Assembly: GCA_024637225.1 (NCBI GenBank)
Contig: JAGXFP010000029.1
Coordinates: 18,660 to 82,659 of the forward strand
Length of the DNA: 64,000 bases
Reading direction: 5' to 3'
Source: Desulfobacterales bacterium
GTDB taxonomy: Bacteria; Desulfobacterota; Desulfobulbia; Desulfobulbales; JAGXFP01
Positions 1-64,000 of this stretch are shown here, one piece after another. Numbering within the stretch: the stretch's first letter is position 1; each line of letters begins with the position of its first letter. A program made the position numbers and the translations under genes. Below the pieces are notes generated by a model. It did not search any database, was not told the DNA's origin, and saw only the letters and a list, made by a program, of their open reading frames with translations.

Positions 1-494
1 CCAGCGGCGCCGCCCAGGAGAATGCCGCGGCCGCCGCTCTCTTTTTCGAGAAAATGCGCCCCGGCCTGGGTGGCGAGGCGGCCGGCTACCTCGCTCATCG
101 GGGCGAGTAGCGGCAAACTGCCGTCCGCCTCCTCCACCGTCTCGTAGGCGACGGCGGTTACTTCGTTCGCGACCAGGGTCCCGGTCAGTTCCGGCAGAGG
201 AGCGAGATGGAGATAGGTGAAAAGCAGCAGATCTTTCCGCAGATAGCGGTACTCGGCGGGCATGGGCTCCTTGACCTTGACAATCATTCCGGCTTCTCGC
301 CACAACCGCTCCGGCCCAGCCAAAATCTCGGCCCCAGCCCGGCGGAATTCATCATCCCCGATGCCGCTGCCCAGACCGGCGTCCTGCTCGATCAAGACCC
401 GATGCCCGGCCCCGACAAGCTCAGCCGCGCCGGCCGGGGTCAGCGCCACCCGGTTCTCCTGCTCCTTTACCTCTTTTGGCACCCCGATAATCAT
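1..494 (-). CDS. ald: Alanine dehydrogenase, N-terminal part (runs off the window start)
   Basis: Reverse complement from ATG at 494 reads [57 protein letters not shown]..., typical of alanine dehydrogenase. Confidence 0.85.
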
Positions 495-535
495 CGATTC
501 CTTCCTGGCTGCGTTCCAAAAAAAGTTTTCCGCCT

Positions 536-702
536 TAAGTACCCCGTACCCCCTGAACTATCGCACCTTGCTCGTTATTTTACGTGCCAACCGCGTTACA
601 GCTTCCGTTACAGAGCGCTGCTATGCGCCAGAAGCCGCGCCTTGTCGGCCCGCAAAATACCTTCGCAATCTTGCGAAACTTTATGGTTTACGGGGTACTA
701 AT
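536..702. repeat. MITE-like palindromic element, family A copy 1 (inverted)
   Basis: aagtaccccgtaccccctgaactatcgca...tgcgaaactttatggtttacggggtactaa; translated similarity MPTALQLPLQSAAMRQKPRLVGPQNTFAILRNFMVY versus MPTALRLPLQSVAMRGKPRLAGPQNPFAISRNFMVY. Confidence 0.88.
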
Positions 703-1498
703 TCTCCAGCAACTGCAAAGCATTAAGGCGAAGAATTCTCTCCTCAAGCTCCGCTCCCAGCTCCAGGGCCCGGAACTGCTCCAGCACCTCTTCCTGGCAG
801 ATCCACGGTGAATCGGTTCCAAACAGGAGCCGGTCGGCGGGATGGGCCAGGATCATCCGGCGCGCCTTTTCCTTGACCAGATATTGAAGCGAATAGGAAA
901 TATCCAGGTAGAGCGGCCGGCCGATCAGCAGCTCTTCAACCTCGTCCCACATCTCCCAGGCCCCGAGGTGGGTGGCGACCAGCTTCAGATCCGGAAATTT
1001 CTCGATAACCCGGACGATCCGGGGGGGATCGCAGATCCGCTCGCGGGGGAAGCCGATATCGAAGCCGGTATGCATCACCAGAACCAGACCGGCCTCGCTG
1101 ATCCGCTCGTAAAGGGGAAACATCCGTTCCTCGTCAAGGACGAAATCCTGGTAATAGGGGTGCATCTTGATCCCCTTGAATCCCTCGGCCCGGATCCGTT
1201 CGATGTTGGGCAGGGCCTCCGGATTATCGGGATGGAAGGAGGGAAAGGGGATAATCCGCTCGGAGCGGATCTCCTTCGACCAGGTCAGGATCGCCTCGAA
1301 CTGCCCCGGCCTGGTGGCTATCGAACAGAGTACCGCTTTTTCGATCGCAACCCGGTCCATGGCACCGAGCAGCGAATCGAGTCGGCCGTCCAGGCAGGGG
1401 GTGATGCCGCCTGCCGCGGCCAGGGCAGGCACTGCCCCGGCCGCGACCTTATCGGGAAAGGCATGGGCATGAAAGTCTATAATTCCGGTCATCGGCAC
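698..1498 (-). CDS. Amidohydrolase family (TIM-barrel metal-dependent hydrolase)
   Basis: 266 aa; N-terminal DFHAHAFPD, MHPYYQDF, HTGFD and GTDSPW motifs of amidohydrolase_2. Confidence 0.85.
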   Translation of the reverse strand: MPMTGIIDFHAHAFPDKVAAGAVPALAAAGGITPCLDGRLDSLLGAMDRVAIEKAVLCSIATRPGQFEAILTWSKEIRSERIIPFPSFHPDNPEALPNIERIRAEGFKGIKMHPYYQDFVLDEERMFPLYERISEAGLVLVMHTGFDIGFPRERICDPPRIVRVIEKFPDLKLVATHLGAWEMWDEVEELLIGRPLYLDISYSLQYLVKEKARRMILAHPADRLLFGTDSPWICQEEVLEQFRALELGAELEERILRLNALQLLEN

Positions 1499-1752
1499 GC
1501 ACTCCCTGGGTAATTATCATGAACCTGCAACCGTAAACGGCTTCCAGAAGATATCTTATCTTTATCTACCAACTTCTCCCGCCAATGCAAGCGGGAGATT
1601 AAGTCCGGGCCGATTCTCCTTGACACCGCTTAACCATACTTATTAAAAACATTAGATATATTACGGTGCCATTCCCGAAAACGATAATCGCCTGCGTGGA
1701 ATTCATAACCGTTCAACGGGGTGGCCGCCTAAGTACCCAAAACTGCCGGACT

Positions 1753-1860
1753 GTAACCGTTCAGCAGTGGTGCAGGTTTGGACAAGCGGACCGGCGCCGC
1801 GTACCTCGTGTACGTAAGCCGGGCCGATCATCCGAAGATGTGGTGCTGCTGAACGGTTAC
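1753..1860. repeat. Palindromic dispersed element, family C copy 1
   Basis: 15-bp terminal inverted repeats GTAACCGTTCAGCAG / CTGCTGAACGGTTAC; related copies at 36001 (inverted) and 11556 (partial). Confidence 0.85.
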
Positions 1861-1893
1861 TCGAATTCAACCTGAAATCCCAGCGAGGTCACC

Positions 1894-3237
1894 ATGAGCA
1901 AACAAATCATCCTGCCTTATGAAGATAGAGTCACCCAGTGGTACAACGTCCTGCCGGATATCCCCAACGGACTTCAGCCGCCCCTCGACCCGGAGGACAA
2001 CCAGCCGATCGCTCCCGAGAAACTGGGCGCCATCTTCCCTCCCGATCTGCTCGAACAGGAAATGAGCTCCGAGCGCTGGATCGATATCCCCGAAGAGGTC
2101 CAGGATATTTTCGCGATCTGGCGGCCGTCGCCCCTGGTCCGCGCCACTTTTCTGGAAAAGGCCTTGGGCACCAAGGCCAAGATCTACTTCAAGCACGAAG
2201 GAGTCTCGCCCTCGGGAAGCCACAAGACCAACAGCAGCGTGCCCCAGGCCTATTACAATAAAAAAGCCGGAATCAAGAACCTCGCCACCGAGACCGGCGC
2301 CGGCCAGTGGGGTACGGCCCTCTCTTTTGCCACCCAGAAGTTCGGCCTGAGCTGCATGGTTTACATGGTCAAGGTCTCCTTCGACCAGAAGCCCTACCGA
2401 AAGGCGATGATGCATGCCTTCGGGGCAGAAGTGGTCGCCAGTCCCAGCCACCTGACCCCGACCGGCCAGACCATCCTCGCCCAGGATCCCGACTCGCCGG
2501 GCTCCCTCGGTATCGCCATCAGCGAGGCCTTGGAACACGCGGTCTCCCACGACTCGACCAATTACGCCCTGGGCTCGGTCCTGAACCATGTCTGCCTGCA
2601 TCAGACCATCATCGGCCTGGAGGCCAAGAAACAGATGGCCATGGTCGGCGACTATCCCGACGTGGTTATCGGCTGCTGCGGCGGCGGCTCCAATTTTGCC
2701 GGCATCGCCAATCCCTGGCTGCCCGACAAGCTGGAAGGCAAAAAAATCCGTCTGCTCGGGGTCGAACCCGCCTCCTGCCCGTCGATGACTAAAGGGGTTT
2801 ATGCCTACGACTTCGGCGATCTTTCCAAGCGAACCCCGATGATGCAGATGTACACCCTGGGCCACGACTTCATCCCGCCCGGCATCCACGCCGGCGGTCT
2901 GCGCTACCACGGCATGTCGCCGATCGTCAGTGCCCTCTACCGGGAGAAACTGATCGAGGTCCATGCCCTGCACCAGATGGAATGCTTCGAGGCGGGCATC
3001 CTCTTCGCCAAGACCGAGGGGATCATCCCGGCTCCGGAAACATGCCATGCGATCCGGGCCGCGATCATCGAGGCCACCCGGGATCCGAACGACCCGAAGA
3101 CCATTCTCTTCAACCTCTCCGGCCACGGACTGCTCGATCTGGCCAGCTATGAGCAGTATCATGCCGGCGAGCTGAGCAACTACGAATATCCGGCCGAAGC
3201 AATCGCCGAGGCGACCCGGCACCTGCCGAAGGTCTGA
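1894..3237 (+). CDS. trpB: TrpB-like PLP-dependent enzyme (TrpB2-type tryptophan synthase beta chain)
   Basis: 447 aa; HEGVSPSGSHKTNSS, ETGAGQWGTALSFA, GCCGGGSNFAG motifs; long N-terminus of the TrpB2 type. Confidence 0.9.
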   Translation: MSKQIILPYEDRVTQWYNVLPDIPNGLQPPLDPEDNQPIAPEKLGAIFPPDLLEQEMSSERWIDIPEEVQDIFAIWRPSPLVRATFLEKALGTKAKIYFKHEGVSPSGSHKTNSSVPQAYYNKKAGIKNLATETGAGQWGTALSFATQKFGLSCMVYMVKVSFDQKPYRKAMMHAFGAEVVASPSHLTPTGQTILAQDPDSPGSLGIAISEALEHAVSHDSTNYALGSVLNHVCLHQTIIGLEAKKQMAMVGDYPDVVIGCCGGGSNFAGIANPWLPDKLEGKKIRLLGVEPASCPSMTKGVYAYDFGDLSKRTPMMQMYTLGHDFIPPGIHAGGLRYHGMSPIVSALYREKLIEVHALHQMECFEAGILFAKTEGIIPAPETCHAIRAAIIEATRDPNDPKTILFNLSGHGLLDLASYEQYHAGELSNYEYPAEAIAEATRHLPKV

Positions 3238-3531
3238 TCGGGGTAAGCGATTACAGGGCGCCGAATCTGCTGTGTTATCGGCCTGCTCATGTACACCAGT
3301 ACACATCGCAGGGTGATACCTTGCCTCTCCGGCACCTTGCAATCGCTTACCAGATGGGAGATGATCAATCCTGGGTGGCTTATTCCGTGATCGGTTACTG
3401 CTCGGGAGCCTGGGAAAGCCGCAAAACTCTTCCTTCGACAGGCTCAGGATGAGCGGGATAACTTACAGGCTCAGGGTGAATCAAATCTATAAGTCACTCC
3501 GTTCACCCCAGGCCTCTCAAAAATCAAGTCA

Positions 3532-3618
3532 TTGCGAGCGCAGCGAAGCAATCTAGAAGCAATTAACTAGTTGGAAATAGTTGATTGCTTCGTCGCTTCG
3601 CTCCTCGCAATGACGGAG
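3532..3618. repeat. CATTGCGAG-type palindromic repeat
   Basis: cattgcgagcgcagcgaagcaatct...gattgcttcgtcgcttcgctcctcgcaatgacg; second copy at 32837. Confidence 0.8.
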
Positions 3619-3671
3619 CAAATCAGTTTTCGCGACGCCGTCAATTTTGACAAGCTCGCAAAAGTCATAAA

Positions 3672-3842
3672 TGGGATGGCTAAGCATGCAATACCCCTTG
3701 CGGGTGAAAATCATCAAATCCAAGGCGTGCGAATTTCTAGGAATGATGCGTACTTTTAGTACGCTTCAATGACGAGACAATTTGCAGCAACGTGGGAGCT
3801 GGCGATTTATGCCCTTCAGGGTGCTTTTTGCGACGCCATCAC
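3672..3842. repeat. GATGGCGTCGCAAAAA family D copy
   Basis: gggatggctaagca...aatttgcagcaacg...tttttgcgacgccatca, reverse orientation of the copy at 53767. Confidence 0.7.
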
Positions 3843-3859
3843 TATCCGAGTAACAAAAA

Positions 3860-4588
3860 ATGGCGGTTACGCTGACCATCCATGACGATCTGCCCCGCTT
3901 CCTGGCCAAGCCGCTAAGGGGCAAGGCCATTCCGCCGATCAGACTGGAGCGCCGGACCTCGATCAAGGATTTTCTGGAGGCACTCGGAATCCCCCATCCC
4001 GAAATCCACCGGCTGCTGGTCAACGGCCGAGAACAGGACTTCGCCTGCCCGGTCGGCCCGGATGACCGGATCGAGGTTTTCGGGCTTCCTCTGCCGACCG
4101 ACCCCACCCTGCCGACCCGTTTGCGGCCCGCCCTGCCCGCTCTCCGTTTCGCGGTGGATGCCAATGTCGGCAAGCTCGCCGGACTTCTGCGGATGACCGG
4201 CTTCGACACCTTTTTCGAGCCCACCATGAACGACGAGGCCCTGGCCGAAATCTCCCGGCGTGAGCGGAGAATTCTTTTAACCCGCGACCACACCTTCCTG
4301 AAAAGGAAAAAAGTGGTCCACGGCCGCCTGGTCCGTCACCACAAACCAAGCGAGCAGCTCCGGGAAGTCATCGAACTCTACGGCCTCCGGGACCGGATTG
4401 AGCCGTTCAGCCGCTGCCTCCGCTGCAATGATCGGCTGCGGAAGGTTACCAAGGAAGAGATCATCGACCGCCTCCTGCCGCTGACCATCAAATATTACGA
4501 CGATTTCAGGATCTGCCCCCGCTGCGCCCGCTTATACTGGCCTGGCTCCCATCGGGAGCGGATGCTGAAAATCATCAAGGAGCTCTGA
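3860..4588 (+). CDS. Mut7-C RNase domain protein with N-terminal ubiquitin-like domain
   Basis: 242 aa; FAVDANVGKLAGLLRMTGFDT...ILLTRDHTFLKRK...CLRCNDRL...CPRCARLYWPGSH typical of Mut7-C. Confidence 0.85.
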   Translation: MAVTLTIHDDLPRFLAKPLRGKAIPPIRLERRTSIKDFLEALGIPHPEIHRLLVNGREQDFACPVGPDDRIEVFGLPLPTDPTLPTRLRPALPALRFAVDANVGKLAGLLRMTGFDTFFEPTMNDEALAEISRRERRILLTRDHTFLKRKKVVHGRLVRHHKPSEQLREVIELYGLRDRIEPFSRCLRCNDRLRKVTKEEIIDRLLPLTIKYYDDFRICPRCARLYWPGSHRERMLKIIKEL

Positions 4589-5503
4589 ATGGTTGGGGAA
4601 ATCGGTATCGACATCGATCGGCAAAAATGCACCGGCTGCGGTCTCTGCGTCGAGGTCTGCCCCGACCGGACCATCAGCCTTGAGGATGGCCGGGCCGCGG
4701 TAACCGGCGAGCGCTGCATGGAGTGCGGCCACTGCCTTGCGGTCTGCCCGGCCGAAGCCGTCGCGGCGCGGACCATCGCCCTGGAGAGTCTTCGCTTCAA
4801 TAGCTTTGAGGTCGAAAACCGCTGGCTCAAGTGGGGCGATGCCGATCCGGCGGAGCTGGTAAGACTGATGGCCTCCCGCCGCTCCTGCCGCAACTATCTG
4901 GACCGGCCGGTAAGCCGGGATCTCCTGGAAGACCTGGTCAGGATCGGCACCACCGCCCCGTCGGGGACCAACAGCCAGAAATGGACCTTCACCATCCTTG
5001 AGCGCCGCAACCAGGTTGAAAAATTCGGCGACCGGGTCGGGCTCTTCTTTCGCAAGCTCAACAAAATGGCGGCCAACCCGCTTTACCGGCTCCTGTCGCG
5101 TCTTACCGGCAAGGGCGAGCTGGATAACTACTATCGCCGCTATTACGATTCGGTCAGCAAAGCTCTCGATCTACGGGAGAAGGAAGGGCGCGATCTCCTC
5201 TTTCACGGGGCACCGGCGGTAATCGTTATCGGCAGCGCCGAAGGGGCCAGCTGCGGGGTCGAGGACGCCCTCCTGGCCAGCCAGAACATCCTGCTCGGCG
5301 CCCACGCCATTGGTCTGGGTACCTGCCTGATCGGCTTCGCGGTCTCGGCAATCAAGCATGACCCGGCTATCAAGGAGATCCTGGCCATCCCCCGCCGGGA
5401 AGGGGTCCATGCCGTTATCGCCCTGGGTTATCCGGCTGAACACTATCAGCGCCTGACCGGCCGCCGCCCCCCGCGGATCCGTTTTCCGGAGCCGGGCGAA
5501 TAA
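4589..5503 (+). CDS. Nitroreductase family protein with N-terminal 2x[4Fe-4S] ferredoxin domain
   Basis: CTGCGLCVEVCP and CMECGHCLAVCP followed by SRRSCRNYLDRPV...TAPSGTNSQKW. Confidence 0.9.
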   Translation: MVGEIGIDIDRQKCTGCGLCVEVCPDRTISLEDGRAAVTGERCMECGHCLAVCPAEAVAARTIALESLRFNSFEVENRWLKWGDADPAELVRLMASRRSCRNYLDRPVSRDLLEDLVRIGTTAPSGTNSQKWTFTILERRNQVEKFGDRVGLFFRKLNKMAANPLYRLLSRLTGKGELDNYYRRYYDSVSKALDLREKEGRDLLFHGAPAVIVIGSAEGASCGVEDALLASQNILLGAHAIGLGTCLIGFAVSAIKHDPAIKEILAIPRREGVHAVIALGYPAEHYQRLTGRRPPRIRFPEPGE

Positions 5504-5565
5504 GGCCGGGGGCGAACCCCTTCGTATTAAGAAAGGATATAGGGGCTGGAAAGAGGTTACAGAGG

Positions 5566-6402
5566 TTATCCATGGACCGACCCCAGGCTGAGATCCCCGG
5601 ACAACACCTCATGGATCTTCCCCTCGGCGTCCTTGATCAGCAGCTGACCGCTGTCGTCCGGCCCCAGCGACACTCCCCGCACGACCCTTCCGTTCAGGGT
5701 CAGCCAGGCCAGCTCCCGGCCCAGGCTAAGATCCCGCTTGCGCCAATCATCGAGGATGCCCTTGAAGCCGGAGCGCTCGAATCGGCGGACCTGCCCTTGC
5801 AGCTCGGTTACGATAGCGGCCAGCAGCTCACTGCGGCGATATACGCGGCCGGTTTCGATTAACAGGGAAGTGGCCCGCTCCTGCAAATCGGCGGGAAAGA
5901 CGGCCGCGCCCGCGTTGACATTCAGACCGATGCCCAGGACCACCACGGTCGGCTCGCCCTTGATATTTACGGTCTCGGCCAGAATTCCGCCCAGCTTCCG
6001 GCCTTCCAAGAACAGATCGTTGGGCCATTTCAACATTAATGCCAGATCGGTGACCTTCTCGACCGCCAGGCAGAGCGCCAATCCGGCCGCCAGGGTGATC
6101 TTCGACAAATCCTCCGGCGGCAGAGCGGGCCGCATGATCATCGAAAAATAAAGGCCGCTGCCGGCCGGGGAGTGCCAGCTTCTGCCGAGCCGGCCGCGGC
6201 CCCCCGTCTGGCTTTCGGCCGCCACCACCGTATCGGTCGGCGCGCCGATCTTCGCCATGTCGATGGCGACCTGATTGGTCGAGCCGGTCCTCTCCAGATA
6301 GCGCACCGGAAAACCGGCCAAAGCGCCCTGCTCGATCATCTTCCGCCAGCCTTCATCAATGATCACGACTGGTCCTCGCCTGCTCTGAAGGGGTCGGCCC
6401 AT
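5566..6402 (-). CDS. birA: Biotin--[acetyl-CoA-carboxylase] ligase (start codon uncertain; internal starts plausible)
   Basis: TGGRGRLGRSWHSPAGSGLYFSMIMRP and KWPNDLFLEGRKLGGILAE motifs. Confidence 0.88.
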   Translation of the reverse strand: MGRPLQSRRGPVVIIDEGWRKMIEQGALAGFPVRYLERTGSTNQVAIDMAKIGAPTDTVVAAESQTGGRGRLGRSWHSPAGSGLYFSMIMRPALPPEDLSKITLAAGLALCLAVEKVTDLALMLKWPNDLFLEGRKLGGILAETVNIKGEPTVVVLGIGLNVNAGAAVFPADLQERATSLLIETGRVYRRSELLAAIVTELQGQVRRFERSGFKGILDDWRKRDLSLGRELAWLTLNGRVVRGVSLGPDDSGQLLIKDAEGKIHEVLSGDLSLGSVHG

Positions 6403-7145
6403 CCCTTGGAGAGATAGTCGAGGGCGCCGTAATTGGTCCGGTCAAGATGGAGGGGGGTGATCGAGATATAACCGTCCTTGACCGCCTGGGCATCGGTATC
6501 CTCCCCCTTGTCCCAGACCGGTATGCCGCCGCCGATCCAGAAATGTTCCCGCCCCCAGGGATCACGGGTCTCCATGATGGCGCCTTCATACTTGCGGCGG
6601 CCCTGCCTGGTAAACTTGATCCCGGCAATCTCGGCAATCGAGCCTTCCGGCACGTTGACATTGAGCAGGGTATCCGGAGGCAGCCCCTGGCCGAGGATCA
6701 TCCCGGCCAGCTGGCCGGCAAAGCGGGCGGCCGATCCGTAATCGCAGGGCTCCTCGCAGGCCAAAGAAACGGCAAAAGAGGGGATGCCCAGCATGGTCCC
6801 CTCGATGGCGGCGGAAACCGTCCCGGAGTAACTGACATCATCGCAGAGGTTGGGGCCGGGATTAATTCCGGAAACAACCAGTTTCGGGGTTTCGCCGAGG
6901 ATCTTGCCCACCGCCAGGATCACGCAGTCGGTCGGGGTGCCGTCCGTCGAATAGCGGCCGACGCTCAGTTTTTTGACCCGCAGGGGCCGCTGCATGGTAA
7001 GGGAATGGCTGGCCGCGCTCTTGTCCCGGTCCGGAGCGACCACCACCACCCGGCCGACCCGGTCCAGCTCCTCGGCCAGGGCCTGCAGGCCCGGGGCAAA
7101 AATCCCATCATCATTGGTGACCAGAATCAAAGGCCCGTCTGTCAT
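6363..7145 (-). CDS. surE: 5'/3'-nucleotidase SurE
   Basis: ILVTNDDGIFAPGLQAL...APDRDKSAASHSLT...SGINPGPNL...YSGTVSAAIEG. Confidence 0.95.
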   Translation of the reverse strand: MTDGPLILVTNDDGIFAPGLQALAEELDRVGRVVVVAPDRDKSAASHSLTMQRPLRVKKLSVGRYSTDGTPTDCVILAVGKILGETPKLVVSGINPGPNLCDDVSYSGTVSAAIEGTMLGIPSFAVSLACEEPCDYGSAARFAGQLAGMILGQGLPPDTLLNVNVPEGSIAEIAGIKFTRQGRRKYEGAIMETRDPWGREHFWIGGGIPVWDKGEDTDAQAVKDGYISITPLHLDRTNYGALDYLSKGWADPFRAGEDQS

Positions 7146-7157
7146 TTCTATCTCTCC

Positions 7158-7425
7158 TTTGAAAGGGGTAAGGACAGTGAGGGTTTAGGGGTGAAGAGTG
7201 AAGAAAACCTGACTTCCCCGACCTGCTTTGCCATGGGGCCTGGATAATATGAATCGGCCTTTCCATGGATTCTTTTGCACCCCTAGCTGTCCTTACCCCT
7301 CACCCCTCACCCCTCACCATTTTACTTTACCATTGAAGCTTGCGGCTTTTAACTTGCAGCTTACCCTCACTCCTCACTCCTCACCGTCCTTTTCCCCTCA
7401 CCGTCCTTGAATCTCACCTGTAATC
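7158..7425. repeat. Intergenic heptamer-type repeat island A
   Basis: cccctcacccctcacccctcacc, cctcactcctcactcctcacc runs plus aaaacctgacttccccgacctgctttgcca core. Confidence 0.7.
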
Positions 7426-7608
7426 CTTCTTATTTACTAAATTTTCAGCTATATTAAAGCCATAAACTTTTCCGTGATTCGACAAGCCCAGCACGAACGT
7501 TAAATCAATATGTTACGCCTCTCATCCTGAGCATGTTCAAGGAAGGGCTATCGACTTTTTACGAGTTTATCACAAATAACCTGAACTACAACCAAAGGAG
7601 AAATTATC

Positions 7609-9824
<2,216 letters not shown>

Positions 9825-9830
9825 TATATT

Positions 9831-9979
9831 TAGTATCTGTCCAGAAATGGTCTTTTTGCCCGATAACTTCGTCGCTACGGAGTCGGAAAGTGCTCACGTA
9901 CCCAAAATTACGCTGCGCTTTTCCGACATCCTTGCTTCTCGTTCTCGGACAAAAATCCTCATTCCTGGACAGACACTAG
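9831..9979. repeat. MITE-like palindromic element, family B copy 1
   Basis: TA|GTATCTGTCCAG...CTGGACAGACAC|TA termini; matches inverted copy at 53021-53166. Confidence 0.85.
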
Positions 9980-10114
9980 TTATCGTCAACCGGGAAAAGA
10001 TCCGATATAGGCTCCCCTTAAGAAGTTTTTCCCCGGGGCACAAAGGTGCAAAAACGCGCCGCTCCACGGCAACCCGCGCTTTTCATGACACCATCATCAA
10101 CATTGGGAAAAAAA

Positions 10115-10396
10115 ATGGCAGTTAAAAGAGCTAAAATCATCATCCGCGGTAAAGTCCAAGGCGTTTATTTCCGCGATTACACCAAATCGGAAGCCTTGAA
10201 ACTGGGGCTTTCCGGCTGGGTCAGAAACCTCAAGGACGGCAACTCGGTCGAAACCGTAATTGAAGGGGAGGTGGAGAACTTCAAGCAGATGATCAAGTGG
10301 CTGAAATCCGGCTCGCCCGGCGCCAGGGTCGAAGACATTGAAATCAAGGATGAGCGGCCCACGGGCGACACCGCCCCTTTCAACATCCGCTTCTGA
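10115..10396 (+). CDS. acyP: Acylphosphatase
   Basis: MAVKRAKIIIRGKVQGVYFRDYTKSEALKLGLSGWVRNLKDG... Confidence 0.92.
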   Translation: MAVKRAKIIIRGKVQGVYFRDYTKSEALKLGLSGWVRNLKDGNSVETVIEGEVENFKQMIKWLKSGSPGARVEDIEIKDERPTGDTAPFNIRF

Positions 10397-10398
10397 GT

Positions 10399-10671
10399 GT
10401 GCCAATGGAACAACCGCGGAAAAGTCGGCAGCGATTGCCCGACCACACCAAGACCGCCCGGATATCCTGTCCGATTTGCGGCAACGACGAAGAGTTTCTG
10501 GAGGTCGCCGACGGCGTGATTCTAACCAGCCATTATATCCAGAATCCGGACGGCAGCTTTACCCAGGACGACGATGAATCGGAAATCCTGGGCGAGGTCA
10601 AGCTTTTCTGCGGAGACTGCGGCGCCGACCTGACCGAATTCCATCAACACTTTCTGGACATGCTCTTTTGA
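10399..10671 (+). CDS. Small zinc-ribbon-like protein of unknown function
   Basis: 90 aa with CPICG...CGDCG pairs; co-directional with acyP. Confidence 0.65.
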   Translation: MPMEQPRKSRQRLPDHTKTARISCPICGNDEEFLEVADGVILTSHYIQNPDGSFTQDDDESEILGEVKLFCGDCGADLTEFHQHFLDMLF

Positions 10672-11456
10672 GCGGATCAGCTGAACATAGTTGCCGGGCG
10701 CCCCGGCTGATTCCCGATAACGACGCTTTGCACGCCGAATTCAACGACCTTGGCAGCGGGGATGTCTTTATCGGCCGCCTCAGGCTCAAGCCCGGTCAGG
10801 AAAACCTGGTAGTCGACCTGCTCGAACGCGGCGTGAAAATGTTTCCGGCCGCCTCGGCCCAGCTGAGCTGCCGCTCCAAGGTCTTCCAGGCGAAAATATT
10901 TCCGGAGTATATGGCGCCCTGGACCAGGACCATCCATGACCTCTACGAGCTGATGGCGGCGGTAAATGAATATCAGCGGCTCAGCCTGAAAGAAGTGGTA
11001 ACCAAAAAGGACCGGGCCAATGCCGGCATTGGCGTTAATCTCTGGCCTTCCGCCGAAGATGTCTTCAACCAGGCCTCCGGCGGCACCTTGCCCTTTCCCT
11101 TCGTCCTCCAGCCCTTTCACCCCGATTGCCGCGATATCCGGGTGATCATCATTGACGATTACCTGGAAGCCTACTGGCGGCACAATCCCGATAATTTCCG
11201 CAATAACCTCCATTACGGCGGCACCGGCGAACCCGCCACCCTTACCGGGGAACAACTTGATCTATGTCGAAAGGTCATGGCAAGGGGCAGGTATCCCTAC
11301 GCCCATCTCGACCTGATGGTTTCGCCGGCGGGGATCACCTGTCTGGCCGAAATAAATCTCAGGGGAGGAATCAGGGGCGCCGCGATCACCCCGGCTGAAT
11401 ATCGGCTCAGGATCGACGCCGTCCATCAGCGCTATCTCCGGGAACAGGGGCTGTAG
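10668..11456 (+). CDS. ATP-grasp-like protein
   Basis: 262 aa; KVFQAKIFPEYMAPWTRTIHDLYE..., RDIRVIIIDDYLEAYWRHNP..., HLDLMVSPAGITCLAEINLRGGIRG resemble ATP-grasp C-lobe. Confidence 0.55.
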   Translation: MSGSAEHSCRAPRLIPDNDALHAEFNDLGSGDVFIGRLRLKPGQENLVVDLLERGVKMFPAASAQLSCRSKVFQAKIFPEYMAPWTRTIHDLYELMAAVNEYQRLSLKEVVTKKDRANAGIGVNLWPSAEDVFNQASGGTLPFPFVLQPFHPDCRDIRVIIIDDYLEAYWRHNPDNFRNNLHYGGTGEPATLTGEQLDLCRKVMARGRYPYAHLDLMVSPAGITCLAEINLRGGIRGAAITPAEYRLRIDAVHQRYLREQGL

Positions 11457-11555
11457 GCGGCAAGAGGACCGAGGGTGGTTGTTCCGTCGAACGGGGCGGG
11501 GATTCGGTACCCGTTCACCAGGGTGATCGCCAAAGCACCCAAAACATCCGGACTG

Positions 11556-11597
11556 TAACCGTTCAGCAGTGATGCGGATTTGGACAAGCGGACGGAT
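11556..11597. repeat. Family C partial copy
   Basis: gtaaccgttcagcagtgatgcggatttggacaagcggac, with matching upstream flank from ~11511. Confidence 0.75.
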
Positions 11598-11613
11598 AAA
11601 AGGACAAAAAAAG

Positions 11614-11643
11614 AGGAAGAAGGTTTAAAAACCCTCTTCCTCG
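11614..11643 (-). terminator. Rho-independent terminator of dsrC
   Basis: gaggaaga...tcttcctc stem with T-run on the minus strand. Confidence 0.8.
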
Positions 11644-11670
11644 GTCAAGCGAACTTGCGGTGGTGATGGA

Positions 11671-11991
11671 TCAGACGCAGCCGGTAGGTTTCGGCAGTCC
11701 GGCCATTTTGCAGGCTCCTTTACCAGGTCCTGAGGGGAACAGCTCGTAGATTCTCTTCAGGGGGAAGCCGGTGGTCTTGGAAAGAATCCGGACCATCGGG
11801 GCGATCCCGTTCTTTTTGTAGTACTCCTGCAGTGTGTCGATGACTTTCTTGTGCTCATCGGTAAGATCGCCGATACCCTCGACGCTCTTTACGTAATCTA
11901 CCCAGTTGTCATCCCACTCTTCCATTCCCTTGGTCAGGAAGCCGTCTTCGTCAACGCTAAAGGTACTTCCGTTGTGCTCGATAGTAGGCAT
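11671..11991 (-). CDS. dsrC: DsrC/TusE family sulfur-carrier protein
   Basis: 106 aa with C-terminal CKMAGLPKPTGCV two-cysteine arm typical of DsrC. Confidence 0.9.
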   Translation of the reverse strand: MPTIEHNGSTFSVDEDGFLTKGMEEWDDNWVDYVKSVEGIGDLTDEHKKVIDTLQEYYKKNGIAPMVRILSKTTGFPLKRIYELFPSGPGKGACKMAGLPKPTGCV

Positions 11992-12193
11992 GGTTACCCT
12001 CCTTGTTTATTTTATAAATATTGTGACAAACTCTTTAGTCAATCCATTTTGAAAGACTACTTAATTACTATATGGGTTTTGCTTTGTCAAGAAGTCAAAC
12101 ATCATTATAGCCGGAAAAGGTTAAACTGATATATTATACCGGTAATCGCCCGGATTGATTAGTTTTTTTATTAAAAACCAAGATTCGCTCACC

Positions 12194-12880
12194 TCAGCCC
12201 TTTATCAGTTGGACCAGCTCGTCGAAATCTCCGGGCGAAAAACCCTTGGCGCCGGCCAGACCGGGATACATCGGCGATCTCGGGTCGTAGTTCTGCAGCT
12301 TCAGGACTGAATCTTTGCCCAGATAAGCGGCCCAGGCGACGATATCTTCTCGGCTGTGGTAGCGCGGCAGGACGGTCATCCGAAACTCATGGGCAATTCC
12401 GCTGTTCTTGATCAGTTCAATGCTTCCGGCTATCTTCTCAAGATCAACCCCGGTACCGGCACACTGCTCATACTTGTCCCGGACCAGGACGGTCTTGACG
12501 TCCATGGCGACCATGTCCAGCAAACCGTCGTCCAGCAAGCGGGCTAATACCTCGGGGCGGCTGCCGTTGGTGTCGATTTTGCACTGAAAGCCTTGATCCC
12601 GGATAATTCCCAGAAGTTCCGGCAGGTCCGGATCGAGAGTCGGCTCGCCCCCGGTAACGGCGACCCCGCCTAGCCACTTCCGCAAAGGACCCAGCCGGGA
12701 GACGACCTCCTCGACGGGATATGAAACCAGTTCGTCGGGATGCCGGACCAGGGGATGATTGTGGCAGAACGGGCAGCGGAAATTGCAGCCGCCCAGGAAC
12801 AGCACCGCACAGGTCCGTCCCGGCCAGTCGATAAAGGAGCTTTCGATAAAACCCTTGATGTTGTCCAGCTTTTTCATCAT
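12194..12880 (-). CDS. nrdG: Anaerobic ribonucleoside-triphosphate reductase activating protein
   Basis: Radical SAM GCNFRCPFCHNH; downstream of nrdD on the same strand. Confidence 0.88.
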   Translation of the reverse strand: MMKKLDNIKGFIESSFIDWPGRTCAVLFLGGCNFRCPFCHNHPLVRHPDELVSYPVEEVVSRLGPLRKWLGGVAVTGGEPTLDPDLPELLGIIRDQGFQCKIDTNGSRPEVLARLLDDGLLDMVAMDVKTVLVRDKYEQCAGTGVDLEKIAGSIELIKNSGIAHEFRMTVLPRYHSREDIVAWAAYLGKDSVLKLQNYDPRSPMYPGLAGAKGFSPGDFDELVQLIKG

Positions 12881-12922
12881 CCCCGTTGCATTAACCATCC
12901 GGCCCGGGCCGGGCAAAAAAAA

Positions 12923-12945
12923 CCCCGCACAATCATCCGTGCGGG
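12923..12945 (-). terminator. Strong terminator between the glutaredoxin gene and nrdG
   Basis: CCCGCAC-GGATGATT-GTGCGGGG followed by T8 on the minus strand. Confidence 0.85.
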
Positions 12946-12956
12946 ATCGCAAAACA

Positions 12957-13046
12957 AGGTCTCAGAGTGGGAGGCGCGAGAGAGGGGTAGGCAAGGAGGA
13001 GAGCCGGGATAATTGAAAGCTCTCACCCCTCCCACCTGAAAACCTC
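12957..13046 (-). other. Long imperfect hairpin (possible structured RNA or attenuator)
   Basis: GAGGTTTTCAGGTGGGAGGGGTGAGAG pairs with CTCTCGCGCCTCCCACTCTGAGACCTT, followed by a strong terminator. Confidence 0.5.
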
Positions 13047-13114
13047 GAAGTAGTCGGTACCGGGAACTGGTCACGGATTCAGTGATATCTGCCGAAAAAA
13101 GTTTATGGCCCGCG

Positions 13115-13432
13115 CTAGTTAATGGCGCAGGTGCCGGTTTCACAGAGAATTGCCGCTCCGGTACTATCATTATATTTAAGCCCGCACTGGTCGGCCCTGC
13201 TCATCAGCAGGCTTTCGATGTCGGTGAAATCCTCGACCGTCGAGGAATCGTCCAGGACCAGAATCGGCAAGGTCTTGCGGGCGACCTCGACCAGGCCATG
13301 CCAGGCCAGGTGGGCCAGGGCGCCGGCGTCGCCGGTATCAAGAACTTCGATATCGACTTTCATGCCCTTCAAGTCGAACTTGCTCTTCAGCTGATCGCAT
13401 AGCCGGCAATCCGGTTTGGTGAACAATGTCAT
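13115..13432 (-). CDS. Glutaredoxin-like protein
   Basis: MTLFTKPDCRLCDQLKSKFDLKG...; same strand directly after nrdD. Confidence 0.7.
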   Translation of the reverse strand: MTLFTKPDCRLCDQLKSKFDLKGMKVDIEVLDTGDAGALAHLAWHGLVEVARKTLPILVLDDSSTVEDFTDIESLLMSRADQCGLKYNDSTGAAILCETGTCAIN

Positions 13433-13530
13433 TTTTTTCGCTCCTCTATATTTTATAAATTGATGAATTCGCAAAAAGCCGGGGCGACCCTCAGGCGATT
13501 CTTTGCGAGTTTGTCATATTCGCCCCGCCG

Positions 13531-15660
13531 CTACTTCCGGACAAAGCGCTCTTCATTCCGGTAGCGGTCGTGGAGCTCGCCGAGCTTGCCCTTGTTCCAG
13601 CTGGAGATCTTGGTGAAGTAGCCGGTGATCCGGGTGATCCCGTCGATTTTCTCCGAGCCGCAGTACTGGCAGGTGTCGGTGATGCCCCGGCCGGTCTTGC
13701 CGCAATCGAGGCAGCAGGTGAATTCCGGCGAAAAGGCAATCTGGTCGTTATTGGTATGGCGGAAGGTCTTGATAACGAAATCGGCCAGCGCTTCCTTGTC
13801 CGGGCTGGACTCGCCCAGCCAGACGTGGGTGATGGAGCCCGCCTCGATCAGGGGGTGGAGCAGCCCTTCCTTTTCAACCCTGGCGATGGGACTCATCTCG
13901 GCGCCGACATTAAAGAGGGTCGAGTTAGTGTAGTAAATCTCTCCGGACTCCATATTCCCCTGGATGACCTTGGCGGTTTCCTCGGGATGATGGGCCATAT
14001 CGAGTTTGGCGAAGCGGTAGGCGGTGCTTTCGGCCGGGGTCTGCTCCAGGACGAACTTCATGCCCATTTGTTCGGCCATCTTGTTGCAGACGATATTCAT
14101 ATGGGCGATGACCTTGAGGCCGAACTTGAGCGACGCCTCCGAATCATGAAGCTCCTCGCCGGTATGGACCTTGACCAGTTCGTTCAGGCCGACCATGCCC
14201 ATCAGGTAGCTGCACCGCTCCAGGCGCAGGTAGCTGTTGCCGTCCAGATCCATGGCCAGCATGGCCAGGGGGCCGCCCTTGCCGAGGGCCATCAGCTTCT
14301 CGATGAACTTCTTCTTCTGCTCGTGGCCCTTGGCGGCCAGCTTAATTTGTTCGGTCAGCAGGGTGAACAGTTTGGTGTCGTCGCCCTCGGCCTTGTAGGC
14401 CAGGCGCGGCAGGTTGATGGTTACATTCTGCAGGGCCGAGTAGCGCATCCGCCACGGCTCCTTGGCATCTTCGAGATCGGAGGCCTCCAGCTTGAAGCTC
14501 AAGCGGCAGCATTCGGAAATCTTGGCGGTATCGCCCCGGTCGAAGACGAAATAGGTGTTGCCCTTGACCGAGGCCACCTCGCAGATATGGTTCAAAAAGT
14601 CCATATGCCCTTCGGTCTTGAAAAACTTTTCGGTGATATGGACCAGCGGTTTCGGGAAGAAGAAGGGCCGCCCGGCCCCGTCGCCCTCCTTATATACCTC
14701 GAAGAGCGCCCAGGCAAAGCGCTGGGCCTCCTTCTCGTATTCGCCGTAGGTCTTGCCGGTATACTCGCCGCCGGGGCCGATGGCCGGCACATCGACAAAA
14801 TGCTTGGGCACCTCCCAGTAGACGTTGATATCGGAAAAGATCGCCTGACCGCCCCGGGCCACGGCCTGCTGGGAGAATTCGTAGATCAGCATCTGGGCGA
14901 GCTGCTTGACATCCCGGTCGCTCATCTCCTCAAGATAAGGGGCGTAAAACAGATTGACCGCGTCCCAGCCGATCGCCCCGGCGAAATGGCTCTGCAGGGC
15001 GGCGGCGAACTTGACCATATGGGCGAGGAGGACATCGGCATGTTTGGCGGGCTTGGCCATGGCCAGGGAATTGGGCAGGTTGAGGCCGAATTTCTTGACG
15101 TATTCGAGGGACTGCCCCGAACAGTAAGGCCGGTCGATAAAACCAAGATCGTGGAGGTGCAGGTCGCCGTTTAAATGGGCATCGGCCACATCGGTGGTAA
15201 AGACATGGAGCAGGGCATATTCCTTCTTGATCCCCTCGGCCAGGGTGAGGTTGGTCGCCTCGGGGCCGTGGGGCACATTGGCGTTTTCCTTGTTATGCTG
15301 GACCAGGAGATGATCGACATCGTAGAGCGGCACCCCGAGCCGGGTATGCATGCGGCGCGCCTCCTCCAGACCGAGTTCCAGAAGCCTGGCGTTGACCAGT
15401 TCCCGGATCAGCGGGCCGGTCACGGTCTTCAGGTTCGAAGTCTGGACGGTTTTCTCGACATCGATGCTGATCCGCTCGGCGGTATCGCGATCGATGAAGG
15501 TCTCCCGCAGCAAGGCATCGACAATCCGCTGGCGCTTCCAGCCGACAATGTCTTCTTCCGAGGTTCTGACGAAGAGTGCCAGGTCGGTGCTGTCGTCCCT
15601 GGTGACCTGCTTGAAGGACTCTTTCTTCTTGGCTTCCTGCAGAGGCATAACCACACCCAT
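13531..15660 (-). CDS. nrdD: Anaerobic ribonucleoside-triphosphate reductase
   Basis: 709 aa; N-terminal ATP-cone, C-terminal CCLDCG...CQYCGSEKIDGITRITGYF and glycyl-radical-like tail. Confidence 0.95.
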   Translation of the reverse strand: MGVVMPLQEAKKKESFKQVTRDDSTDLALFVRTSEEDIVGWKRQRIVDALLRETFIDRDTAERISIDVEKTVQTSNLKTVTGPLIRELVNARLLELGLEEARRMHTRLGVPLYDVDHLLVQHNKENANVPHGPEATNLTLAEGIKKEYALLHVFTTDVADAHLNGDLHLHDLGFIDRPYCSGQSLEYVKKFGLNLPNSLAMAKPAKHADVLLAHMVKFAAALQSHFAGAIGWDAVNLFYAPYLEEMSDRDVKQLAQMLIYEFSQQAVARGGQAIFSDINVYWEVPKHFVDVPAIGPGGEYTGKTYGEYEKEAQRFAWALFEVYKEGDGAGRPFFFPKPLVHITEKFFKTEGHMDFLNHICEVASVKGNTYFVFDRGDTAKISECCRLSFKLEASDLEDAKEPWRMRYSALQNVTINLPRLAYKAEGDDTKLFTLLTEQIKLAAKGHEQKKKFIEKLMALGKGGPLAMLAMDLDGNSYLRLERCSYLMGMVGLNELVKVHTGEELHDSEASLKFGLKVIAHMNIVCNKMAEQMGMKFVLEQTPAESTAYRFAKLDMAHHPEETAKVIQGNMESGEIYYTNSTLFNVGAEMSPIARVEKEGLLHPLIEAGSITHVWLGESSPDKEALADFVIKTFRHTNNDQIAFSPEFTCCLDCGKTGRGITDTCQYCGSEKIDGITRITGYFTKISSWNKGKLGELHDRYRNEERFVRK

Positions 15661-15718
15661 TTTCAGTTCTCCCAGTCATTTTTCATTTGTTTCGGGCAAT
15701 CCGTAAAATACCCGGCTA

Positions 15719-15734
15719 ATACGATATGTAGTGT
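15719..15734 (-). promoter_or_regulatory. NrdR box 1
   Basis: atacgatatgtagtgt fits acaCwAtATaTwGtgt. Confidence 0.8.
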
Positions 15735-15750
15735 TGCTTGGTTCATTATT

Positions 15751-15766
15751 GCACTATATATGGTGT
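15751..15766 (-). promoter_or_regulatory. NrdR box 2
   Basis: gcactatatatggtgt fits the consensus; 32 bp from box 1. Confidence 0.85.
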
Positions 15767-15799
15767 ATCAGTCAAGATAAAAAAGTTCGATTCGGATAG

Positions 15800-16085
15800 A
15801 AAAAAAGGGGCAAGATTCAAGATTCAAGTTTCAAGGGGCAAGGGACAAGACGATGAGGGGTGAGGAGTTAGGGTGGGGGAAGAATTGGTGGGGTCGATTC
15901 AGATCCAAGCCCTTGGCAAAGCAGGTCAGGGGTGTCAGGTTTTTTTCTCCTTGAATCTTGGACCTTGAGCCTTGAATCTAAGGAAATCCATGGCAAATCG
16001 TTCCGGATCCAGCCCCTGGCAAAACAGGTCGGGGATGTCAGGTTTTTCTAACTCCTCACTTCTCACTCTTCACCTCTACCCCCTT
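15800..16085. repeat. Heptamer/composite repeat island B
   Basis: caagattcaagattcaag, tgaggggtgaggag, and two copies of the (t/c)ggcaaa(a/g)caggtc(a/g)gggg(a/t)tgtcaggttttt core. Confidence 0.7.
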
Positions 16086-16103
16086 GGACCTTTATAAAAA
16101 AAA

Positions 16104-16127
16104 AGAGGCGCCGAATTCGACGCCTCT
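16104..16127. terminator. Terminator (bidirectional appearance)
   Basis: AGAGGCG...CGCCTCT with A and T runs on either side. Confidence 0.85.
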
Positions 16128-16156
16128 TTTAAATTACTGCTGAATTTTACCGCTGT

Positions 16157-19069
16157 TTATTCAACCAGAATACCCTCGCTGAATTTCACCTTGGTTACCG
16201 TGGGCATAGCGCCCATATTGTGCTCGGTGAAAGTCGGCAAGGTATCCAGGTTAATATTATCCGCCTGAGAGACATCCGGAATGCTGTCTACGGGAATAGT
16301 CAAGGGATCGACAACAGTCTCCAGGAAAACGCTGGTCTCCAGCGGTTTCAGATAATAATTCTCGTTGCCGTCGGTTACCATCTTGCCGGCCGGGATATTG
16401 ATGACCTTGTCCTTGATATCCTGGGTAATCTGCCAGTTGTTGTTGCGCAGGGTCTCGTGGATATCGGGCATACCGTGCAGCCAACCGTCGTACTGGGGCT
16501 GCAAGGTCTTGGTTGTGCCCACGGCATTCTGGACGGTTATCGGATCAAGCATGATCGGATCGTCGAGGATCACGTAGCCACTGGCATCTTTCAAGTAGGT
16601 CTGGGCGCCCCAGCACTGGTTTTGACCGGAAGTGGGATCGCAGAACTCCCAGTTGAATTCCACCGGCCGGGTGTTAGATGTGGAGTCCGGATTGCCCCAC
16701 TCGTCGACCGTTACTTTTCCGCCGCTGTTATCGAGCGGATAATCGTCGGAAGTCCAGTCGTCTGTAGTTCCGACAGCTTCATCGGGACCGGCTTCAGTAG
16801 ATCCGGCAATTCCGTCAGTTCCGTTGCTCCAGGCCTGCAACCCCCACATGCCGGTGCCAACCACCTGCCCTACAGTCGCACCACTATTGGCGTTATTAGT
16901 GCTATCAGTATCGACGGCGTTGTATTTAAGCAGCAGATAATCGCTGCTGCTCGGATCGGTAACCAATTCCAACCTGACACTCTGATCCCAGGGGGTCCGG
17001 AAATAGTCGGCCGCGCTCGGCACAATGTCGCTACAGGTATTGGTAGTGTTGCAGTTGCGCGGATTGGCGGTGGTCTGGATCTCCAGCCTGACCTCATAAT
17101 CGTCTTCGTTGATCCCGGTCTCCTTGACCCTTCTGACCACGTAGTTAACCCCGTTGGCGTTCATATAGTATTCCCGGCCGATCTGCGGCGAGAAGGGTTT
17201 ATCGGGAGCGCTGTCATCGAAGGTCGGCTGCCAGTTGCGGTTATCGAAGCTGAGCAGCTTTTTCTGCACCCAGCCGGTGTCGGTATAGGCAATGTAGATC
17301 GAGCCGCCGATACTCACCCAGAGGCTATCCCCGGGAGCCGGTATATAAACGGAATCGCCGGTGGGAGTCAACTGGTCGGAGTTAATACCTCTCTGGGCCT
17401 GGTAGAAGCCCGGACCGGTGTAAGTAGGCTGATAGTTTGCTCCCACTTCATCATTCAGAAAGACATACTCCACATTGCTACCGTCTGTACCTTGGCCACT
17501 AATATTGACCCACTTGCGGTTGTCCTGACTATCAACCACCAACTCGTTATAAGCGCTAAACGGGGTAAAATCGATCTGGTTTCCGCCGAAATCACGGCAG
17601 GTCGGTGGAATAGGGGTGCTCATGGGATCGCCGGGATAGTAGCCTGACCAATCAATCTCACCTTTGCAGAAATACCAGGCTTCGAAACTGATATTATTCA
17701 AATCGCCATACATTAAATCAAAATGCTTATCGATCCAGGTCTCGACCGGCACGCCCTTGATATCGTCCAGGGTGGCAGCAACCAGGGTCCGTTTGGTAAA
17801 GGAACCGTTGATGGTATCGGCCACGGTGTATGTAACCGGTTCGGTATCGCCCCAGGTCTCGGTGGTAACCGTATCACCTGCGAGGATGCTGTTACTTGCC
17901 TCTCCGGCCCACAGCTCGTGCCGTCCCTGCCAGGCCCCGTAATAGGCGTGAATGGCATTGCCGGTGCTATCGGTATAAATCACCGGAAAGCCGAACCGCT
18001 TGTGTTTCCGTACATCGTCTCCGGGAGCAACGACATTGCCTTTAGAATCTACAGTGGTAACAGGATTTTCATTGTAGAATAGCCCATATTGGTGGGTTAT
18101 TTCGACCTTTTTGCTACGATCCTTGTAAATAGGGAGTTCTTCCATGGCAGCCCCGCCGATGCCGATGTCGGAAATCTTTTTCAGACCCAGATAACCGTCG
18201 TTATAGGCGTATTGAGCCCTGGCCATCTTCGGGATACATTCGTCGCTGTCACAGCTGTCCCAGTCGGCATACTCCACTTTTCCGTAACCCTGGGTGTTCG
18301 AACGGTTCAGGATCCCCTTAAGGGTCCAGATATCGCCCCCACCGTGATCCTCATGTTCGTTGATCTTGATAAGCACCCCGCCGCTGCCGTTCGGTTCGGC
18401 GGTGGCGACGAAGAAATTCTCGCCGGTTTCGTCGAATTTGACGTTCAGCTCCCATTTTCCGTAACTGGTTACCTCCCCATCCGCATCGAAAACGGCGGGC
18501 TCATAGACCTTGAACTCCGCCTTGACCAGCTCGCCTTCTTCCTCGATCCAGCAGTAGACCCGGTTAATATCCTTGCCGTCGACCAGAATCATCTGGGAAT
18601 CGACGATCCATGACTCCAGGGTCTTGATCTCCCGGCCCTGATCCTCTTCCTGCCAGGCAATCATGGCCTTGTAGGGACCCTTGTTGATGTTGACCGAATC
18701 ATAATATCTGGTCTGATTCAGGGCACTCAGGACCTCCTCAATAATCTCGAACTGATCGAGGACCGGCTCCTCGACATACTTGGCCGGGATGGCCTTCTCA
18801 TAATCTGTTGTCGCTCCGGGGGTTGCAATCGCCCGGGAAATGATGCTCACGCCGGCGGGGGTTGTGCTGTCAGTGCTGCTTTCCGGTACCGCCGAGATTT
18901 CGCTGGGCACCTGATAACCCGAGGTGAGACTTGAGATCGTCTCGCCGCTTGAATTGTTGTTTGTCGCCGTCGGGGTGGTCGACCCGCCGCTGCCGCAGCC
19001 GGTCAACGGCAGACAGATTACCAGGGCCGCCATGACCAGCCAGCCAAAACGCTCTCTGCTAAACTTCAT
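16157..19069 (-). CDS. Large secreted lipoprotein of unknown function
   Basis: ~970 aa; MKFSRERFGWLVMAALVICLPLTGCGSGG signal with lipobox; no CXXCH; no domain recognised. Confidence 0.85.
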   Translation of the reverse strand: MKFSRERFGWLVMAALVICLPLTGCGSGGSTTPTATNNNSSGETISSLTSGYQVPSEISAVPESSTDSTTPAGVSIISRAIATPGATTDYEKAIPAKYVEEPVLDQFEIIEEVLSALNQTRYYDSVNINKGPYKAMIAWQEEDQGREIKTLESWIVDSQMILVDGKDINRVYCWIEEEGELVKAEFKVYEPAVFDADGEVTSYGKWELNVKFDETGENFFVATAEPNGSGGVLIKINEHEDHGGGDIWTLKGILNRSNTQGYGKVEYADWDSCDSDECIPKMARAQYAYNDGYLGLKKISDIGIGGAAMEELPIYKDRSKKVEITHQYGLFYNENPVTTVDSKGNVVAPGDDVRKHKRFGFPVIYTDSTGNAIHAYYGAWQGRHELWAGEASNSILAGDTVTTETWGDTEPVTYTVADTINGSFTKRTLVAATLDDIKGVPVETWIDKHFDLMYGDLNNISFEAWYFCKGEIDWSGYYPGDPMSTPIPPTCRDFGGNQIDFTPFSAYNELVVDSQDNRKWVNISGQGTDGSNVEYVFLNDEVGANYQPTYTGPGFYQAQRGINSDQLTPTGDSVYIPAPGDSLWVSIGGSIYIAYTDTGWVQKKLLSFDNRNWQPTFDDSAPDKPFSPQIGREYYMNANGVNYVVRRVKETGINEDDYEVRLEIQTTANPRNCNTTNTCSDIVPSAADYFRTPWDQSVRLELVTDPSSSDYLLLKYNAVDTDSTNNANSGATVGQVVGTGMWGLQAWSNGTDGIAGSTEAGPDEAVGTTDDWTSDDYPLDNSGGKVTVDEWGNPDSTSNTRPVEFNWEFCDPTSGQNQCWGAQTYLKDASGYVILDDPIMLDPITVQNAVGTTKTLQPQYDGWLHGMPDIHETLRNNNWQITQDIKDKVINIPAGKMVTDGNENYYLKPLETSVFLETVVDPLTIPVDSIPDVSQADNINLDTLPTFTEHNMGAMPTVTKVKFSEGILVE

Positions 19070-19251
19070 CTTAAAACCTCCGCATAAAATTAATAAAACA
19101 CACAGAATCCGGTAGCGTTCGAAAAGGGGCCGGATGCAAGAAAGCAACGATCTTGATCGTAAAGTTGCCGAAACAACGCATGGCCCGTTAACGAACGCCC
19201 GGAAAGGCGGCAGGCGGCAGTTTTCCCACCGCGGCCGGCAAACTACTATAT

Positions 19252-19330
19252 TAAGTTGAGTTGAATAGCTCGTCTGCTTTATTTATGCCCTTTAGGGTGC
19301 AAACGAAACCTATCCCCTGTGGGTACAAAT
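19252..19330 (+). repeat. Two-hairpin element, copy 1 (variant with an extra hairpin)
   Basis: ttaagttgagttgaatagctcgtctgctttatttatgccctttagggtgcaaacgaaacctatcccctgtgggtacaa. Confidence 0.7.
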
Positions 19331-19732
19331 ATGTAATTACAGATTGATAATGACAAACGACTCGGTGGCCGTCATGAATTCAGATAGGATAAACAATAAC
19401 AGGAGAATTGAGTGGGTGCGGTCAGACCGGCACTCGGCGGATATTATCGGGAACCCCGCATTCCTTCTGCTAAATTGAGCAATAATAGAGCCGGTTGTCA
19501 AATAAAATGTTTGGTGAATATTCAACAAAATCTCACCTCTATCTCCCGATTTAAACTTTTTCTACCAGCGCATCTTGCCCGAATATCTGACAAATCGAAC
19601 TAATTATCGAATATATTGAAATCTCCAAACTCGCTATTACGGATTGATAAATTTGCAGGGTTGTCTGGTTAAGAACTTGCAGAAGTTCCTCTCCGGTTTA
19701 TCGACAATTATTCAATACGCCGGGGCCGTCAT

Positions 19733-19970
19733 TCCCGCATGTTTTTAGCGGGAATCCAGAAGTTGAAGTTGAAGCTGAAAATCTTATGAAACAAATCATG
19801 CCAATCGGGATTGGGCCTATCGCTTAACTCCGGCTTCCATGCACGCTTTCATCCCGCCTACCATTTACTGAAATCCTTCGATGTATATAGCAGGCTGCTT
19901 GTTCATAGGTGGCAACCTGGATTCCGGCTAACAACCTGCCGGAATGACGGAGTGTTGGCTGCCGGAATGA
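19733..19970. repeat. GTCATTCCCGC...GCCGGAATGAC inverted repeat region
   Basis: gtcattcccgcatgtttttagcgggaatccag and cctggattccggctaacaacctgccggaatgacg. Confidence 0.65.
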
Positions 19971-20134
19971 CAATATATTGGCCCACATAAATCCAGCAGC
20001 AGCCGTGGATAGTCTTTTTGCGCAAAAATGGGCGCTGCAAATTTCTAACCGGACAATGCTGACAAATTTGACCGCGCCCGCGGAAATAAGTGATAATTTC
20101 CCAGGAATACCAAAATTCAATCTGGAGGCCGCAA

Positions 20135-20707
20135 ATGAAAAATCCACTGCTTACCATATTTGACAAACCCGTAAAAAGTCTCGGGATGGATGCCGTGATA
20201 CTTGGTTGTCTGTTAGTGGCGGGCGGATGCGCCCCGGGTCGGATGGACCGTGAACTTATTATGGACAGGGAGGGGGTTTCGGGCTCTTTCAATATGATCC
20301 GGGTGGGAGGTACCTTCGCGGATGACGCCGATAGAATCGTCATTCTCGATTTCGAGGACGACGCTTATTTTTTTAACCCGGTGGCCGGCCCCGGCCGGGT
20401 CAGGCAATCCCCCGGCATTCCCGCCGACGAAGCGCTGCGGCGAGCCGAACTGTTTTTCAGCGCTCATTGCGCCTATAACGGTTATCAGATCAGAAAACTG
20501 ATTTTACCGGAAACCGGGAAGCCGGTCGGCTATGAATTGACCCCGGACTATCCGGCCAGCCTCTGCGAAGCCGGCAACGAGGTCCTGGTCAACTACGGCA
20601 AACCAGAAAACGGCGAGATCAAGGTTTACACCTCGCTGCTTTTGAAGATCAAAGACGGCGGCAGCGACAGTATGCTGGACTTTGATCTGCCCAGGCCGGC
20701 GCGTTGA
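20135..20707 (+). CDS. Putative lipoprotein of unknown function
   Basis: MKNPLLTIFDKPVKSLGMDAVILGCLLVAGGCAPG lipobox-like start. Confidence 0.6.
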   Translation: MKNPLLTIFDKPVKSLGMDAVILGCLLVAGGCAPGRMDRELIMDREGVSGSFNMIRVGGTFADDADRIVILDFEDDAYFFNPVAGPGRVRQSPGIPADEALRRAELFFSAHCAYNGYQIRKLILPETGKPVGYELTPDYPASLCEAGNEVLVNYGKPENGEIKVYTSLLLKIKDGGSDSMLDFDLPRPAR

Positions 20708-21085
20708 GCTGGAAGCTGAAAGCTACAAGCTATAAGCTGCAAGCTGAAAGCTGAAAGCTGAAAGCTGAAAGCTAAAAGCCACAAGCTACAAGCTACAGAA
20801 CAGATCTAACCTCTGGGCCTGTCTTGCCAGGAACCTGGGTCTAAACTGGTCTGCCATGTGCTCCTCCCTCACTTCTCACCGTCCTTCCCCCCTCACCGTG
20901 TTCCCCCTGTCCCTTGAAGCTCGCCCTTCACCACTTCCTCATCGATGGGGCGAACACTATATGAAATCAATGGGATTGGGACAGCCTAAGGATTCGCCCC
21001 CGAGCCGGAAAAGAAACAAACGAAACAAAAAAGCTCCTAAATATAAAAGCCTGAAGCTTTTGGCTTTTGGCTTGCAGCTTATAGC
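20707..21085. repeat. Heptamer repeat island C
   Basis: agctggaagctgaaagctacaagctataagctgcaagctgaaagctgaaagctgaaagctgaaag and related runs. Confidence 0.75.
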
Positions 21086-21100
21086 TTGCCCCTAAAAAAA

Positions 21101-21127
21101 AGCCGGACCCGCAATCGGGTCCGGCCT
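21101..21127 (-). terminator. Terminator of the 13-heme cytochrome gene
   Basis: AGCCGGACCCGCAATCGGGTCCGGCCT flanked by A8 on plus (T8 on minus). Confidence 0.85.
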
Positions 21128-21151
21128 GGTTAAGTCAAAATCTGACGGCTT

Positions 21152-23539
21152 CTATGGTCTAGCCACCGCGTTAGCCGGAGAACCGGCATTCAGATAAGCC
21201 GCGCCGACAGGATACGCGGTCAGGTTGATAACTCCATCAAGGACGCCGTTATCGAGCCAGTCGATGGAATCGAACATCAGGCGTCTTCCGTAAAGCGAGT
21301 TATGCACGCGGATACAGGGTTCTTCCGTCATGTACAGGCTGTTCTGGAAAGCGCCGTAGGCCTCAAGCGGGACAGTGTCAAAGCCTGCCGGTATCGGCGG
21401 CACGGCGGTCAAATCCGATTCCTGAGTGATGTCCACGCCAAGATAGTTGGGCACGGTGTTATTGACCAGATCGAGCAGGGCCTGGCGGGCACTGGTAAAA
21501 TCGACTCTCCGCTGGTTGAGGAAGTCGGGATTGACCCCGCCACCATGACAGTTGTCGCACAGGGCCTGATTATTGATCGCCGTAATGTTACCGGTACCGG
21601 CGTCCTCGGTCACCGCCGTGAAGTGATGGTCGGCGGTCCCGGCCATATGGCAGCTGACGCATGGTCCGTCACCTTCGGCATCGATATCGTCATGCTGAAG
21701 GTTCGGGGTGGAATAATCCAATGGAGTGCCCGCGACATCCGTATACTCGAAACCGGTGTGGGTCACCGCTGCGTACAGCGAACCGGCGGTCGGAGCGTGA
21801 TGGCCTGCAAACCGGGTCGAACGTCTGCCGGTGCGAATCGAAGTGTTATTGCCGCGTCCGGCATGACAGGCGCCGCATACATCCGAATTGCCTTTCTCCG
21901 GCAGCACTACAGACTCGGTCACACCGGTCTGGCTGTCCGGGGTTTCGTTGACGAAATCGAGGGTAATGCCGTTAGGATCGTCCCGCAAGGCGCCGCTGTT
22001 GTTAGCGTGACAGCCCCAGCAGTAGAGCATTTCGTTCTGGCCGGAGGAGGTGACCGCGCCGGTGTCTGGGTCCTTACTCCAAGCCACAAGATGGGAGTAA
22101 TCGTTAGCAGTGCTGTCATAGGCAACGGTATCGGCCATAAAGTTCTTCAGGCCTGTCGCGGTGTGGCAGCGCTGACAGGACTGACGATTTTGGGCGTCCC
22201 AGTCATAATGCAGCCAGGCATCGCCGGTTGCACTGGTTACCCCCGCCTGGCGAATGGCAACCGCCCCGGCCAGGGAATGTCCGTCAGCGCCGGCACCCTC
22301 CTTGACTTCGAGAATCTCGCCGCCGTGCGCGGAGCCGGCCCACTGCCGATTGATGGTGAGATCGGCCGAATGGAGGTTATGACAGCCGCGACAGGCGCCC
22401 TGTTCGTCATCGGTGGCCTTGACCACATAGCCCTCGATCTGGTTGGGGGCGCAGGTGGGTAGAATGTCTTCCTCGCCCGGAGAATATTCTGGATCGCCAT
22501 CGAGATCATCGTCATTGCAATTGACTCTCTCGGATTCATAGCTGGTCAGCGGGTTGTCGTAATGGGTGGAGGAGATTACCCGCTCGTAACGTGCCGAATG
22601 GTAGATCAGGTCGCCCTGCGGTCCATCATCGGTGACTCCCGTTGCGGCCAGAGCATTCATCGCATCCAGCCATTGATTATAGCTGGTGACGATCATATCC
22701 TCATTGGTGATCGAAACCAGCTGGGCATTGGCATCCTGGTGGCAGTTGGTGCAGGTGGCGTACTCGGCCGTTTGGGTGAGCCTGCGACTATCGCCGCGGC
22801 CGGTGAACTCTTCGGGCTTGAGCAGTTCGTTGCCGACGTTATGGGAATCATGGCAGGTCCGGCACTGGATGGCATGGACATCGCCGTCGATCGGCAGGGT
22901 GTTCTGCAGGGCGGCGAAGGTGGTTACATCCCTATACCTTCTGGCCCCTTCGTCGTTATGGCATTTGACGCAGATCGTCTGATTGCGGCCGTCGGCATCG
23001 GCATGGGCCGAAGCCTGCCAATCGGTAAAGATATTATCGGCCTCGGGATGAAACTGCAGATGGCTTTCCGGCAGTTGGGTATGACACTCGCCGCAGGTAG
23101 CCGCCTCCGGATGGGCATTGGGCATCGGCCCGATGCCGAAATGGTCCTCGCCGCTGCCGTGGCAGGCCTCGCAGGTGACCGCCGCCAGTCCCTCCGGCGG
23201 CACGTTGGCCGGATCGATCAAATCTTGAATCAATTGGCCATCGCCAACCGGATCGTGACATTCCAGACAGGTCGTATCGCTGGCTGCGTTGTTGCTGGGA
23301 CTATGGATCACATGTCCGCTTTGCAGAAAACCGTTTACCTCGTCCTGGCTCCAGGAAAAATCCTCGTGGCAGTCGATACATCTATCGGCCCCGACGAACC
23401 CCCTGGCTTGAACGGTCTCCTGGGTTCCGCTGGGAACGGTTTCGCTGTCGTCGGAATCGAGGTTGCTGCTGCAACCCCAGAGCGGCAGCAGCATAGACAG
23501 CGCCATACCTGCGATTGTGATTTTCTGTAATTTCATCAT
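21152..23539 (-). CDS. 13-heme c-type cytochrome lipoprotein
   Basis: 795 aa; LLPLWGCSS lipobox; 13 CXXCH motifs counted; one degenerate CIRVH near the C-terminus. Confidence 0.93.
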   Translation of the reverse strand: MMKLQKITIAGMALSMLLPLWGCSSNLDSDDSETVPSGTQETVQARGFVGADRCIDCHEDFSWSQDEVNGFLQSGHVIHSPSNNAASDTTCLECHDPVGDGQLIQDLIDPANVPPEGLAAVTCEACHGSGEDHFGIGPMPNAHPEAATCGECHTQLPESHLQFHPEADNIFTDWQASAHADADGRNQTICVKCHNDEGARRYRDVTTFAALQNTLPIDGDVHAIQCRTCHDSHNVGNELLKPEEFTGRGDSRRLTQTAEYATCTNCHQDANAQLVSITNEDMIVTSYNQWLDAMNALAATGVTDDGPQGDLIYHSARYERVISSTHYDNPLTSYESERVNCNDDDLDGDPEYSPGEEDILPTCAPNQIEGYVVKATDDEQGACRGCHNLHSADLTINRQWAGSAHGGEILEVKEGAGADGHSLAGAVAIRQAGVTSATGDAWLHYDWDAQNRQSCQRCHTATGLKNFMADTVAYDSTANDYSHLVAWSKDPDTGAVTSSGQNEMLYCWGCHANNSGALRDDPNGITLDFVNETPDSQTGVTESVVLPEKGNSDVCGACHAGRGNNTSIRTGRRSTRFAGHHAPTAGSLYAAVTHTGFEYTDVAGTPLDYSTPNLQHDDIDAEGDGPCVSCHMAGTADHHFTAVTEDAGTGNITAINNQALCDNCHGGGVNPDFLNQRRVDFTSARQALLDLVNNTVPNYLGVDITQESDLTAVPPIPAGFDTVPLEAYGAFQNSLYMTEEPCIRVHNSLYGRRLMFDSIDWLDNGVLDGVINLTAYPVGAAYLNAGSPANAVARP

Positions 23540-23582
23540 TTCCTCCTTCTAGTTGATTGACTAGAAAATTTATGTAATTTGC

Positions 23583-24407
23583 TTAATGACATTTCTTGCA
23601 AGTCCTATTATCGCTGGCATCCCTGAGATTTTCCTGGATACTGCCCCAGTCCTCGGGATGGGGATTGACCCGCAGTCCGCTGACTGCACTGTGACAGGTC
23701 AGACAGACATCGCCTTGGGGATGACATGCCTGACATGTTGTAAGGTTCTTGCGGGCCTCCCGGGCATGTTGGCTCGACCACTCGTGGGCCGGCAGCACCG
23801 AATTGGGATGGCAAGCGCCGCAGGAGTCCTCCGGAAAGTTTTCATGGGGAGTCCCCGAAACCGACAGGGAGCTCCACCCCTGGCGATGAGAAAGAATGGC
23901 CAGATCTGCGGGGGCGAACTGATCGTGGCATTCGTTGCAGAACCGCTGTTCGTGGCAGCTCGAGCAGAGTTGCGGATCTGTCCGGGCCGCGATCGGATGG
24001 GTTACGTGAAAGTCGGAGCGATGGACATTGATCATGTTATTGGTGAATTCGCCCTGCTCGTCGGCGAAACCGGCCTTGTGGCAATCGAGGCAGTCGGCCT
24101 GCTGGTGACAGGCCTCGCAGTTATTGGCCTTGTTCTTAGCGAATGGACGATGGTTCAGGGGCCAGACCGGGCCATGGGTCTCCAGGGCCGGAAAGGAGAC
24201 ATCATCGATAAAGTCTTGTTGATGACATTCCCCGCAAACCTCGGCTTCCGGGCTGATGCTTTCGGCATCTTCCACATGGCAGGTGGCGCACCGGACATCC
24301 TCGCCGAGATATCCAAGATGTTCGTCGTGATCGAATTCAACGGCTCCCGCCGGACCGACGCCCAGCAAGAGGAGCAGCGATAACAGGTATAATATTTTGC
24401 GAATCAT
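23583..24407 (-). CDS. 10-heme periplasmic c-type cytochrome
   Basis: 274 aa; 10 CXXCH motifs and a signal peptide. Confidence 0.92.
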   Translation of the reverse strand: MIRKILYLLSLLLLLGVGPAGAVEFDHDEHLGYLGEDVRCATCHVEDAESISPEAEVCGECHQQDFIDDVSFPALETHGPVWPLNHRPFAKNKANNCEACHQQADCLDCHKAGFADEQGEFTNNMINVHRSDFHVTHPIAARTDPQLCSSCHEQRFCNECHDQFAPADLAILSHRQGWSSLSVSGTPHENFPEDSCGACHPNSVLPAHEWSSQHAREARKNLTTCQACHPQGDVCLTCHSAVSGLRVNPHPEDWGSIQENLRDASDNRTCKKCH

Positions 24408-24419
24408 AGAAGCCTCCTT

Positions 24420-25643
24420 TTAAAAGCGGGTATTAAGTCGTATCCGGCCGCGGTAGTGATCTTCCCAAAGATCACTGGAAATCCATTCGGCCTTGGCCTG
24501 GAGACTAATTCTATTGGTGAAATCGTATTGCCCGTCCACCCAGGTCCGGGAACTGGTGGTCTCGTCTTCATCCAAGGTAAGCCTGCGCTCGAGGACATCG
24601 ACATTGGCGCCGACCCCGAGCCGCAGATGTTCGATAACTTTATAGGAGAGGTGGGTTTTAACGCCGTAGAGATCCTGGCCGTCATCGTCGTCCCGGAAGA
24701 CGCCGCTCAGATAGCCGGCAAAACGGTTGGTCCGGATCTGTTCGATTCCGGCTTCATAGACCTGGGCATCGTCGACATCCTCGTAGATCTCGTACTCGAT
24801 CCGGGCAAAGGCGTAGAGTCCGGGATCGATCCGATAGCGGAACTCGGCCATCACCTCTTCGTATTCATCGGCGGCGAAGACCGAATAGATCGAAGTGGAA
24901 GAGAAGACCGGCAGCGAATAGAGGTATTCGGTCCTGAGCGACCAGTCCGAATCGCTGTGGTAATTGGCCCCGCCCAGGAAATAACTCACCGACTCGATCA
25001 GTAGATTGTACTGGACCTCGGTATAGAGGTTCAGCATATCGAGAAGGTCGTAATCGCCGTCCAATCCGGCCAGCTCATGGGTCAATTCGCTCTCTTCCCA
25101 TTTCTGCAGATAGGAGAGGCCGAGATCGAGTTCGTCGAAAAACTCGCCGCGCAGTTCAGCGCCCCAGATCAGGTCCTCGGCGTCATAACCTTTGTAGTAG
25201 GTGACATCGCCGCCGCCGTAAAGGGAAAAGCCGAAATCGCCCAGATCGTCCATCCTGATCAGCAGGCCGTCCATAATCGAAGCCCCGGCGGTGGTGGAAA
25301 TAAACTGTCTGCCCAGTTTCAGATCAACATCGCCCAGATTATTCTTTTCCAGATAGGCGTAATAAAGCCGGCTGTCGACATCGACGTCGTCCTCCAGACT
25401 GTCGGCCAGCCGCCCGTAGCCTTTGAAGTTCAGGCCGTCACCGTCCAGGTCGGTAGCATTCAGTAGAAGATACTGATAGATAGGAGTGACTTCGTCCTCC
25501 CTGCTGCCTACCGTATACCACTCAAAGACCGTACTGGACCTCCCCGACAATTCCGGAGCCTTCGCCACGGCAGGCTCCGGAGGCCCTGCCGCGACAAAAA
25601 AACAGGCGGCAACACCGAAAGCAAACCATCGTTGAATCTCCAT
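24420..25643 (-). CDS. Outer-membrane beta-barrel (porin of a porin-cytochrome conduit)
   Basis: Signal peptide, alternating aromatic strands, terminal F; next to multiheme genes; related to 29127-30416. Confidence 0.75.
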   Translation of the reverse strand: MEIQRWFAFGVAACFFVAAGPPEPAVAKAPELSGRSSTVFEWYTVGSREDEVTPIYQYLLLNATDLDGDGLNFKGYGRLADSLEDDVDVDSRLYYAYLEKNNLGDVDLKLGRQFISTTAGASIMDGLLIRMDDLGDFGFSLYGGGDVTYYKGYDAEDLIWGAELRGEFFDELDLGLSYLQKWEESELTHELAGLDGDYDLLDMLNLYTEVQYNLLIESVSYFLGGANYHSDSDWSLRTEYLYSLPVFSSTSIYSVFAADEYEEVMAEFRYRIDPGLYAFARIEYEIYEDVDDAQVYEAGIEQIRTNRFAGYLSGVFRDDDDGQDLYGVKTHLSYKVIEHLRLGVGANVDVLERRLTLDEDETTSSRTWVDGQYDFTNRISLQAKAEWISSDLWEDHYRGRIRLNTRF

Positions 25644-26003
25644 TCTCCCTCCTTCGTAATTACCCGATTGTCCGGAACCACTCGGAAACCCCGCCGACAC
25701 AACCGCGGGGCAGCTACCCGGCCCGTACCTGAGGGGCCTTAGTAAAATTAGCTCACAAAATCCCCGCGCTACGCAAACTTTTTTTTAAAAAAAATTATAT
25801 TTATTGTTTTTCTGAATCAGTGAGCGGCTGAGAACAGGGGCAAGATTCAAGGAACAAGGACGGTAAGGGGTTAGGGGATAGGAGTTAGGGGTTAAGAGCG
25901 AGGAGGAAGGGCGGTGAGGAGTTAGGGGATAGAAGTGAGGGTTGAGAAAGACCCATAGATTCAGGTTCTTGGCAAGGCAGTTCTGGAGTTTGGATTTGTT
26001 TTA

Positions 26004-26172
26004 TAGCTTGTAGCTTGTAGCTTGTAGCTTCTGGCTTCTGGCTTCTGGCTTCTGGCTTCTGGCTTCTGGCTTCTGGCTTCTGGCTTCTGGCTTCTGGCTT
26101 CTGGCTTCTGGCTTGTGGCTTGTGGCTTGTGGCTTGTGGCTTTTAGCTTGAAACTTGAGCCTTGAATCTTGT
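26004..26172. repeat. Heptamer tandem repeat (GCTTCTG/GCTTGTA/GCTTGTG), island D
   Basis: tagcttgtagcttgtagcttctggcttctggc... roughly 20 consecutive 7-mers. Confidence 0.92.
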
Positions 26173-26182
26173 TTTAAAACGA

Positions 26183-26210
26183 CCACGGGCGGCCCGAAGG
26201 CCGCCCGTGG
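26183..26210 (-). terminator. Terminator of the decaheme cytochrome gene
   Basis: CCACGGGCGGCC-CGAA-GGCCGCCCGTGG, then TTTT on minus. Confidence 0.85.
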
Positions 26211-26253
26211 TGATTAGGTTATATTACCGCGTATTGCGGCAGGTTTTGGCAGA

Positions 26254-28299
26254 TTAGATATCACCGCCATTCTGGGCGATATGATCCTGCGCCCCTGCAA
26301 CGTCGCCATGACAGCCGACACAGGCAAGAGTATAACCGTTCGGCACACCCGTGAAGGCGGTGCTGTCGGAGTTATGGCAGGTCTGGCAATGGGCTACGTC
26401 CTGCGGGTAGGTAATCTCCGTCCATACCCGGTCATGGCCGTCGGCGCCGAGGCCGCTGGCGGAATGGACCGCATGTACCCGCTGAACCAGGGGAGTGCCG
26501 TAGCCGCCGGAGAAATCGTGGCAGGCCAGGCATTCATCGGTATCGAAGGCCGCGTTATGGGGATGGGCGCCCTGAAGATGCATGCGGTTGTCGCCATGAC
26601 AGCCGGTACAGTCGCCGGCCACCTTGGGCTCTTCCGTGGCGGTTCCGATCTGGAAGGTTTTAAGGGCGGTGGACATGGTGACATAATCGTCACCGGCGAT
26701 AGCGCCGTAGTCGCCGCCTTCGAACCTTACCATATAGGTTCCCGGGGCGAGGTCATCGGTGATTGCATCCATCTGGAAGGTGTAACCGGTCGAAGTGGCG
26801 GTCACGCCGGTATCGGTGGAGGTTGCCAGCATGCTGACGCCGCCGCCGAGTACCGGTACGGCATGGGCTCTAGGTCCGTAGACATCCAGATCGGCATTGG
26901 CCAGGCCGCCGCCGACTACGCCTTCAGTAGTGTCGGTGCTGGTGTAGACGCTGCCGTCAACACCGGCCAGGGTCACGGTCACAACCGGAGCTTCACCGGT
27001 TACATAATGGGTCCCGTTAGCCGGAGCCGACATGCTGATGGTGACATCGAATTCCGGAGTGTCGGCCGCGGCCGGAGTAACGGTATGATAGCCGATAATT
27101 GCGGCCGACGAATGGCAGAAAACACAACCGCTGTTGTTTGTCTGAACGTTACCGCTATGTGCAACCATACCCGCGGGGACAGTGGCATCGAAGCTGATGT
27201 TGTCATGACAGGAGCCGCAGGCGTTCATGGTGGGAACGGTATTCCAGTTGTCGGCGTCCGGAGTTTCCGTATCGGCCGCGGTATGGCACTTCTCGCAGTT
27301 GGTCAGATCCTCGGGATAGAGCACTTCGGTAAAGTCATGCTCGCCGTCATTATGACCCCAGATAGTGTAGGGCTGGGTCAGGTCTGCACCTCTATGGATC
27401 TTGTGGATCATCGAGGTCATATCGACCACGATGCCGCTGTTGGCGTCCTGGGTGCCGGGGTTATGGCAGATCACGCAGTTTTTGACGGTAATGCGGTCGC
27501 CGCCGTGGCCGGCCAGAGCGCCGTGGCACTCGTTACAGGAAGCGACTGTAGCGATGTCGCGGGTAACGGTGACATCAGACTGGGCAGTGGTAAAGTCGCT
27601 GAGACCGTCGACAATGGTCGCGGGTATGAAATCCACCGCGGCCTGGCCGACCGGATCGCCGTGGCCGCCATAGTAAACCGCAACCCGATGGGTCAGAGTC
27701 GGCTCCCATGTCACCGCTACTGCGGCATCGGAAGCGGTCAGGTCTGCGATAGTACAGGTGTACTCACCGGCGTTGACGGTCGCAACCGGGGTACAGCTGA
27801 ATTTGTCGCCCTTGGGGGCCTGCGCAAGAGCCGCCGAACCGTTGTTTGAACCCGGACTCGTAGCGCCAGTAGTTTCGAATTTATTAACGTAGTTCACCCA
27901 GTAGTCGGCATCACCGCCGGTACCTTCAACCAGCTTGGCGAAAGCGATTTTGACGTCGCCTAGTCCCGATACGGGGGCGACGGCATCCGCCACGGTAAAG
28001 GTCACCACGGCATTAGTCCCGCCCGTAACAACGTCAAAGTCGGTAATCGTCACATCGTGGGTGGCAAAATACTCCGCCCCGAGGTCATGATCATCCCCCA
28101 GCGACACCAGAAAATCACCGTCGCCGTGGCAGACATTACAGGACTCATCAGTCTCGGTCACCGGGCCGGCCGGGCCTTCGGCTCCCGCAGGTCCCGCGGG
28201 TCCCGCTGCACCGTCATCGCCGGAGCAGCCCGTCAGGGCCAGACTCAGACCGAAAAAGCCGGTTAAAAGACATCTCCTAAATTGTTTCAAATTCTTCAT
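26254..28299 (-). CDS. OmcA/MtrC-family decaheme c-type cytochrome lipoprotein
   Basis: LALTGCSGDDGAAGPAGPAGAEGPAGP collagen-like stretch after lipobox; 10 CXXCH. Confidence 0.93.
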   Translation of the reverse strand: MKNLKQFRRCLLTGFFGLSLALTGCSGDDGAAGPAGPAGAEGPAGPVTETDESCNVCHGDGDFLVSLGDDHDLGAEYFATHDVTITDFDVVTGGTNAVVTFTVADAVAPVSGLGDVKIAFAKLVEGTGGDADYWVNYVNKFETTGATSPGSNNGSAALAQAPKGDKFSCTPVATVNAGEYTCTIADLTASDAAVAVTWEPTLTHRVAVYYGGHGDPVGQAAVDFIPATIVDGLSDFTTAQSDVTVTRDIATVASCNECHGALAGHGGDRITVKNCVICHNPGTQDANSGIVVDMTSMIHKIHRGADLTQPYTIWGHNDGEHDFTEVLYPEDLTNCEKCHTAADTETPDADNWNTVPTMNACGSCHDNISFDATVPAGMVAHSGNVQTNNSGCVFCHSSAAIIGYHTVTPAAADTPEFDVTISMSAPANGTHYVTGEAPVVTVTLAGVDGSVYTSTDTTEGVVGGGLANADLDVYGPRAHAVPVLGGGVSMLATSTDTGVTATSTGYTFQMDAITDDLAPGTYMVRFEGGDYGAIAGDDYVTMSTALKTFQIGTATEEPKVAGDCTGCHGDNRMHLQGAHPHNAAFDTDECLACHDFSGGYGTPLVQRVHAVHSASGLGADGHDRVWTEITYPQDVAHCQTCHNSDSTAFTGVPNGYTLACVGCHGDVAGAQDHIAQNGGDI

Positions 28300-28435
28300 C
28301 TTTTTCTCCCTTCCTTGTTGGTTGTTATTCACCCCCCGCTAATTGCGGGTTACTGAACTCCAAACCTGTTTACTACCGCCCCCACGTTCTCCGCAAAGAA
28401 AAGAGGGGGAAAAACCAAACTTGTATATACAGTAT

Positions 28436-28452
28436 TTGATAATCTTTATCAA
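28436..28452. promoter_or_regulatory. 17-bp palindromic operator candidate
   Basis: TTGATAA-TCT-TTATCAA, ~140 bp upstream of the decaheme start codon. Confidence 0.5.
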
Positions 28453-29126
28453 CCCGGACAAAAAATCTTATCCATTGAACCGCGGGTGGAATCTAGCAAC
28501 TCCCGCGTAATCCGGGCGGGTCGGATTGACCCTGAAGGAGGCTGGACTTTTAACAGGCCAACCTTGTGAAGCGGCGGAAAATTTTGATCCAAAAAGACAC
28601 CCCCCCGGCAAGAGACACCGGAACTTGAAGATCCGGCATCGGAACAACTTCTATATTATACGCACAAGAATGGGGCAATATGCAAGTCTTTTTTCATATC
28701 TCTCTAGTCGAGCCGGGCACTCCGGGACGAACCGGGCCAGTGGCTGCGATGAAAAAATGTCGTGAAAGTAGGGTATTGAATCTGGCTTCACCTCTTTCGC
28801 TCCCTAGCTTTTCCACTCAGTGAGTATATAGATGGTTTGCCTGTAGCAGTTCCGACGGTTTCCGAACCACCGCTGACCGAATTACATAACCCGGGTTTTC
28901 CCTGCTGATTGAGTTAAAAAGGCGTCACACTCAAAAAAAGAACGCCGGGCAACTCCGATTTGCTTGAAGTCGCCCCTGGACCGGGATCTCCTTTTTTAAA
29001 AAGCAACGGATTTTTTTGTTTCATTTTTCCGTGTATTTTAGTACTTAAAGCTCTCTTTATTGTTCAGAAGACCTTTATATATTTGCTAATTCAGAGGATC
29101 TATTACCTTAGTTCAGGAGGGGGAGC

Positions 29127-30416
29127 ATGATAATGACCGGATGGTCGAACCGTTTTTTCTGGTTGGGGGCAGCGGCGCTGCTCTGTCTGCCGATTTCCGT
29201 TTCCGCCGCGGAAATACGTGTCAAGTCCGAGACGCTGGTGCGGGGCTATGAACGGGACACCGCGGCCGAGGAAGGCGCGGCGGTAATTCCCGTCTACGAG
29301 TACCTGCAAATCGACGTCGACACCCCGGACGAGCCGGGGCTCTCCATGCATCTTTACGGCTGGGGCCGCGCCGATCTGGCGGACAACGAATATTACGAGG
29401 ACGCCACCGACGGTGAGCTCCTCTATGGTTACCTGGAATACCGCCGGGAGACGGCGCGCTTTAACGCCAGGCTCGGTCGGCAGTACGTCTTCGCTGGGGT
29501 AACCAACGAATCGATCGACGGTCTGCGGCTCGGCTCCGATCTGGGCCGCTACTTTGCCGGTTCGCTCTACGGCGGCCAGCAGGTCGCCCTCGCCTCAGAG
29601 CAGGGCCGCGACGGCGACAGCATCTACGGCGGCCGCCTGGCCCACCGTCTGCCCGGCCTCTACGAGCTGGGGACTTCCTACAAGAATATCCGCAACGACA
29701 GCAGCGACGCCGAAGAAATGGCCGGCCTTGACCTGACCGCCTATCTGCCCTACGACCTTAACCTGCACGGGCTTTCCACCTTCAACCTCATTACCGAGGA
29801 TTGGGCAGAGCACTCCTACGAACTGCGCTTCTCCTTAGGACCCTTGGCCTTGCGCCCCTATTTCCAGACCTTTCAATACGAGGATTATTTCGGCACCGGC
29901 GCCAACAGCGCCAACCCCTTCCGCTTTCTCGCCGGCAGCGATGAAGAGCTGACCGTGGGCGGCGCCGACCTGACCCTGCCCCTTGGCGCAGCCTGGGTGA
30001 TGGTTGGCAAGTTCAAGCAATACAGCTATGAAGTACTCGACGACAACTCCACCTACTATAGCGCGGAGGCTACCTGGTCCGGCGCCGATCACAGCCAAAT
30101 CGGCGGCGAGTTCGGTTTCATGAGCGGCGACGCGGCCCAGAACGACTACTACCTGGCGCGCCTTTTCGCCTACTGGGACCAGCTGCCGGAAGCACTGCCG
30201 CTTGGCTTCATCAGCGGCGATCTGGTCTATGTCGGTTACGACCGGGCGATCTTCGGCGAGGACAAATCGCTCTTCGCGTCTTTCGGCGGCGGCCGCAAGT
30301 TCATGGAAGAGGCTCTGGAATTGAAATTATCGGCGGATTACAGCAGCGATCCATACTTTGACGAGGACGTCCGGGGGATGCTGACCGCCAGCTACCGCTT
30401 CGGCCTTTCACGGTAA
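29127..30416 (+). CDS. Outer-membrane beta-barrel, related to 24420-25643
   Basis: Signal peptide; shared PIYQYL/PVYEYL, GYGRAD-like, RLGRQ(F/Y) and SLYGG motifs with the other barrel. Confidence 0.75.
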   Translation: MIMTGWSNRFFWLGAAALLCLPISVSAAEIRVKSETLVRGYERDTAAEEGAAVIPVYEYLQIDVDTPDEPGLSMHLYGWGRADLADNEYYEDATDGELLYGYLEYRRETARFNARLGRQYVFAGVTNESIDGLRLGSDLGRYFAGSLYGGQQVALASEQGRDGDSIYGGRLAHRLPGLYELGTSYKNIRNDSSDAEEMAGLDLTAYLPYDLNLHGLSTFNLITEDWAEHSYELRFSLGPLALRPYFQTFQYEDYFGTGANSANPFRFLAGSDEELTVGGADLTLPLGAAWVMVGKFKQYSYEVLDDNSTYYSAEATWSGADHSQIGGEFGFMSGDAAQNDYYLARLFAYWDQLPEALPLGFISGDLVYVGYDRAIFGEDKSLFASFGGGRKFMEEALELKLSADYSSDPYFDEDVRGMLTASYRFGLSR

Positions 30417-30445
30417 TGGATTTAAATACGATCGGGAGTCAAGTG

Positions 30446-30916
30446 ATGCAAACTAAATTTTGGATAGGGATTGGATTATCACTTATGTTGTTAGCCCTGG
30501 GCGCCTGTGCCGCGCTGGACAGCGGCCTCGGCCTGCCGGCCCGCCATATGAGCGCGGAAGAACTGGGAGGGGAAACGAAGACCTGCACCAACTGCCACGA
30601 TGCGCGCGGGGAAAAACTTGCCTTCGGCAGCTTCAACCATACGGCGACCTGGATGGAGACCCACCGGCAGCAGGCATATCAGCAGGAAGCGGTCTGCACG
30701 ATGTGCCACCAGACCAGCTTCTGTAACGACTGTCATGCGACCCAGGTGGAGCTTAAGCCCTCCCTGAAGAACCAGTCGCAAACCTACCGGCAAATGCCGC
30801 ACCGGGGTGATTATCTGACCCGGCATCGCATCGACGGCCGGGTCGACCCGCCCTCCTGTTTCCGTTGCCACGGTAATCCGAAAACCGCTGAAACCTGCGC
30901 CCGTTGTCACGGCTAA
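30446..30916 (+). CDS. 5-heme c-type cytochrome lipoprotein
   Basis: LALGACAALD lipobox; CTNCH, CTMCH, CNDCH, CFRCH, CARCH. Confidence 0.9.
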   Translation: MQTKFWIGIGLSLMLLALGACAALDSGLGLPARHMSAEELGGETKTCTNCHDARGEKLAFGSFNHTATWMETHRQQAYQQEAVCTMCHQTSFCNDCHATQVELKPSLKNQSQTYRQMPHRGDYLTRHRIDGRVDPPSCFRCHGNPKTAETCARCHG

Positions 30917-30920
30917 AAGC

Positions 30921-30978
30921 TAAAGCTGAGTTGAGTAGCTTGTCTGCTCGTACGAAACTTATGCCCTGTGGGTATAAT
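30921..30978 (+). repeat. Two-hairpin element, copy 2
   Basis: aaagctgagttgagtagcttgtctgctcgtacgaaacttatgccctgtgggtataa. Confidence 0.85.
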
Positions 30979-30993
30979 AAGGAGAAAAACCAG

Positions 30994-31764
30994 ATGCCAC
31001 GTTCATTTGCCTTTTTGATTTTGCTTCTCATCTCCATCGCCATGACCGGTTGTGGAGATAGAAACATCGACGCCCCCTTGGATACCCAGGCCCATCCCGG
31101 CTCATGGCTCACAAGCCATGCCGAGGATGCCGCCCTGTCCAGTCCCGAATACACCGAGTGTACAAGCTGCCACGGTCCCGAGCTGACCGGCGGCGACGGG
31201 GCGCCCAGTTGCTATTCCTGCCACTCCTTTAACACCGCTCCACCCTTTACGGTTCATGCCGCCCATTGGACCGACCCCTATGAAAGCCATCGCGGATCCA
31301 AGGTAGCGACCAGTTGCGCCAACTGTCACGGCAGCGCCTTGGAAGGCAGCGTGGCAGCACCCAGCTGCTTTTCAACCACTTTCGAAGGTCGCGGCTGTCA
31401 TGCCGCCGGCCCCGGCCTGGCGCCCCATCCTCTTGACACCACCTATCTGGCCGGCGGGCTGCATGGTCCGGATGCCAAGCGGGATTTAACCGTATGCCAG
31501 GGCTGCCACGGCGAGCCGGGGGGGCCGGGAGACAACCCCCGCTTTAACGTCGGCATCGACAGCCAGGGCGGGATCGGTTGCGAAGCGTGCCACGGCATTT
31601 ATTATGCCCATCCGGCCAACTGGGAAGGATATAGCGGTCCGACCTCCCATCATACTTCCGGGAATATTCCCTATGCATGCAGCCTCTGTCACGGAGCCGC
31701 TCTCGACGGCGGAATCGGGGTCAGCTGCGGCGACTGCCATACCCTGCCCTTGACGTTCGACTGA
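30994..31764 (+). CDS. 7-heme c-type cytochrome lipoprotein
   Basis: ISIAMTGCGDRN lipobox; 7 CXXCH plus CFSTTFEGRGCH. Confidence 0.9.
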   Translation: MPRSFAFLILLLISIAMTGCGDRNIDAPLDTQAHPGSWLTSHAEDAALSSPEYTECTSCHGPELTGGDGAPSCYSCHSFNTAPPFTVHAAHWTDPYESHRGSKVATSCANCHGSALEGSVAAPSCFSTTFEGRGCHAAGPGLAPHPLDTTYLAGGLHGPDAKRDLTVCQGCHGEPGGPGDNPRFNVGIDSQGGIGCEACHGIYYAHPANWEGYSGPTSHHTSGNIPYACSLCHGAALDGGIGVSCGDCHTLPLTFD

Positions 31765-31996
31765 AACTGACCGCGTAAGTCACATACATTGGCCCGCCTT
31801 TCTCGATTGCGATGGGAAATGCGGGCCATTCTATTTTTCGGTAGCTAGGTAGAACCGTCATTTCAACGACAAACCCCCCTGTCAATCCCTGACCGGGGGG
31901 GGGTGAAGGCGGGGAACTTGACACTGCCCGGCTCCGCAAGCCGACAAGATCGGTCGGAAATGAAACAACATCGTCGCATTTCGCGGCTTGCAAGGA

Positions 31997-32587
31997 CTAG
32001 CGGGGCGGGCCGGCGGCGATCATCTCGGCGATGCTCATCTTGATCCGGGGCCGCCCCTTGCCGGTCGACTCGACGAGTTCCCGTTCCAGCCCGGCCAACT
32101 CGCGATAGAGTTCGGTCCGGTCGACCTCAGGGATCCGGGCCATGCCCGCCGTCAACTCCTGGCAGCGGAAACAGCCGGGGAATTGCATGGCCCGCCCGTC
32201 GGGACGGGTTATCTTCGCGGGCACCCCGTGCATCCGGCAGATCATCAAGCGGTAGCGGTAAAGACCGCAGAGCCCGTCTTGGTTGAGGGGGCACATGCTC
32301 CGGGGCCTTTCGCCCCTGGCCATGGCGGCGGCGGCCTCGGCCAGATATCTCTCGGCCCGGGCCCTGATCATGCGCAGGTCTTCCTCCGGCAGCTCACCCA
32401 GACCCTGCCAGAGGTAGGCCCATTCGATCAGGGTATGGTGGAGAAAAAAGCTGTCGCAGCAGTTATCGTCACAGCCCTCGCAGGTAAAGGCGAGTTCGTC
32501 GGCAACCAGATCATAGGCCCCTGCCATCCGGTCATAGAGATCGGCCAGCCGCGCCGCCAGTTCCGGGGTTATAATATTTTCGTTCAT
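31997..32587 (-). CDS. YkgJ-type cysteine-cluster protein
   Basis: CEGCDDNCCDSF...CPLNQDGLCGLYRYRLMICRMHGVP. Confidence 0.75.
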   Translation of the reverse strand: MNENIITPELAARLADLYDRMAGAYDLVADELAFTCEGCDDNCCDSFFLHHTLIEWAYLWQGLGELPEEDLRMIRARAERYLAEAAAAMARGERPRSMCPLNQDGLCGLYRYRLMICRMHGVPAKITRPDGRAMQFPGCFRCQELTAGMARIPEVDRTELYRELAGLERELVESTGKGRPRIKMSIAEMIAAGPPR

Positions 32588-32689
32588 CGATTTCTTTTAT
32601 GGTAGATTAAGTGAGTTTTGTTTTAAGAACGAGCTGATTTTATCGGATTGAACTTGATGAATTCGCAAAAAGTCGGGATTGCCATAATG

Positions 32690-32767
32690 TCATTTCGACC
32701 AATGTGAGAAATCTTAATAGTTCCAATTGGATAAAGGATAAGATTTCTCACATGCGTTCGAAATGAC
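32690..32767. repeat. GTCATTTCGACC...GAAATGAC palindromic repeat
   Basis: gtcatttcgaccaatgtgagaaatctta...taagatttctcacatgcgttcgaaatgac. Confidence 0.75.
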
Positions 32768-32836
32768 AGCTTTTTTCGACTTTTTGCAAATTCAACATAC
32801 TTGATGAACTGGCAAAAAGTTCAAAAAAAATCAAGT

Positions 32837-32924
32837 CATTGCGAGCGTAGCGACGTAATCCAGGAAAAATGTAACTAGTTGAAAATACTGGATTGCTTCG
32901 TTGCTTCTCTCCTCGCAATGACGT
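32837..32924. repeat. CATTGCGAG-type palindromic repeat, copy 2
   Basis: cattgcgagcgtagcgacgtaatcc...ggattgcttcgttgcttctctcctcgcaatgacg. Confidence 0.8.
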
Positions 32925-32990
32925 GACGAAGCAGTTTTTGCGACGCCATCATACCTGATAAATTCCCATAAGCCAATAAGGGGCAAACGG

Positions 32991-34346
32991 ATGACCGCCA
33001 ACAAAATGGCCTGTTTCAAGGCTTACGATATCAGGGGCCGCCTGCCGGACGAACTTAACGAAGAGATCGCCTGGCGGATCGGCCGGGCCTGCGGCGAATT
33101 CCTTAAACCGGCGCGGATGGTGATCGGCCACGATATCCGGATTTCCAGCCCCGCTCTCTCGGCGGCGCTCGCCAGGGGCTTACGCGAGACCGGGGCCGAG
33201 GTGATCGATCTCGGCCTCTGCGGCACCGAGGAGGTCTACTTCGCCGTCAGCCACCTGAAGACCGACGGCGGGGTCATGATCACCGCCAGCCATAATCCGG
33301 CCGACTATAACGGCATGAAACTGGTCAAAAGCGAGGCCCGCCCGATCAGCGGCGGGACCGGCCTGCGCGAAATCGAGGCGCTGGCGGCGGCCGGCAACTT
33401 CAAAGGGGCGGCCGCCGCCGGCGGATATCGGGAAATCGACAACCGGCCCGCCTTCGTCGAACACCTGCTCGGCTATATCGATACCGCACCCCTGAAACCC
33501 CTGAAGTTCGTGGTTAACGGCGGCAACGGCTGCGCCGGGCCGATGCTTGACGCCCTGGCCGGCCATCTGCCCTTTGAACTGATCCGGATCAACCACGAGC
33601 CGGACGGCACCTTTCCAAACGGCATCCCCAACCCCCTGCTGCCCGATAACCGGGAAGCCACCGCCCGCGCGGTCCGCGACAGTAGCGCCGATCTGGGTCT
33701 CGCCTGGGACGGCGACTTCGACCGCTGTTTCCTGTTCGATGAAAACGGCCGCTTTATCGAAGGCTATTACATGGTCGGTCTCCTGGCCAGGGCGATCCTC
33801 GCCAACCATCCCGGCGAAAAGATCATCCATGATCCTCGCCTGGTCTGGAATACCGAGAAAATCGTCCGCGAAGCCGGCGGCATTCCGGTGATGAGCGTCA
33901 CCGGCCACGCCTTTATCAAGGAAAAAATGCGGCGCGAAAACGCGATCTATGGCGGTGAGATGAGCGCCCATCATTACTTCCGCGACTTCGCCTACTGCGA
34001 CTCCGGAATGATCCCCTGGCTGCTGGCTGCCGAGATCCTCTCCAGATCCGGCCGGAAGCTCTCGGAATTGGTCGATGAGATGATCGAGAACTTCCCGGTC
34101 AGCGGCGAGATCAACAGCCGGGTAACCGATCCCGATCAGGCCATCCAAAAGATCGAAGCCCGCTGCCGCGCCGAACAAGGCGTTGCCGACTACACCGACG
34201 GCTTCAGCTTCGCTACCGCGAGTTACAGGCTGAACATCCGTAAATCAAACACCGAACCCCTGCTGCGGCTCAATGTGGAAACCCGCGGCGACCGGAAACT
34301 CCTAGAGGAAAAGACCGCCGAGCTTCTGGCCCTGATCCGCGAATAA
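32991..34346 (+). CDS. Phosphomannomutase/phosphoglucomutase
   Basis: [58 protein letters not shown]. Confidence 0.93.
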
Positions 34347-34662
34347 GTCCCGTGTCCAACGGCGGCAAGATTAAAACCGCCCAGCCTGGTGAAGCTGTCA
34401 TGCACGGCTTGACACCGTTGATATCCATGGGAACGGCCGCGCCGCATCTTGATGAAAGGCGGAACAACAAGGTAATTCGATGTTTTTTGTTCATCAAGCA
34501 CCCTTTTTTCATGTTATAGTATAATTAATTTACAATAGAAACCTGCCGGTGACCCTTTTGACGGCGAAGATCTCATTTGGTCAATTTGCAAGAAGTTGAA
34601 AATAGTGGTTCGCTTGATCGCTCAGCTCCTCAGAAGTCATCTAGGCACTTTGCGAACACGTC

Positions 34663-34821
34663 AAAAATTGGATAGCTAAGCATACATACCCCTTGCAGGG
34701 TTCAAATAGTCAGGCCCTTGGCCCGCGCGGATTTCGCGGCATGAAGAGTGTTCTGGAGACGCTGCAATGACCATGCAATTCGCGGCAACGCGTGAACCGG
34801 CGGCTTTTTACGCCGCCATCT
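34663..34821. repeat. Family D divergent copy
   Basis: attggatagctaagcatacataccccttgcaggg...cggctttttacgccgccatc. Confidence 0.55.
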
Positions 34822-34837
34822 TATTATTCTACCCGCC

Positions 34838-35899
34838 ATGAAGCGATTTGATCTTCCCGATGACTTGGTAACAATAACGATGGCCGGGTCCGCTAAAAAA
34901 TCAATCTTCCCGAAGGTTCTTCTGACCACGGCGACCCTGTTCTGCCTGCTCATCTCACCGTCCTGGGTCCGGGGAAGCGATCAACCGGAGAGCGAAGAGG
35001 TCCGGGATGAAGATAAATCCTTAATGGGTTATATCGATCGATACCACTCTTATCTGAATAGCCAGGTCAATCAGCCGGCGATCTGGTTCGATGGCTTTTT
35101 TGGAGACCCGAGGGCCTACGAGGAGGAGTTGCCGACATCTTTTGTCAGGGTGCGCATTTCGGCGCGCTATACGGAAGGCGAGAGCTTTGACTTTCCAGTG
35201 CGCCTTCGGGCCAATATCAAACTGCCCAAGGCCTCCGATAAACTGAGTCTGATCATTCTCGGCTATGACCCAGAAGATGATGAAACTACCCGTTTCGACG
35301 ATGATCTGCCTAGAACCATCGACGAGGAAAGGAATAAAGAAAGAAGCAGCGTCGGACTCCGTTATATAATTTACAAAACGATTCGCTCCAAGCTCCATTT
35401 CGGCGGCGGCACCAGCAGCATCATACCCTTGGAATATTATCTCCGGGCCAGCTATCGCCGCTTTGTCCATATAGCCAGCGATAATGTCATCAAGTTCAGT
35501 CAAATCGGTTATTGGGATTCCGAAGATGGTTTCGGGACGACCAGCCGCGTCGATTTCGAAAGGACTCTTCCCCAAAAAATTACCGGCCGCTTGAGTCTGT
35601 TCGGCACCCATTCCGAAATCAGCCGAGGGGTTGACTGGGGGGTGGAGACCAACTTATTCAGACCCTTCTCGCCAAAATCCGCCGTTTCATTGGACTTTGG
35701 AACTTACGGAATCACCAAGCCGGACTTTAAGACTACCTATTACCGGATCGGCGTGCGCACCAGGGCTAACGTTCTACGCCCCTGGCTGTTCCTGGAGATA
35801 AACCCGGCCCTGACCTTCCCGTTAAACCAGGAGGACGAAAGGCAGGCCGTGGGGGTAATGACGATTATGATGGAAATTCATTTCACCTCCAACAAGTAG
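34838..35899 (+). CDS. Putative outer-membrane protein of unknown function
   Basis: 353 aa with signal-like segment LLTTATLFCLLISPSWVRG and amphipathic beta pattern. Confidence 0.6.
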   Translation: MKRFDLPDDLVTITMAGSAKKSIFPKVLLTTATLFCLLISPSWVRGSDQPESEEVRDEDKSLMGYIDRYHSYLNSQVNQPAIWFDGFFGDPRAYEEELPTSFVRVRISARYTEGESFDFPVRLRANIKLPKASDKLSLIILGYDPEDDETTRFDDDLPRTIDEERNKERSSVGLRYIIYKTIRSKLHFGGGTSSIIPLEYYLRASYRRFVHIASDNVIKFSQIGYWDSEDGFGTTSRVDFERTLPQKITGRLSLFGTHSEISRGVDWGVETNLFRPFSPKSAVSLDFGTYGITKPDFKTTYYRIGVRTRANVLRPWLFLEINPALTFPLNQEDERQAVGVMTIMMEIHFTSNK

Positions 35900-36000
35900 T
35901 CGCCAGGCAGCTTTAGCCGCTCCATATAACCGTTACCAAGGATGCATCTAATGGCCCGCAGGACCTTGCCCCCACAGCCTCTGCAAAAGTTGACAATTGC

Positions 36001-36111
36001 GTAACCGTTCAGCAGCAGCACATCTTCGGACGATCAGCCCGGCTTACGTACACGAGGTACGCGGCGCCGGTCCGCTGCTTGTCCAAATCTGCACCACTGC
36101 TGAACGGCTAC
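36001..36111. repeat. Family C copy 2 (inverted relative to copy 1)
   Basis: gtaaccgttcagcagcagcacatcttcgga...caccactgctgaacggctac. Confidence 0.85.
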
Positions 36112-36310
36112 AGTCAGGCGGTTTTGGGGACTTTGGCAACCGTCCCGGTGAACAGTTGACAATTGCAATCGGGAAGCGGGTATGCTATTAGCATTGGTGG
36201 TATCCATCCCAAGACTTTTTTGCGAGTTTGGCAGGATTGACAAGTTCGCAAAAAATCGCCAAAAGAAATAATGGAGCGCACTTCGACAAGCTCAGCACGA
36301 GCATTAAATC

Positions 36311-36370
36311 AATAAAGCTGAGCTCTGCAGCTGGTCTGCTCGTACGAAACTTATGCCCTTGTGGCACAGG
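36311..36370 (+). repeat. Two-hairpin element, copy 3
   Basis: aataaagctgagctctgcagctggtctgctcgtacgaaacttatgcccttgtggcac. Confidence 0.75.
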
Positions 36371-36475
36371 TTATCCCGCTCACCCAGAGCATGAAAGCTG
36401 CCCCGCTCATCCTGAGCCTGTCGAAGGAAGGGTTTTTGATTTTTTACGAACCCGTCATATTCACAAGGAAAAACA

Positions 36476-38701
36476 ATGACTACAGCCAGAATTATCTACA
36501 CCGAAGTTGATGAAGCCCCCGCCCTGGCCACCTATTCCCTGCTGCCGATTCTCCAGGCGTACACCAAAGGAGCCGGCTTCTCTTTCACCACCAGGGATAT
36601 CTCCCTGGCGGGCCGGATTATCGCGAACTTCCCGGACAAGCTGACCGAGGAGCAGAAGATCGCCGATGACCTCGCCGAACTGGGCGAGCTGGTCAAGCAG
36701 CCCGACACCAATATCATCAAACTGCCCAACATCAGCGCCTCCATTCCCCAGCTGAAAGAAGCGGTCAAGGAGTTGCAGGGAAAAGGCTATGACATTCCGG
36801 ACTATCCGGAGGAGCCTGAAACCGAGGCGGAAAAAACCCTGCACCGCCGCTTCGCCAAGGTCCTCGGCAGCGCCGTAAATCCGGTGCTGCGGGAGGGAAA
36901 TTCCGACCGGCGGGCCGCCGCCGCGGTTAAGGAATTCGCCCGTAAAAATCCGCACCGGCTGATGAAGGAGTGGCCGGCCGAGTCCGGATGCCGGGTCGCC
37001 TACATGAACGGCGGCGATTTCTACGGCAACGAAAAATCAACCGTGCTTCCCGGGGAGTGCGATGCACGCTTCGAGTTTGTCGACGAAAACGGCCGGGTCA
37101 CCGTGCTCAAGGAGCACACCCCCCTGCTGGCTGGAGAGGTCATCGACGCCTCGGTCATGAATGTCCGCGCCCTGCGCGGTTTCTACAAGGAGCAGATCGA
37201 GGCGGCCAAAAAAGACGGCCTCCTCCTCTCCCTGCACCTTAAAGCGACCATGATGAAGGTCTCGGACCCGATCATGTTCGGCCATTGCGTTTCGGTCTTT
37301 TATGAAGACGTTTTTACCAGGCACGCGGCAACCATCCGGGAGCTGGGAGTCAACGTCAATTACGGGGTCGCCGATCTTTATGCCAAGATCGAAAGGCTGC
37401 CGGAGGCGCAAAAAGCGGAGATCGAAGCCGATCTTGCCGCCGTGTACCGGAACAATTGCGAACTTGCGATGGTCGATTCCGACAAGGGCATTACCAACCT
37501 GCATGTCCCCAACAATATAATTATAGATGCCTCGATGCCGGTGGTGATCAGGGACGGCGGCCGGATGTGGGGACCGGACGACAAGCTTCACGACTGCCTG
37601 GCAATGATTCCGGACCGATGTTACGCCTCAATCTACCAGGAGGTTGTCGAAGATTGCCGGAAAAACGGAGCCTTCGACCCGGCCACCATGGGCAGCGTCG
37701 CCAATGTCGGCCTGATGGCCCAGAAGGCCGAAGAGTACGGCTCCCACGACAAGACCTTTGAGGCGCCGGGCCCCGGCACGATCAGGATCGTCGACCAGAC
37801 AGGCAAGACGATCCTCTCCCGGCCGGTTGAAAAAGGCGACATCTTTCGCGTCTGCCAGACCAAGGACGCCCCGATCCGGGACTGGGTCAAACTGGCGGTC
37901 AACCGGGCTCGGGCCACCGGTTCTCCGGCGATTTTCTGGCTCGATGACAAGCGGGCCCACGATGCCGAAATCATCGCCAAGGTCAACCGCTACCTGCCGG
38001 AGCACGACACCAACGGTCTCGATATCAGGATCATGACCCCGGTCAAGGCGATGAAATTCTCCCTGGCCCGGATCAGAAAGGGGGAGGACACCATCTCGGT
38101 GACCGGCAATGTCCTGCGCGATTATCTCACCGATCTGTTTCCGATTCTCGAACTCGGCACCAGCGCGAAAATGCTCTCCATCGTGCCGTTGATGAACGGC
38201 GGCGGTCTCTTTGAAACCGGGGCCGGCGGCTCCGCCCCCAAGCATGTCCAGCAGTTTTTAAGAGAAAGCCATCTGCGCTGGGACTCCCTGGGCGAGTTCT
38301 GCTCCCTGGTCCCATCCTTCGAGCATATTTACAGTACCTTCAAAAACGACAAGGGCCGGCTTTACGCCCAAACCCTCGACCTGGCCATCGGCACTCACCT
38401 GGAAAACGGCAAAAACCCTTCCCGCAAGGTCAACGAACTTGACACCCGGGGCAGCCATTTCTATCTGGCCCTTTATTGGGCCCAGGCCCTGGCCGGGCAG
38501 GATGAGGACCGGGAAGTCCGGGACCGTTTTGCGAAAGTGGCCCGGGACTTGGCCGATAACGAGGCAAGGATCGTCGAGGAGCTGAATGGCGCCCAGGGCG
38601 TCGCCGTCGATATTGACGGCTACTACCGGCCGGACCTTCGGAAAACCGAGCAGGCCATGCGGCCCAGCCCGACCTTTAACGCAATCATCGACGCTATCTG
38701 A
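36476..38701 (+). CDS. icd: Monomeric NADP-dependent isocitrate dehydrogenase
   Basis: 741 aa; [42 protein letters not shown]-like motifs of monomeric IDH. Confidence 0.95.
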
Positions 38702-38733
38702 ATATAGCTTCTCCACCTTCCGTTCATTCCAGC

Positions 38734-38760
38734 AAGCCGCGGCCCGACCGCGGCTTTTTT
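38734..38760 (+). terminator. Terminator of icd
   Basis: AAGCCGCGG-CCCGA-CCGCGGCTT then T-run. Confidence 0.9.
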
Positions 38761-38966
38761 TTATCCTGTTTACCGGCGCTCCTCCCGGCTAATCGGAGCG
38801 ATTGTCATGGGTCCGGCGAAGGGGATTTGAAAATTATTCCCGAAGCCTCCTTCTGGAAATTCCCGGCGGTTTTAAGCTGATTTCAGCGAAGCGGTTATGA
38901 TAAAAATAAGAAACCCCAGGAAATTTGAAGTTTGATCACTTAGCGTCCCCAAAAAAGGAAACAGCG

Positions 38967-41711
38967 ATGAGCGACCGGCAGAGCAATAAAGACAAGCAAA
39001 CCGCAACCAAGAGGAACTGGTACGCCCTTGAAACTGATGAAACATTACAATCCCTGGGGACTGACAGCGATGGCCTGTCGCAACAGGAAGCGGCCAGCCG
39101 TCTGGAAAAATACGGCGCCAACCGCTTAACCCCGCCGCATAAGCGTGGCCCGCTTTTCCGGTTAATCATGCAGTTCCACAACGTGCTGATCTATGTGCTG
39201 CTGGCCGCCGGGGTAATTACCGCCCTGCTTGAACACTGGATCGACTCCGGGGTCATCTTCGGAGTGGTGGTGGTCAACGCCCTGATCGGTTTCATCCAGG
39301 AGGGCAAGGCCGAAAAAGCCCTGGAGGCAATCCGGAACATCCTCACCCAATACGCTATGGTTCTGCGCGACGGCAAACGGCGGGAGATTCCGGCCGAGGA
39401 GATAACCATCGGCGATATCGTCTTTTTACAGTCGGGCGACAAGGTACCGGCCGACATCCGCCTCCTGAAAACCAGGGAACTGCGGATCGACGAGGCGCCC
39501 CTGACCGGTGAATCGATGCCGGTGGACAAGAACCCGCAACCGGTCGCCGAGGGAGTGACTATCGGGGACCGCATCTCAATGGCCCACGCCGGCACTCTGG
39601 TTACCTCCGGCCGGGGCCACGGCGTGGCTGTCGCGATCGGCGACGCTACCGAACTCGGCCAAATCAGCCAGATGCTTGCCAAGGTTAAACCGCTGACCAC
39701 CAAACTCCTGCAGCAGATCGATCATTTCGGTAAGAAGCTAACCGTCATCATTCTGGTCATGGCATCTTCCATGGCCGTCTACGGGATCGTGGTCGGCGAT
39801 CAATCGATCTCCGATATGTTCCTGGCCGCAGTGGGCCTGGCGGTGGCCGCCATTCCCGAGGGGCTGCCCGCCATTATCACCATCACCCTGGCTATCGGCG
39901 TCCAGCGCATGGCAAAGCGCAACGCCATCATCCGCCTGCTGCCGGCCGTGGAAAGCCTGGGCTCGGTGACGGTGATCTGCTCCGACAAGACCGGCACCCT
40001 CACCAAGAACGAAATGACCGTGCAGACCATGGTCACCAAGGGACAGCTGTTCGCAGTCAGCGGCAGCGGCTACGACCCCCACGGCAGCTTTAGCGTTGAC
40101 GGCAAGGAAGTAGAAGTTGAGGGACAAGACGACATCATGGAAATTATCAAGGGGGCGATGCTCTGCAATGACGCCTCCCTGGAAAAGGAAGGGGACAACT
40201 GGGTCATGCAGGGTGATCCTACCGAGGGCGCGCTCCTCACCCTCGCCTTGAAAGCCGGACTCGACCTCGATCGGACCATCAACCATTATCCGCGCACTGA
40301 TCTGATCCCCTTCGAATCGGAGCACCGGTTCATGGCCACCCTCCACCACGACCATGAAGGTCACGGCTTTATTTATGTAAAAGGAGCACCGGAACGCATT
40401 CTGCAGATGTGCAACCGGGAGCGGAGAGGCGGAGAGGATGCCGCCATCCATTACCAATCCTGGCAGGAAATCATCGGCAAGACCGCCGACAAGGGACAAC
40501 GGATGCTGGCCATCGCCTTTCGGCCTGCCGAGGACAGCCACCGTGAACTGAAGTTCGAGGATGTGGACGGAGGCCTTACCCTGCTCGGCCTGTTCGGCAT
40601 TATCGATCCGCCCCGTCAGGATTCAGCCGAATCGGTGCAGCTCTGCCGGTCGGCGGGGATCAAGGTCAAGATGATCACCGGCGACCACGCCGCCACCGCC
40701 CAGGCCATCGCCCGGCAGATCGGCATTGACGACAGCGGCGGGGTGATATCCGGCGAAGAGATCGAAAAGATGGACGAGGATTCCCTGCGGGGGGCCGCCA
40801 AAGACACCAACGTCTTCGCCCGGGTCAGCCCTGAACATAAACTGCGTCTGGTCGAAGTGATGCAGGAAACCGGTGAGGTCGTAGCGATGACCGGCGACGG
40901 GGTCAATGACGCCCCTGCCCTGAAACGGGCTGATGTGGGGGTGGCGATGGGCATCAAGGGAACCGAAGTCTCGAAAGAGGCGGCCGAAATGGTCCTGACC
41001 GATGACAACTTCGCCTCCATCGTCCATGCCGTCAAGGAAGGGCGGACGGTCTACGACAATATCCGCAAGGCGATCACCTTTATTCTGCCCACCAACGGCG
41101 GCGAGGCGGGGATCATCATCGCCGCCGTCCTGTCCGGGCGCCTGCTGCCGATCATTCCGGTCCAGATCCTCTGGATCAACATGATCACCGCGGTTACCCT
41201 GGCCCTGACCCTGGCCTTCGAACCGGCGGAGCACGGCATCATGGACCGCCCCCCGCGGAACCCCGAGGAACCGCTGCTCTCCAACTTTCTGATCTGGCGG
41301 GTATTCTTCGTTTCCCTGCTGCTGGTGATCGGCACCTTCGGTCTCTTTCTCTGGGAGCGAAGCAATGGCGTCGCCATCGATCAGGCCCGGACCATTGCCG
41401 TCAATACCCTGGTCATGTTCGAGGTCTTCTACCTGTTTAATACCAGATCCCTGAAAACTCCGATCTGGCGGGCCGGCAACTTTTTCAGCAACCGGTCGGT
41501 GTTTATCGCCGTGTTCACGGTAATCGCCGCCCAGCTGCTCTTTACCTACCTGCCCTTTATGCAGACCCTTTTCCACTCGACCGCCATCTCCACCTGGGAC
41601 TGGCTGCGCATCCTTCTGGTCACCGCGCCGCTCTTGGTGATCGTGGAAGTGGAAAAGATTTTTCTGGAAAAACTGAATTTTTCGGGCAAGAACCGAACCG
41701 GTTCCGCTTAA
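38967..41711 (+). CDS. Cation-transporting P-type ATPase (P2 type)
   Basis: ICSDKTGTLTKNEMTV, TGESMPVDK, MTGDGVNDAPALK. Confidence 0.93.
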   Translation: MSDRQSNKDKQTATKRNWYALETDETLQSLGTDSDGLSQQEAASRLEKYGANRLTPPHKRGPLFRLIMQFHNVLIYVLLAAGVITALLEHWIDSGVIFGVVVVNALIGFIQEGKAEKALEAIRNILTQYAMVLRDGKRREIPAEEITIGDIVFLQSGDKVPADIRLLKTRELRIDEAPLTGESMPVDKNPQPVAEGVTIGDRISMAHAGTLVTSGRGHGVAVAIGDATELGQISQMLAKVKPLTTKLLQQIDHFGKKLTVIILVMASSMAVYGIVVGDQSISDMFLAAVGLAVAAIPEGLPAIITITLAIGVQRMAKRNAIIRLLPAVESLGSVTVICSDKTGTLTKNEMTVQTMVTKGQLFAVSGSGYDPHGSFSVDGKEVEVEGQDDIMEIIKGAMLCNDASLEKEGDNWVMQGDPTEGALLTLALKAGLDLDRTINHYPRTDLIPFESEHRFMATLHHDHEGHGFIYVKGAPERILQMCNRERRGGEDAAIHYQSWQEIIGKTADKGQRMLAIAFRPAEDSHRELKFEDVDGGLTLLGLFGIIDPPRQDSAESVQLCRSAGIKVKMITGDHAATAQAIARQIGIDDSGGVISGEEIEKMDEDSLRGAAKDTNVFARVSPEHKLRLVEVMQETGEVVAMTGDGVNDAPALKRADVGVAMGIKGTEVSKEAAEMVLTDDNFASIVHAVKEGRTVYDNIRKAITFILPTNGGEAGIIIAAVLSGRLLPIIPVQILWINMITAVTLALTLAFEPAEHGIMDRPPRNPEEPLLSNFLIWRVFFVSLLLVIGTFGLFLWERSNGVAIDQARTIAVNTLVMFEVFYLFNTRSLKTPIWRAGNFFSNRSVFIAVFTVIAAQLLFTYLPFMQTLFHSTAISTWDWLRILLVTAPLLVIVEVEKIFLEKLNFSGKNRTGSA

Positions 41712-41744
41712 CGGCCCCATTAAGTATCTTCCACCGCCCACTCG

Positions 41745-42263
41745 TCAAGGAATTGCCACCGCGCCGTACCCTTGGGCCTGATAGCCGAGTACCGAAATGA
41801 AGCCGTTGCCGACCCGGTCGATCTCCGGCAGGATGGTGGCGGGTTCGATCCCCATTCCCTTGGCGGCAAAAAGGCAGACTTCGAGGGTGACTCCGTCTTT
41901 CTTCAACTGCCGGATCGCACCGTGGAACTTCTCAAGATCCTTATATTGTTCCTCCTTGAGGCCGGACCGCTCTTTGCTGATCAGCTTTACGGCCGGCCCC
42001 CGAAAGACCACGACCACCTTCGGTTTTTCGGGTAGGGCTTGCACGGTTTCGTCCTGGTAGACATCCTTTACCGCGGTGAAAATCGCATTGGCCATTTTTG
42101 GCGACCCCTGGCTGACATCGAAGACCGCCCGGACTCCCTTTACCCCTTTCAGGGCATGGTCATACTCACCGGCCGCGGCAGGCCGGGAAAGCGAAACCGG
42201 AGAAACGGCCAGGACGATAATGAGGTAAGCGGTGCGGATAAAACTCCTGCGGAACCGATTCAT
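41745..42263 (-). CDS. DsrE family exported protein
   Basis: Signal peptide; VVVVFRGPAV...GVTLEVCLFAAKGMGI...VGNGFISVLGYQAQGYGAVAIP. Confidence 0.8.
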   Translation of the reverse strand: MNRFRRSFIRTAYLIIVLAVSPVSLSRPAAAGEYDHALKGVKGVRAVFDVSQGSPKMANAIFTAVKDVYQDETVQALPEKPKVVVVFRGPAVKLISKERSGLKEEQYKDLEKFHGAIRQLKKDGVTLEVCLFAAKGMGIEPATILPEIDRVGNGFISVLGYQAQGYGAVAIP

Positions 42264-42458
42264 GCCAATCCTCCTTTTACCTTTGCCGGCAAGGCTCTGC
42301 CGTTGCTTGATTTATACCTGAATCGCCAGCGGTCGATTACAGGCAGCTCAACTTTCCGGGTTGTGTATTAGCTTGAAATGTCGATATAAATTTTATTACG
42401 CCCCGATTTGATTTCCCGGTGCATGCTCCTCACCCTTAGGGCCGTCACGGATTCAGGA

Positions 42459-42608
42459 TTAGTTCTTATCCGCATATTTGTCGGGCTCCAAATCGAAGGC
42501 TTTTTTGCAGTCGGCCGAACAGAAATAATAGGTTTTTCCCTGATGGGTGGTTGTGTGTTGCGTCGTCGCTTCGGCAACTTCCATGTCGCAGACCGGATCT
42601 TTCGCCAT
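42459..42608 (-). CDS. YHS-domain protein, 49 aa (not in the supplied ORF track)
   Basis: Reverse complement reads [49 protein letters not shown]; gaggag RBS. Confidence 0.88.
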   Translation of the reverse strand: MAKDPVCDMEVAEATTQHTTTHQGKTYYFCSADCKKAFDLEPDKYADKN

Positions 42609-42645
42609 GATCTCCTCCTTTCCGAACTATTCTTATTTTCCGGGC

Positions 42646-42882
42646 TTATCCGCTCTTCGCCATGACCAGCGAAGCATGGGCATCGAGAAGCTTTTGTTTT
42701 CTCTTTTCAAGGTCGAAGACGAAATTTTTAATCGAGTCCGCCAGTTCATTAAAGAGGGATCTGGCCACCTCGCTGGTCGAGGCCTGGGCCGAGCGGCGGA
42801 AAAACTGCTCTTCCGCTTCCTGCCGGGCAATGGCCAGGTCAAGAATTTCAAGCATCTTTTCAATATCGTGAAAATCGGACAT
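42646..42882 (-). CDS. Short helical, possibly ferritin-like protein
   Basis: 78 aa MSDFHDIEKMLEILDLAIARQEAEEQFFRRSAQ... Confidence 0.6.
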   Translation of the reverse strand: MSDFHDIEKMLEILDLAIARQEAEEQFFRRSAQASTSEVARSLFNELADSIKNFVFDLEKRKQKLLDAHASLVMAKSG

Positions 42883-42902
42883 GCTCCTCCTCCCAAAGGG
42901 AC

Positions 42903-43343
42903 TTAGCGGTGATTCAACCGGCCTCCGTAAAATCCTTCAACCATTGCCCCGGCCAGTAAAAGTAAAATGCCCCCGGCATAACCCCATATCCAAACGAGGT
43001 GCAGCTCGGGATGAAAGATCAGCCTGGTGAATATCAGGGCAATGCTCAAAAAAATCATGCCGCCAGCTACTCTGATCTTGTAGATAAACATCTTACCCCG
43101 CATCCCCTTGTAGCTGCCTTTCCAGGTCAACCAGCCGCTGAGCGTGGTGGGGATCAGGACCAGAGTCCCCGCCAGTACGCTTAGAAAAGCGGCCAGCTCG
43201 TAACAACTCCGGCGGGTGAACAGGTGCAGAACCATGAATCCGGTCGAAAGCAGAAAAAAGGAAACCGGAAAATGGGTGAACAGCACATGCCAGTGAACTT
43301 TATAGATTAATTTTGTCTGTTCTTTTTGTTCGGCCTTGCCCAT
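42903..43343 (-). CDS. DUF2231-like membrane protein
   Basis: Four hydrophobic segments; HWHVLFTHFPVSFFLLS, SGWLTWKGSY. Confidence 0.65.
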   Translation of the reverse strand: MGKAEQKEQTKLIYKVHWHVLFTHFPVSFFLLSTGFMVLHLFTRRSCYELAAFLSVLAGTLVLIPTTLSGWLTWKGSYKGMRGKMFIYKIRVAGGMIFLSIALIFTRLIFHPELHLVWIWGYAGGILLLLAGAMVEGFYGGRLNHR

Positions 43344-43454
43344 TCGATCCTGTCTCCGTTGTCCTGTTTCCAAAAGCCCGGCGCCTCACAAAAGACGCCT
43401 CCCGATAAACGGGCAATATAGATGCCATGACTTGAAAGGCGGCTATTGCACCTG

Positions 43455-43521
43455 TTTATTCCCACAGGGCATAAGTTTCGTTTGAGTCCCGCCTTGCGGG
43501 ACTCAACTCAGCTTTATGGAA
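43455..43521 (-). repeat. Two-hairpin element, copy 4 (hairpin 1 replaced)
   Basis: Reverse complement AAAGCTGAGTTGAGTCCCGCAAGGCGGGACTCAAACGAAACTTATGCCCTGTGGGAATAA. Confidence 0.85.
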
Positions 43522-43728
43522 TAACCGGCTCAGTTGTTGATTATCCATTCATAACTATGACATAATTCAAGTATACGGAAACCGGAGCACAAAAACAAAT
43601 CCGGTGAGAATTCATCATTCAGGAGCGCGGAGTATGTTTTATGGCAACCCTCGGTATCATTTTACTGATCCTGGTTCTGGTCGTCGGGATGTACGCGTTG
43701 ATGATCAATAAAAGAAGGAGAAGCGCAA

Positions 43729-46179
<2,451 letters not shown>

Positions 46180-46211
46180 AAAACAGGATTTCAACCGGAA
46201 TATCCTGAGAA

Positions 46212-46345
46212 AATAAAGCTGAGTTGAGCAGCTTGTCTGCTTTTATGCCCATTAGGGTGCAAATGAAACTTATGTGCCGCGAAGCAAATGCCTTCCTCAT
46301 GGAAGAATTGAACAGAACCCTTGGGGGGGCCCCGTGGGTGTAAAT
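46212..46345 (+). repeat. Two-hairpin element, copy 5 (interrupted)
   Basis: aataaagctgagttgagcagcttgtctgcttttatgcccattagggtgcaaatgaaacttatg ... ccgtgggtgtaaat. Confidence 0.7.
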
Positions 46346-46384
46346 ATCAATTAAACTTGCTAATTCAACAAGGAGAACGGAAAA

Positions 46385-46990
46385 ATGAAAAAGACGATTA
46401 TCGGTGTAGGCCTGTCATTGGTACTGCTCGCGGCCCCGGCCTCGGGCCAGATGATGGACGACAACCACATGACGGAAGAGCAACAAAACCGGCACGGCGC
46501 TCGGCAAGCGGCCCCGAACATGAATCCCTCGATGATGTCCGGCTACGGCATGATGCCCAATATGATGGGCTATAACATGATGCCGGGCATGACGGGCCAC
46601 GGAGCCGGATCCTGCATGATGGATGGCTATGGTATGGGCCAGCCCGCGATGGATTACGGCATGATGCCGAACATGATGGGCTACGGCATGGGGCGGCATC
46701 AATCCATGATGGGCGGCTACGGCATGATGCCCAATATGATGGGCGGTTACGGCCATGATCGGCGGATGATGGACCCCGAATCCGAAAAGCAATACAAGGA
46801 ATTGGTCGAGAAGAATAACCGGTTCCTCGACGAGACCAGGGAATTGCGCAAAAAGCTGCACACCCTTAAATTCGAATATCACGAGGCCCTGCGTTCCACT
46901 CCGGAGCCCGATGAGAAGCTGGATGAGATGAAAAGGGAGATGTTCGATCTGCAGCTGAAGATCAATAACAAGAGTCTGGAGGTCAAATAA
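46385..46990 (+). CDS. Exported methionine-rich protein with C-terminal coiled-coil (Spy/CpxP-like layout)
   Basis: Signal peptide; repeats of GYGMMPNMMGY; downstream of copA. Confidence 0.75.
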   Translation: MKKTIIGVGLSLVLLAAPASGQMMDDNHMTEEQQNRHGARQAAPNMNPSMMSGYGMMPNMMGYNMMPGMTGHGAGSCMMDGYGMGQPAMDYGMMPNMMGYGMGRHQSMMGGYGMMPNMMGGYGHDRRMMDPESEKQYKELVEKNNRFLDETRELRKKLHTLKFEYHEALRSTPEPDEKLDEMKREMFDLQLKINNKSLEVK

Positions 46991-47021
46991 AGGTTCGCGC
47001 GCTCTCGGCAACACCGGCCGC

Positions 47022-47486
47022 ATGGTGGTGCTCGATTTCAAATTGCCCGGAAAATGGCCGCGGTGGCTGGTTAAATTTTTCGAACTAATCACCAGGCCTT
47101 TCGGGGTTTCCCTGGATCTTGCCGACCGCAAGCCATGGCAGGTCATGGAAAAATATTTCACCGCGGTGACGATTACCGAAGTCTACGGGGGATTGGTCTA
47201 TATCGCCGTAGGGGATAAATTCATTAACAAAGACAAAATGAATCTCTCGAAATTTGTTAAGAAAATATCCGGAGCGCGAGCCGCTTTTCTGGCCCTTCTC
47301 ATAGTCGGCGGCTACTTTCTGTGGTCCGAACATCGAGCTCATCTGCTGGAGGCCCTGCCCTACCTGATCCTCTTGGCCTGCCCGTTGATGCATGTTTTTA
47401 TGCATCATGACCATGGGAACCGCAAACATCATGGCGATGAACATATGAGCCGCGCACAGCACGACAAGGGAGAACAAAATGGCTGA
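47022..47486 (+). CDS. DUF2933-type membrane protein (start may be 47238)
   Basis: FLALLIVGGYFLWSEHRAHLLEALPYLILLACPLMHVFMHHDHG. Confidence 0.65.
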   Translation: MVVLDFKLPGKWPRWLVKFFELITRPFGVSLDLADRKPWQVMEKYFTAVTITEVYGGLVYIAVGDKFINKDKMNLSKFVKKISGARAAFLALLIVGGYFLWSEHRAHLLEALPYLILLACPLMHVFMHHDHGNRKHHGDEHMSRAQHDKGEQNG

Positions 47487-48141
47487 TTCTCCCGCCTACG
47501 GCCTTTGGGCGCTGGTCATTATCAACTCGGCGATTTTTATCTTTTTCGCCTTCAGTTTCATCAAGCCGAAAACCAGACTGGACTGGCGCAGCCTCGGAGC
47601 CTTTTCCGCCTTTATCGTGGCAATGTTCGTCGAGATGTACGGTTTTCCGCTGACCATCTATTTTCTCTCCGGCTGGCTGCAGTCGAAATTCCCCCAGACC
47701 GACATCTTCGCCCACGGCAGCGGCCATCTCTGGCATACCCTGTTCGGGTTCGAGGGAGACCCGCACGCCAACCCGATCCACCTGGCCGCAAATCTGATAA
47801 TTTTGGCCGGTTTTTACCTGGTTTACCGGGCCTGGCTGGTTTTGCACGAGGCCCGGCAACAAGGCAAATTAGCGGTCACCGGCCCTTACGCAAAAGTACG
47901 CCATCCCCAGTACGATGGCCTGATCCTGGTGATGACCGGCTTCCTGCTGATGTGGCCGACCCTCTTGACCCTGCTCATGTACCCGATTCTGCTCATCGTC
48001 TATTTCCGATTGGCACGCCGAGAGGAAAGCCAGGTCCGTCGGGAGTTCGGCGCCGCTTACGACACTTATGTTCAACAGGTTCCACGGTTTTTCCCGAAGT
48101 TGGGAAGGAAGGGAACAAAAATCAATGGAGGTACACTATGA
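47479..48141 (+). CDS. Isoprenylcysteine carboxyl methyltransferase (ICMT)-family membrane protein
   Basis: TGPYAKVRHPQYDGLILVMTGFLL...RREESQVRREFGAAYDTYVQQVPRFFP. Confidence 0.82.
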   Translation: MADSPAYGLWALVIINSAIFIFFAFSFIKPKTRLDWRSLGAFSAFIVAMFVEMYGFPLTIYFLSGWLQSKFPQTDIFAHGSGHLWHTLFGFEGDPHANPIHLAANLIILAGFYLVYRAWLVLHEARQQGKLAVTGPYAKVRHPQYDGLILVMTGFLLMWPTLLTLLMYPILLIVYFRLARREESQVRREFGAAYDTYVQQVPRFFPKLGRKGTKINGGTL

Positions 48142-48383
48142 ACGCCAAACTGAATGTTTTCGCACTGTCCGGCTCAGCGGCAATAATCTCCGCCTTGAGT
48201 ATGCTGGTCCTCGGCATATTCGGCAATATCGGCATATACACCGGAGCCGTGGAAATGATGCGCCAGTGGCATATGTTCTTCAGCCTGGCGCCGCTGGGTA
48301 TTATTACCGGAATGCTTGAAGCCGCCGTTATAAGCTTTGTAATAATCTACCTGTTCGGCTGGATTTATAACAAGCTTGCCTAA
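48138..48383 (+). CDS. DUF5676-like small membrane protein
   Basis: 81 aa MNAKLNVFALSGSAAIISALSMLVLGIFGNIGIYTGAVEMMRQWHMFFSLAPLGIITGMLEA... Confidence 0.65.
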   Translation: MNAKLNVFALSGSAAIISALSMLVLGIFGNIGIYTGAVEMMRQWHMFFSLAPLGIITGMLEAAVISFVIIYLFGWIYNKLA

Positions 48384-48554
48384 CCCGTATTTATTCATGA
48401 CCATTAAAAGAGGATTACAATGCAAATGACCGGGCCGGCGTAGCCAGGCCGTGGTTTTTGCCAATATACTTCATCAGGTTTTTTATCGTCCAATTTTGAA
48501 TGAGGACGGCGTATGTGAAATTTTATTCCACGGACGGAACAAGGAGATCGGCGC

Positions 48555-49871
48555 ATGGGCACACTGAAAATTATTCTTTACGGCATATCGGTCCTGCTGC
48601 CGCTGGTGATCGCGATAATTGCCAAACCCTATACCGATAAATCCTTTCTTTATGAAATCGGACGGGGGGCGGCGCTCATGGCCTTCATGATTCTGATGCT
48701 GCAACCACTTCTCTCGGGCAGGTTCAAGTGGATCGAAGGGTCATTCGGGCTCGACATTGTCATCCGTTTCCACCGGAACGCGGCGATCATCGCCGCGGGA
48801 CTTCTATTCGCCCATCCCCTACTTCTCACCGGCGAACACGGCATCGGCTTGCTGATCGGCTTCGATGTGCCGTGGCCCGTATATTTCGGTAAAGCGGCGC
48901 TGCTTTTTCTGGCCGCCAATCTCGTTCTCGGCTTATACTTTCTTCCCCGGGGCATGAAATTCGAACGTTGGCGGCTTTTTCACGATATTATCGGCCCGAC
49001 CATTCTTGTCCTTGCCTTCATCCACGGTTATTTCCAGGGCCACGACCTCAAGGATATCGCCGCTCTGCGCACCTTGTGGATCGCAATCTTCACCGTCGCA
49101 GTCGCCGCTTTCATCTATCACCGGCTGATCAGGCCGCGCCGTCTGGCTCGCCGGCCCTATAGGGTCACGGAGGTCAACCGGGAGACCGGGGATGTCTGGA
49201 CCGTGAAACTTGCCCCGCCGGACGGCCAGCCACTCAATGCCTACCAACCCGGCCAGTTCCATTTCCTTACTTTCCTCCGTGGCGGCGGACTGCCGGTTGA
49301 AGAACATCACTGGACCATTTCCTCCAGTCCCACAGAGAAAGGCTTCGTCAGTTCCACCATCAAGGAGCTGGGGGATTTCACCGCCACCATCGGCAAAACC
49401 GGCCCTGGCGACCGGGCTCTGGTCCATGCCCCTTTCGGCAGGTTTTCCTATACCTTTCATCCGGAAGAAAAGAATCTCGTCTTTATCGCCGGCGGCATCG
49501 GCATCACCCCGATCAGAAGCATGCTGATCCACCTGCGGGACAGCGGATCGCCCAGGAACGTTTTACTTCTTTATGCCAATAGTGACCGCGAAAATATCGT
49601 TTTTTACGATGAGCTGTCCGAAATTGAAAAGGGCTCCCATCCCAACCTGCGGGTCGTCCATGTCCTGCAGAATCCCCCCGACCAATGGACCGGTGAGACC
49701 GGCAGGATTGATGGGCAAATGATCCGCAGGTACATCGGTGAGGATAAAGCCGGGGACGGTTACTATATCTGCGGACCTCCGGGCCTGGTTTCTTCCTCGA
49801 TCAATATCCTGAAATCCCTCGGTGTGGAAGACAAGCGCATCCACACCGAAATATTTTCGTTTCTCGACTGA
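48555..49871 (+). CDS. Ferric-reductase-like transmembrane/FAD-NAD(P) oxidoreductase
   Basis: Multiple TM helices, then YQPGQFHFLTF, HHWTISSSPTE, IAGGIGITPIRSM, YICGPPG. Confidence 0.87.
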   Translation: MGTLKIILYGISVLLPLVIAIIAKPYTDKSFLYEIGRGAALMAFMILMLQPLLSGRFKWIEGSFGLDIVIRFHRNAAIIAAGLLFAHPLLLTGEHGIGLLIGFDVPWPVYFGKAALLFLAANLVLGLYFLPRGMKFERWRLFHDIIGPTILVLAFIHGYFQGHDLKDIAALRTLWIAIFTVAVAAFIYHRLIRPRRLARRPYRVTEVNRETGDVWTVKLAPPDGQPLNAYQPGQFHFLTFLRGGGLPVEEHHWTISSSPTEKGFVSSTIKELGDFTATIGKTGPGDRALVHAPFGRFSYTFHPEEKNLVFIAGGIGITPIRSMLIHLRDSGSPRNVLLLYANSDRENIVFYDELSEIEKGSHPNLRVVHVLQNPPDQWTGETGRIDGQMIRRYIGEDKAGDGYYICGPPGLVSSSINILKSLGVEDKRIHTEIFSFLD

Positions 49872-49883
49872 CAGGAGCGCCAA

Positions 49884-50042
49884 ATGAGAAAAACATTACT
49901 CGGTAGAACCACCGTCATTATGGCCGTCATCTTCGCGTGCGCGGCTGTTCTCTTTGCATCCCGATATTTCTCCGAAAAAAGCCACACCCTGCGGACTCAG
50001 CAAGAGTCCGAAGGCCATAGCCATCTGGGTGACGGACGCTGA
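49884..50042 (+). CDS. 52-aa single-pass membrane peptide (not in ORF track)
   Basis: MRKTLLGRTTVIMAVIFACAAVLFASRYFSEKSHTLRTQQESEGHSHLGDGR* with aggag RBS. Confidence 0.5.
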   Translation: MRKTLLGRTTVIMAVIFACAAVLFASRYFSEKSHTLRTQQESEGHSHLGDGR

Positions 50043-50332
50043 CCTACCCGAAAACCTGGGTCGAACAGGCCCGGAACAAGGTGGAAGAGGAGGCGGAGAC
50101 CGAGGAAGAGGACTTCGACTGGCGGCGCCGGATCCGCAGCCGCAAGGGCTGGAGGACTCCAGCCGAAAAGGATTCTGGCCATATTGTCTATACTGGTGCT
50201 GTTTGTGGGATTGATTGCTTTTGTCCTCACCAAGTAATAAAGATCGGCGCTCCCGCTTAAGATGAATACGTTGACAGGAAGGCCTCATTTCAGCCTAAAA
50301 TAAAGAAAATATAATTAGTTTTGAAACAGTGC

Positions 50333-50392
50333 TATATACCGCAAGGGCATAAGTTTCGTACGAGCAGGCAAGCTGCTCAACTCAGCTTTAAA
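50333..50392 (-). repeat. Two-hairpin element, copy 6
   Basis: Reverse complement AAAGCTGAGTTGAGCAGCTTGCCTGCTCGTACGAAACTTATGCCCTTGCGGTATA. Confidence 0.85.
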
Positions 50393-50418
50393 ATCACGCG
50401 AAAAAGGAGGACCGCTCC

Positions 50419-50655
50419 ATGCACATGTACGGATTCGATGGATACGGAATGGGAGGCGGCGGCATGATGATCATGATGATACTGTTCTGGGTATTGACTA
50501 TTATCGCTATATATTACATCCTCAAAACATTGACGGAAAAAAGCGGGAGCAAAAGCACTCCGCCGGAATCCGCCGAGGAGATCCTCAAGAAACGTTACGC
50601 CAGGGGCGAGATCAGTCTGGAAGAGTTTGAGAAGATCAAGGAAGATATAAAATAA
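50419..50655 (+). CDS. SHOCT-domain membrane protein
   Basis: EILKKRYARGEISLEEFEKIKEDI. Confidence 0.87.
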   Translation: MHMYGFDGYGMGGGGMMIMMILFWVLTIIAIYYILKTLTEKSGSKSTPPESAEEILKKRYARGEISLEEFEKIKEDIK

Positions 50656-50681
50656 GAACACCGGCTCCGCCCTACCGGCGG

Positions 50682-51215
50682 CTACTTTTCGAGATCGAGT
50701 TCCAGGTCGATCTCGATATATACATCCCTGCCGACCATCCATCCGCCGTCATCCAGGGGCACGTTCCAGGTCATCCCGAACTCCTCCCAGTTAAGTCGGG
50801 CGGCCCCGGTGACCCCCAGGGTGATTTCGCCGCCTAACGCCTCGGGACTCCGAACCGGGCCGGAAAAAACCAGTTCCAGGCTTATCGACCTGGTAATCCC
50901 GTGAATGTCCAGATCTCCCGCCAGCCGACCGCCTCCGGGCTCGGCCGTAAAGTCGCTGCCCTTGAAGGTAATGGCCGGATAAACTGCCGCATCAAGGAAA
51001 TCGGAACTACGGAGATGTTCGTCCCGCGGGACAATCCCGGTATAGAGACCAGCGCTGTCGATTGCAACTTCCAGGGCAAAAGAAGTTGGGTCGTCCGGAT
51101 CGAACCGGGCGGCGCCCCGTAACCGGTTGAACTGGCCGTGGACATGGGCGACCGTCATGTGCCTGATCTTGAATGCCGCTACCGAATGATCGGGGTCGAT
51201 CCGCCATTTCGCCAT
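50682..51215 (-). CDS. YceI family protein
   Basis: WRIDPDHSVAAFKIRHMTVAHVHGQF...LNWEEFGMTWN. Confidence 0.88.
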   Translation of the reverse strand: MAKWRIDPDHSVAAFKIRHMTVAHVHGQFNRLRGAARFDPDDPTSFALEVAIDSAGLYTGIVPRDEHLRSSDFLDAAVYPAITFKGSDFTAEPGGGRLAGDLDIHGITRSISLELVFSGPVRSPEALGGEITLGVTGAARLNWEEFGMTWNVPLDDGGWMVGRDVYIEIDLELDLEK

Positions 51216-51235
51216 AACTTCCCTGCTTGGTCAAA

Positions 51236-52294
51236 TTATTGATCGGCGACTTCATCGGCAAAAAAACACTGGGGATCTTCGGCCAGGAAATCCTCGCCGC
51301 CCCGGGACAGCGACCCGGCATAAGCAATCGCCCGGCAGCCCCGGCAGAGAGCCCAACGGGGGCAAGCGCCGCATTTGTTTTTATAGGCCGGCCGCTCCCG
51401 CAACTGCTCCAGAACCGGCGAGCTCGCCCAGATTTCCCGCAGGGAATCATGCCTGACATTACCGATCACCACCGGCAGCCGCCGGCAAGGGGTGACCCCA
51501 CCGTCCGGCAGAATAGTCAGCCCGGAAACCCCGGCCGCGCAACCGCCGGTCGCAGCCATTCCGCAATCGTTCCATTCCACCATATTGCGCAGCTGGGAGG
51601 CAACCGGGTCACCGGTAACGATTTCCAAACCTTGGACGGGACGGGCAAAAATTGCTTGATAGATTTCTTTAAGCCGAACAGGTTCGATCATCTGATCGAC
51701 CATCCCCAGGCCGCGGCCGGACGGAACCAGCCTGGAAAAGCCGAGCCGCTGGACCTTCCAGGCGCCGGCGATATCGATCATCTCGTCAAACTTCTCGGCA
51801 TTGATCTTTGAGAGGGTGGCGTTCAGGGTGACTCGCAGGCCGGCGGCCAGCAGATGGCGAACCCCTCGACGGGCAGCCTCGAAACTTCCCTTGCCCCTGA
51901 TCGATTCATGGATCTCCTGCGGGCCTTCGAGACTGACCTGGACCCCTTTCACCCCGAGATCCGCCAGGGTCGCCGCCTTCTTTTGATCCACCAGGGTGCC
52001 GTTGGTCAGCAGATAGGTCGCAAAACCCCGGTCGCGCATCTCAGCGAGGATCTCGAAAAGATCCCGGCGCAGAAATGGTTCGCCGCCGGTTACATTTAAA
52101 CTCGGTGAGAACTCCAGGGCATAGGTTTTTTGCCAGGCCTGGAGCATTTCATCGATCTCGCCGAGCACCTCGCCGACCTCGCTCCGGGAAAGCTCAGCCA
52201 TTGTCACACCGTTCTGGTAGCAGTGGCTGCAACTAAGGTTACACCTTTCCGTCAGATGCCATTGAACGAAGAATTCCTGCTGGGGGCTGATCAT
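51236..52294 (-). CDS. Radical SAM/SPASM domain protein (peptide-maturase-like)
   Basis: HLTERCNLSCSHCYQ; NVTGGEPFLR; C-terminal KCGACPRWALCRGCRAIAYA...DPQCFF. Confidence 0.9.
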   Translation of the reverse strand: MISPQQEFFVQWHLTERCNLSCSHCYQNGVTMAELSRSEVGEVLGEIDEMLQAWQKTYALEFSPSLNVTGGEPFLRRDLFEILAEMRDRGFATYLLTNGTLVDQKKAATLADLGVKGVQVSLEGPQEIHESIRGKGSFEAARRGVRHLLAAGLRVTLNATLSKINAEKFDEMIDIAGAWKVQRLGFSRLVPSGRGLGMVDQMIEPVRLKEIYQAIFARPVQGLEIVTGDPVASQLRNMVEWNDCGMAATGGCAAGVSGLTILPDGGVTPCRRLPVVIGNVRHDSLREIWASSPVLEQLRERPAYKNKCGACPRWALCRGCRAIAYAGSLSRGGEDFLAEDPQCFFADEVADQ

Positions 52295-52388
52295 CGGTTT
52301 TCCTGTTTTTCCGGATAATTTTGCCAGGGGTCCGTTGTTTTGAGGACGGAGCGGCAGTCATTTATTCCAGGGTTTTCAGATAATAAGC

Positions 52389-52434
52389 AAAGACGGATGC
52401 AAGGATCCCGAAAGGGCCTGGTGCATCCGTCTTT
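52389..52434 (-). terminator. 13-bp perfect hairpin between the 34-codon ORF and the radical SAM gene
   Basis: AAAGACGGATGCA ... TGCATCCGTCTTT. Confidence 0.75.
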
Positions 52435-52480
52435 TAAGGCGTCGTTGCCGACCGGCAACTTAATCGGATTTTCATCCCTT

Positions 52481-52585
52481 TCATTTGTGGCAGATGCCGC
52501 CGGGATAATCTTTAGCCGCCTCGCTCATTCTGGTCCAGAAAGCGGCTTCCTTGGCCAAGGCCTCTTTACTCGGAAGCTTCTTCAT
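52481..52585 (-). CDS. 34-aa peptide, candidate RiPP precursor
   Basis: MKKLPSKEALAKEAAFWTRMSEAAKDYPGGICHK*; GGAGG RBS 8 nt upstream; upstream of the radical SAM gene on the same strand. Confidence 0.6.
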   Translation of the reverse strand: MKKLPSKEALAKEAAFWTRMSEAAKDYPGGICHK

Positions 52586-52744
52586 AATGAAATCCTCCAT
52601 CCGGTTATGCCACGGCAGAACGCCATGACTATACCTACAGGATCGGCTAAAGGAAGTTTCCATGTCAATCGGAAAAAGTAATCGGGTCAATCGAAATCGG
52701 GCAGGAGCATCGGGCAGGAATAAAGGGATCACAAATCAGGATAT

Positions 52745-52819
52745 AAAAAAAGGCCAGCTCTTCGGGGAAAGAACCGGCCTCACTAAAGGAGAAAAAAGAA
52801 TGATGATTCTTTTTCAGTT
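52745..52819 (-). ncRNA. Candidate ~75-nt sigma-54-dependent sRNA
   Basis: Begins ~12 nt after a sigma-54 promoter; hairpin AAAAAGAAT-CATC-ATTCTTTTT; unpaired CUCCUUU; terminator with T7. Confidence 0.65.
52751..52780 (-). terminator. Terminator of the candidate sRNA
   Basis: AGGCCGGTTCTTTCCCCGAAGAGCTGGCCT followed by T-run on minus. Confidence 0.8.
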
Positions 52820-52828
52820 CACCTAGTA

Positions 52829-52846
52829 TTGCAATGGCTGTGCCAA
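52829..52846 (-). promoter_or_regulatory. Sigma-54 (-24/-12) promoter
   Basis: Minus strand TTGGCAC-AGCCA-TTGCAA matches TGGCAC-N5-TTGCA exactly. Confidence 0.85.
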
Positions 52847-53020
52847 TAAAAACAAAAACCCTGAGAACAGAAGAAAGATACAGCAATTCAGCAAGTTACT
52901 TGGTTATGACAAAAAGCGTCAAGTCCGGGCGCCTGGTACAAATATTTAGATTATAGCCCCCGTGAACTTTAAATTTTGTACCAGGGGGTCTTAAAAAGCC
53001 CGCCACCTTTTCCGCTTAAC

Positions 53021-53166
53021 CAGTGTCTGTCCATAAATGAGGATTTTTGTCCGAGAACGAGAAGCAAGGATGTCGGAAAAGCGCAGCGTACTTGGGTACG
53101 TGAGCACTTTTCGACTCTGCAGCGACGAAGTTATCGGGCAAAAAGACCATTTATGGACGGGCACTA
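53021..53166. repeat. MITE-like palindromic element, family B copy 2 (inverted)
   Basis: cagtgtctgtccataaatgaggatttttgtccgag...gggcaaaaagaccatttatggacgggcacta. Confidence 0.85.
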
Positions 53167-53691
53167 ACTTTCCAGAAACCGCTCCAGCCGGTCGCCCCAA
53201 ACCTCATAGCCCCGGGAAGTGAGATGGACCTCATCCTCCAGGATATCCGCCAGGGGTGCGCCGTCGCTGTCGACCACCGCCGCCCAGACGTCGAGGTAGC
53301 GGGCGCCGGCGGCGGCTGCCAGGCTTTGCAGGGAGGAGTTCACCCTGGCCACGGTATCGGGAGCCAGGTAATTCAGCTTCATGGGCAACAGGCTGTTGAC
53401 CGTCAGCACCGTCTCGGGATAGGCGTTTTTGAAAGTGGCCAGAATATCGGCGTAGGCCCCCTGAAAATTGAAATTCTCCATGGCGACATTGTTGGTGCCG
53501 ATCATTATAAGGACCAGATCGGGCGCTTCATGGTTTTCGACAATCGCGGCGGCCCGGCTCCTTAACTCTTCGACCGATTCACCGGAGCGGCCCAGATTCA
53601 AGACCTCCCTGCCGGGAAAGCGGCCCTGCCAGTCGAAAAACTCGATCATCGAATCGCCGACCAGCATCAGTTTGTTGAATTTATCCGCCAT
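53164..53691 (-). CDS. SGNH/GDSL-type hydrolase
   Basis: LMLVGDSMIEFFDW...NLGRSGES...LVLIMIGTNNVAM...DEVHLTSRGYEVWGDRL. Confidence 0.85.
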   Translation of the reverse strand: MADKFNKLMLVGDSMIEFFDWQGRFPGREVLNLGRSGESVEELRSRAAAIVENHEAPDLVLIMIGTNNVAMENFNFQGAYADILATFKNAYPETVLTVNSLLPMKLNYLAPDTVARVNSSLQSLAAAAGARYLDVWAAVVDSDGAPLADILEDEVHLTSRGYEVWGDRLERFLES

Positions 53692-53766
53692 GGCTGCTCC
53701 TCCGGTTATTGCCGATCCCTTTGTGGTGAATATTACCGGGTAAACTGTAATCGACGCAATCAATTA

Positions 53767-53899
53767 TGATGGCGTCGCAAAAATCGCCAGCTCCTGCGTT
53801 GCTGCAAATTGTCTCGGCATTGCAACGTACTGAAGTACGTTTCATTCCTCGAAATTCACGCGCCTTGGATCTGACGATTTTTGCTTAGCCATCCCATTT
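53767..53899. repeat. Family D copy
   Basis: gatggcgtcgcaaaaatcgccagctcctgcgttgctgcaaattgtctcggcattgcaacgtactgaagtacgtttcattcctcgaaattcacgcgcc... Confidence 0.85.
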
Positions 53900-53922
53900 C
53901 GCTTTTTCGAGACTTATAAAAA

Positions 53923-54032
53923 CGGATGGCTTCGCAAAAAATCGCCGGCTCCGGCGTTGCTGCAAATTGTCTCGGCATTGCAGCGTACTTAAAGTACGTT
54001 TCATTCCTCGAAATTCGCGCGCCGTGAATCTG
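53923..54032. repeat. Family D copy
   Basis: ggatggcttcgcaaaaaatcgccggctccggcgttgctgcaaattgtctcggcattgcagcgtactt... Confidence 0.85.
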
Positions 54033-54072
54033 GGGCTCACTAAGCACCGTCACGGATTGAGGACTTTGTCAA

Positions 54073-56181
54073 TTAGTCATCCCCGGCATCGGGCCTGGAG
54101 ATCAGCACCAATGTCGCCATCGCCGCCAATTCGAATTCGTTGCCCGTAAACAGCGGCGCCTCCTCTTCGGGATAGATATCGCCGGGGGTCTCGGCGCCGC
54201 TGTTCAGGAGCAGGTGCCAGCAGCGGCCGGGGGGCAGGGTTGGAGTCATAATTCGGGCGTTGGCCGAATCGCCGTTCAAAATAACGAAGAAATCGTCATC
54301 CCGGGGCTCGCCGACCGCGACCCCGTCCAGCATAAACCCGAGTATCCTGCCCTCGTGGGACCAATCCGTCTCCCCGGGTCGCAGGGACTGCCAGTGGATC
54401 TCGTGGGGGTCAAGCCCGCCGGCGTCCGGGAAAAACTCCTCCCGCCGGAAAATAGGGTGTTTTTTACGCAGCCCGATCAGCAGGCGGAAATAGCGGAGCA
54501 GATCGCGGTTGCTCTCGGCCAGCCGCCAGTCCAGCCAGCTGATTTCATTGTCCTGGCAATAGGCGTTGTTATTGCCCCGCTGGCTGCGGCCGAACTCATC
54601 GCCGGCAACCAGCATCGGCGTTCCCTGGGAGAGAAAGAGGATGGCCGCGAAGGAGCGAATCCGCCGCCGGCGGAGTCTGTTGATTTCGCCATCGTCGGTC
54701 TCGCCCTCGGCGCCGCTGTTCCAGCTCAGGTTGTGATTGTCGCCGTCCCGGTTGTCCTCGCCGTTCATCTCGTTGTGCTTCCGGTTGTAGGAGACCAGAT
54801 CGGAGAGGGTGAAACCGTCGTGGCTGGTAATGAAGTTGATGCTGTTAAACGGGGCTTTGTCGTTGTTCTGATAAAGATCGGCGCTGCCGCTGACCCTGGT
54901 GGCCAGAGCCGCGACCCCGCCCCCGCCGCCGTTTATGAAGGCCCGGACATCGTCCCGGTAGCGCCCGTTCCACTCGGCCCAGCGCGGATGGTTGGAAAAA
55001 GAGCCGACCTGATAGAGCCCGGCCGCGTCCCACGCCTCGGCAATGATCTTGGTGTTAGCCAGGATCGGATCTTCGGCGATCTTCTCCACCATCGGCGGAT
55101 TTTTCATGACCTCGCCGTCGGTATCCCGGCCGAGGACCGAGGCCAGATCGAAGCGGAAACCGTCGACATGCATTTCGATCACCCAATAGCGCAGGCAGTC
55201 CATAATCAATTTGCGGACCAGGGGATGATTGCAGTTCAAGGTGTTGCCGCAGCCGGAAAAGTTGAGGTAGTCGCGGCTGTGAGGATCGAGCAGGTAATAG
55301 ATGGAATTGTCCAGTCCCCGGAAGCTGTAAACCGGGCCGTCGGCGCCGCCCTCGGCGGTGTGGTTGAAGACAATATCGAGGATCACCTCGATCCCGGCCC
55401 GGTGCAGGGCCTTGACCATCTCCTTGAACTCCCGAACCTGGTTGCCGTTACGGCCGTTGACCGCATAGGACGCCTTGGGCGCGAAGAAGGAGATCGGACT
55501 GTATCCCCAGAAATTTCGCAGTAATTCACCGGTAAGGGGATTGCGGTTCCGGTTTTCGTTTTCGTTGAACTCGGCAACCGGCAACAGCTCCACCGCGGTG
55601 ATCCCCAACTCCTTCAAGTAGGGAATCTTCTCGACCAGGCCCCGGTAGGTGCCGGGATGGGCGACTCCGGAGGATGGGTGGCAGCTGAAGCCCCGGACAT
55701 GCAGCTCGTAGATGATCGAATCCTGCAGGGGGATATTCAAGGGCTTGTCGCCCTCCCAGTCGAAATCCTCGCAGGCCAGGCAGCCGCGGCGGTGAAAGCC
55801 CCGGGCCGGGCTTTCCGCCCCCTGCCGCACGTAAATCTCGCCCCAGTTCGAGCCGCCGGTCAAAGCCCCGGCATAAGGGTCAAGCAGGAGATCGTCGCCG
55901 AAGCGATGCCCGGCCCCCTCCGGGCCCCAGGGCCCCCTGACCCGATAACCGTAGCGCAGATTGGGATCGAGGTCGTGAACAAGGACATGCCAGATATCGC
56001 CGGTCCGGTTGACCAGCGGATCGAGCTCGATCGCGGCATGGATCTCGTCCCGGCCGCTTTTGAAGAAAAGGAGAGTGACCTCTTCGCCGTGCCTGGAAAA
56101 CAGGGAAAAGTTAAACCCTTTCGGGGTGCGGAAGTTGCCTAGGGGCAGGGGCGCGCCGGGAGTGTTCTTAAGTTTGCTCAT
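54073..56181 (-). CDS. glgX: Glycogen debranching protein GlgX
   Basis: 702 aa; YGYRVRGPWGPEGAGHRF, LDIVFNHTAEG, GFRFDLASVLGRD, FGRSQRGNNNAYCQDNEISWLDW. Confidence 0.94.
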   Translation of the reverse strand: MSKLKNTPGAPLPLGNFRTPKGFNFSLFSRHGEEVTLLFFKSGRDEIHAAIELDPLVNRTGDIWHVLVHDLDPNLRYGYRVRGPWGPEGAGHRFGDDLLLDPYAGALTGGSNWGEIYVRQGAESPARGFHRRGCLACEDFDWEGDKPLNIPLQDSIIYELHVRGFSCHPSSGVAHPGTYRGLVEKIPYLKELGITAVELLPVAEFNENENRNRNPLTGELLRNFWGYSPISFFAPKASYAVNGRNGNQVREFKEMVKALHRAGIEVILDIVFNHTAEGGADGPVYSFRGLDNSIYYLLDPHSRDYLNFSGCGNTLNCNHPLVRKLIMDCLRYWVIEMHVDGFRFDLASVLGRDTDGEVMKNPPMVEKIAEDPILANTKIIAEAWDAAGLYQVGSFSNHPRWAEWNGRYRDDVRAFINGGGGGVAALATRVSGSADLYQNNDKAPFNSINFITSHDGFTLSDLVSYNRKHNEMNGEDNRDGDNHNLSWNSGAEGETDDGEINRLRRRRIRSFAAILFLSQGTPMLVAGDEFGRSQRGNNNAYCQDNEISWLDWRLAESNRDLLRYFRLLIGLRKKHPIFRREEFFPDAGGLDPHEIHWQSLRPGETDWSHEGRILGFMLDGVAVGEPRDDDFFVILNGDSANARIMTPTLPPGRCWHLLLNSGAETPGDIYPEEEAPLFTGNEFELAAMATLVLISRPDAGDD

Positions 56182-56390
56182 GATTTTTTTATCGGGAAAT
56201 TAAAAGCCCTTGCTAAACGATAATGATTATTGTTTAATAAACTAAGTTGAGTGCTAGGCGACTGCCGGAGCAGCGGCGCCGGACTTGGAGCGCCTGTACT
56301 CCGTTCTCGAACGCTCAAGGATTCAGGTAATATAAGCATTTAAAAGCTTTCAAGTCTGTAAATATAAATCACGCCGGAGGAATAATCGTC

Positions 56391-57338
56391 ATGGGTTTGG
56401 CCAATTTACTCGATATAAGCGACCGCCAGGGATTTTCCATCGACTGGGAGATAACTCCGACCTACTCCTTCACCATGTTTGAAAGCTGGGGGGGCAAGGA
56501 CGGCGAACGGATCAGAAACAATGACGAGAAATTCTACTATTTCTATGTCAACGCCTGGGCTTTACCCGCCGCCTTGTATCTGATGGAGCGCGGCGTCAAG
56601 CACGCCAGAATTCTGGCCCGGATTACCGCGCCCCAGGATCTCATCGACGAATGCGTGGCGGCGGGAGGCCGTTCCGCTTCCCTGGACCGCAATTATGCGA
56701 TCACGCCGGCACTCAGGGAGTGGCTGCTCAGGACAGTGGTCAACGATACCGATGCCGCTCTGGTCAGCCCGGTCCTCGCCGAGGAAGAGACGGCGGAACT
56801 CTCCGACACCGGCCTGCCGACTGTCGCCGAACTGCCGGACGGCCTGAACCCCGTGCAGCTTCGCAACGAACCGGCCTTTTTCAGCAGCGAGCAGTTGGTG
56901 GAACTAATCCGGCACCACAACTTTTTTGATCAAAAACGAAACCCGGGCGGCTCTTTTGTCAATTATCTGGTGGACAACCAGGACCAGCGGACCGTCACCG
57001 ACCAGCGCACCGCGCTGATGTGGGACCGGCAGGGTTGCGATCTTGCCAATCTCAAACGGGTCAGAAAATATATCGACGACCTCAACCGCGAAAAATTCGC
57101 CGGCCATGACAACTGGCGGCTGCCAACCATCGATGAGGCCCTCTCTCTGATGGAACCCGCCCAGAACCAGTCCGGCTTGCACCTGCACCCCTGCTTCTCC
57201 CGGAAGCAGCCTTTCATTTTCACCGCGGATCAGCGGCGACCCGGGGGTTACTGGTTCGTCGATTACAAGCAGGGCGCCGCTTTCTGGGCTTCCGGCACGA
57301 TTCCCGGCGGTTTCGGGCGGGCGTGTCGATCCGTCTAG
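56391..57338 (+). CDS. DUF1566 (Lcl C-terminal)-domain protein with an unassigned N-terminal half
   Basis: TALMWDRQGCDLANLKRVRKYIDDLNREKFAGHDNWRLPTIDEALSLMEP. Confidence 0.75.
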   Translation: MGLANLLDISDRQGFSIDWEITPTYSFTMFESWGGKDGERIRNNDEKFYYFYVNAWALPAALYLMERGVKHARILARITAPQDLIDECVAAGGRSASLDRNYAITPALREWLLRTVVNDTDAALVSPVLAEEETAELSDTGLPTVAELPDGLNPVQLRNEPAFFSSEQLVELIRHHNFFDQKRNPGGSFVNYLVDNQDQRTVTDQRTALMWDRQGCDLANLKRVRKYIDDLNREKFAGHDNWRLPTIDEALSLMEPAQNQSGLHLHPCFSRKQPFIFTADQRRPGGYWFVDYKQGAAFWASGTIPGGFGRACRSV

Positions 57339-57558
57339 CATCTGAGCCCAGCTTCATTTTGCCGGCCGGCCCTTCGCGAAAAATGTGGGGGGGCGTAGGG
57401 CCGCCCGGCGTTTTCTCCTGTTCTATCCTGAAACGCCCTTTCCATGGCGCTTCCCCGAGAGCAGGCAAAACGCCTGATTTGAGTTTGACTTTTCCCCGGC
57501 TCGACAGTTATATTATCCGGCGAACCTTACAATTATAAATTCCTGAATCGGTGATCCA

Positions 57559-58029
57559 GTGCGACAGATAATATTCGGGGCATTTGTCCTGGTCTTATTG
57601 GCCGCCGGCAATCTGTCGGCTTTCGAGGGCGACAGCTTCGGCCTCCCCCTGACCCTTAGCGAACCGACCATGGTTTCGGAGATCGAGAAATCTCCGGAGA
57701 GTTTTGTCGGCAAGCGGATCCTGATCACCGGCACCGTGGTCGAGGTTTGCGCGAAAAGGGGCTGCTGGCTGGATCTCGCCAGCGATACCCCTTTCAAAAA
57801 AATCCAGGTCAAGGTTACCGACGGAGTGATCGTCTTTCCCATGTCGGCCCGGGGCCGCACCGCCCATGTGGAAGGGGTCATCGAAGAGATCAAGCTCAGC
57901 GAAAAAGAGGCCCTGGAGTACCGGAGCCATCAGGCCGAGGAAAAAGGGGTTCCCTTCGATCCCGCCGCCGTAAAAGGACCGCAGACGATCTACCGGCTGA
58001 AAGCCCTGGGCGCCGTCATCGAAAAATAG
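57559..58029 (+). CDS. DUF4920-type exported protein
   Basis: Signal peptide; GKRILITGTVVEVCAKRGCWLDLASD...VTDGVIVFPMSARGRTAHVEGVI. Confidence 0.75.
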   Translation: MRQIIFGAFVLVLLAAGNLSAFEGDSFGLPLTLSEPTMVSEIEKSPESFVGKRILITGTVVEVCAKRGCWLDLASDTPFKKIQVKVTDGVIVFPMSARGRTAHVEGVIEEIKLSEKEALEYRSHQAEEKGVPFDPAAVKGPQTIYRLKALGAVIEK

Positions 58030-58030
58030 G

Positions 58031-58585
58031 ATGAAATGGCGCAGATGGAACAACCTCATCCACCGGGATCTTGGCTACTTCTGCTTCGGACTGACCATCA
58101 TCTATGCGGTCTCCGGCATCGCGGTTAACCATATCGAGAGCTGGAATCCCAGCTATACCATCGAACGGAGCCGGACCAGGCTTGCCGAGCCCCTTTCTTC
58201 CGATGGGCTCGACAGGGAAGCGATCGCCAGCATCCTGGCCGAGCTCGATGAGAACGGCGCCTACAAAAACAGTTTCTGGCCCGACCCCGATACCCTGCAG
58301 ATCTTCGTCGAAGGCAATACCCTCACCGTCAACCCTGGCACCGGAGAAATCCTGCAGGAAAAAGTCTCCCCCCGGCCGGTTCTGCACCAGATGAACTACC
58401 TGCATTTAAACCATCCCAAAAAACTCTGGTCCTGGTTCGCCGATCTCTATGCCCTCTTTCTGGGGATTCTGGCGATTACCGGTCTCTTCGTCCTGAAAGG
58501 TAAAAAAGGCATTGCCGGCCGAGGCGCCTGGCTTTCCGGAGCGGGAATCATTCTACCCCTGCTCTTCCTCTGGCTTTATTATTGA
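58031..58585 (+). CDS. PepSY-associated TM domain protein
   Basis: RWNNLIHRDLGYFCFGLTIIYAVSGIAVNH...LHLNHPKKLWSWFADLYALFLGILAITGLF. Confidence 0.82.
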   Translation: MKWRRWNNLIHRDLGYFCFGLTIIYAVSGIAVNHIESWNPSYTIERSRTRLAEPLSSDGLDREAIASILAELDENGAYKNSFWPDPDTLQIFVEGNTLTVNPGTGEILQEKVSPRPVLHQMNYLHLNHPKKLWSWFADLYALFLGILAITGLFVLKGKKGIAGRGAWLSGAGIILPLLFLWLYY

Positions 58586-58738
58586 TGGCGTCGCAAAAAC
58601 CGCCAGCTCCTGCGTTGCTGCAAATTGTCTCGTCATTGCAGCGTACTGAAGTACGCTTCATTCCTCGAAATTCGCGCGCCTTGGATCTGACGATTTTGGC
58701 TTAGCCATCCGATTTTTGACTTTTTGCGAATTTATCAT
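58583..58738. repeat. Family D copy; its first bases are the TGA of the preceding CDS
   Basis: tgatggcgtcgcaaaaaccgccagctcctgcgttgctgcaaattgtctcgtcattgcagcgtactgaagtacgc... Confidence 0.85.
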
Positions 58739-58741
58739 TAT

Positions 58742-58882
58742 TGATGGCGTCGCAAAAACTCCGATCTACTGCGTCGTGGCGCCCCCCCAATGGTTCTGTT
58801 CAATCCCCCTTTCGAGGCACTTCCTGCGGGGCGTATATCGAAGTTTTCGCTTAGACATCCCCTGACTTTTTGCGGGTTTGTC
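58742..58882. repeat. Family D-related copy with a different core
   Basis: tgatggcgtcgcaaaaactccgatctactgcgtcgtgg...cttagacatcccctgactttttgcgggtttgtca. Confidence 0.65.
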
Positions 58883-58938
58883 ATATTGAACTTGCGCCGG
58901 TAAATCGGACAACCTGTAACCGCCATATTGCCTCGCCT

Positions 58939-59000
58939 GATAAAGCTGATTTGCCACGACACCAGTCTTTTCAAACGAAACTTATGTCCTGTGAGTATAA
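58939..59000 (+). repeat. Two-hairpin element, copy 7 (divergent)
   Basis: gataaagctgatttgccacgacaccagtcttttcaaacgaaacttatgtcctgtgagtataa. Confidence 0.65.
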
Positions 59001-59041
59001 TTTTCCATGAAATATCCCCGCCGATCGGGCATATTTAGCGA

Positions 59042-61966
59042 ATGGCACTTCTAAACTTCATAAAACCCAAATACCGTCACAAAGACCCGGCCGTCAGATT
59101 GGCCGCCATCGGCGAAATCGATCCGGCCGAAACCGAGATTCTCACCGAACTGAGCGTCAATGATCCGGACCACCGGGTGCGGCGCGGCGCCATCGAACAT
59201 CTGGCTGATCCTGTCGTCCTGGCGAACTTGACCAGGCTGGTCGCCCCGGCTGAGCTGCCGCTGGTCGTAGCCAGAAAGGAACAACTCCTCCACGATCTGG
59301 TTCTCGCCTGCCCCGATCAAGACCTGGGCCTGAAGAGCCTCCGGGAAATCTCCTCCCCTGAATTACTGGCTTCGATCGCCGTCAACCACAGCCGTACTGA
59401 AATGCGCCGGGAAGCCGTGGAGAGGATCGCCGACCAGCAGATCCTGGCCCAGGTTCTGGAACAGAACTGCGGCAAGGAACCGGCCCGGGTTGCCATGGCA
59501 AAAATCAGCGACGAGGAGCTCTTGACCCGGCTCAGCAAAAGTGCGGCCAGCAAGACCGCCAGACAGCTGGCCGGAGATAAATTAGCCGAAATCAACCATC
59601 GGCGAACCCAGCCCGATCCCGCTGAAATCGTCCGCCGGACCCTGAGCGCCCTGGCAACTGAAGCCGCGGCAATGCTGAGCTCCATCGATATTGACCAGGC
59701 GGCCGCGAAGCTTGAGCTCGGCAAGGAGCAGTGGCGAAAACTCGATCCCGACGGAAATCATCCCGACTATTCATTTTTCACCGGGATCTGTGACGATTTT
59801 GCCCGGAAATTTCGGGAGATCGAAGAACGCCGCGCCCTGGAGCGGGAAAAAGCCCTGGACTATGCACGATTGCAGGCCGGACTGGCGGAGATCTGCACAA
59901 CCATCGAGCGCCTGACCAGCTCCCCCGATCCCGCCGCCGAAGACGAAAAGGAAAGAATGGTCTCCAGCTGGCACGCCCTGCTGGCCGAAACGGCCGGTAA
60001 AGTAACGCCCAGTCCAGCCATGGCCAAAAAATTTGCCGAGGTCTGCCGGAGCTTTGAGATTAGCCGGCCTAAAATCGTCCGCGAGAAGGACCTGCTCGAT
60101 ACCATCGAGCAAGACCGGCAAACGGCAAAGGGGCTGATCGAAAAGGGCGCCCTGAAAAAAGCCGGCGCCGCTTTAGCGGAAGCGGAGAAGAAGCTGGTCG
60201 AGCTCAACTTTAAATATTTCAATCCCGCCGCCACCCGGAAACTAATCACCGCGACAGCCGCCGATCTTGCCCGGGCCGAACAGGAAAATCACGAGCGGAA
60301 TTTCGAGCGGGCCCGGCAAATCTGCGCCGAGCTCGAAAAAATAAGCGCTCAGGTCGATACCCGCACCGAAGGTCAACTTCAGGAACTGCTGCGGAACTTG
60401 CGGGAGCTGCCGAATCTCTATGGCGCCGAGGCGGAAACCCTGAAAGATCGGTTCCGGAAAGGGGTGGCCGAGCTGACCGCAAAGCTGCAAGGATTTCAAC
60501 AGGAACGGGACTGGCAGCTTTGGGCCAATTTGACCCTCAAGGAAAAATTAACCGCGCAAGTCGAAGCCCTTGACGGGGAGGAAGATCTGGCCACCGTTTT
60601 CAAGGTAGTCCGGGAAAGCCAGGAGAAGTGGAAAAGCATCGGGCCGGTGCCCCTCAAAAAATCGCGGAAATTATGGGACCGCTTCCATGCCGCCTGCGAG
60701 CGCAGCTTCAAACGCACCGAGCCCTATCTGGCGGAAAGAAACGCCATGCGGGCCGAGGCCTTGGAACGGCGTCGGGAAATCTGCGCCCGGGCCGCAAAAC
60801 TTTCCGAATCGAGCGACTGGCGGCAAACAGCCGATACCCTGAAGGAATTGCAGACAGAGTGGCAGAACCTGCCCGCAGCCCCCCGCCAGGAGGAAAGAAA
60901 GCTCTTCAAGCAATTCCGCAAGGAGTGTGACCGCTTCTTTGCACGGCGCCAGGAAGTTTATCTGGAGCGGGACACGGACCGCCGAGAGCAGCTTCATAAA
61001 AAGGAAGAACTTTGCGCCGAGGCGGAAGCACTGGCCGCGGAGCCCCAGCCGGAATACGCGATTAAATTCCGCGATCTCCAGGCCGACTGGAAAAAGGCGG
61101 GACCGGTTCCGAGGGAGGAGGCGGATCAGATTTGGACCCGCTTCAGGACTGCCTGCGACCTTTTCTTCAGCTGGCTTGACCAGGAAAGGCGGGCTAATCT
61201 GGCCCAAAAAGAGGAACTCTGCCGGCGGGCCGAAAAAATCGTGGCCGGAACAGAGCAAACCGCCGGCCGGAAAGAGATTGCCGAGCAGCTTGCCGAAATG
61301 CGCCGCCAATGGCAGGAGATCGGTCCGGTGCCCCGGGGAGAAAGCGATGCAATCTGGCAGCGCTTTTGCAGACCGGCTGATTCGTTCTTCAAGGCCGGGC
61401 AGCAGCAGCGGGAGGAGGAAAACCATAACCGCCGTCTTAATCAGGACAGAAAAGAAAAACTGCTGGCCCGGGCCGAAGAACTGGCGGGCTTGGGGGCGGA
61501 TAATAAAACTACCGCCCGGATGGAAAAATTACAGAATGAATGGTCGGAGTCCGGCAGCGCTCCCCGGAACACCGACAAGGAGCTTAACCAGCGGTTCAAG
61601 GCCCTGTGTGACGCCTTTTTTGGCGGCCACTCCCAATATTTCAGCGATCTCAAGCAAGAGCAGTTTGAAAATCAGAAGAAAAAAGAGAGCCTTTGTCTGC
61701 GCCTGGAAAATATTCTGGGCGACACCCGGAATCCCGAGAGCGGAGATGGCGGCCGGGCTCTGTCCCTGGCCGAGGAACTTAAACAGGCCATGGAGGACAA
61801 CTTCATCCTGGCCGGAAGGCGTAATGAAAAAAAGACGGTGGACGAAGAGGTCGGGCGGATTGAACAGGATTGGCGGAATACCGGGGCGGCTCCCTATGAC
61901 CAGGCGGGACCTTTGCACAAAAGATTCCAGGATGCCCTCGATCGCTACTATCGGAGCCGGCGCTAG
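59042..61966 (+). CDS. DUF349-repeat protein
   Basis: 974 aa; repeated W..IGPVP...(D/S)..W.RF...CD.FF pattern. Confidence 0.88.
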   Translation: MALLNFIKPKYRHKDPAVRLAAIGEIDPAETEILTELSVNDPDHRVRRGAIEHLADPVVLANLTRLVAPAELPLVVARKEQLLHDLVLACPDQDLGLKSLREISSPELLASIAVNHSRTEMRREAVERIADQQILAQVLEQNCGKEPARVAMAKISDEELLTRLSKSAASKTARQLAGDKLAEINHRRTQPDPAEIVRRTLSALATEAAAMLSSIDIDQAAAKLELGKEQWRKLDPDGNHPDYSFFTGICDDFARKFREIEERRALEREKALDYARLQAGLAEICTTIERLTSSPDPAAEDEKERMVSSWHALLAETAGKVTPSPAMAKKFAEVCRSFEISRPKIVREKDLLDTIEQDRQTAKGLIEKGALKKAGAALAEAEKKLVELNFKYFNPAATRKLITATAADLARAEQENHERNFERARQICAELEKISAQVDTRTEGQLQELLRNLRELPNLYGAEAETLKDRFRKGVAELTAKLQGFQQERDWQLWANLTLKEKLTAQVEALDGEEDLATVFKVVRESQEKWKSIGPVPLKKSRKLWDRFHAACERSFKRTEPYLAERNAMRAEALERRREICARAAKLSESSDWRQTADTLKELQTEWQNLPAAPRQEERKLFKQFRKECDRFFARRQEVYLERDTDRREQLHKKEELCAEAEALAAEPQPEYAIKFRDLQADWKKAGPVPREEADQIWTRFRTACDLFFSWLDQERRANLAQKEELCRRAEKIVAGTEQTAGRKEIAEQLAEMRRQWQEIGPVPRGESDAIWQRFCRPADSFFKAGQQQREEENHNRRLNQDRKEKLLARAEELAGLGADNKTTARMEKLQNEWSESGSAPRNTDKELNQRFKALCDAFFGGHSQYFSDLKQEQFENQKKKESLCLRLENILGDTRNPESGDGGRALSLAEELKQAMEDNFILAGRRNEKKTVDEEVGRIEQDWRNTGAAPYDQAGPLHKRFQDALDRYYRSRR

Positions 61967-62128
61967 TACCACGTAAACCATAAAGTTTCGCGAGATTGCG
62001 AAGGGATTCTGCGGGCCAGCTAGGCGCGGCTTCCCGCGCATAGCAACGCTCTGCAAGGGAAGTCGCAACGCAGTTGGCACGTAAAATAACGAGCAAAATG
62101 CGATGGTTTAGGGGTTACGGGGTACTAG
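61963..62128. repeat. MITE-like palindromic element, family A copy 2
   Basis: TA|GTACCACGTAAACCATAAAGTTTCGC...GCGATGGTTTAGGGGTTACGGGGTAC|TA. Confidence 0.88.
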
Positions 62129-62172
62129 GATAAACTGCCGGCCGGCAATTCCAGGCTTGGCCGCCGGCGGTC

Positions 62173-63519
62173 CTAGGTGTGCCCGGCCATGACTTCCTCG
62201 GCCTTTTCGGGCTCCCCCATCTCACGATAAATCTCGGCCAGTTCTTCAAGCACGCGAAGGTTGTTCGGACTCTGACCGAGGACCTTGCGGCAGTATTCAA
62301 CGGCTTCGGGGTATTTGCCCTGGTGGCGGAATATCCTGGCCATGCCTTGGCAGGCGTACGGATCGAAGCGGATATGCAGGCTGGCCTGGTAATGCTCCAA
62401 GGCCTTCTCGTAATCGCCGGTATTCAGGCAGGCATCGCCGACCCGGGAATGCATGACCTGGTTACGGGGTTCCTTATCGAGAATCATGCTCCACCACTTG
62501 ACGACCTCATCGTAATTTTTCATCCAGCGGTTGCAATCGCCAAGGCCGTAGAGGGCAAAAGTGTTACCCGGTTCAAGCTCAACCGCTTTGGCGTAGTATT
62601 GGATCGCCCGGTCATACTCCTGGCGGCGCCGGTAAATATTGCCGACCATGGTCAGGACCGCCACATATCCTTCATCCAGCTCCAAAAGCCGGCCCAGATA
62701 ACGGAGGGCCTTATCGTCCTTCTCCAGTTTATAAAAAAGGCTGCCGACCCCGAGTAAGGCATACTTATCATTGTCGTTAATCTCCAGAGCGCGGAGATAA
62801 TATTTCTCGGATTCACTGTATTTTTTAAGCTTCTTATAGGAATCGCCGACCCGGGTCAGCACCTGGATGTCGTCTTCATTGCATTCCAGATAGCGCTTCC
62901 AGTAAGAGATCGCCAGATCGTGCTCATTCTTGCCGCGGTGGGCATCACCCGCCCCCCGCAGGGCAAAGACGTTCTTTTCGTCAATACTCAGGATCTTCTC
63001 GTAATAGTTGATCGCCTTGCCGAACTTCTTCTGTTCCCGGTAAAGATCGCCGAGCCCGACCAGGATATAGGCGTTATCGGGATCGAGCTCATAGGCCTCG
63101 CGCAGGACCTTCTCGGCCTCCTGGAACTGACCTTTCCTTAAAAGCCGGTTGCCCTTCCTGGAAAGATCGATGGCGCTGTCGAGGGCGGCGCCCCCGGCAA
63201 CTTCGGTCAGCCCCTGGCTCTCCCTCACCCACTGCCAGTATCCGGCCCCAACGTCCTGGGCGCTGACCGTGACCCACTGAGGAGTTTCATAGGGATGATT
63301 ATCCTTGAGCCAGCTTGCCAGCTTGACGGCAGTCTCCGAATCGAATTTGAAGGTAATCCGATACTCGTCAACGGCTTCCCGCACCCCTTCCCACAGATAA
63401 AAGGAACGAATCGGCCCGTCCACCTGGACACAGGCCGCAAGACGGCTATCAATGCAGGCCGCGGCAAGTTCTTCCGCATTTTCCCGGTTGTCAATCGTGG
63501 TCCAGCCGATGTGTATCAT
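62173..63519 (-). CDS. CutA1-domain/TPR fusion protein
   Basis: N-terminus IGWTTIDNRENAEELAAACIDSRLAACVQVDGPIRSFYLWEGVREAVDEYRITFKFD...HPYETPQWV is CutA-like; remainder is ~8-9 TPRs. Confidence 0.8.
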   Translation of the reverse strand: MIHIGWTTIDNRENAEELAAACIDSRLAACVQVDGPIRSFYLWEGVREAVDEYRITFKFDSETAVKLASWLKDNHPYETPQWVTVSAQDVGAGYWQWVRESQGLTEVAGGAALDSAIDLSRKGNRLLRKGQFQEAEKVLREAYELDPDNAYILVGLGDLYREQKKFGKAINYYEKILSIDEKNVFALRGAGDAHRGKNEHDLAISYWKRYLECNEDDIQVLTRVGDSYKKLKKYSESEKYYLRALEINDNDKYALLGVGSLFYKLEKDDKALRYLGRLLELDEGYVAVLTMVGNIYRRRQEYDRAIQYYAKAVELEPGNTFALYGLGDCNRWMKNYDEVVKWWSMILDKEPRNQVMHSRVGDACLNTGDYEKALEHYQASLHIRFDPYACQGMARIFRHQGKYPEAVEYCRKVLGQSPNNLRVLEELAEIYREMGEPEKAEEVMAGHT

Positions 63520-63571
63520 ATTTTCACTATTTGAATTTTTTAACGAACGGGATGTCATTTAAGCAACAAAC

Positions 63572-63630
63572 GAATAAAGCTCAGTTGAGCTGTTTGTCTG
63601 CTCGTACGAAACTTATGCCTGTGGGTATAA
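63572..63630 (+). repeat. Two-hairpin element, copy 8
   Basis: aataaagctcagttgagctgtttgtctgctcgtacgaaacttatgcctgtgggtataa. Confidence 0.85.
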
Positions 63631-64000
63631 AAGCTAAATTCCCATAAAAAAGCCCGTTTCGGATTCAGAAATATAACTCATTCAAACCATTTTATCACAT
63701 GCAGATACAAACATTTACCATGAGAAACTCGTTAAATCCTGTTTTTTCCCAAAAAAAGAATGGCTCCCTTAGGCCCGCCAGGGCCGATGGTGCGCCAAAA
63801 ACTTTTTCTAAAATAAGCCCGCCGCTGATTTTAGGTGGATTTATAACCATATAATAGTAGGGTTTCTTGAAAATTAGCTTTAATAATTTGCTCTCTATCT
63901 ACATTGTAACTTGCTGATATCTCGTAATTATATTAATATATCTGTGTTTTTTTGCCGCCCCGTCACGCATACACAGGAGAGAACAGCATGATTCAACCAG

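Follow-up and report, generated by a model that had tools for sequence, protein, structure and literature searches.

Analysis of a 64,000-nucleotide stretch of a Desulfobacterales genome (the window) led to a short gene that is best read as encoding a peptide with two selenocysteine (Sec) residues, together with a gene for a radical SAM/SPASM enzyme on the same strand. It is likely, in our assessment, that the two belong to a small selenopeptide system, in which a SECIS element would guide the insertion of Sec at two UGA codons and the SPASM enzyme would modify the product. A RiPP pair had already been proposed at this locus by the first-pass annotation, which described a 34-codon open reading frame with a good ribosome-binding site, a strong hairpin behind it, and a radical SAM protein with a SPASM cluster. 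The coordinates and sequence of that frame proved correct, as did the other two elements (Table 1), and in outline, as a conserved precursor-like peptide with a SPASM enzyme, the proposal stands. Its account of the core does not. The peptide had been taken to end at YPGGICHK, but the frame runs on through two UGA codons as CxxUKxUK; and within YPGGICHK, which had been offered as the modified core, only the cysteine is invariant among 22 peptides, the histidine being replaced by R or L and the GGI varying freely.

Table 1. Features of the selenopeptide locus, in window coordinates
Feature	Position	Strand	Evidence
YceI-like (lipocalin-like) protein, 177 aa	50682..51215	-	PF04264, E 2e-37
Radical SAM/SPASM putative maturase, 352 aa	51236..52294	-	Radical_SAM E 1e-23; SPASM E 2e-12
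Terminator-like hairpin, 13-bp outer stem, in the gap between precursor and maturase	52389..52434	-	-27.1 kcal/mol
Candidate bacterial SECIS stem-loop, GUUGCC-GGUC-GGCAAC	52444..52459	-	bSECIS model fit and covariation
Precursor selenopeptide gene, 41 aa	52460..52585	-	tail C-x-x-U-K-x-U-K-x(x)-stop in 23/23 loci
True stop, TAA	52460..52462	-	
Proposed core, C32-H-K-U35-K-G-U38-K-S-D	52463..52492	-	CxxUKxUK tail in 23/23 loci
UGA-2	52472..52474	-	
UGA-1	52481..52483	-	
Codons 1-34, leader with KEAxFW motif, ATG at 52585	52484..52585	-	alignment of 22 peptides
Ribosome-binding site, GGAGG	52594..52598	-	sequence; 8 nt before the ATG

With U standing for UGA, the full reading of the precursor is MKKLPSKEALAKEAAFWTRMSEAAKDYPGGICHKUKGUKSD, of which codons 1-34 make up the entire frame that was recognised when UGA-1 was taken as a stop. 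In the alignment of 22 peptides, residues E13, W17 and C32 are invariant and the KEAxFW motif of the leader is conserved, while AGGAGG- or GGAGG-like sites lie 5' of the frame in nearly all relatives. Beyond the apparent stop, every one of 23 loci continues in frame with TGA-AAR-NNN-TGA-AAR, followed by one or two codons and a stop. Both Sec columns are TGA throughout, and the second, at +9, is never lost; among 743 background TGAs of the window, only 17 have another TGA at that distance. The two lysine columns vary between AAA and AAG only, and the column after the second UGA-Lys pair is occupied by serine, written as TCN (8 loci) or AGY (6), by threonine (7), or by glycine or lysine (1 each). 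The alternation of lysine codons and of the two serine codon families indicates that amino acids are conserved past the UGAs, not merely DNA. The sequences thus strongly support the view that both UGAs encode Sec, and that the peptide is best read as 41 residues. One observation counts against the overall explanation, namely that no homologue with cysteine in place of Sec, which would give the comparison usually made for such a reading, occurs among the 23 relatives; there is only an analogous peptide with repeated cysteines in the sister system described below. Because gene callers normally end a frame at the first UGA, the core has hitherto been invisible. The peptide had not been recognised as a member of any known family, and neither the short form nor the Sec-extended versions that were searched matched anything in NCBIfam, Pfam or PHROGs; nor was the peptide found in viral contigs.

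The candidate SECIS stem-loop lies directly 3' of the true stop; the distance to its loop is 27 nt for UGA-1 and 18 nt for UGA-2. The bacterial SECIS (bSECIS) model specifies a loop of 3-9 nt with a G in the first two positions, a stem of 4-16 bp, a distance of 16-37 nt from the UGA, and a minimum free energy of at most -7.5 (PMC13188914). This geometry was present at both UGAs in all 23 loci, and 22 of them also kept within the energy limit of -7.5 kcal/mol, the exception being L062 at -7.4 kcal/mol; for comparison, 49 of the 743 background TGAs from the window fitted the model. In five loci the true stop is itself TGA, at a distance from the hairpin shorter than the model permits. Across 21 distinct sequences, all 126 of 126 cells were paired, with two-sided (compensatory) changes in four of the six pairs and no one-sided changes, a covariation score that was reached by none of 500 shuffles. 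At L070 and L072 the stem-loop reads GUUGCA-GGUC-UGCAAC, which we take to be close to the fdhF element of E. coli. Rfam held no family for either hairpin of the locus, SECIS-like or terminator-like.

The machinery for Sec insertion is present in the genome of the window, which carries a tRNA-Sec with anticodon UCA, SelB (374 bits), and a selD gene with an in-frame UGA of its own. Either tRNA-Sec or SelB was above cut-off in every peptide-bearing genome, and both were in most, but the same holds for nearly all tested genomes of the phylum, so that the presence of this machinery is necessary without being discriminating.

Peptide and enzyme are found together wherever either belongs to the system. 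The peptide was detected in 23 genomes from 10 families, all within the one phylum searched, as a single copy per genome, and in each of the 23 it adjoins an orthologous radical SAM/SPASM enzyme, which bears out the expectation of conserved pairing and rules out a chance open reading frame. Two members of the window's own family have a peptide 62-65% identical to that of the window, and a Desulfobulbaceae MAG has one at 71%; the adjacent enzymes of these three are 69-73% identical. Within the order, 258 genomes yielded 10 that encode the peptide, with the enzyme adjacent in all 10; at an eleventh enzyme of the clade (G244) the upstream side is lost, the contig starting inside the adjoining YceI gene. 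The phylum-wide search, made on an even sample of 395 genomes, gave 14 peptides, all of them next to the enzyme or, at contig ends, to a fragment of it, with enzyme identities of 48-61% (the window's own genome aside), and no clade enzyme lacked a peptide. Enzymes at the edge of the clade, in G445, G486, G508 and G518 (425-453 bits), were rejected as members, as no CxxU or CxxC peptide lies nearby. The edge enzymes at L104-L107 and L109, two of them copies within G445, are about 45% identical to the maturase. Tree support for separating peptide-bearing enzymes from peptide-less relatives was weak (33/0), which counts against the preferred explanation.

The enzyme itself is closest in fold to peptide maturases. 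Its CxxxCxxC motif (C18, C22 and C25) and the seven SPASM cysteines (C252, C270, C308, C311, C317, C320 and C343) are invariant in 22 enzymes, and the AlphaFold2 model (pLDDT 87.9) begins with the radical SAM barrel, without an RRE domain. The nearest PDB folds to this model were PqqE, the closest, SuiB, SkfB, anSME and ChlB, nearly all of them peptide- or protein-modifying enzymes. No recurrent PqqD-like gene was found in the neighbourhoods, which is unusual for SPASM-RiPPs and counts against the preferred explanation, although a leader-binding RRE or PqqD is only a frequent and not an obligatory part of such systems. None of the NCBIfam models reached its cut-off for the enzyme, and assignments to NirJ, GeoRSP or ACGX were rejected on that ground, as were SbtM (131.6 bits against a TIGR04082 cut-off of 350) and mycofactocin MftC (142.6 against 265, with no MftA-like peptide or MftB nearby). 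A separate AhbD-family-like radical SAM gene (G371:C176:4825-5856, 232 bits) contains one in-frame UGA, and may be a further selenoprotein or a frame artefact.

Three other explanations of the locus were weighed. That the first UGA is a real stop, so that a 34-residue peptide ends in GGICHK with a modified cysteine tail and the hairpin beyond is a mere RNA element, agrees with the conservation of the standard-code frame beside the enzyme and with the CHK, or a relative of it, that ends all of the peptides so read. It is nevertheless very improbable, given that the downstream codons are conserved in frame with synonymous variation in 23/23 loci, that the hairpin fits the bSECIS model at both UGAs and covaries, and that the +9 UGA is never lost. 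Still less probable is the idea that the enzyme is an AhbD/NirJ-like protein of the haem pathway and the peptide an accessory to it. AhbD (188 bits) and NirJ2 (169) do give the top NCBIfam scores, but the former is far under the TIGR04545 cut-off of 500 for heme b synthase, a better AhbD candidate (444 bits, G000:C2) lies elsewhere in the same genome, and the relatives of the enzyme all pair with the peptide rather than with haem genes.

The strongest of the three, though we consider it unlikely, is that the peptide is an unmodified small selenoprotein which handles metal or peroxide through CxxUxxU, the radical SAM enzyme having some other substrate. CxxU and UxxU are typical motifs of redox and metal sites in the tabulated selenoprotein families (PMC13188914), and redox genes occur beside the system at single loci, a Redoxin at L086 and a Sec-containing SQR-like protein at L077. 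Against this, every genome that has the peptide pairs it one-to-one with a SPASM enzyme, the peptide is small and has a KEAxFW leader, and the nearest structures to the enzyme are peptide-maturase folds. Modification of the peptide by the enzyme is the reading that we favour, and we infer it from adjacency, co-occurrence and fold.

The gap between precursor and maturase holds the terminator-like hairpin, the stability of which stands out from that of shuffled sequences (z = -6.1). The layout of precursor, hairpin and maturase, as first described, recurs in the relatives: a strong hairpin occupies the same position in 20 of the 22 loci examined, its stem sequence being unrelated from one locus to the next. 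The same placement with unrelated stems supports the view that this element is probably an attenuator. On the other side of the maturase, the YceI-like protein has no visible signal peptide and is termed cytoplasmic. Its gene adjoins the maturase in only 9 of 24 loci, which counts against the preferred explanation, in the order peptide-rSAM-YceI or peptide-YceI-rSAM; for part of the family it makes up a third component of the system. The YceI-like proteins of the system are 44-75% identical to one another, compared with 37% for the other YceI of the window's genome.

No recurrent transporter, protease or immunity gene was found near the system. At L077 (G525), the SQR-like gene (6533-7837, minus strand) overlaps the end of the maturase gene by 4 nt and reads through a UGA in a HATU motif, which resembles the HxxU reported for one subtype of type III sulfide quinone reductase that is a selenoprotein. 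In one genus, genes for B12-binding radical SAM proteins (L078, 7724-9520, and L080, 8593-10212, both on the minus strand) lie directly upstream of the selenopeptide and possibly specify a second tailoring enzyme. Elsewhere in the window, two direct intergenic repeat copies of about 95 nt (53779-53873 and 53937-54032) are 93% identical and 158 nt apart.

How the system might work can be outlined from these parts. SelB, directed by the SECIS after the true stop, would insert Sec at both UGAs, giving 41 residues that end in CHKUKGUKSD. The SPASM enzyme would itself recognise the KEAxFW leader, needing no separate RRE or PqqD protein, and would modify the core of cysteine, Sec and lysine, most likely by cross-links of the seleno- or thioether type or by a related oxidation, while the intergenic hairpin would keep the precursor in excess over the enzyme. 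The cytoplasmic YceI-like protein, with its lipid/quinone-binding fold, may carry or use the product. An internal redox or metal-binding factor is more likely than an antibiotic, since the core is nearly fixed, the gene is present in single copy, and there is no recurrent transporter, protease or immunity gene. As a more tentative and, on balance, doubtful extension, the product may belong to a new class of cofactor, a selenopeptide of ribosomal origin, in which a linked or oxidised Cys-Sec-Sec array serves anaerobes as a redox or metal cofactor with the YceI-like protein as carrier or partner. The full 41-residue sequence provides a defined substrate for probing the action of radical SAM enzymes on selenium.

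A single kind of Sec-containing RiPP has so far been listed. Of the 119 prokaryotic selenoprotein families in a 2026 table, just one is of the RiPP type, namely the selenobacteriocin TIGR04081, whose motif is SGUG (PMC13188914); this is the SbtA/SbtM thio(seleno)oxazole RiPP system (PMC11002830). The system described here shares with SbtA/SbtM a short precursor, a Sec UGA, a downstream SECIS, and an adjacent radical SAM/SPASM enzyme (PMC11002830, PMC13188914). The two differ in that the SGUG of SbtA is replaced by CxxUKxUK, the precursor with U read as C does not match TIGR04081, and the SbtM model begins with ~190 residues that have no counterpart in the enzyme.

In other respects the system is reminiscent of mycofactocin (MftA/MftC) and PQQ (PqqA/PqqE), which also combine a SPASM maturase with a tiny, conserved, single-copy precursor whose core is short and C-terminal. 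However, no MftB- or PqqD-type carrier lies near the system here, and the enzyme scores only 95.5 with the PqqE model against a cut-off of 381. The cores of mycofactocin and PQQ are VY and E..Y, respectively, rather than cysteine and Sec. With the sactipeptides and ranthipeptides (SkfB, CteB and SuiB-type enzymes) the likeness is in the SPASM fold and the two sets of auxiliary-cluster cysteines, and in a chalcogen-rich core that would suit thioether or selenoether formation; here, in contrast, the chalcogens recur with a period of three residues, Sec providing two of them, and there is no leader-binding RRE.

A sister RiPP candidate was seen at L048/L059 (G023:C3), where a 47-aa peptide (L048, 1077-1220, minus strand) ending in CKQCSSCHSCR is accompanied by a PF05402 (PqqD-like) protein and by a radical SAM/SPASM enzyme that shares 39% identity with that of the window. 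Its tail, CxxCxxCxxCR, has the same period-3 spacing as CxxUKxUK, a point in favour of the preferred explanation, but it contains cysteine only, the system includes PqqD, and the precursor is otherwise unrelated. In the literature, no paper was found on a CxxUxxU peptide. The system is therefore put forward as a candidate for a second kind of Sec-RiPP, unrelated to SbtA/SbtM, its novelty being judged against the 2026 family table (PMC13188914); if this is borne out, it would be distinguished by a single SECIS that serves two Sec residues and by a tail, CxxUKxUK, that stays fixed across 10 families of a single phylum.

Follow-up and report, generated by a model that had tools for sequence, protein, structure and literature searches.

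Small RNAs (sRNAs) under sigma-54 control are known in Vibrio, where the Qrr RNAs require Hfq; to our knowledge, sigma-54-driven sRNAs are few and are best known in Hfq-using gammaproteobacteria. In RsaE/RoxS and the alphaproteobacterial ar14, single-stranded C/U-rich stretches target Shine-Dalgarno regions. In Campylobacter jejuni, the RpoN-dependent CJnc230 folds into two stem-loops separated by a 12-nt single strand that contains an anti-Shine-Dalgarno motif, and represses at ribosome-binding sites (PMC11187230). Four sigma-54-controlled ncRNAs under NtrC-type activators have been described in Desulfovibrio vulgaris—downstream of DVU0653, downstream of DVU0679 (Dv_sRNA2), under DVU1419 and under DVU2359; DVU0653 orthologues are reported from just a few Desulfovibrio, and the signature motif of DVU0679 is GAYTGS (PMC3333781, PMC4641369). 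Here, we analyzed a 64,000-nt stretch of DNA (the window) from a member of the Desulfobulbales, the genome of which spans 3.28 Mb in 74 contigs and is 88% complete, and compared a predicted sRNA locus on its minus strand with these systems.

The promoter and the fold of the predicted RNA provide the starting point for this comparison. On the minus strand, TTGGCACAGCCATTGCA at positions 52830-52846 forms a sigma-54 promoter of the -24/-12 type that agrees with the consensus at 12 of 12 defined bases, and it was the sole match when the window was scanned with one mismatch tolerated (0.26 expected); the region 52300-53200 yielded no sigma-70-like promoter. Since transcription from sigma-54 promoters usually starts at a distance of 12 nt, the predicted start site lies at ~52819 on the minus strand, which would give an RNA of ~76 nt. 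The segment 52744-52819 folds with -27.1 kcal/mol (z = -5.1, with none of 200 shuffles equally good) into, in order, a 5' hairpin (GAAAAAGAAU-CAUC-AUUCUUUUUU, 52792-52815), ten unpaired bases, CUCCUUUAGU (52782-52791), that represent an anti-Shine-Dalgarno stretch and the presumed seed, and an intrinsic terminator hairpin (52750-52781). The terminator has a 14-bp stem (52781-52750) and a CCCC loop, followed by a T run that would place the U tract of the RNA up to ~52744. The initial annotation had proposed both this promoter and this succession of hairpin, unpaired stretch and terminator, and both proposals held up in our analysis.

The same annotation had called the RNA an orphan, a label that had to be abandoned because the genome contains four copies: a DNA search identified three further ones, on contigs 64, 43 and 32. 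The sequence TTGGCAC-N5-TTGCA occurs at exactly four perfect sites genome-wide, and these are the promoters of the four copies. Common to all four is an inverted repeat, GGTACAAAA...TTGTACC, of 47-48 bp, with a T(T/A)(G/T)TACC-like right half and an end lying 84-88 bp upstream of the promoter. In the window, this element—absent from the earlier description—is the 48-bp repeat GGTACAAAATTTAAAG...TCTAAATATTTGTACC at 52935-52982 (minus strand), a predicted enhancer (UAS) ending 88 bp upstream of the promoter. Exact GGTACAA-N-TTGTACC sites were found in this genome at three of the sRNA loci and at one unrelated place, the fourth copy being one base off. Other UAS-like sites with one mismatch, in the same genome and in relatives, were discarded; none has a sigma-54 promoter placed as at the sRNA. 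By its layout, the arrangement of promoter and repeat is that predicted for genes under one enhancer-binding protein, and the repeat at 52935-52982 is likely the activator site, to which binding is predicted. The seeds differ between copies, with CUCCUUU in the window copy and a CUUUCCCCC-like sequence in the other three. We also observed that a glycogen-debranching-like gene lies upstream of two of the four copies (54073-56181, minus strand, in the window, and L003 on contig 43), which suggests that the sRNA copies may have spread by segmental duplication. In a related genome (G004, L025:1501-2267), three sRNA copies stand in tandem; every one of them has a sigma-54 promoter and a repeat to itself, and tRNA genes lie downstream.

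To gain a broader view of the distribution of this RNA, we used one model comprising promoter plus RNA (R1) and another comprising the RNA only, without the promoter (R2). R1 identified relatives in 35 of 58 genomes, the window's own included, and R2, at an E-value of 0.01, matched 156 of the 263 genomes searched from the order and 58 of a sample of 396 from the phylum; the R2 match in the window covers 52739-52822 (E = 9.8e-9). When a degenerate DNA pattern was compared with a public collection, the named hits belonged to Desulfobulbales/Desulfobulbaceae or to unclassified Deltaproteobacteria/Proteobacteria metagenome genomes, e.g., JARGFN010000161.1 from Desulfobulbales bacterium C14-07; the relatives named are thus Desulfobulbales, and not the Desulfuromonadales originally suggested. 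Because R2 holds no promoter, the promoter serves as an independent test of the R2 loci. A sigma-54 promoter with at least 9 of 12 bases, including GG and GC/GA, was present at 21 of the 27 phylum-search loci (three of which come from the order), compared with 26 of 4341 background windows (0.6%). The upstream palindrome is also present at many of these 27 loci. In most relatives, the upstream element is a simple palindrome, GTACAAAAAATTGTAC, located ~100 bp upstream; scores of at least 13/16 were obtained at 32 of 50 loci, against 64 of 4181 background windows, and in five of ten scanned genomes all exact GTACAAAAAATTGTAC matches lay at the sRNA.

What the aligned RNAs have in common is a 5' hairpin (variable in sequence), the stretch UCUCCUUUCUCC and the terminator. 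A z-score below -1 was obtained for the 5' hairpin in 21 of 39 relatives, and, over 40 RNAs, 8 of the 9 consensus pairs in the terminator stem show compensatory changes, with the CCCC loop kept. At the seed position, many single-copy relatives carry UCUCCUUUCUCC, the window's family carries CUUUCCCCC-like sequences and the window copy itself CUCCUUU; this position is mostly unpaired in the predicted folds of relatives (mean 0.72, a value in which some sites were misplaced by the script). Conservation of the promoter, the unpaired C/U-rich stretch and the terminator in relatives had been set beforehand as the test of the proposed RNA, and all of these features are kept. Taken together, the alignments and background comparisons make this look like an sRNA family that recurs across the phylum. 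A variant form of the RNA was observed in other orders (L126, L130, L133, L138, L141, L142 and L147); several of these loci carry an extra C-rich stretch, for instance GUUACCCCC, close to the 5' end and ahead of UUCUCCUUUCUCC.

Examination of the genes around the R2 loci pointed to a candidate regulator. A sigma-54 enhancer-binding protein is encoded close by at 8 of the 27 phylum-search loci, versus one among all other loci compared. At seven loci outside the order, an orthologous activator (55-94% identical to the first) lies directly upstream, on the same strand, its gene ending ~0.2-0.33 kb before the RNA. This protein is an NtrC-type response regulator with a receiver-AAA-Fis-HTH architecture (REC-AAA-HTH), which falls near AtoC and NtrC among curated families, below every cut-off. 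In most of the seven loci, the gap between activator and RNA holds one or two copies of the palindrome together with the promoter; several of the seven carry the palindrome in its GTACAA-TTGTAC form. A membrane histidine kinase gene precedes that of the activator, Pfam-confirmed in two loci and with a similar ORF in four more. Neither the window nor the surroundings of the other three copies, out to ~10 kb, contained an activator orthologue, and we infer from the conserved repeat that the same activator may serve the scattered copies of the window's order. A different sigma-54 activator (~42% identical) was found beside an sRNA-like match in genome G437 (L143/L268), with two sigma-54-like promoters nearby; this may be a separate activator-sRNA pair.

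The genes on the downstream side bear on whether the RNA is a regulator in its own right or the 5' leader of a neighboring gene. As a cis-acting leader, the sigma-54 promoter would drive the downstream gene, and the hairpin and terminator would act as an attenuator controlling it. This arrangement would agree with the finding that 24 of 50 order loci have a DUF362 gene next in line and in the same orientation, as is the case for the contig-32 copy; 12 of these 24 also have an aconitase gene ahead of the RNA. However, the downstream genes are unrelated or convergent at the window, contig-64 and contig-43 copies and in many relatives, the terminator is kept with no conserved alternative antiterminator seen, and one genome holds the three tandem copies described above. 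Because the neighbors differ or converge, and because of this tandem arrangement, the RNA most likely functions independently, and a leader function appears improbable to us. The order aconitase-sRNA-DUF362 is itself conserved between families of the order (L024, L026, L028-L031, L033, L036, L039, L049, L060 and L063), and a short-chain dehydrogenase gene often comes next; the DUF362-linked position is probably the ancestral place of the sRNA in the order.

The initial annotation had also attached meaning to the position of the RNA upstream of a small peptide/radical SAM pair. We rejected this link because the downstream neighbors differ at the other copies; likewise, the sister-species copy (L051) has the same upstream neighbor as the window copy and different downstream genes. 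The pair consists of a radical SAM/SPASM protein (51236-52294, minus strand), which scores below all curated NCBIfam cut-offs (best AhbD-like, 188 of 500 bits), and, just upstream of its gene, a 34-codon peptide, MKKLPSKEALAKEAAFWTRMSEAAKDYPGGICHK, with a start at ~52585; together, they represent a possible, uncharacterized peptide-maturation pair.

As to the mode of action, the conserved run of pyrimidines is complementary to an extended Shine-Dalgarno sequence, and it is through this unpaired stretch that the RNA would repress translation. Complementarity alone is weak evidence, because a UCUCC-type sequence complements any good Shine-Dalgarno. The perfect complement, GGAGAAAGGAG, occurs shortly before an ATG at few sites in 20 relatives. 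The recurring candidate target among them is a gene for a Porin_5 outer-membrane protein, with GGAGAAAGGAG before the ATG in three species of one genus and 11-nt or shorter versions of the complement in homologues of other genera. We regard this gene as a candidate—a lead, not a proof—because the leaders share a common descent and because the complement looks like any good ribosome-binding site. In the window's own genome, which contains no close porin orthologue, scanning for GGGGAAAG near an ATG gave 27 sites versus 19 in the reversed control; across the window's genus, such scans were at best slightly above control, with no gene common to the three genomes. Hfq (PF17209) was not found in 58 genomes of the order (the window's own and 57 relatives), with positive controls, an absence that is not absolute because these are draft genomes.

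Drawing on the promoter, the upstream repeat, the predicted structure, the paralogy, the phylum-wide conservation and the activator adjacency seen elsewhere—all of them read from sequence—we consider it quite probable that 52744-52819 (minus strand) encodes a sigma-54-activated, trans-acting sRNA, one of four paralogues, that pairs with Shine-Dalgarno regions. The comparative evidence supports the original proposal of a sigma-54 promoter driving a small non-coding anti-Shine-Dalgarno RNA. In the predicted course of transcription, activator binding, base-pairing and repression, a membrane sensor kinase would phosphorylate the NtrC/AtoC-type response regulator, which would bind the GTACAA-TTGTAC repeat ~90-140 bp upstream and allow transcription by sigma-54 RNA polymerase to begin at 52819; the RNA would end at ~52744, at the terminator. 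The unpaired CUCCUUU (elsewhere UCUCCUUUCUCC or CUUUCCCCC-like) would then pair with the Shine-Dalgarno regions of several mRNAs, perhaps joined in this by the C-rich terminator loop, and the pairing would block translation without Hfq.

Two other readings were weighed against such an sRNA. That a promoter-like site and an ordinary terminator came together by chance, with no gene, deserves a thought insofar as such combinations often arise when a single intergenic stretch is read by eye; yet the four copies and the phylum-wide conservation, with promoter, upstream repeat and activator adjacency, render it scarcely credible, and the conservation refutes it as a complete explanation. The other reading is that the RNA, without pairing to any mRNA, titrates a protein as CrcZ and RsmY/Z do, its C-rich single strands being the binding sites. 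Such stretches occur twice per RNA, in the seed and in the almost invariant terminator loop, several sRNA copies are present per genome, and Hfq was not found, all of which would suit titration. The GGA loops bound by CsrA-type proteins, however, are no conserved feature of these RNAs, the pyrimidine stretch is both anti-Shine-Dalgarno and long (UCUCCUUUCUCC), and CJnc230, an RNA built alike, acts by pairing at ribosome-binding sites (PMC11187230); we therefore view protein titration as an unlikely role.

Beyond the trans-acting sRNA itself, we tentatively put forward a wider scenario, which we hold to be somewhat less than evenly probable. One ancestral module of sensor kinase, sigma-54 activator and sRNA may have spread over the Desulfobacterota, serving there as a global post-transcriptional switch that does not depend on Hfq—a separately evolved analogue of LuxO-Qrr. 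In the window's lineage, the RNA gene would have become detached from the activator and expanded into four copies whose seeds diverged, and outer-membrane porins would be among the targets. The family, absent from Rfam 15, can be recognized in many environmental anaerobes from the combination of promoter, upstream site and RNA, and it occurs in an order where the search for Hfq found none. As the presumptive kinase and activator adjoin the sRNA in several lineages, the sensor, activator site and output RNA of one circuit can be named at once—a regulatory circuit directly testable in culturable relatives.

Among described systems, Vibrio Qrr1-5 (LuxO/sigma-54), invoked in the initial annotation, proved an apt comparison as to control logic: in both, a genome holds several paralogous sRNAs with separate -24/-12 promoters and intrinsic terminators, and the upstream sites for one NtrC-type response regulator that Qrr has are, for the present RNAs, predicted. 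In contrast to Qrr, which needs Hfq, the RNA described here belongs to an order in which Hfq was not found, and its upstream site is different; cmscan against Rfam, at gathering and relaxed thresholds, returned no family and no Qrr model match. RsaE/RoxS and ar14 resemble it in their C/U-rich anti-Shine-Dalgarno single strands, although their Rfam scores stayed below threshold (25.3 of 79 for RsaE and 29.4 of 58.8 for ar14). CJnc230 likewise has two stem-loops flanking an anti-Shine-Dalgarno single strand, a likeness for which we claim no homology; whereas CJnc230 is processed from the flgE transcript, the present sRNA has its own promoter, an upstream repeat and several copies. The D. vulgaris ncRNAs share the NtrC-type activators, and two of them lie directly downstream of the activator gene, as in our seven loci; compared by description only, they differ in that DVU0653 orthologues occur in few Desulfovibrio and DVU0679 has another signature motif. 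The sigma-54-controlled sRNA is thus a kind already known. Apart from the D. vulgaris RNAs, which may or may not be related to it, the present family does not appear to be described in Rfam 15 or in the papers searched (a set with most subscription literature outside it); the same goes for the site upstream of the RNA, for the increase in copy number with divergence of the seeds and for the distribution over the phylum.
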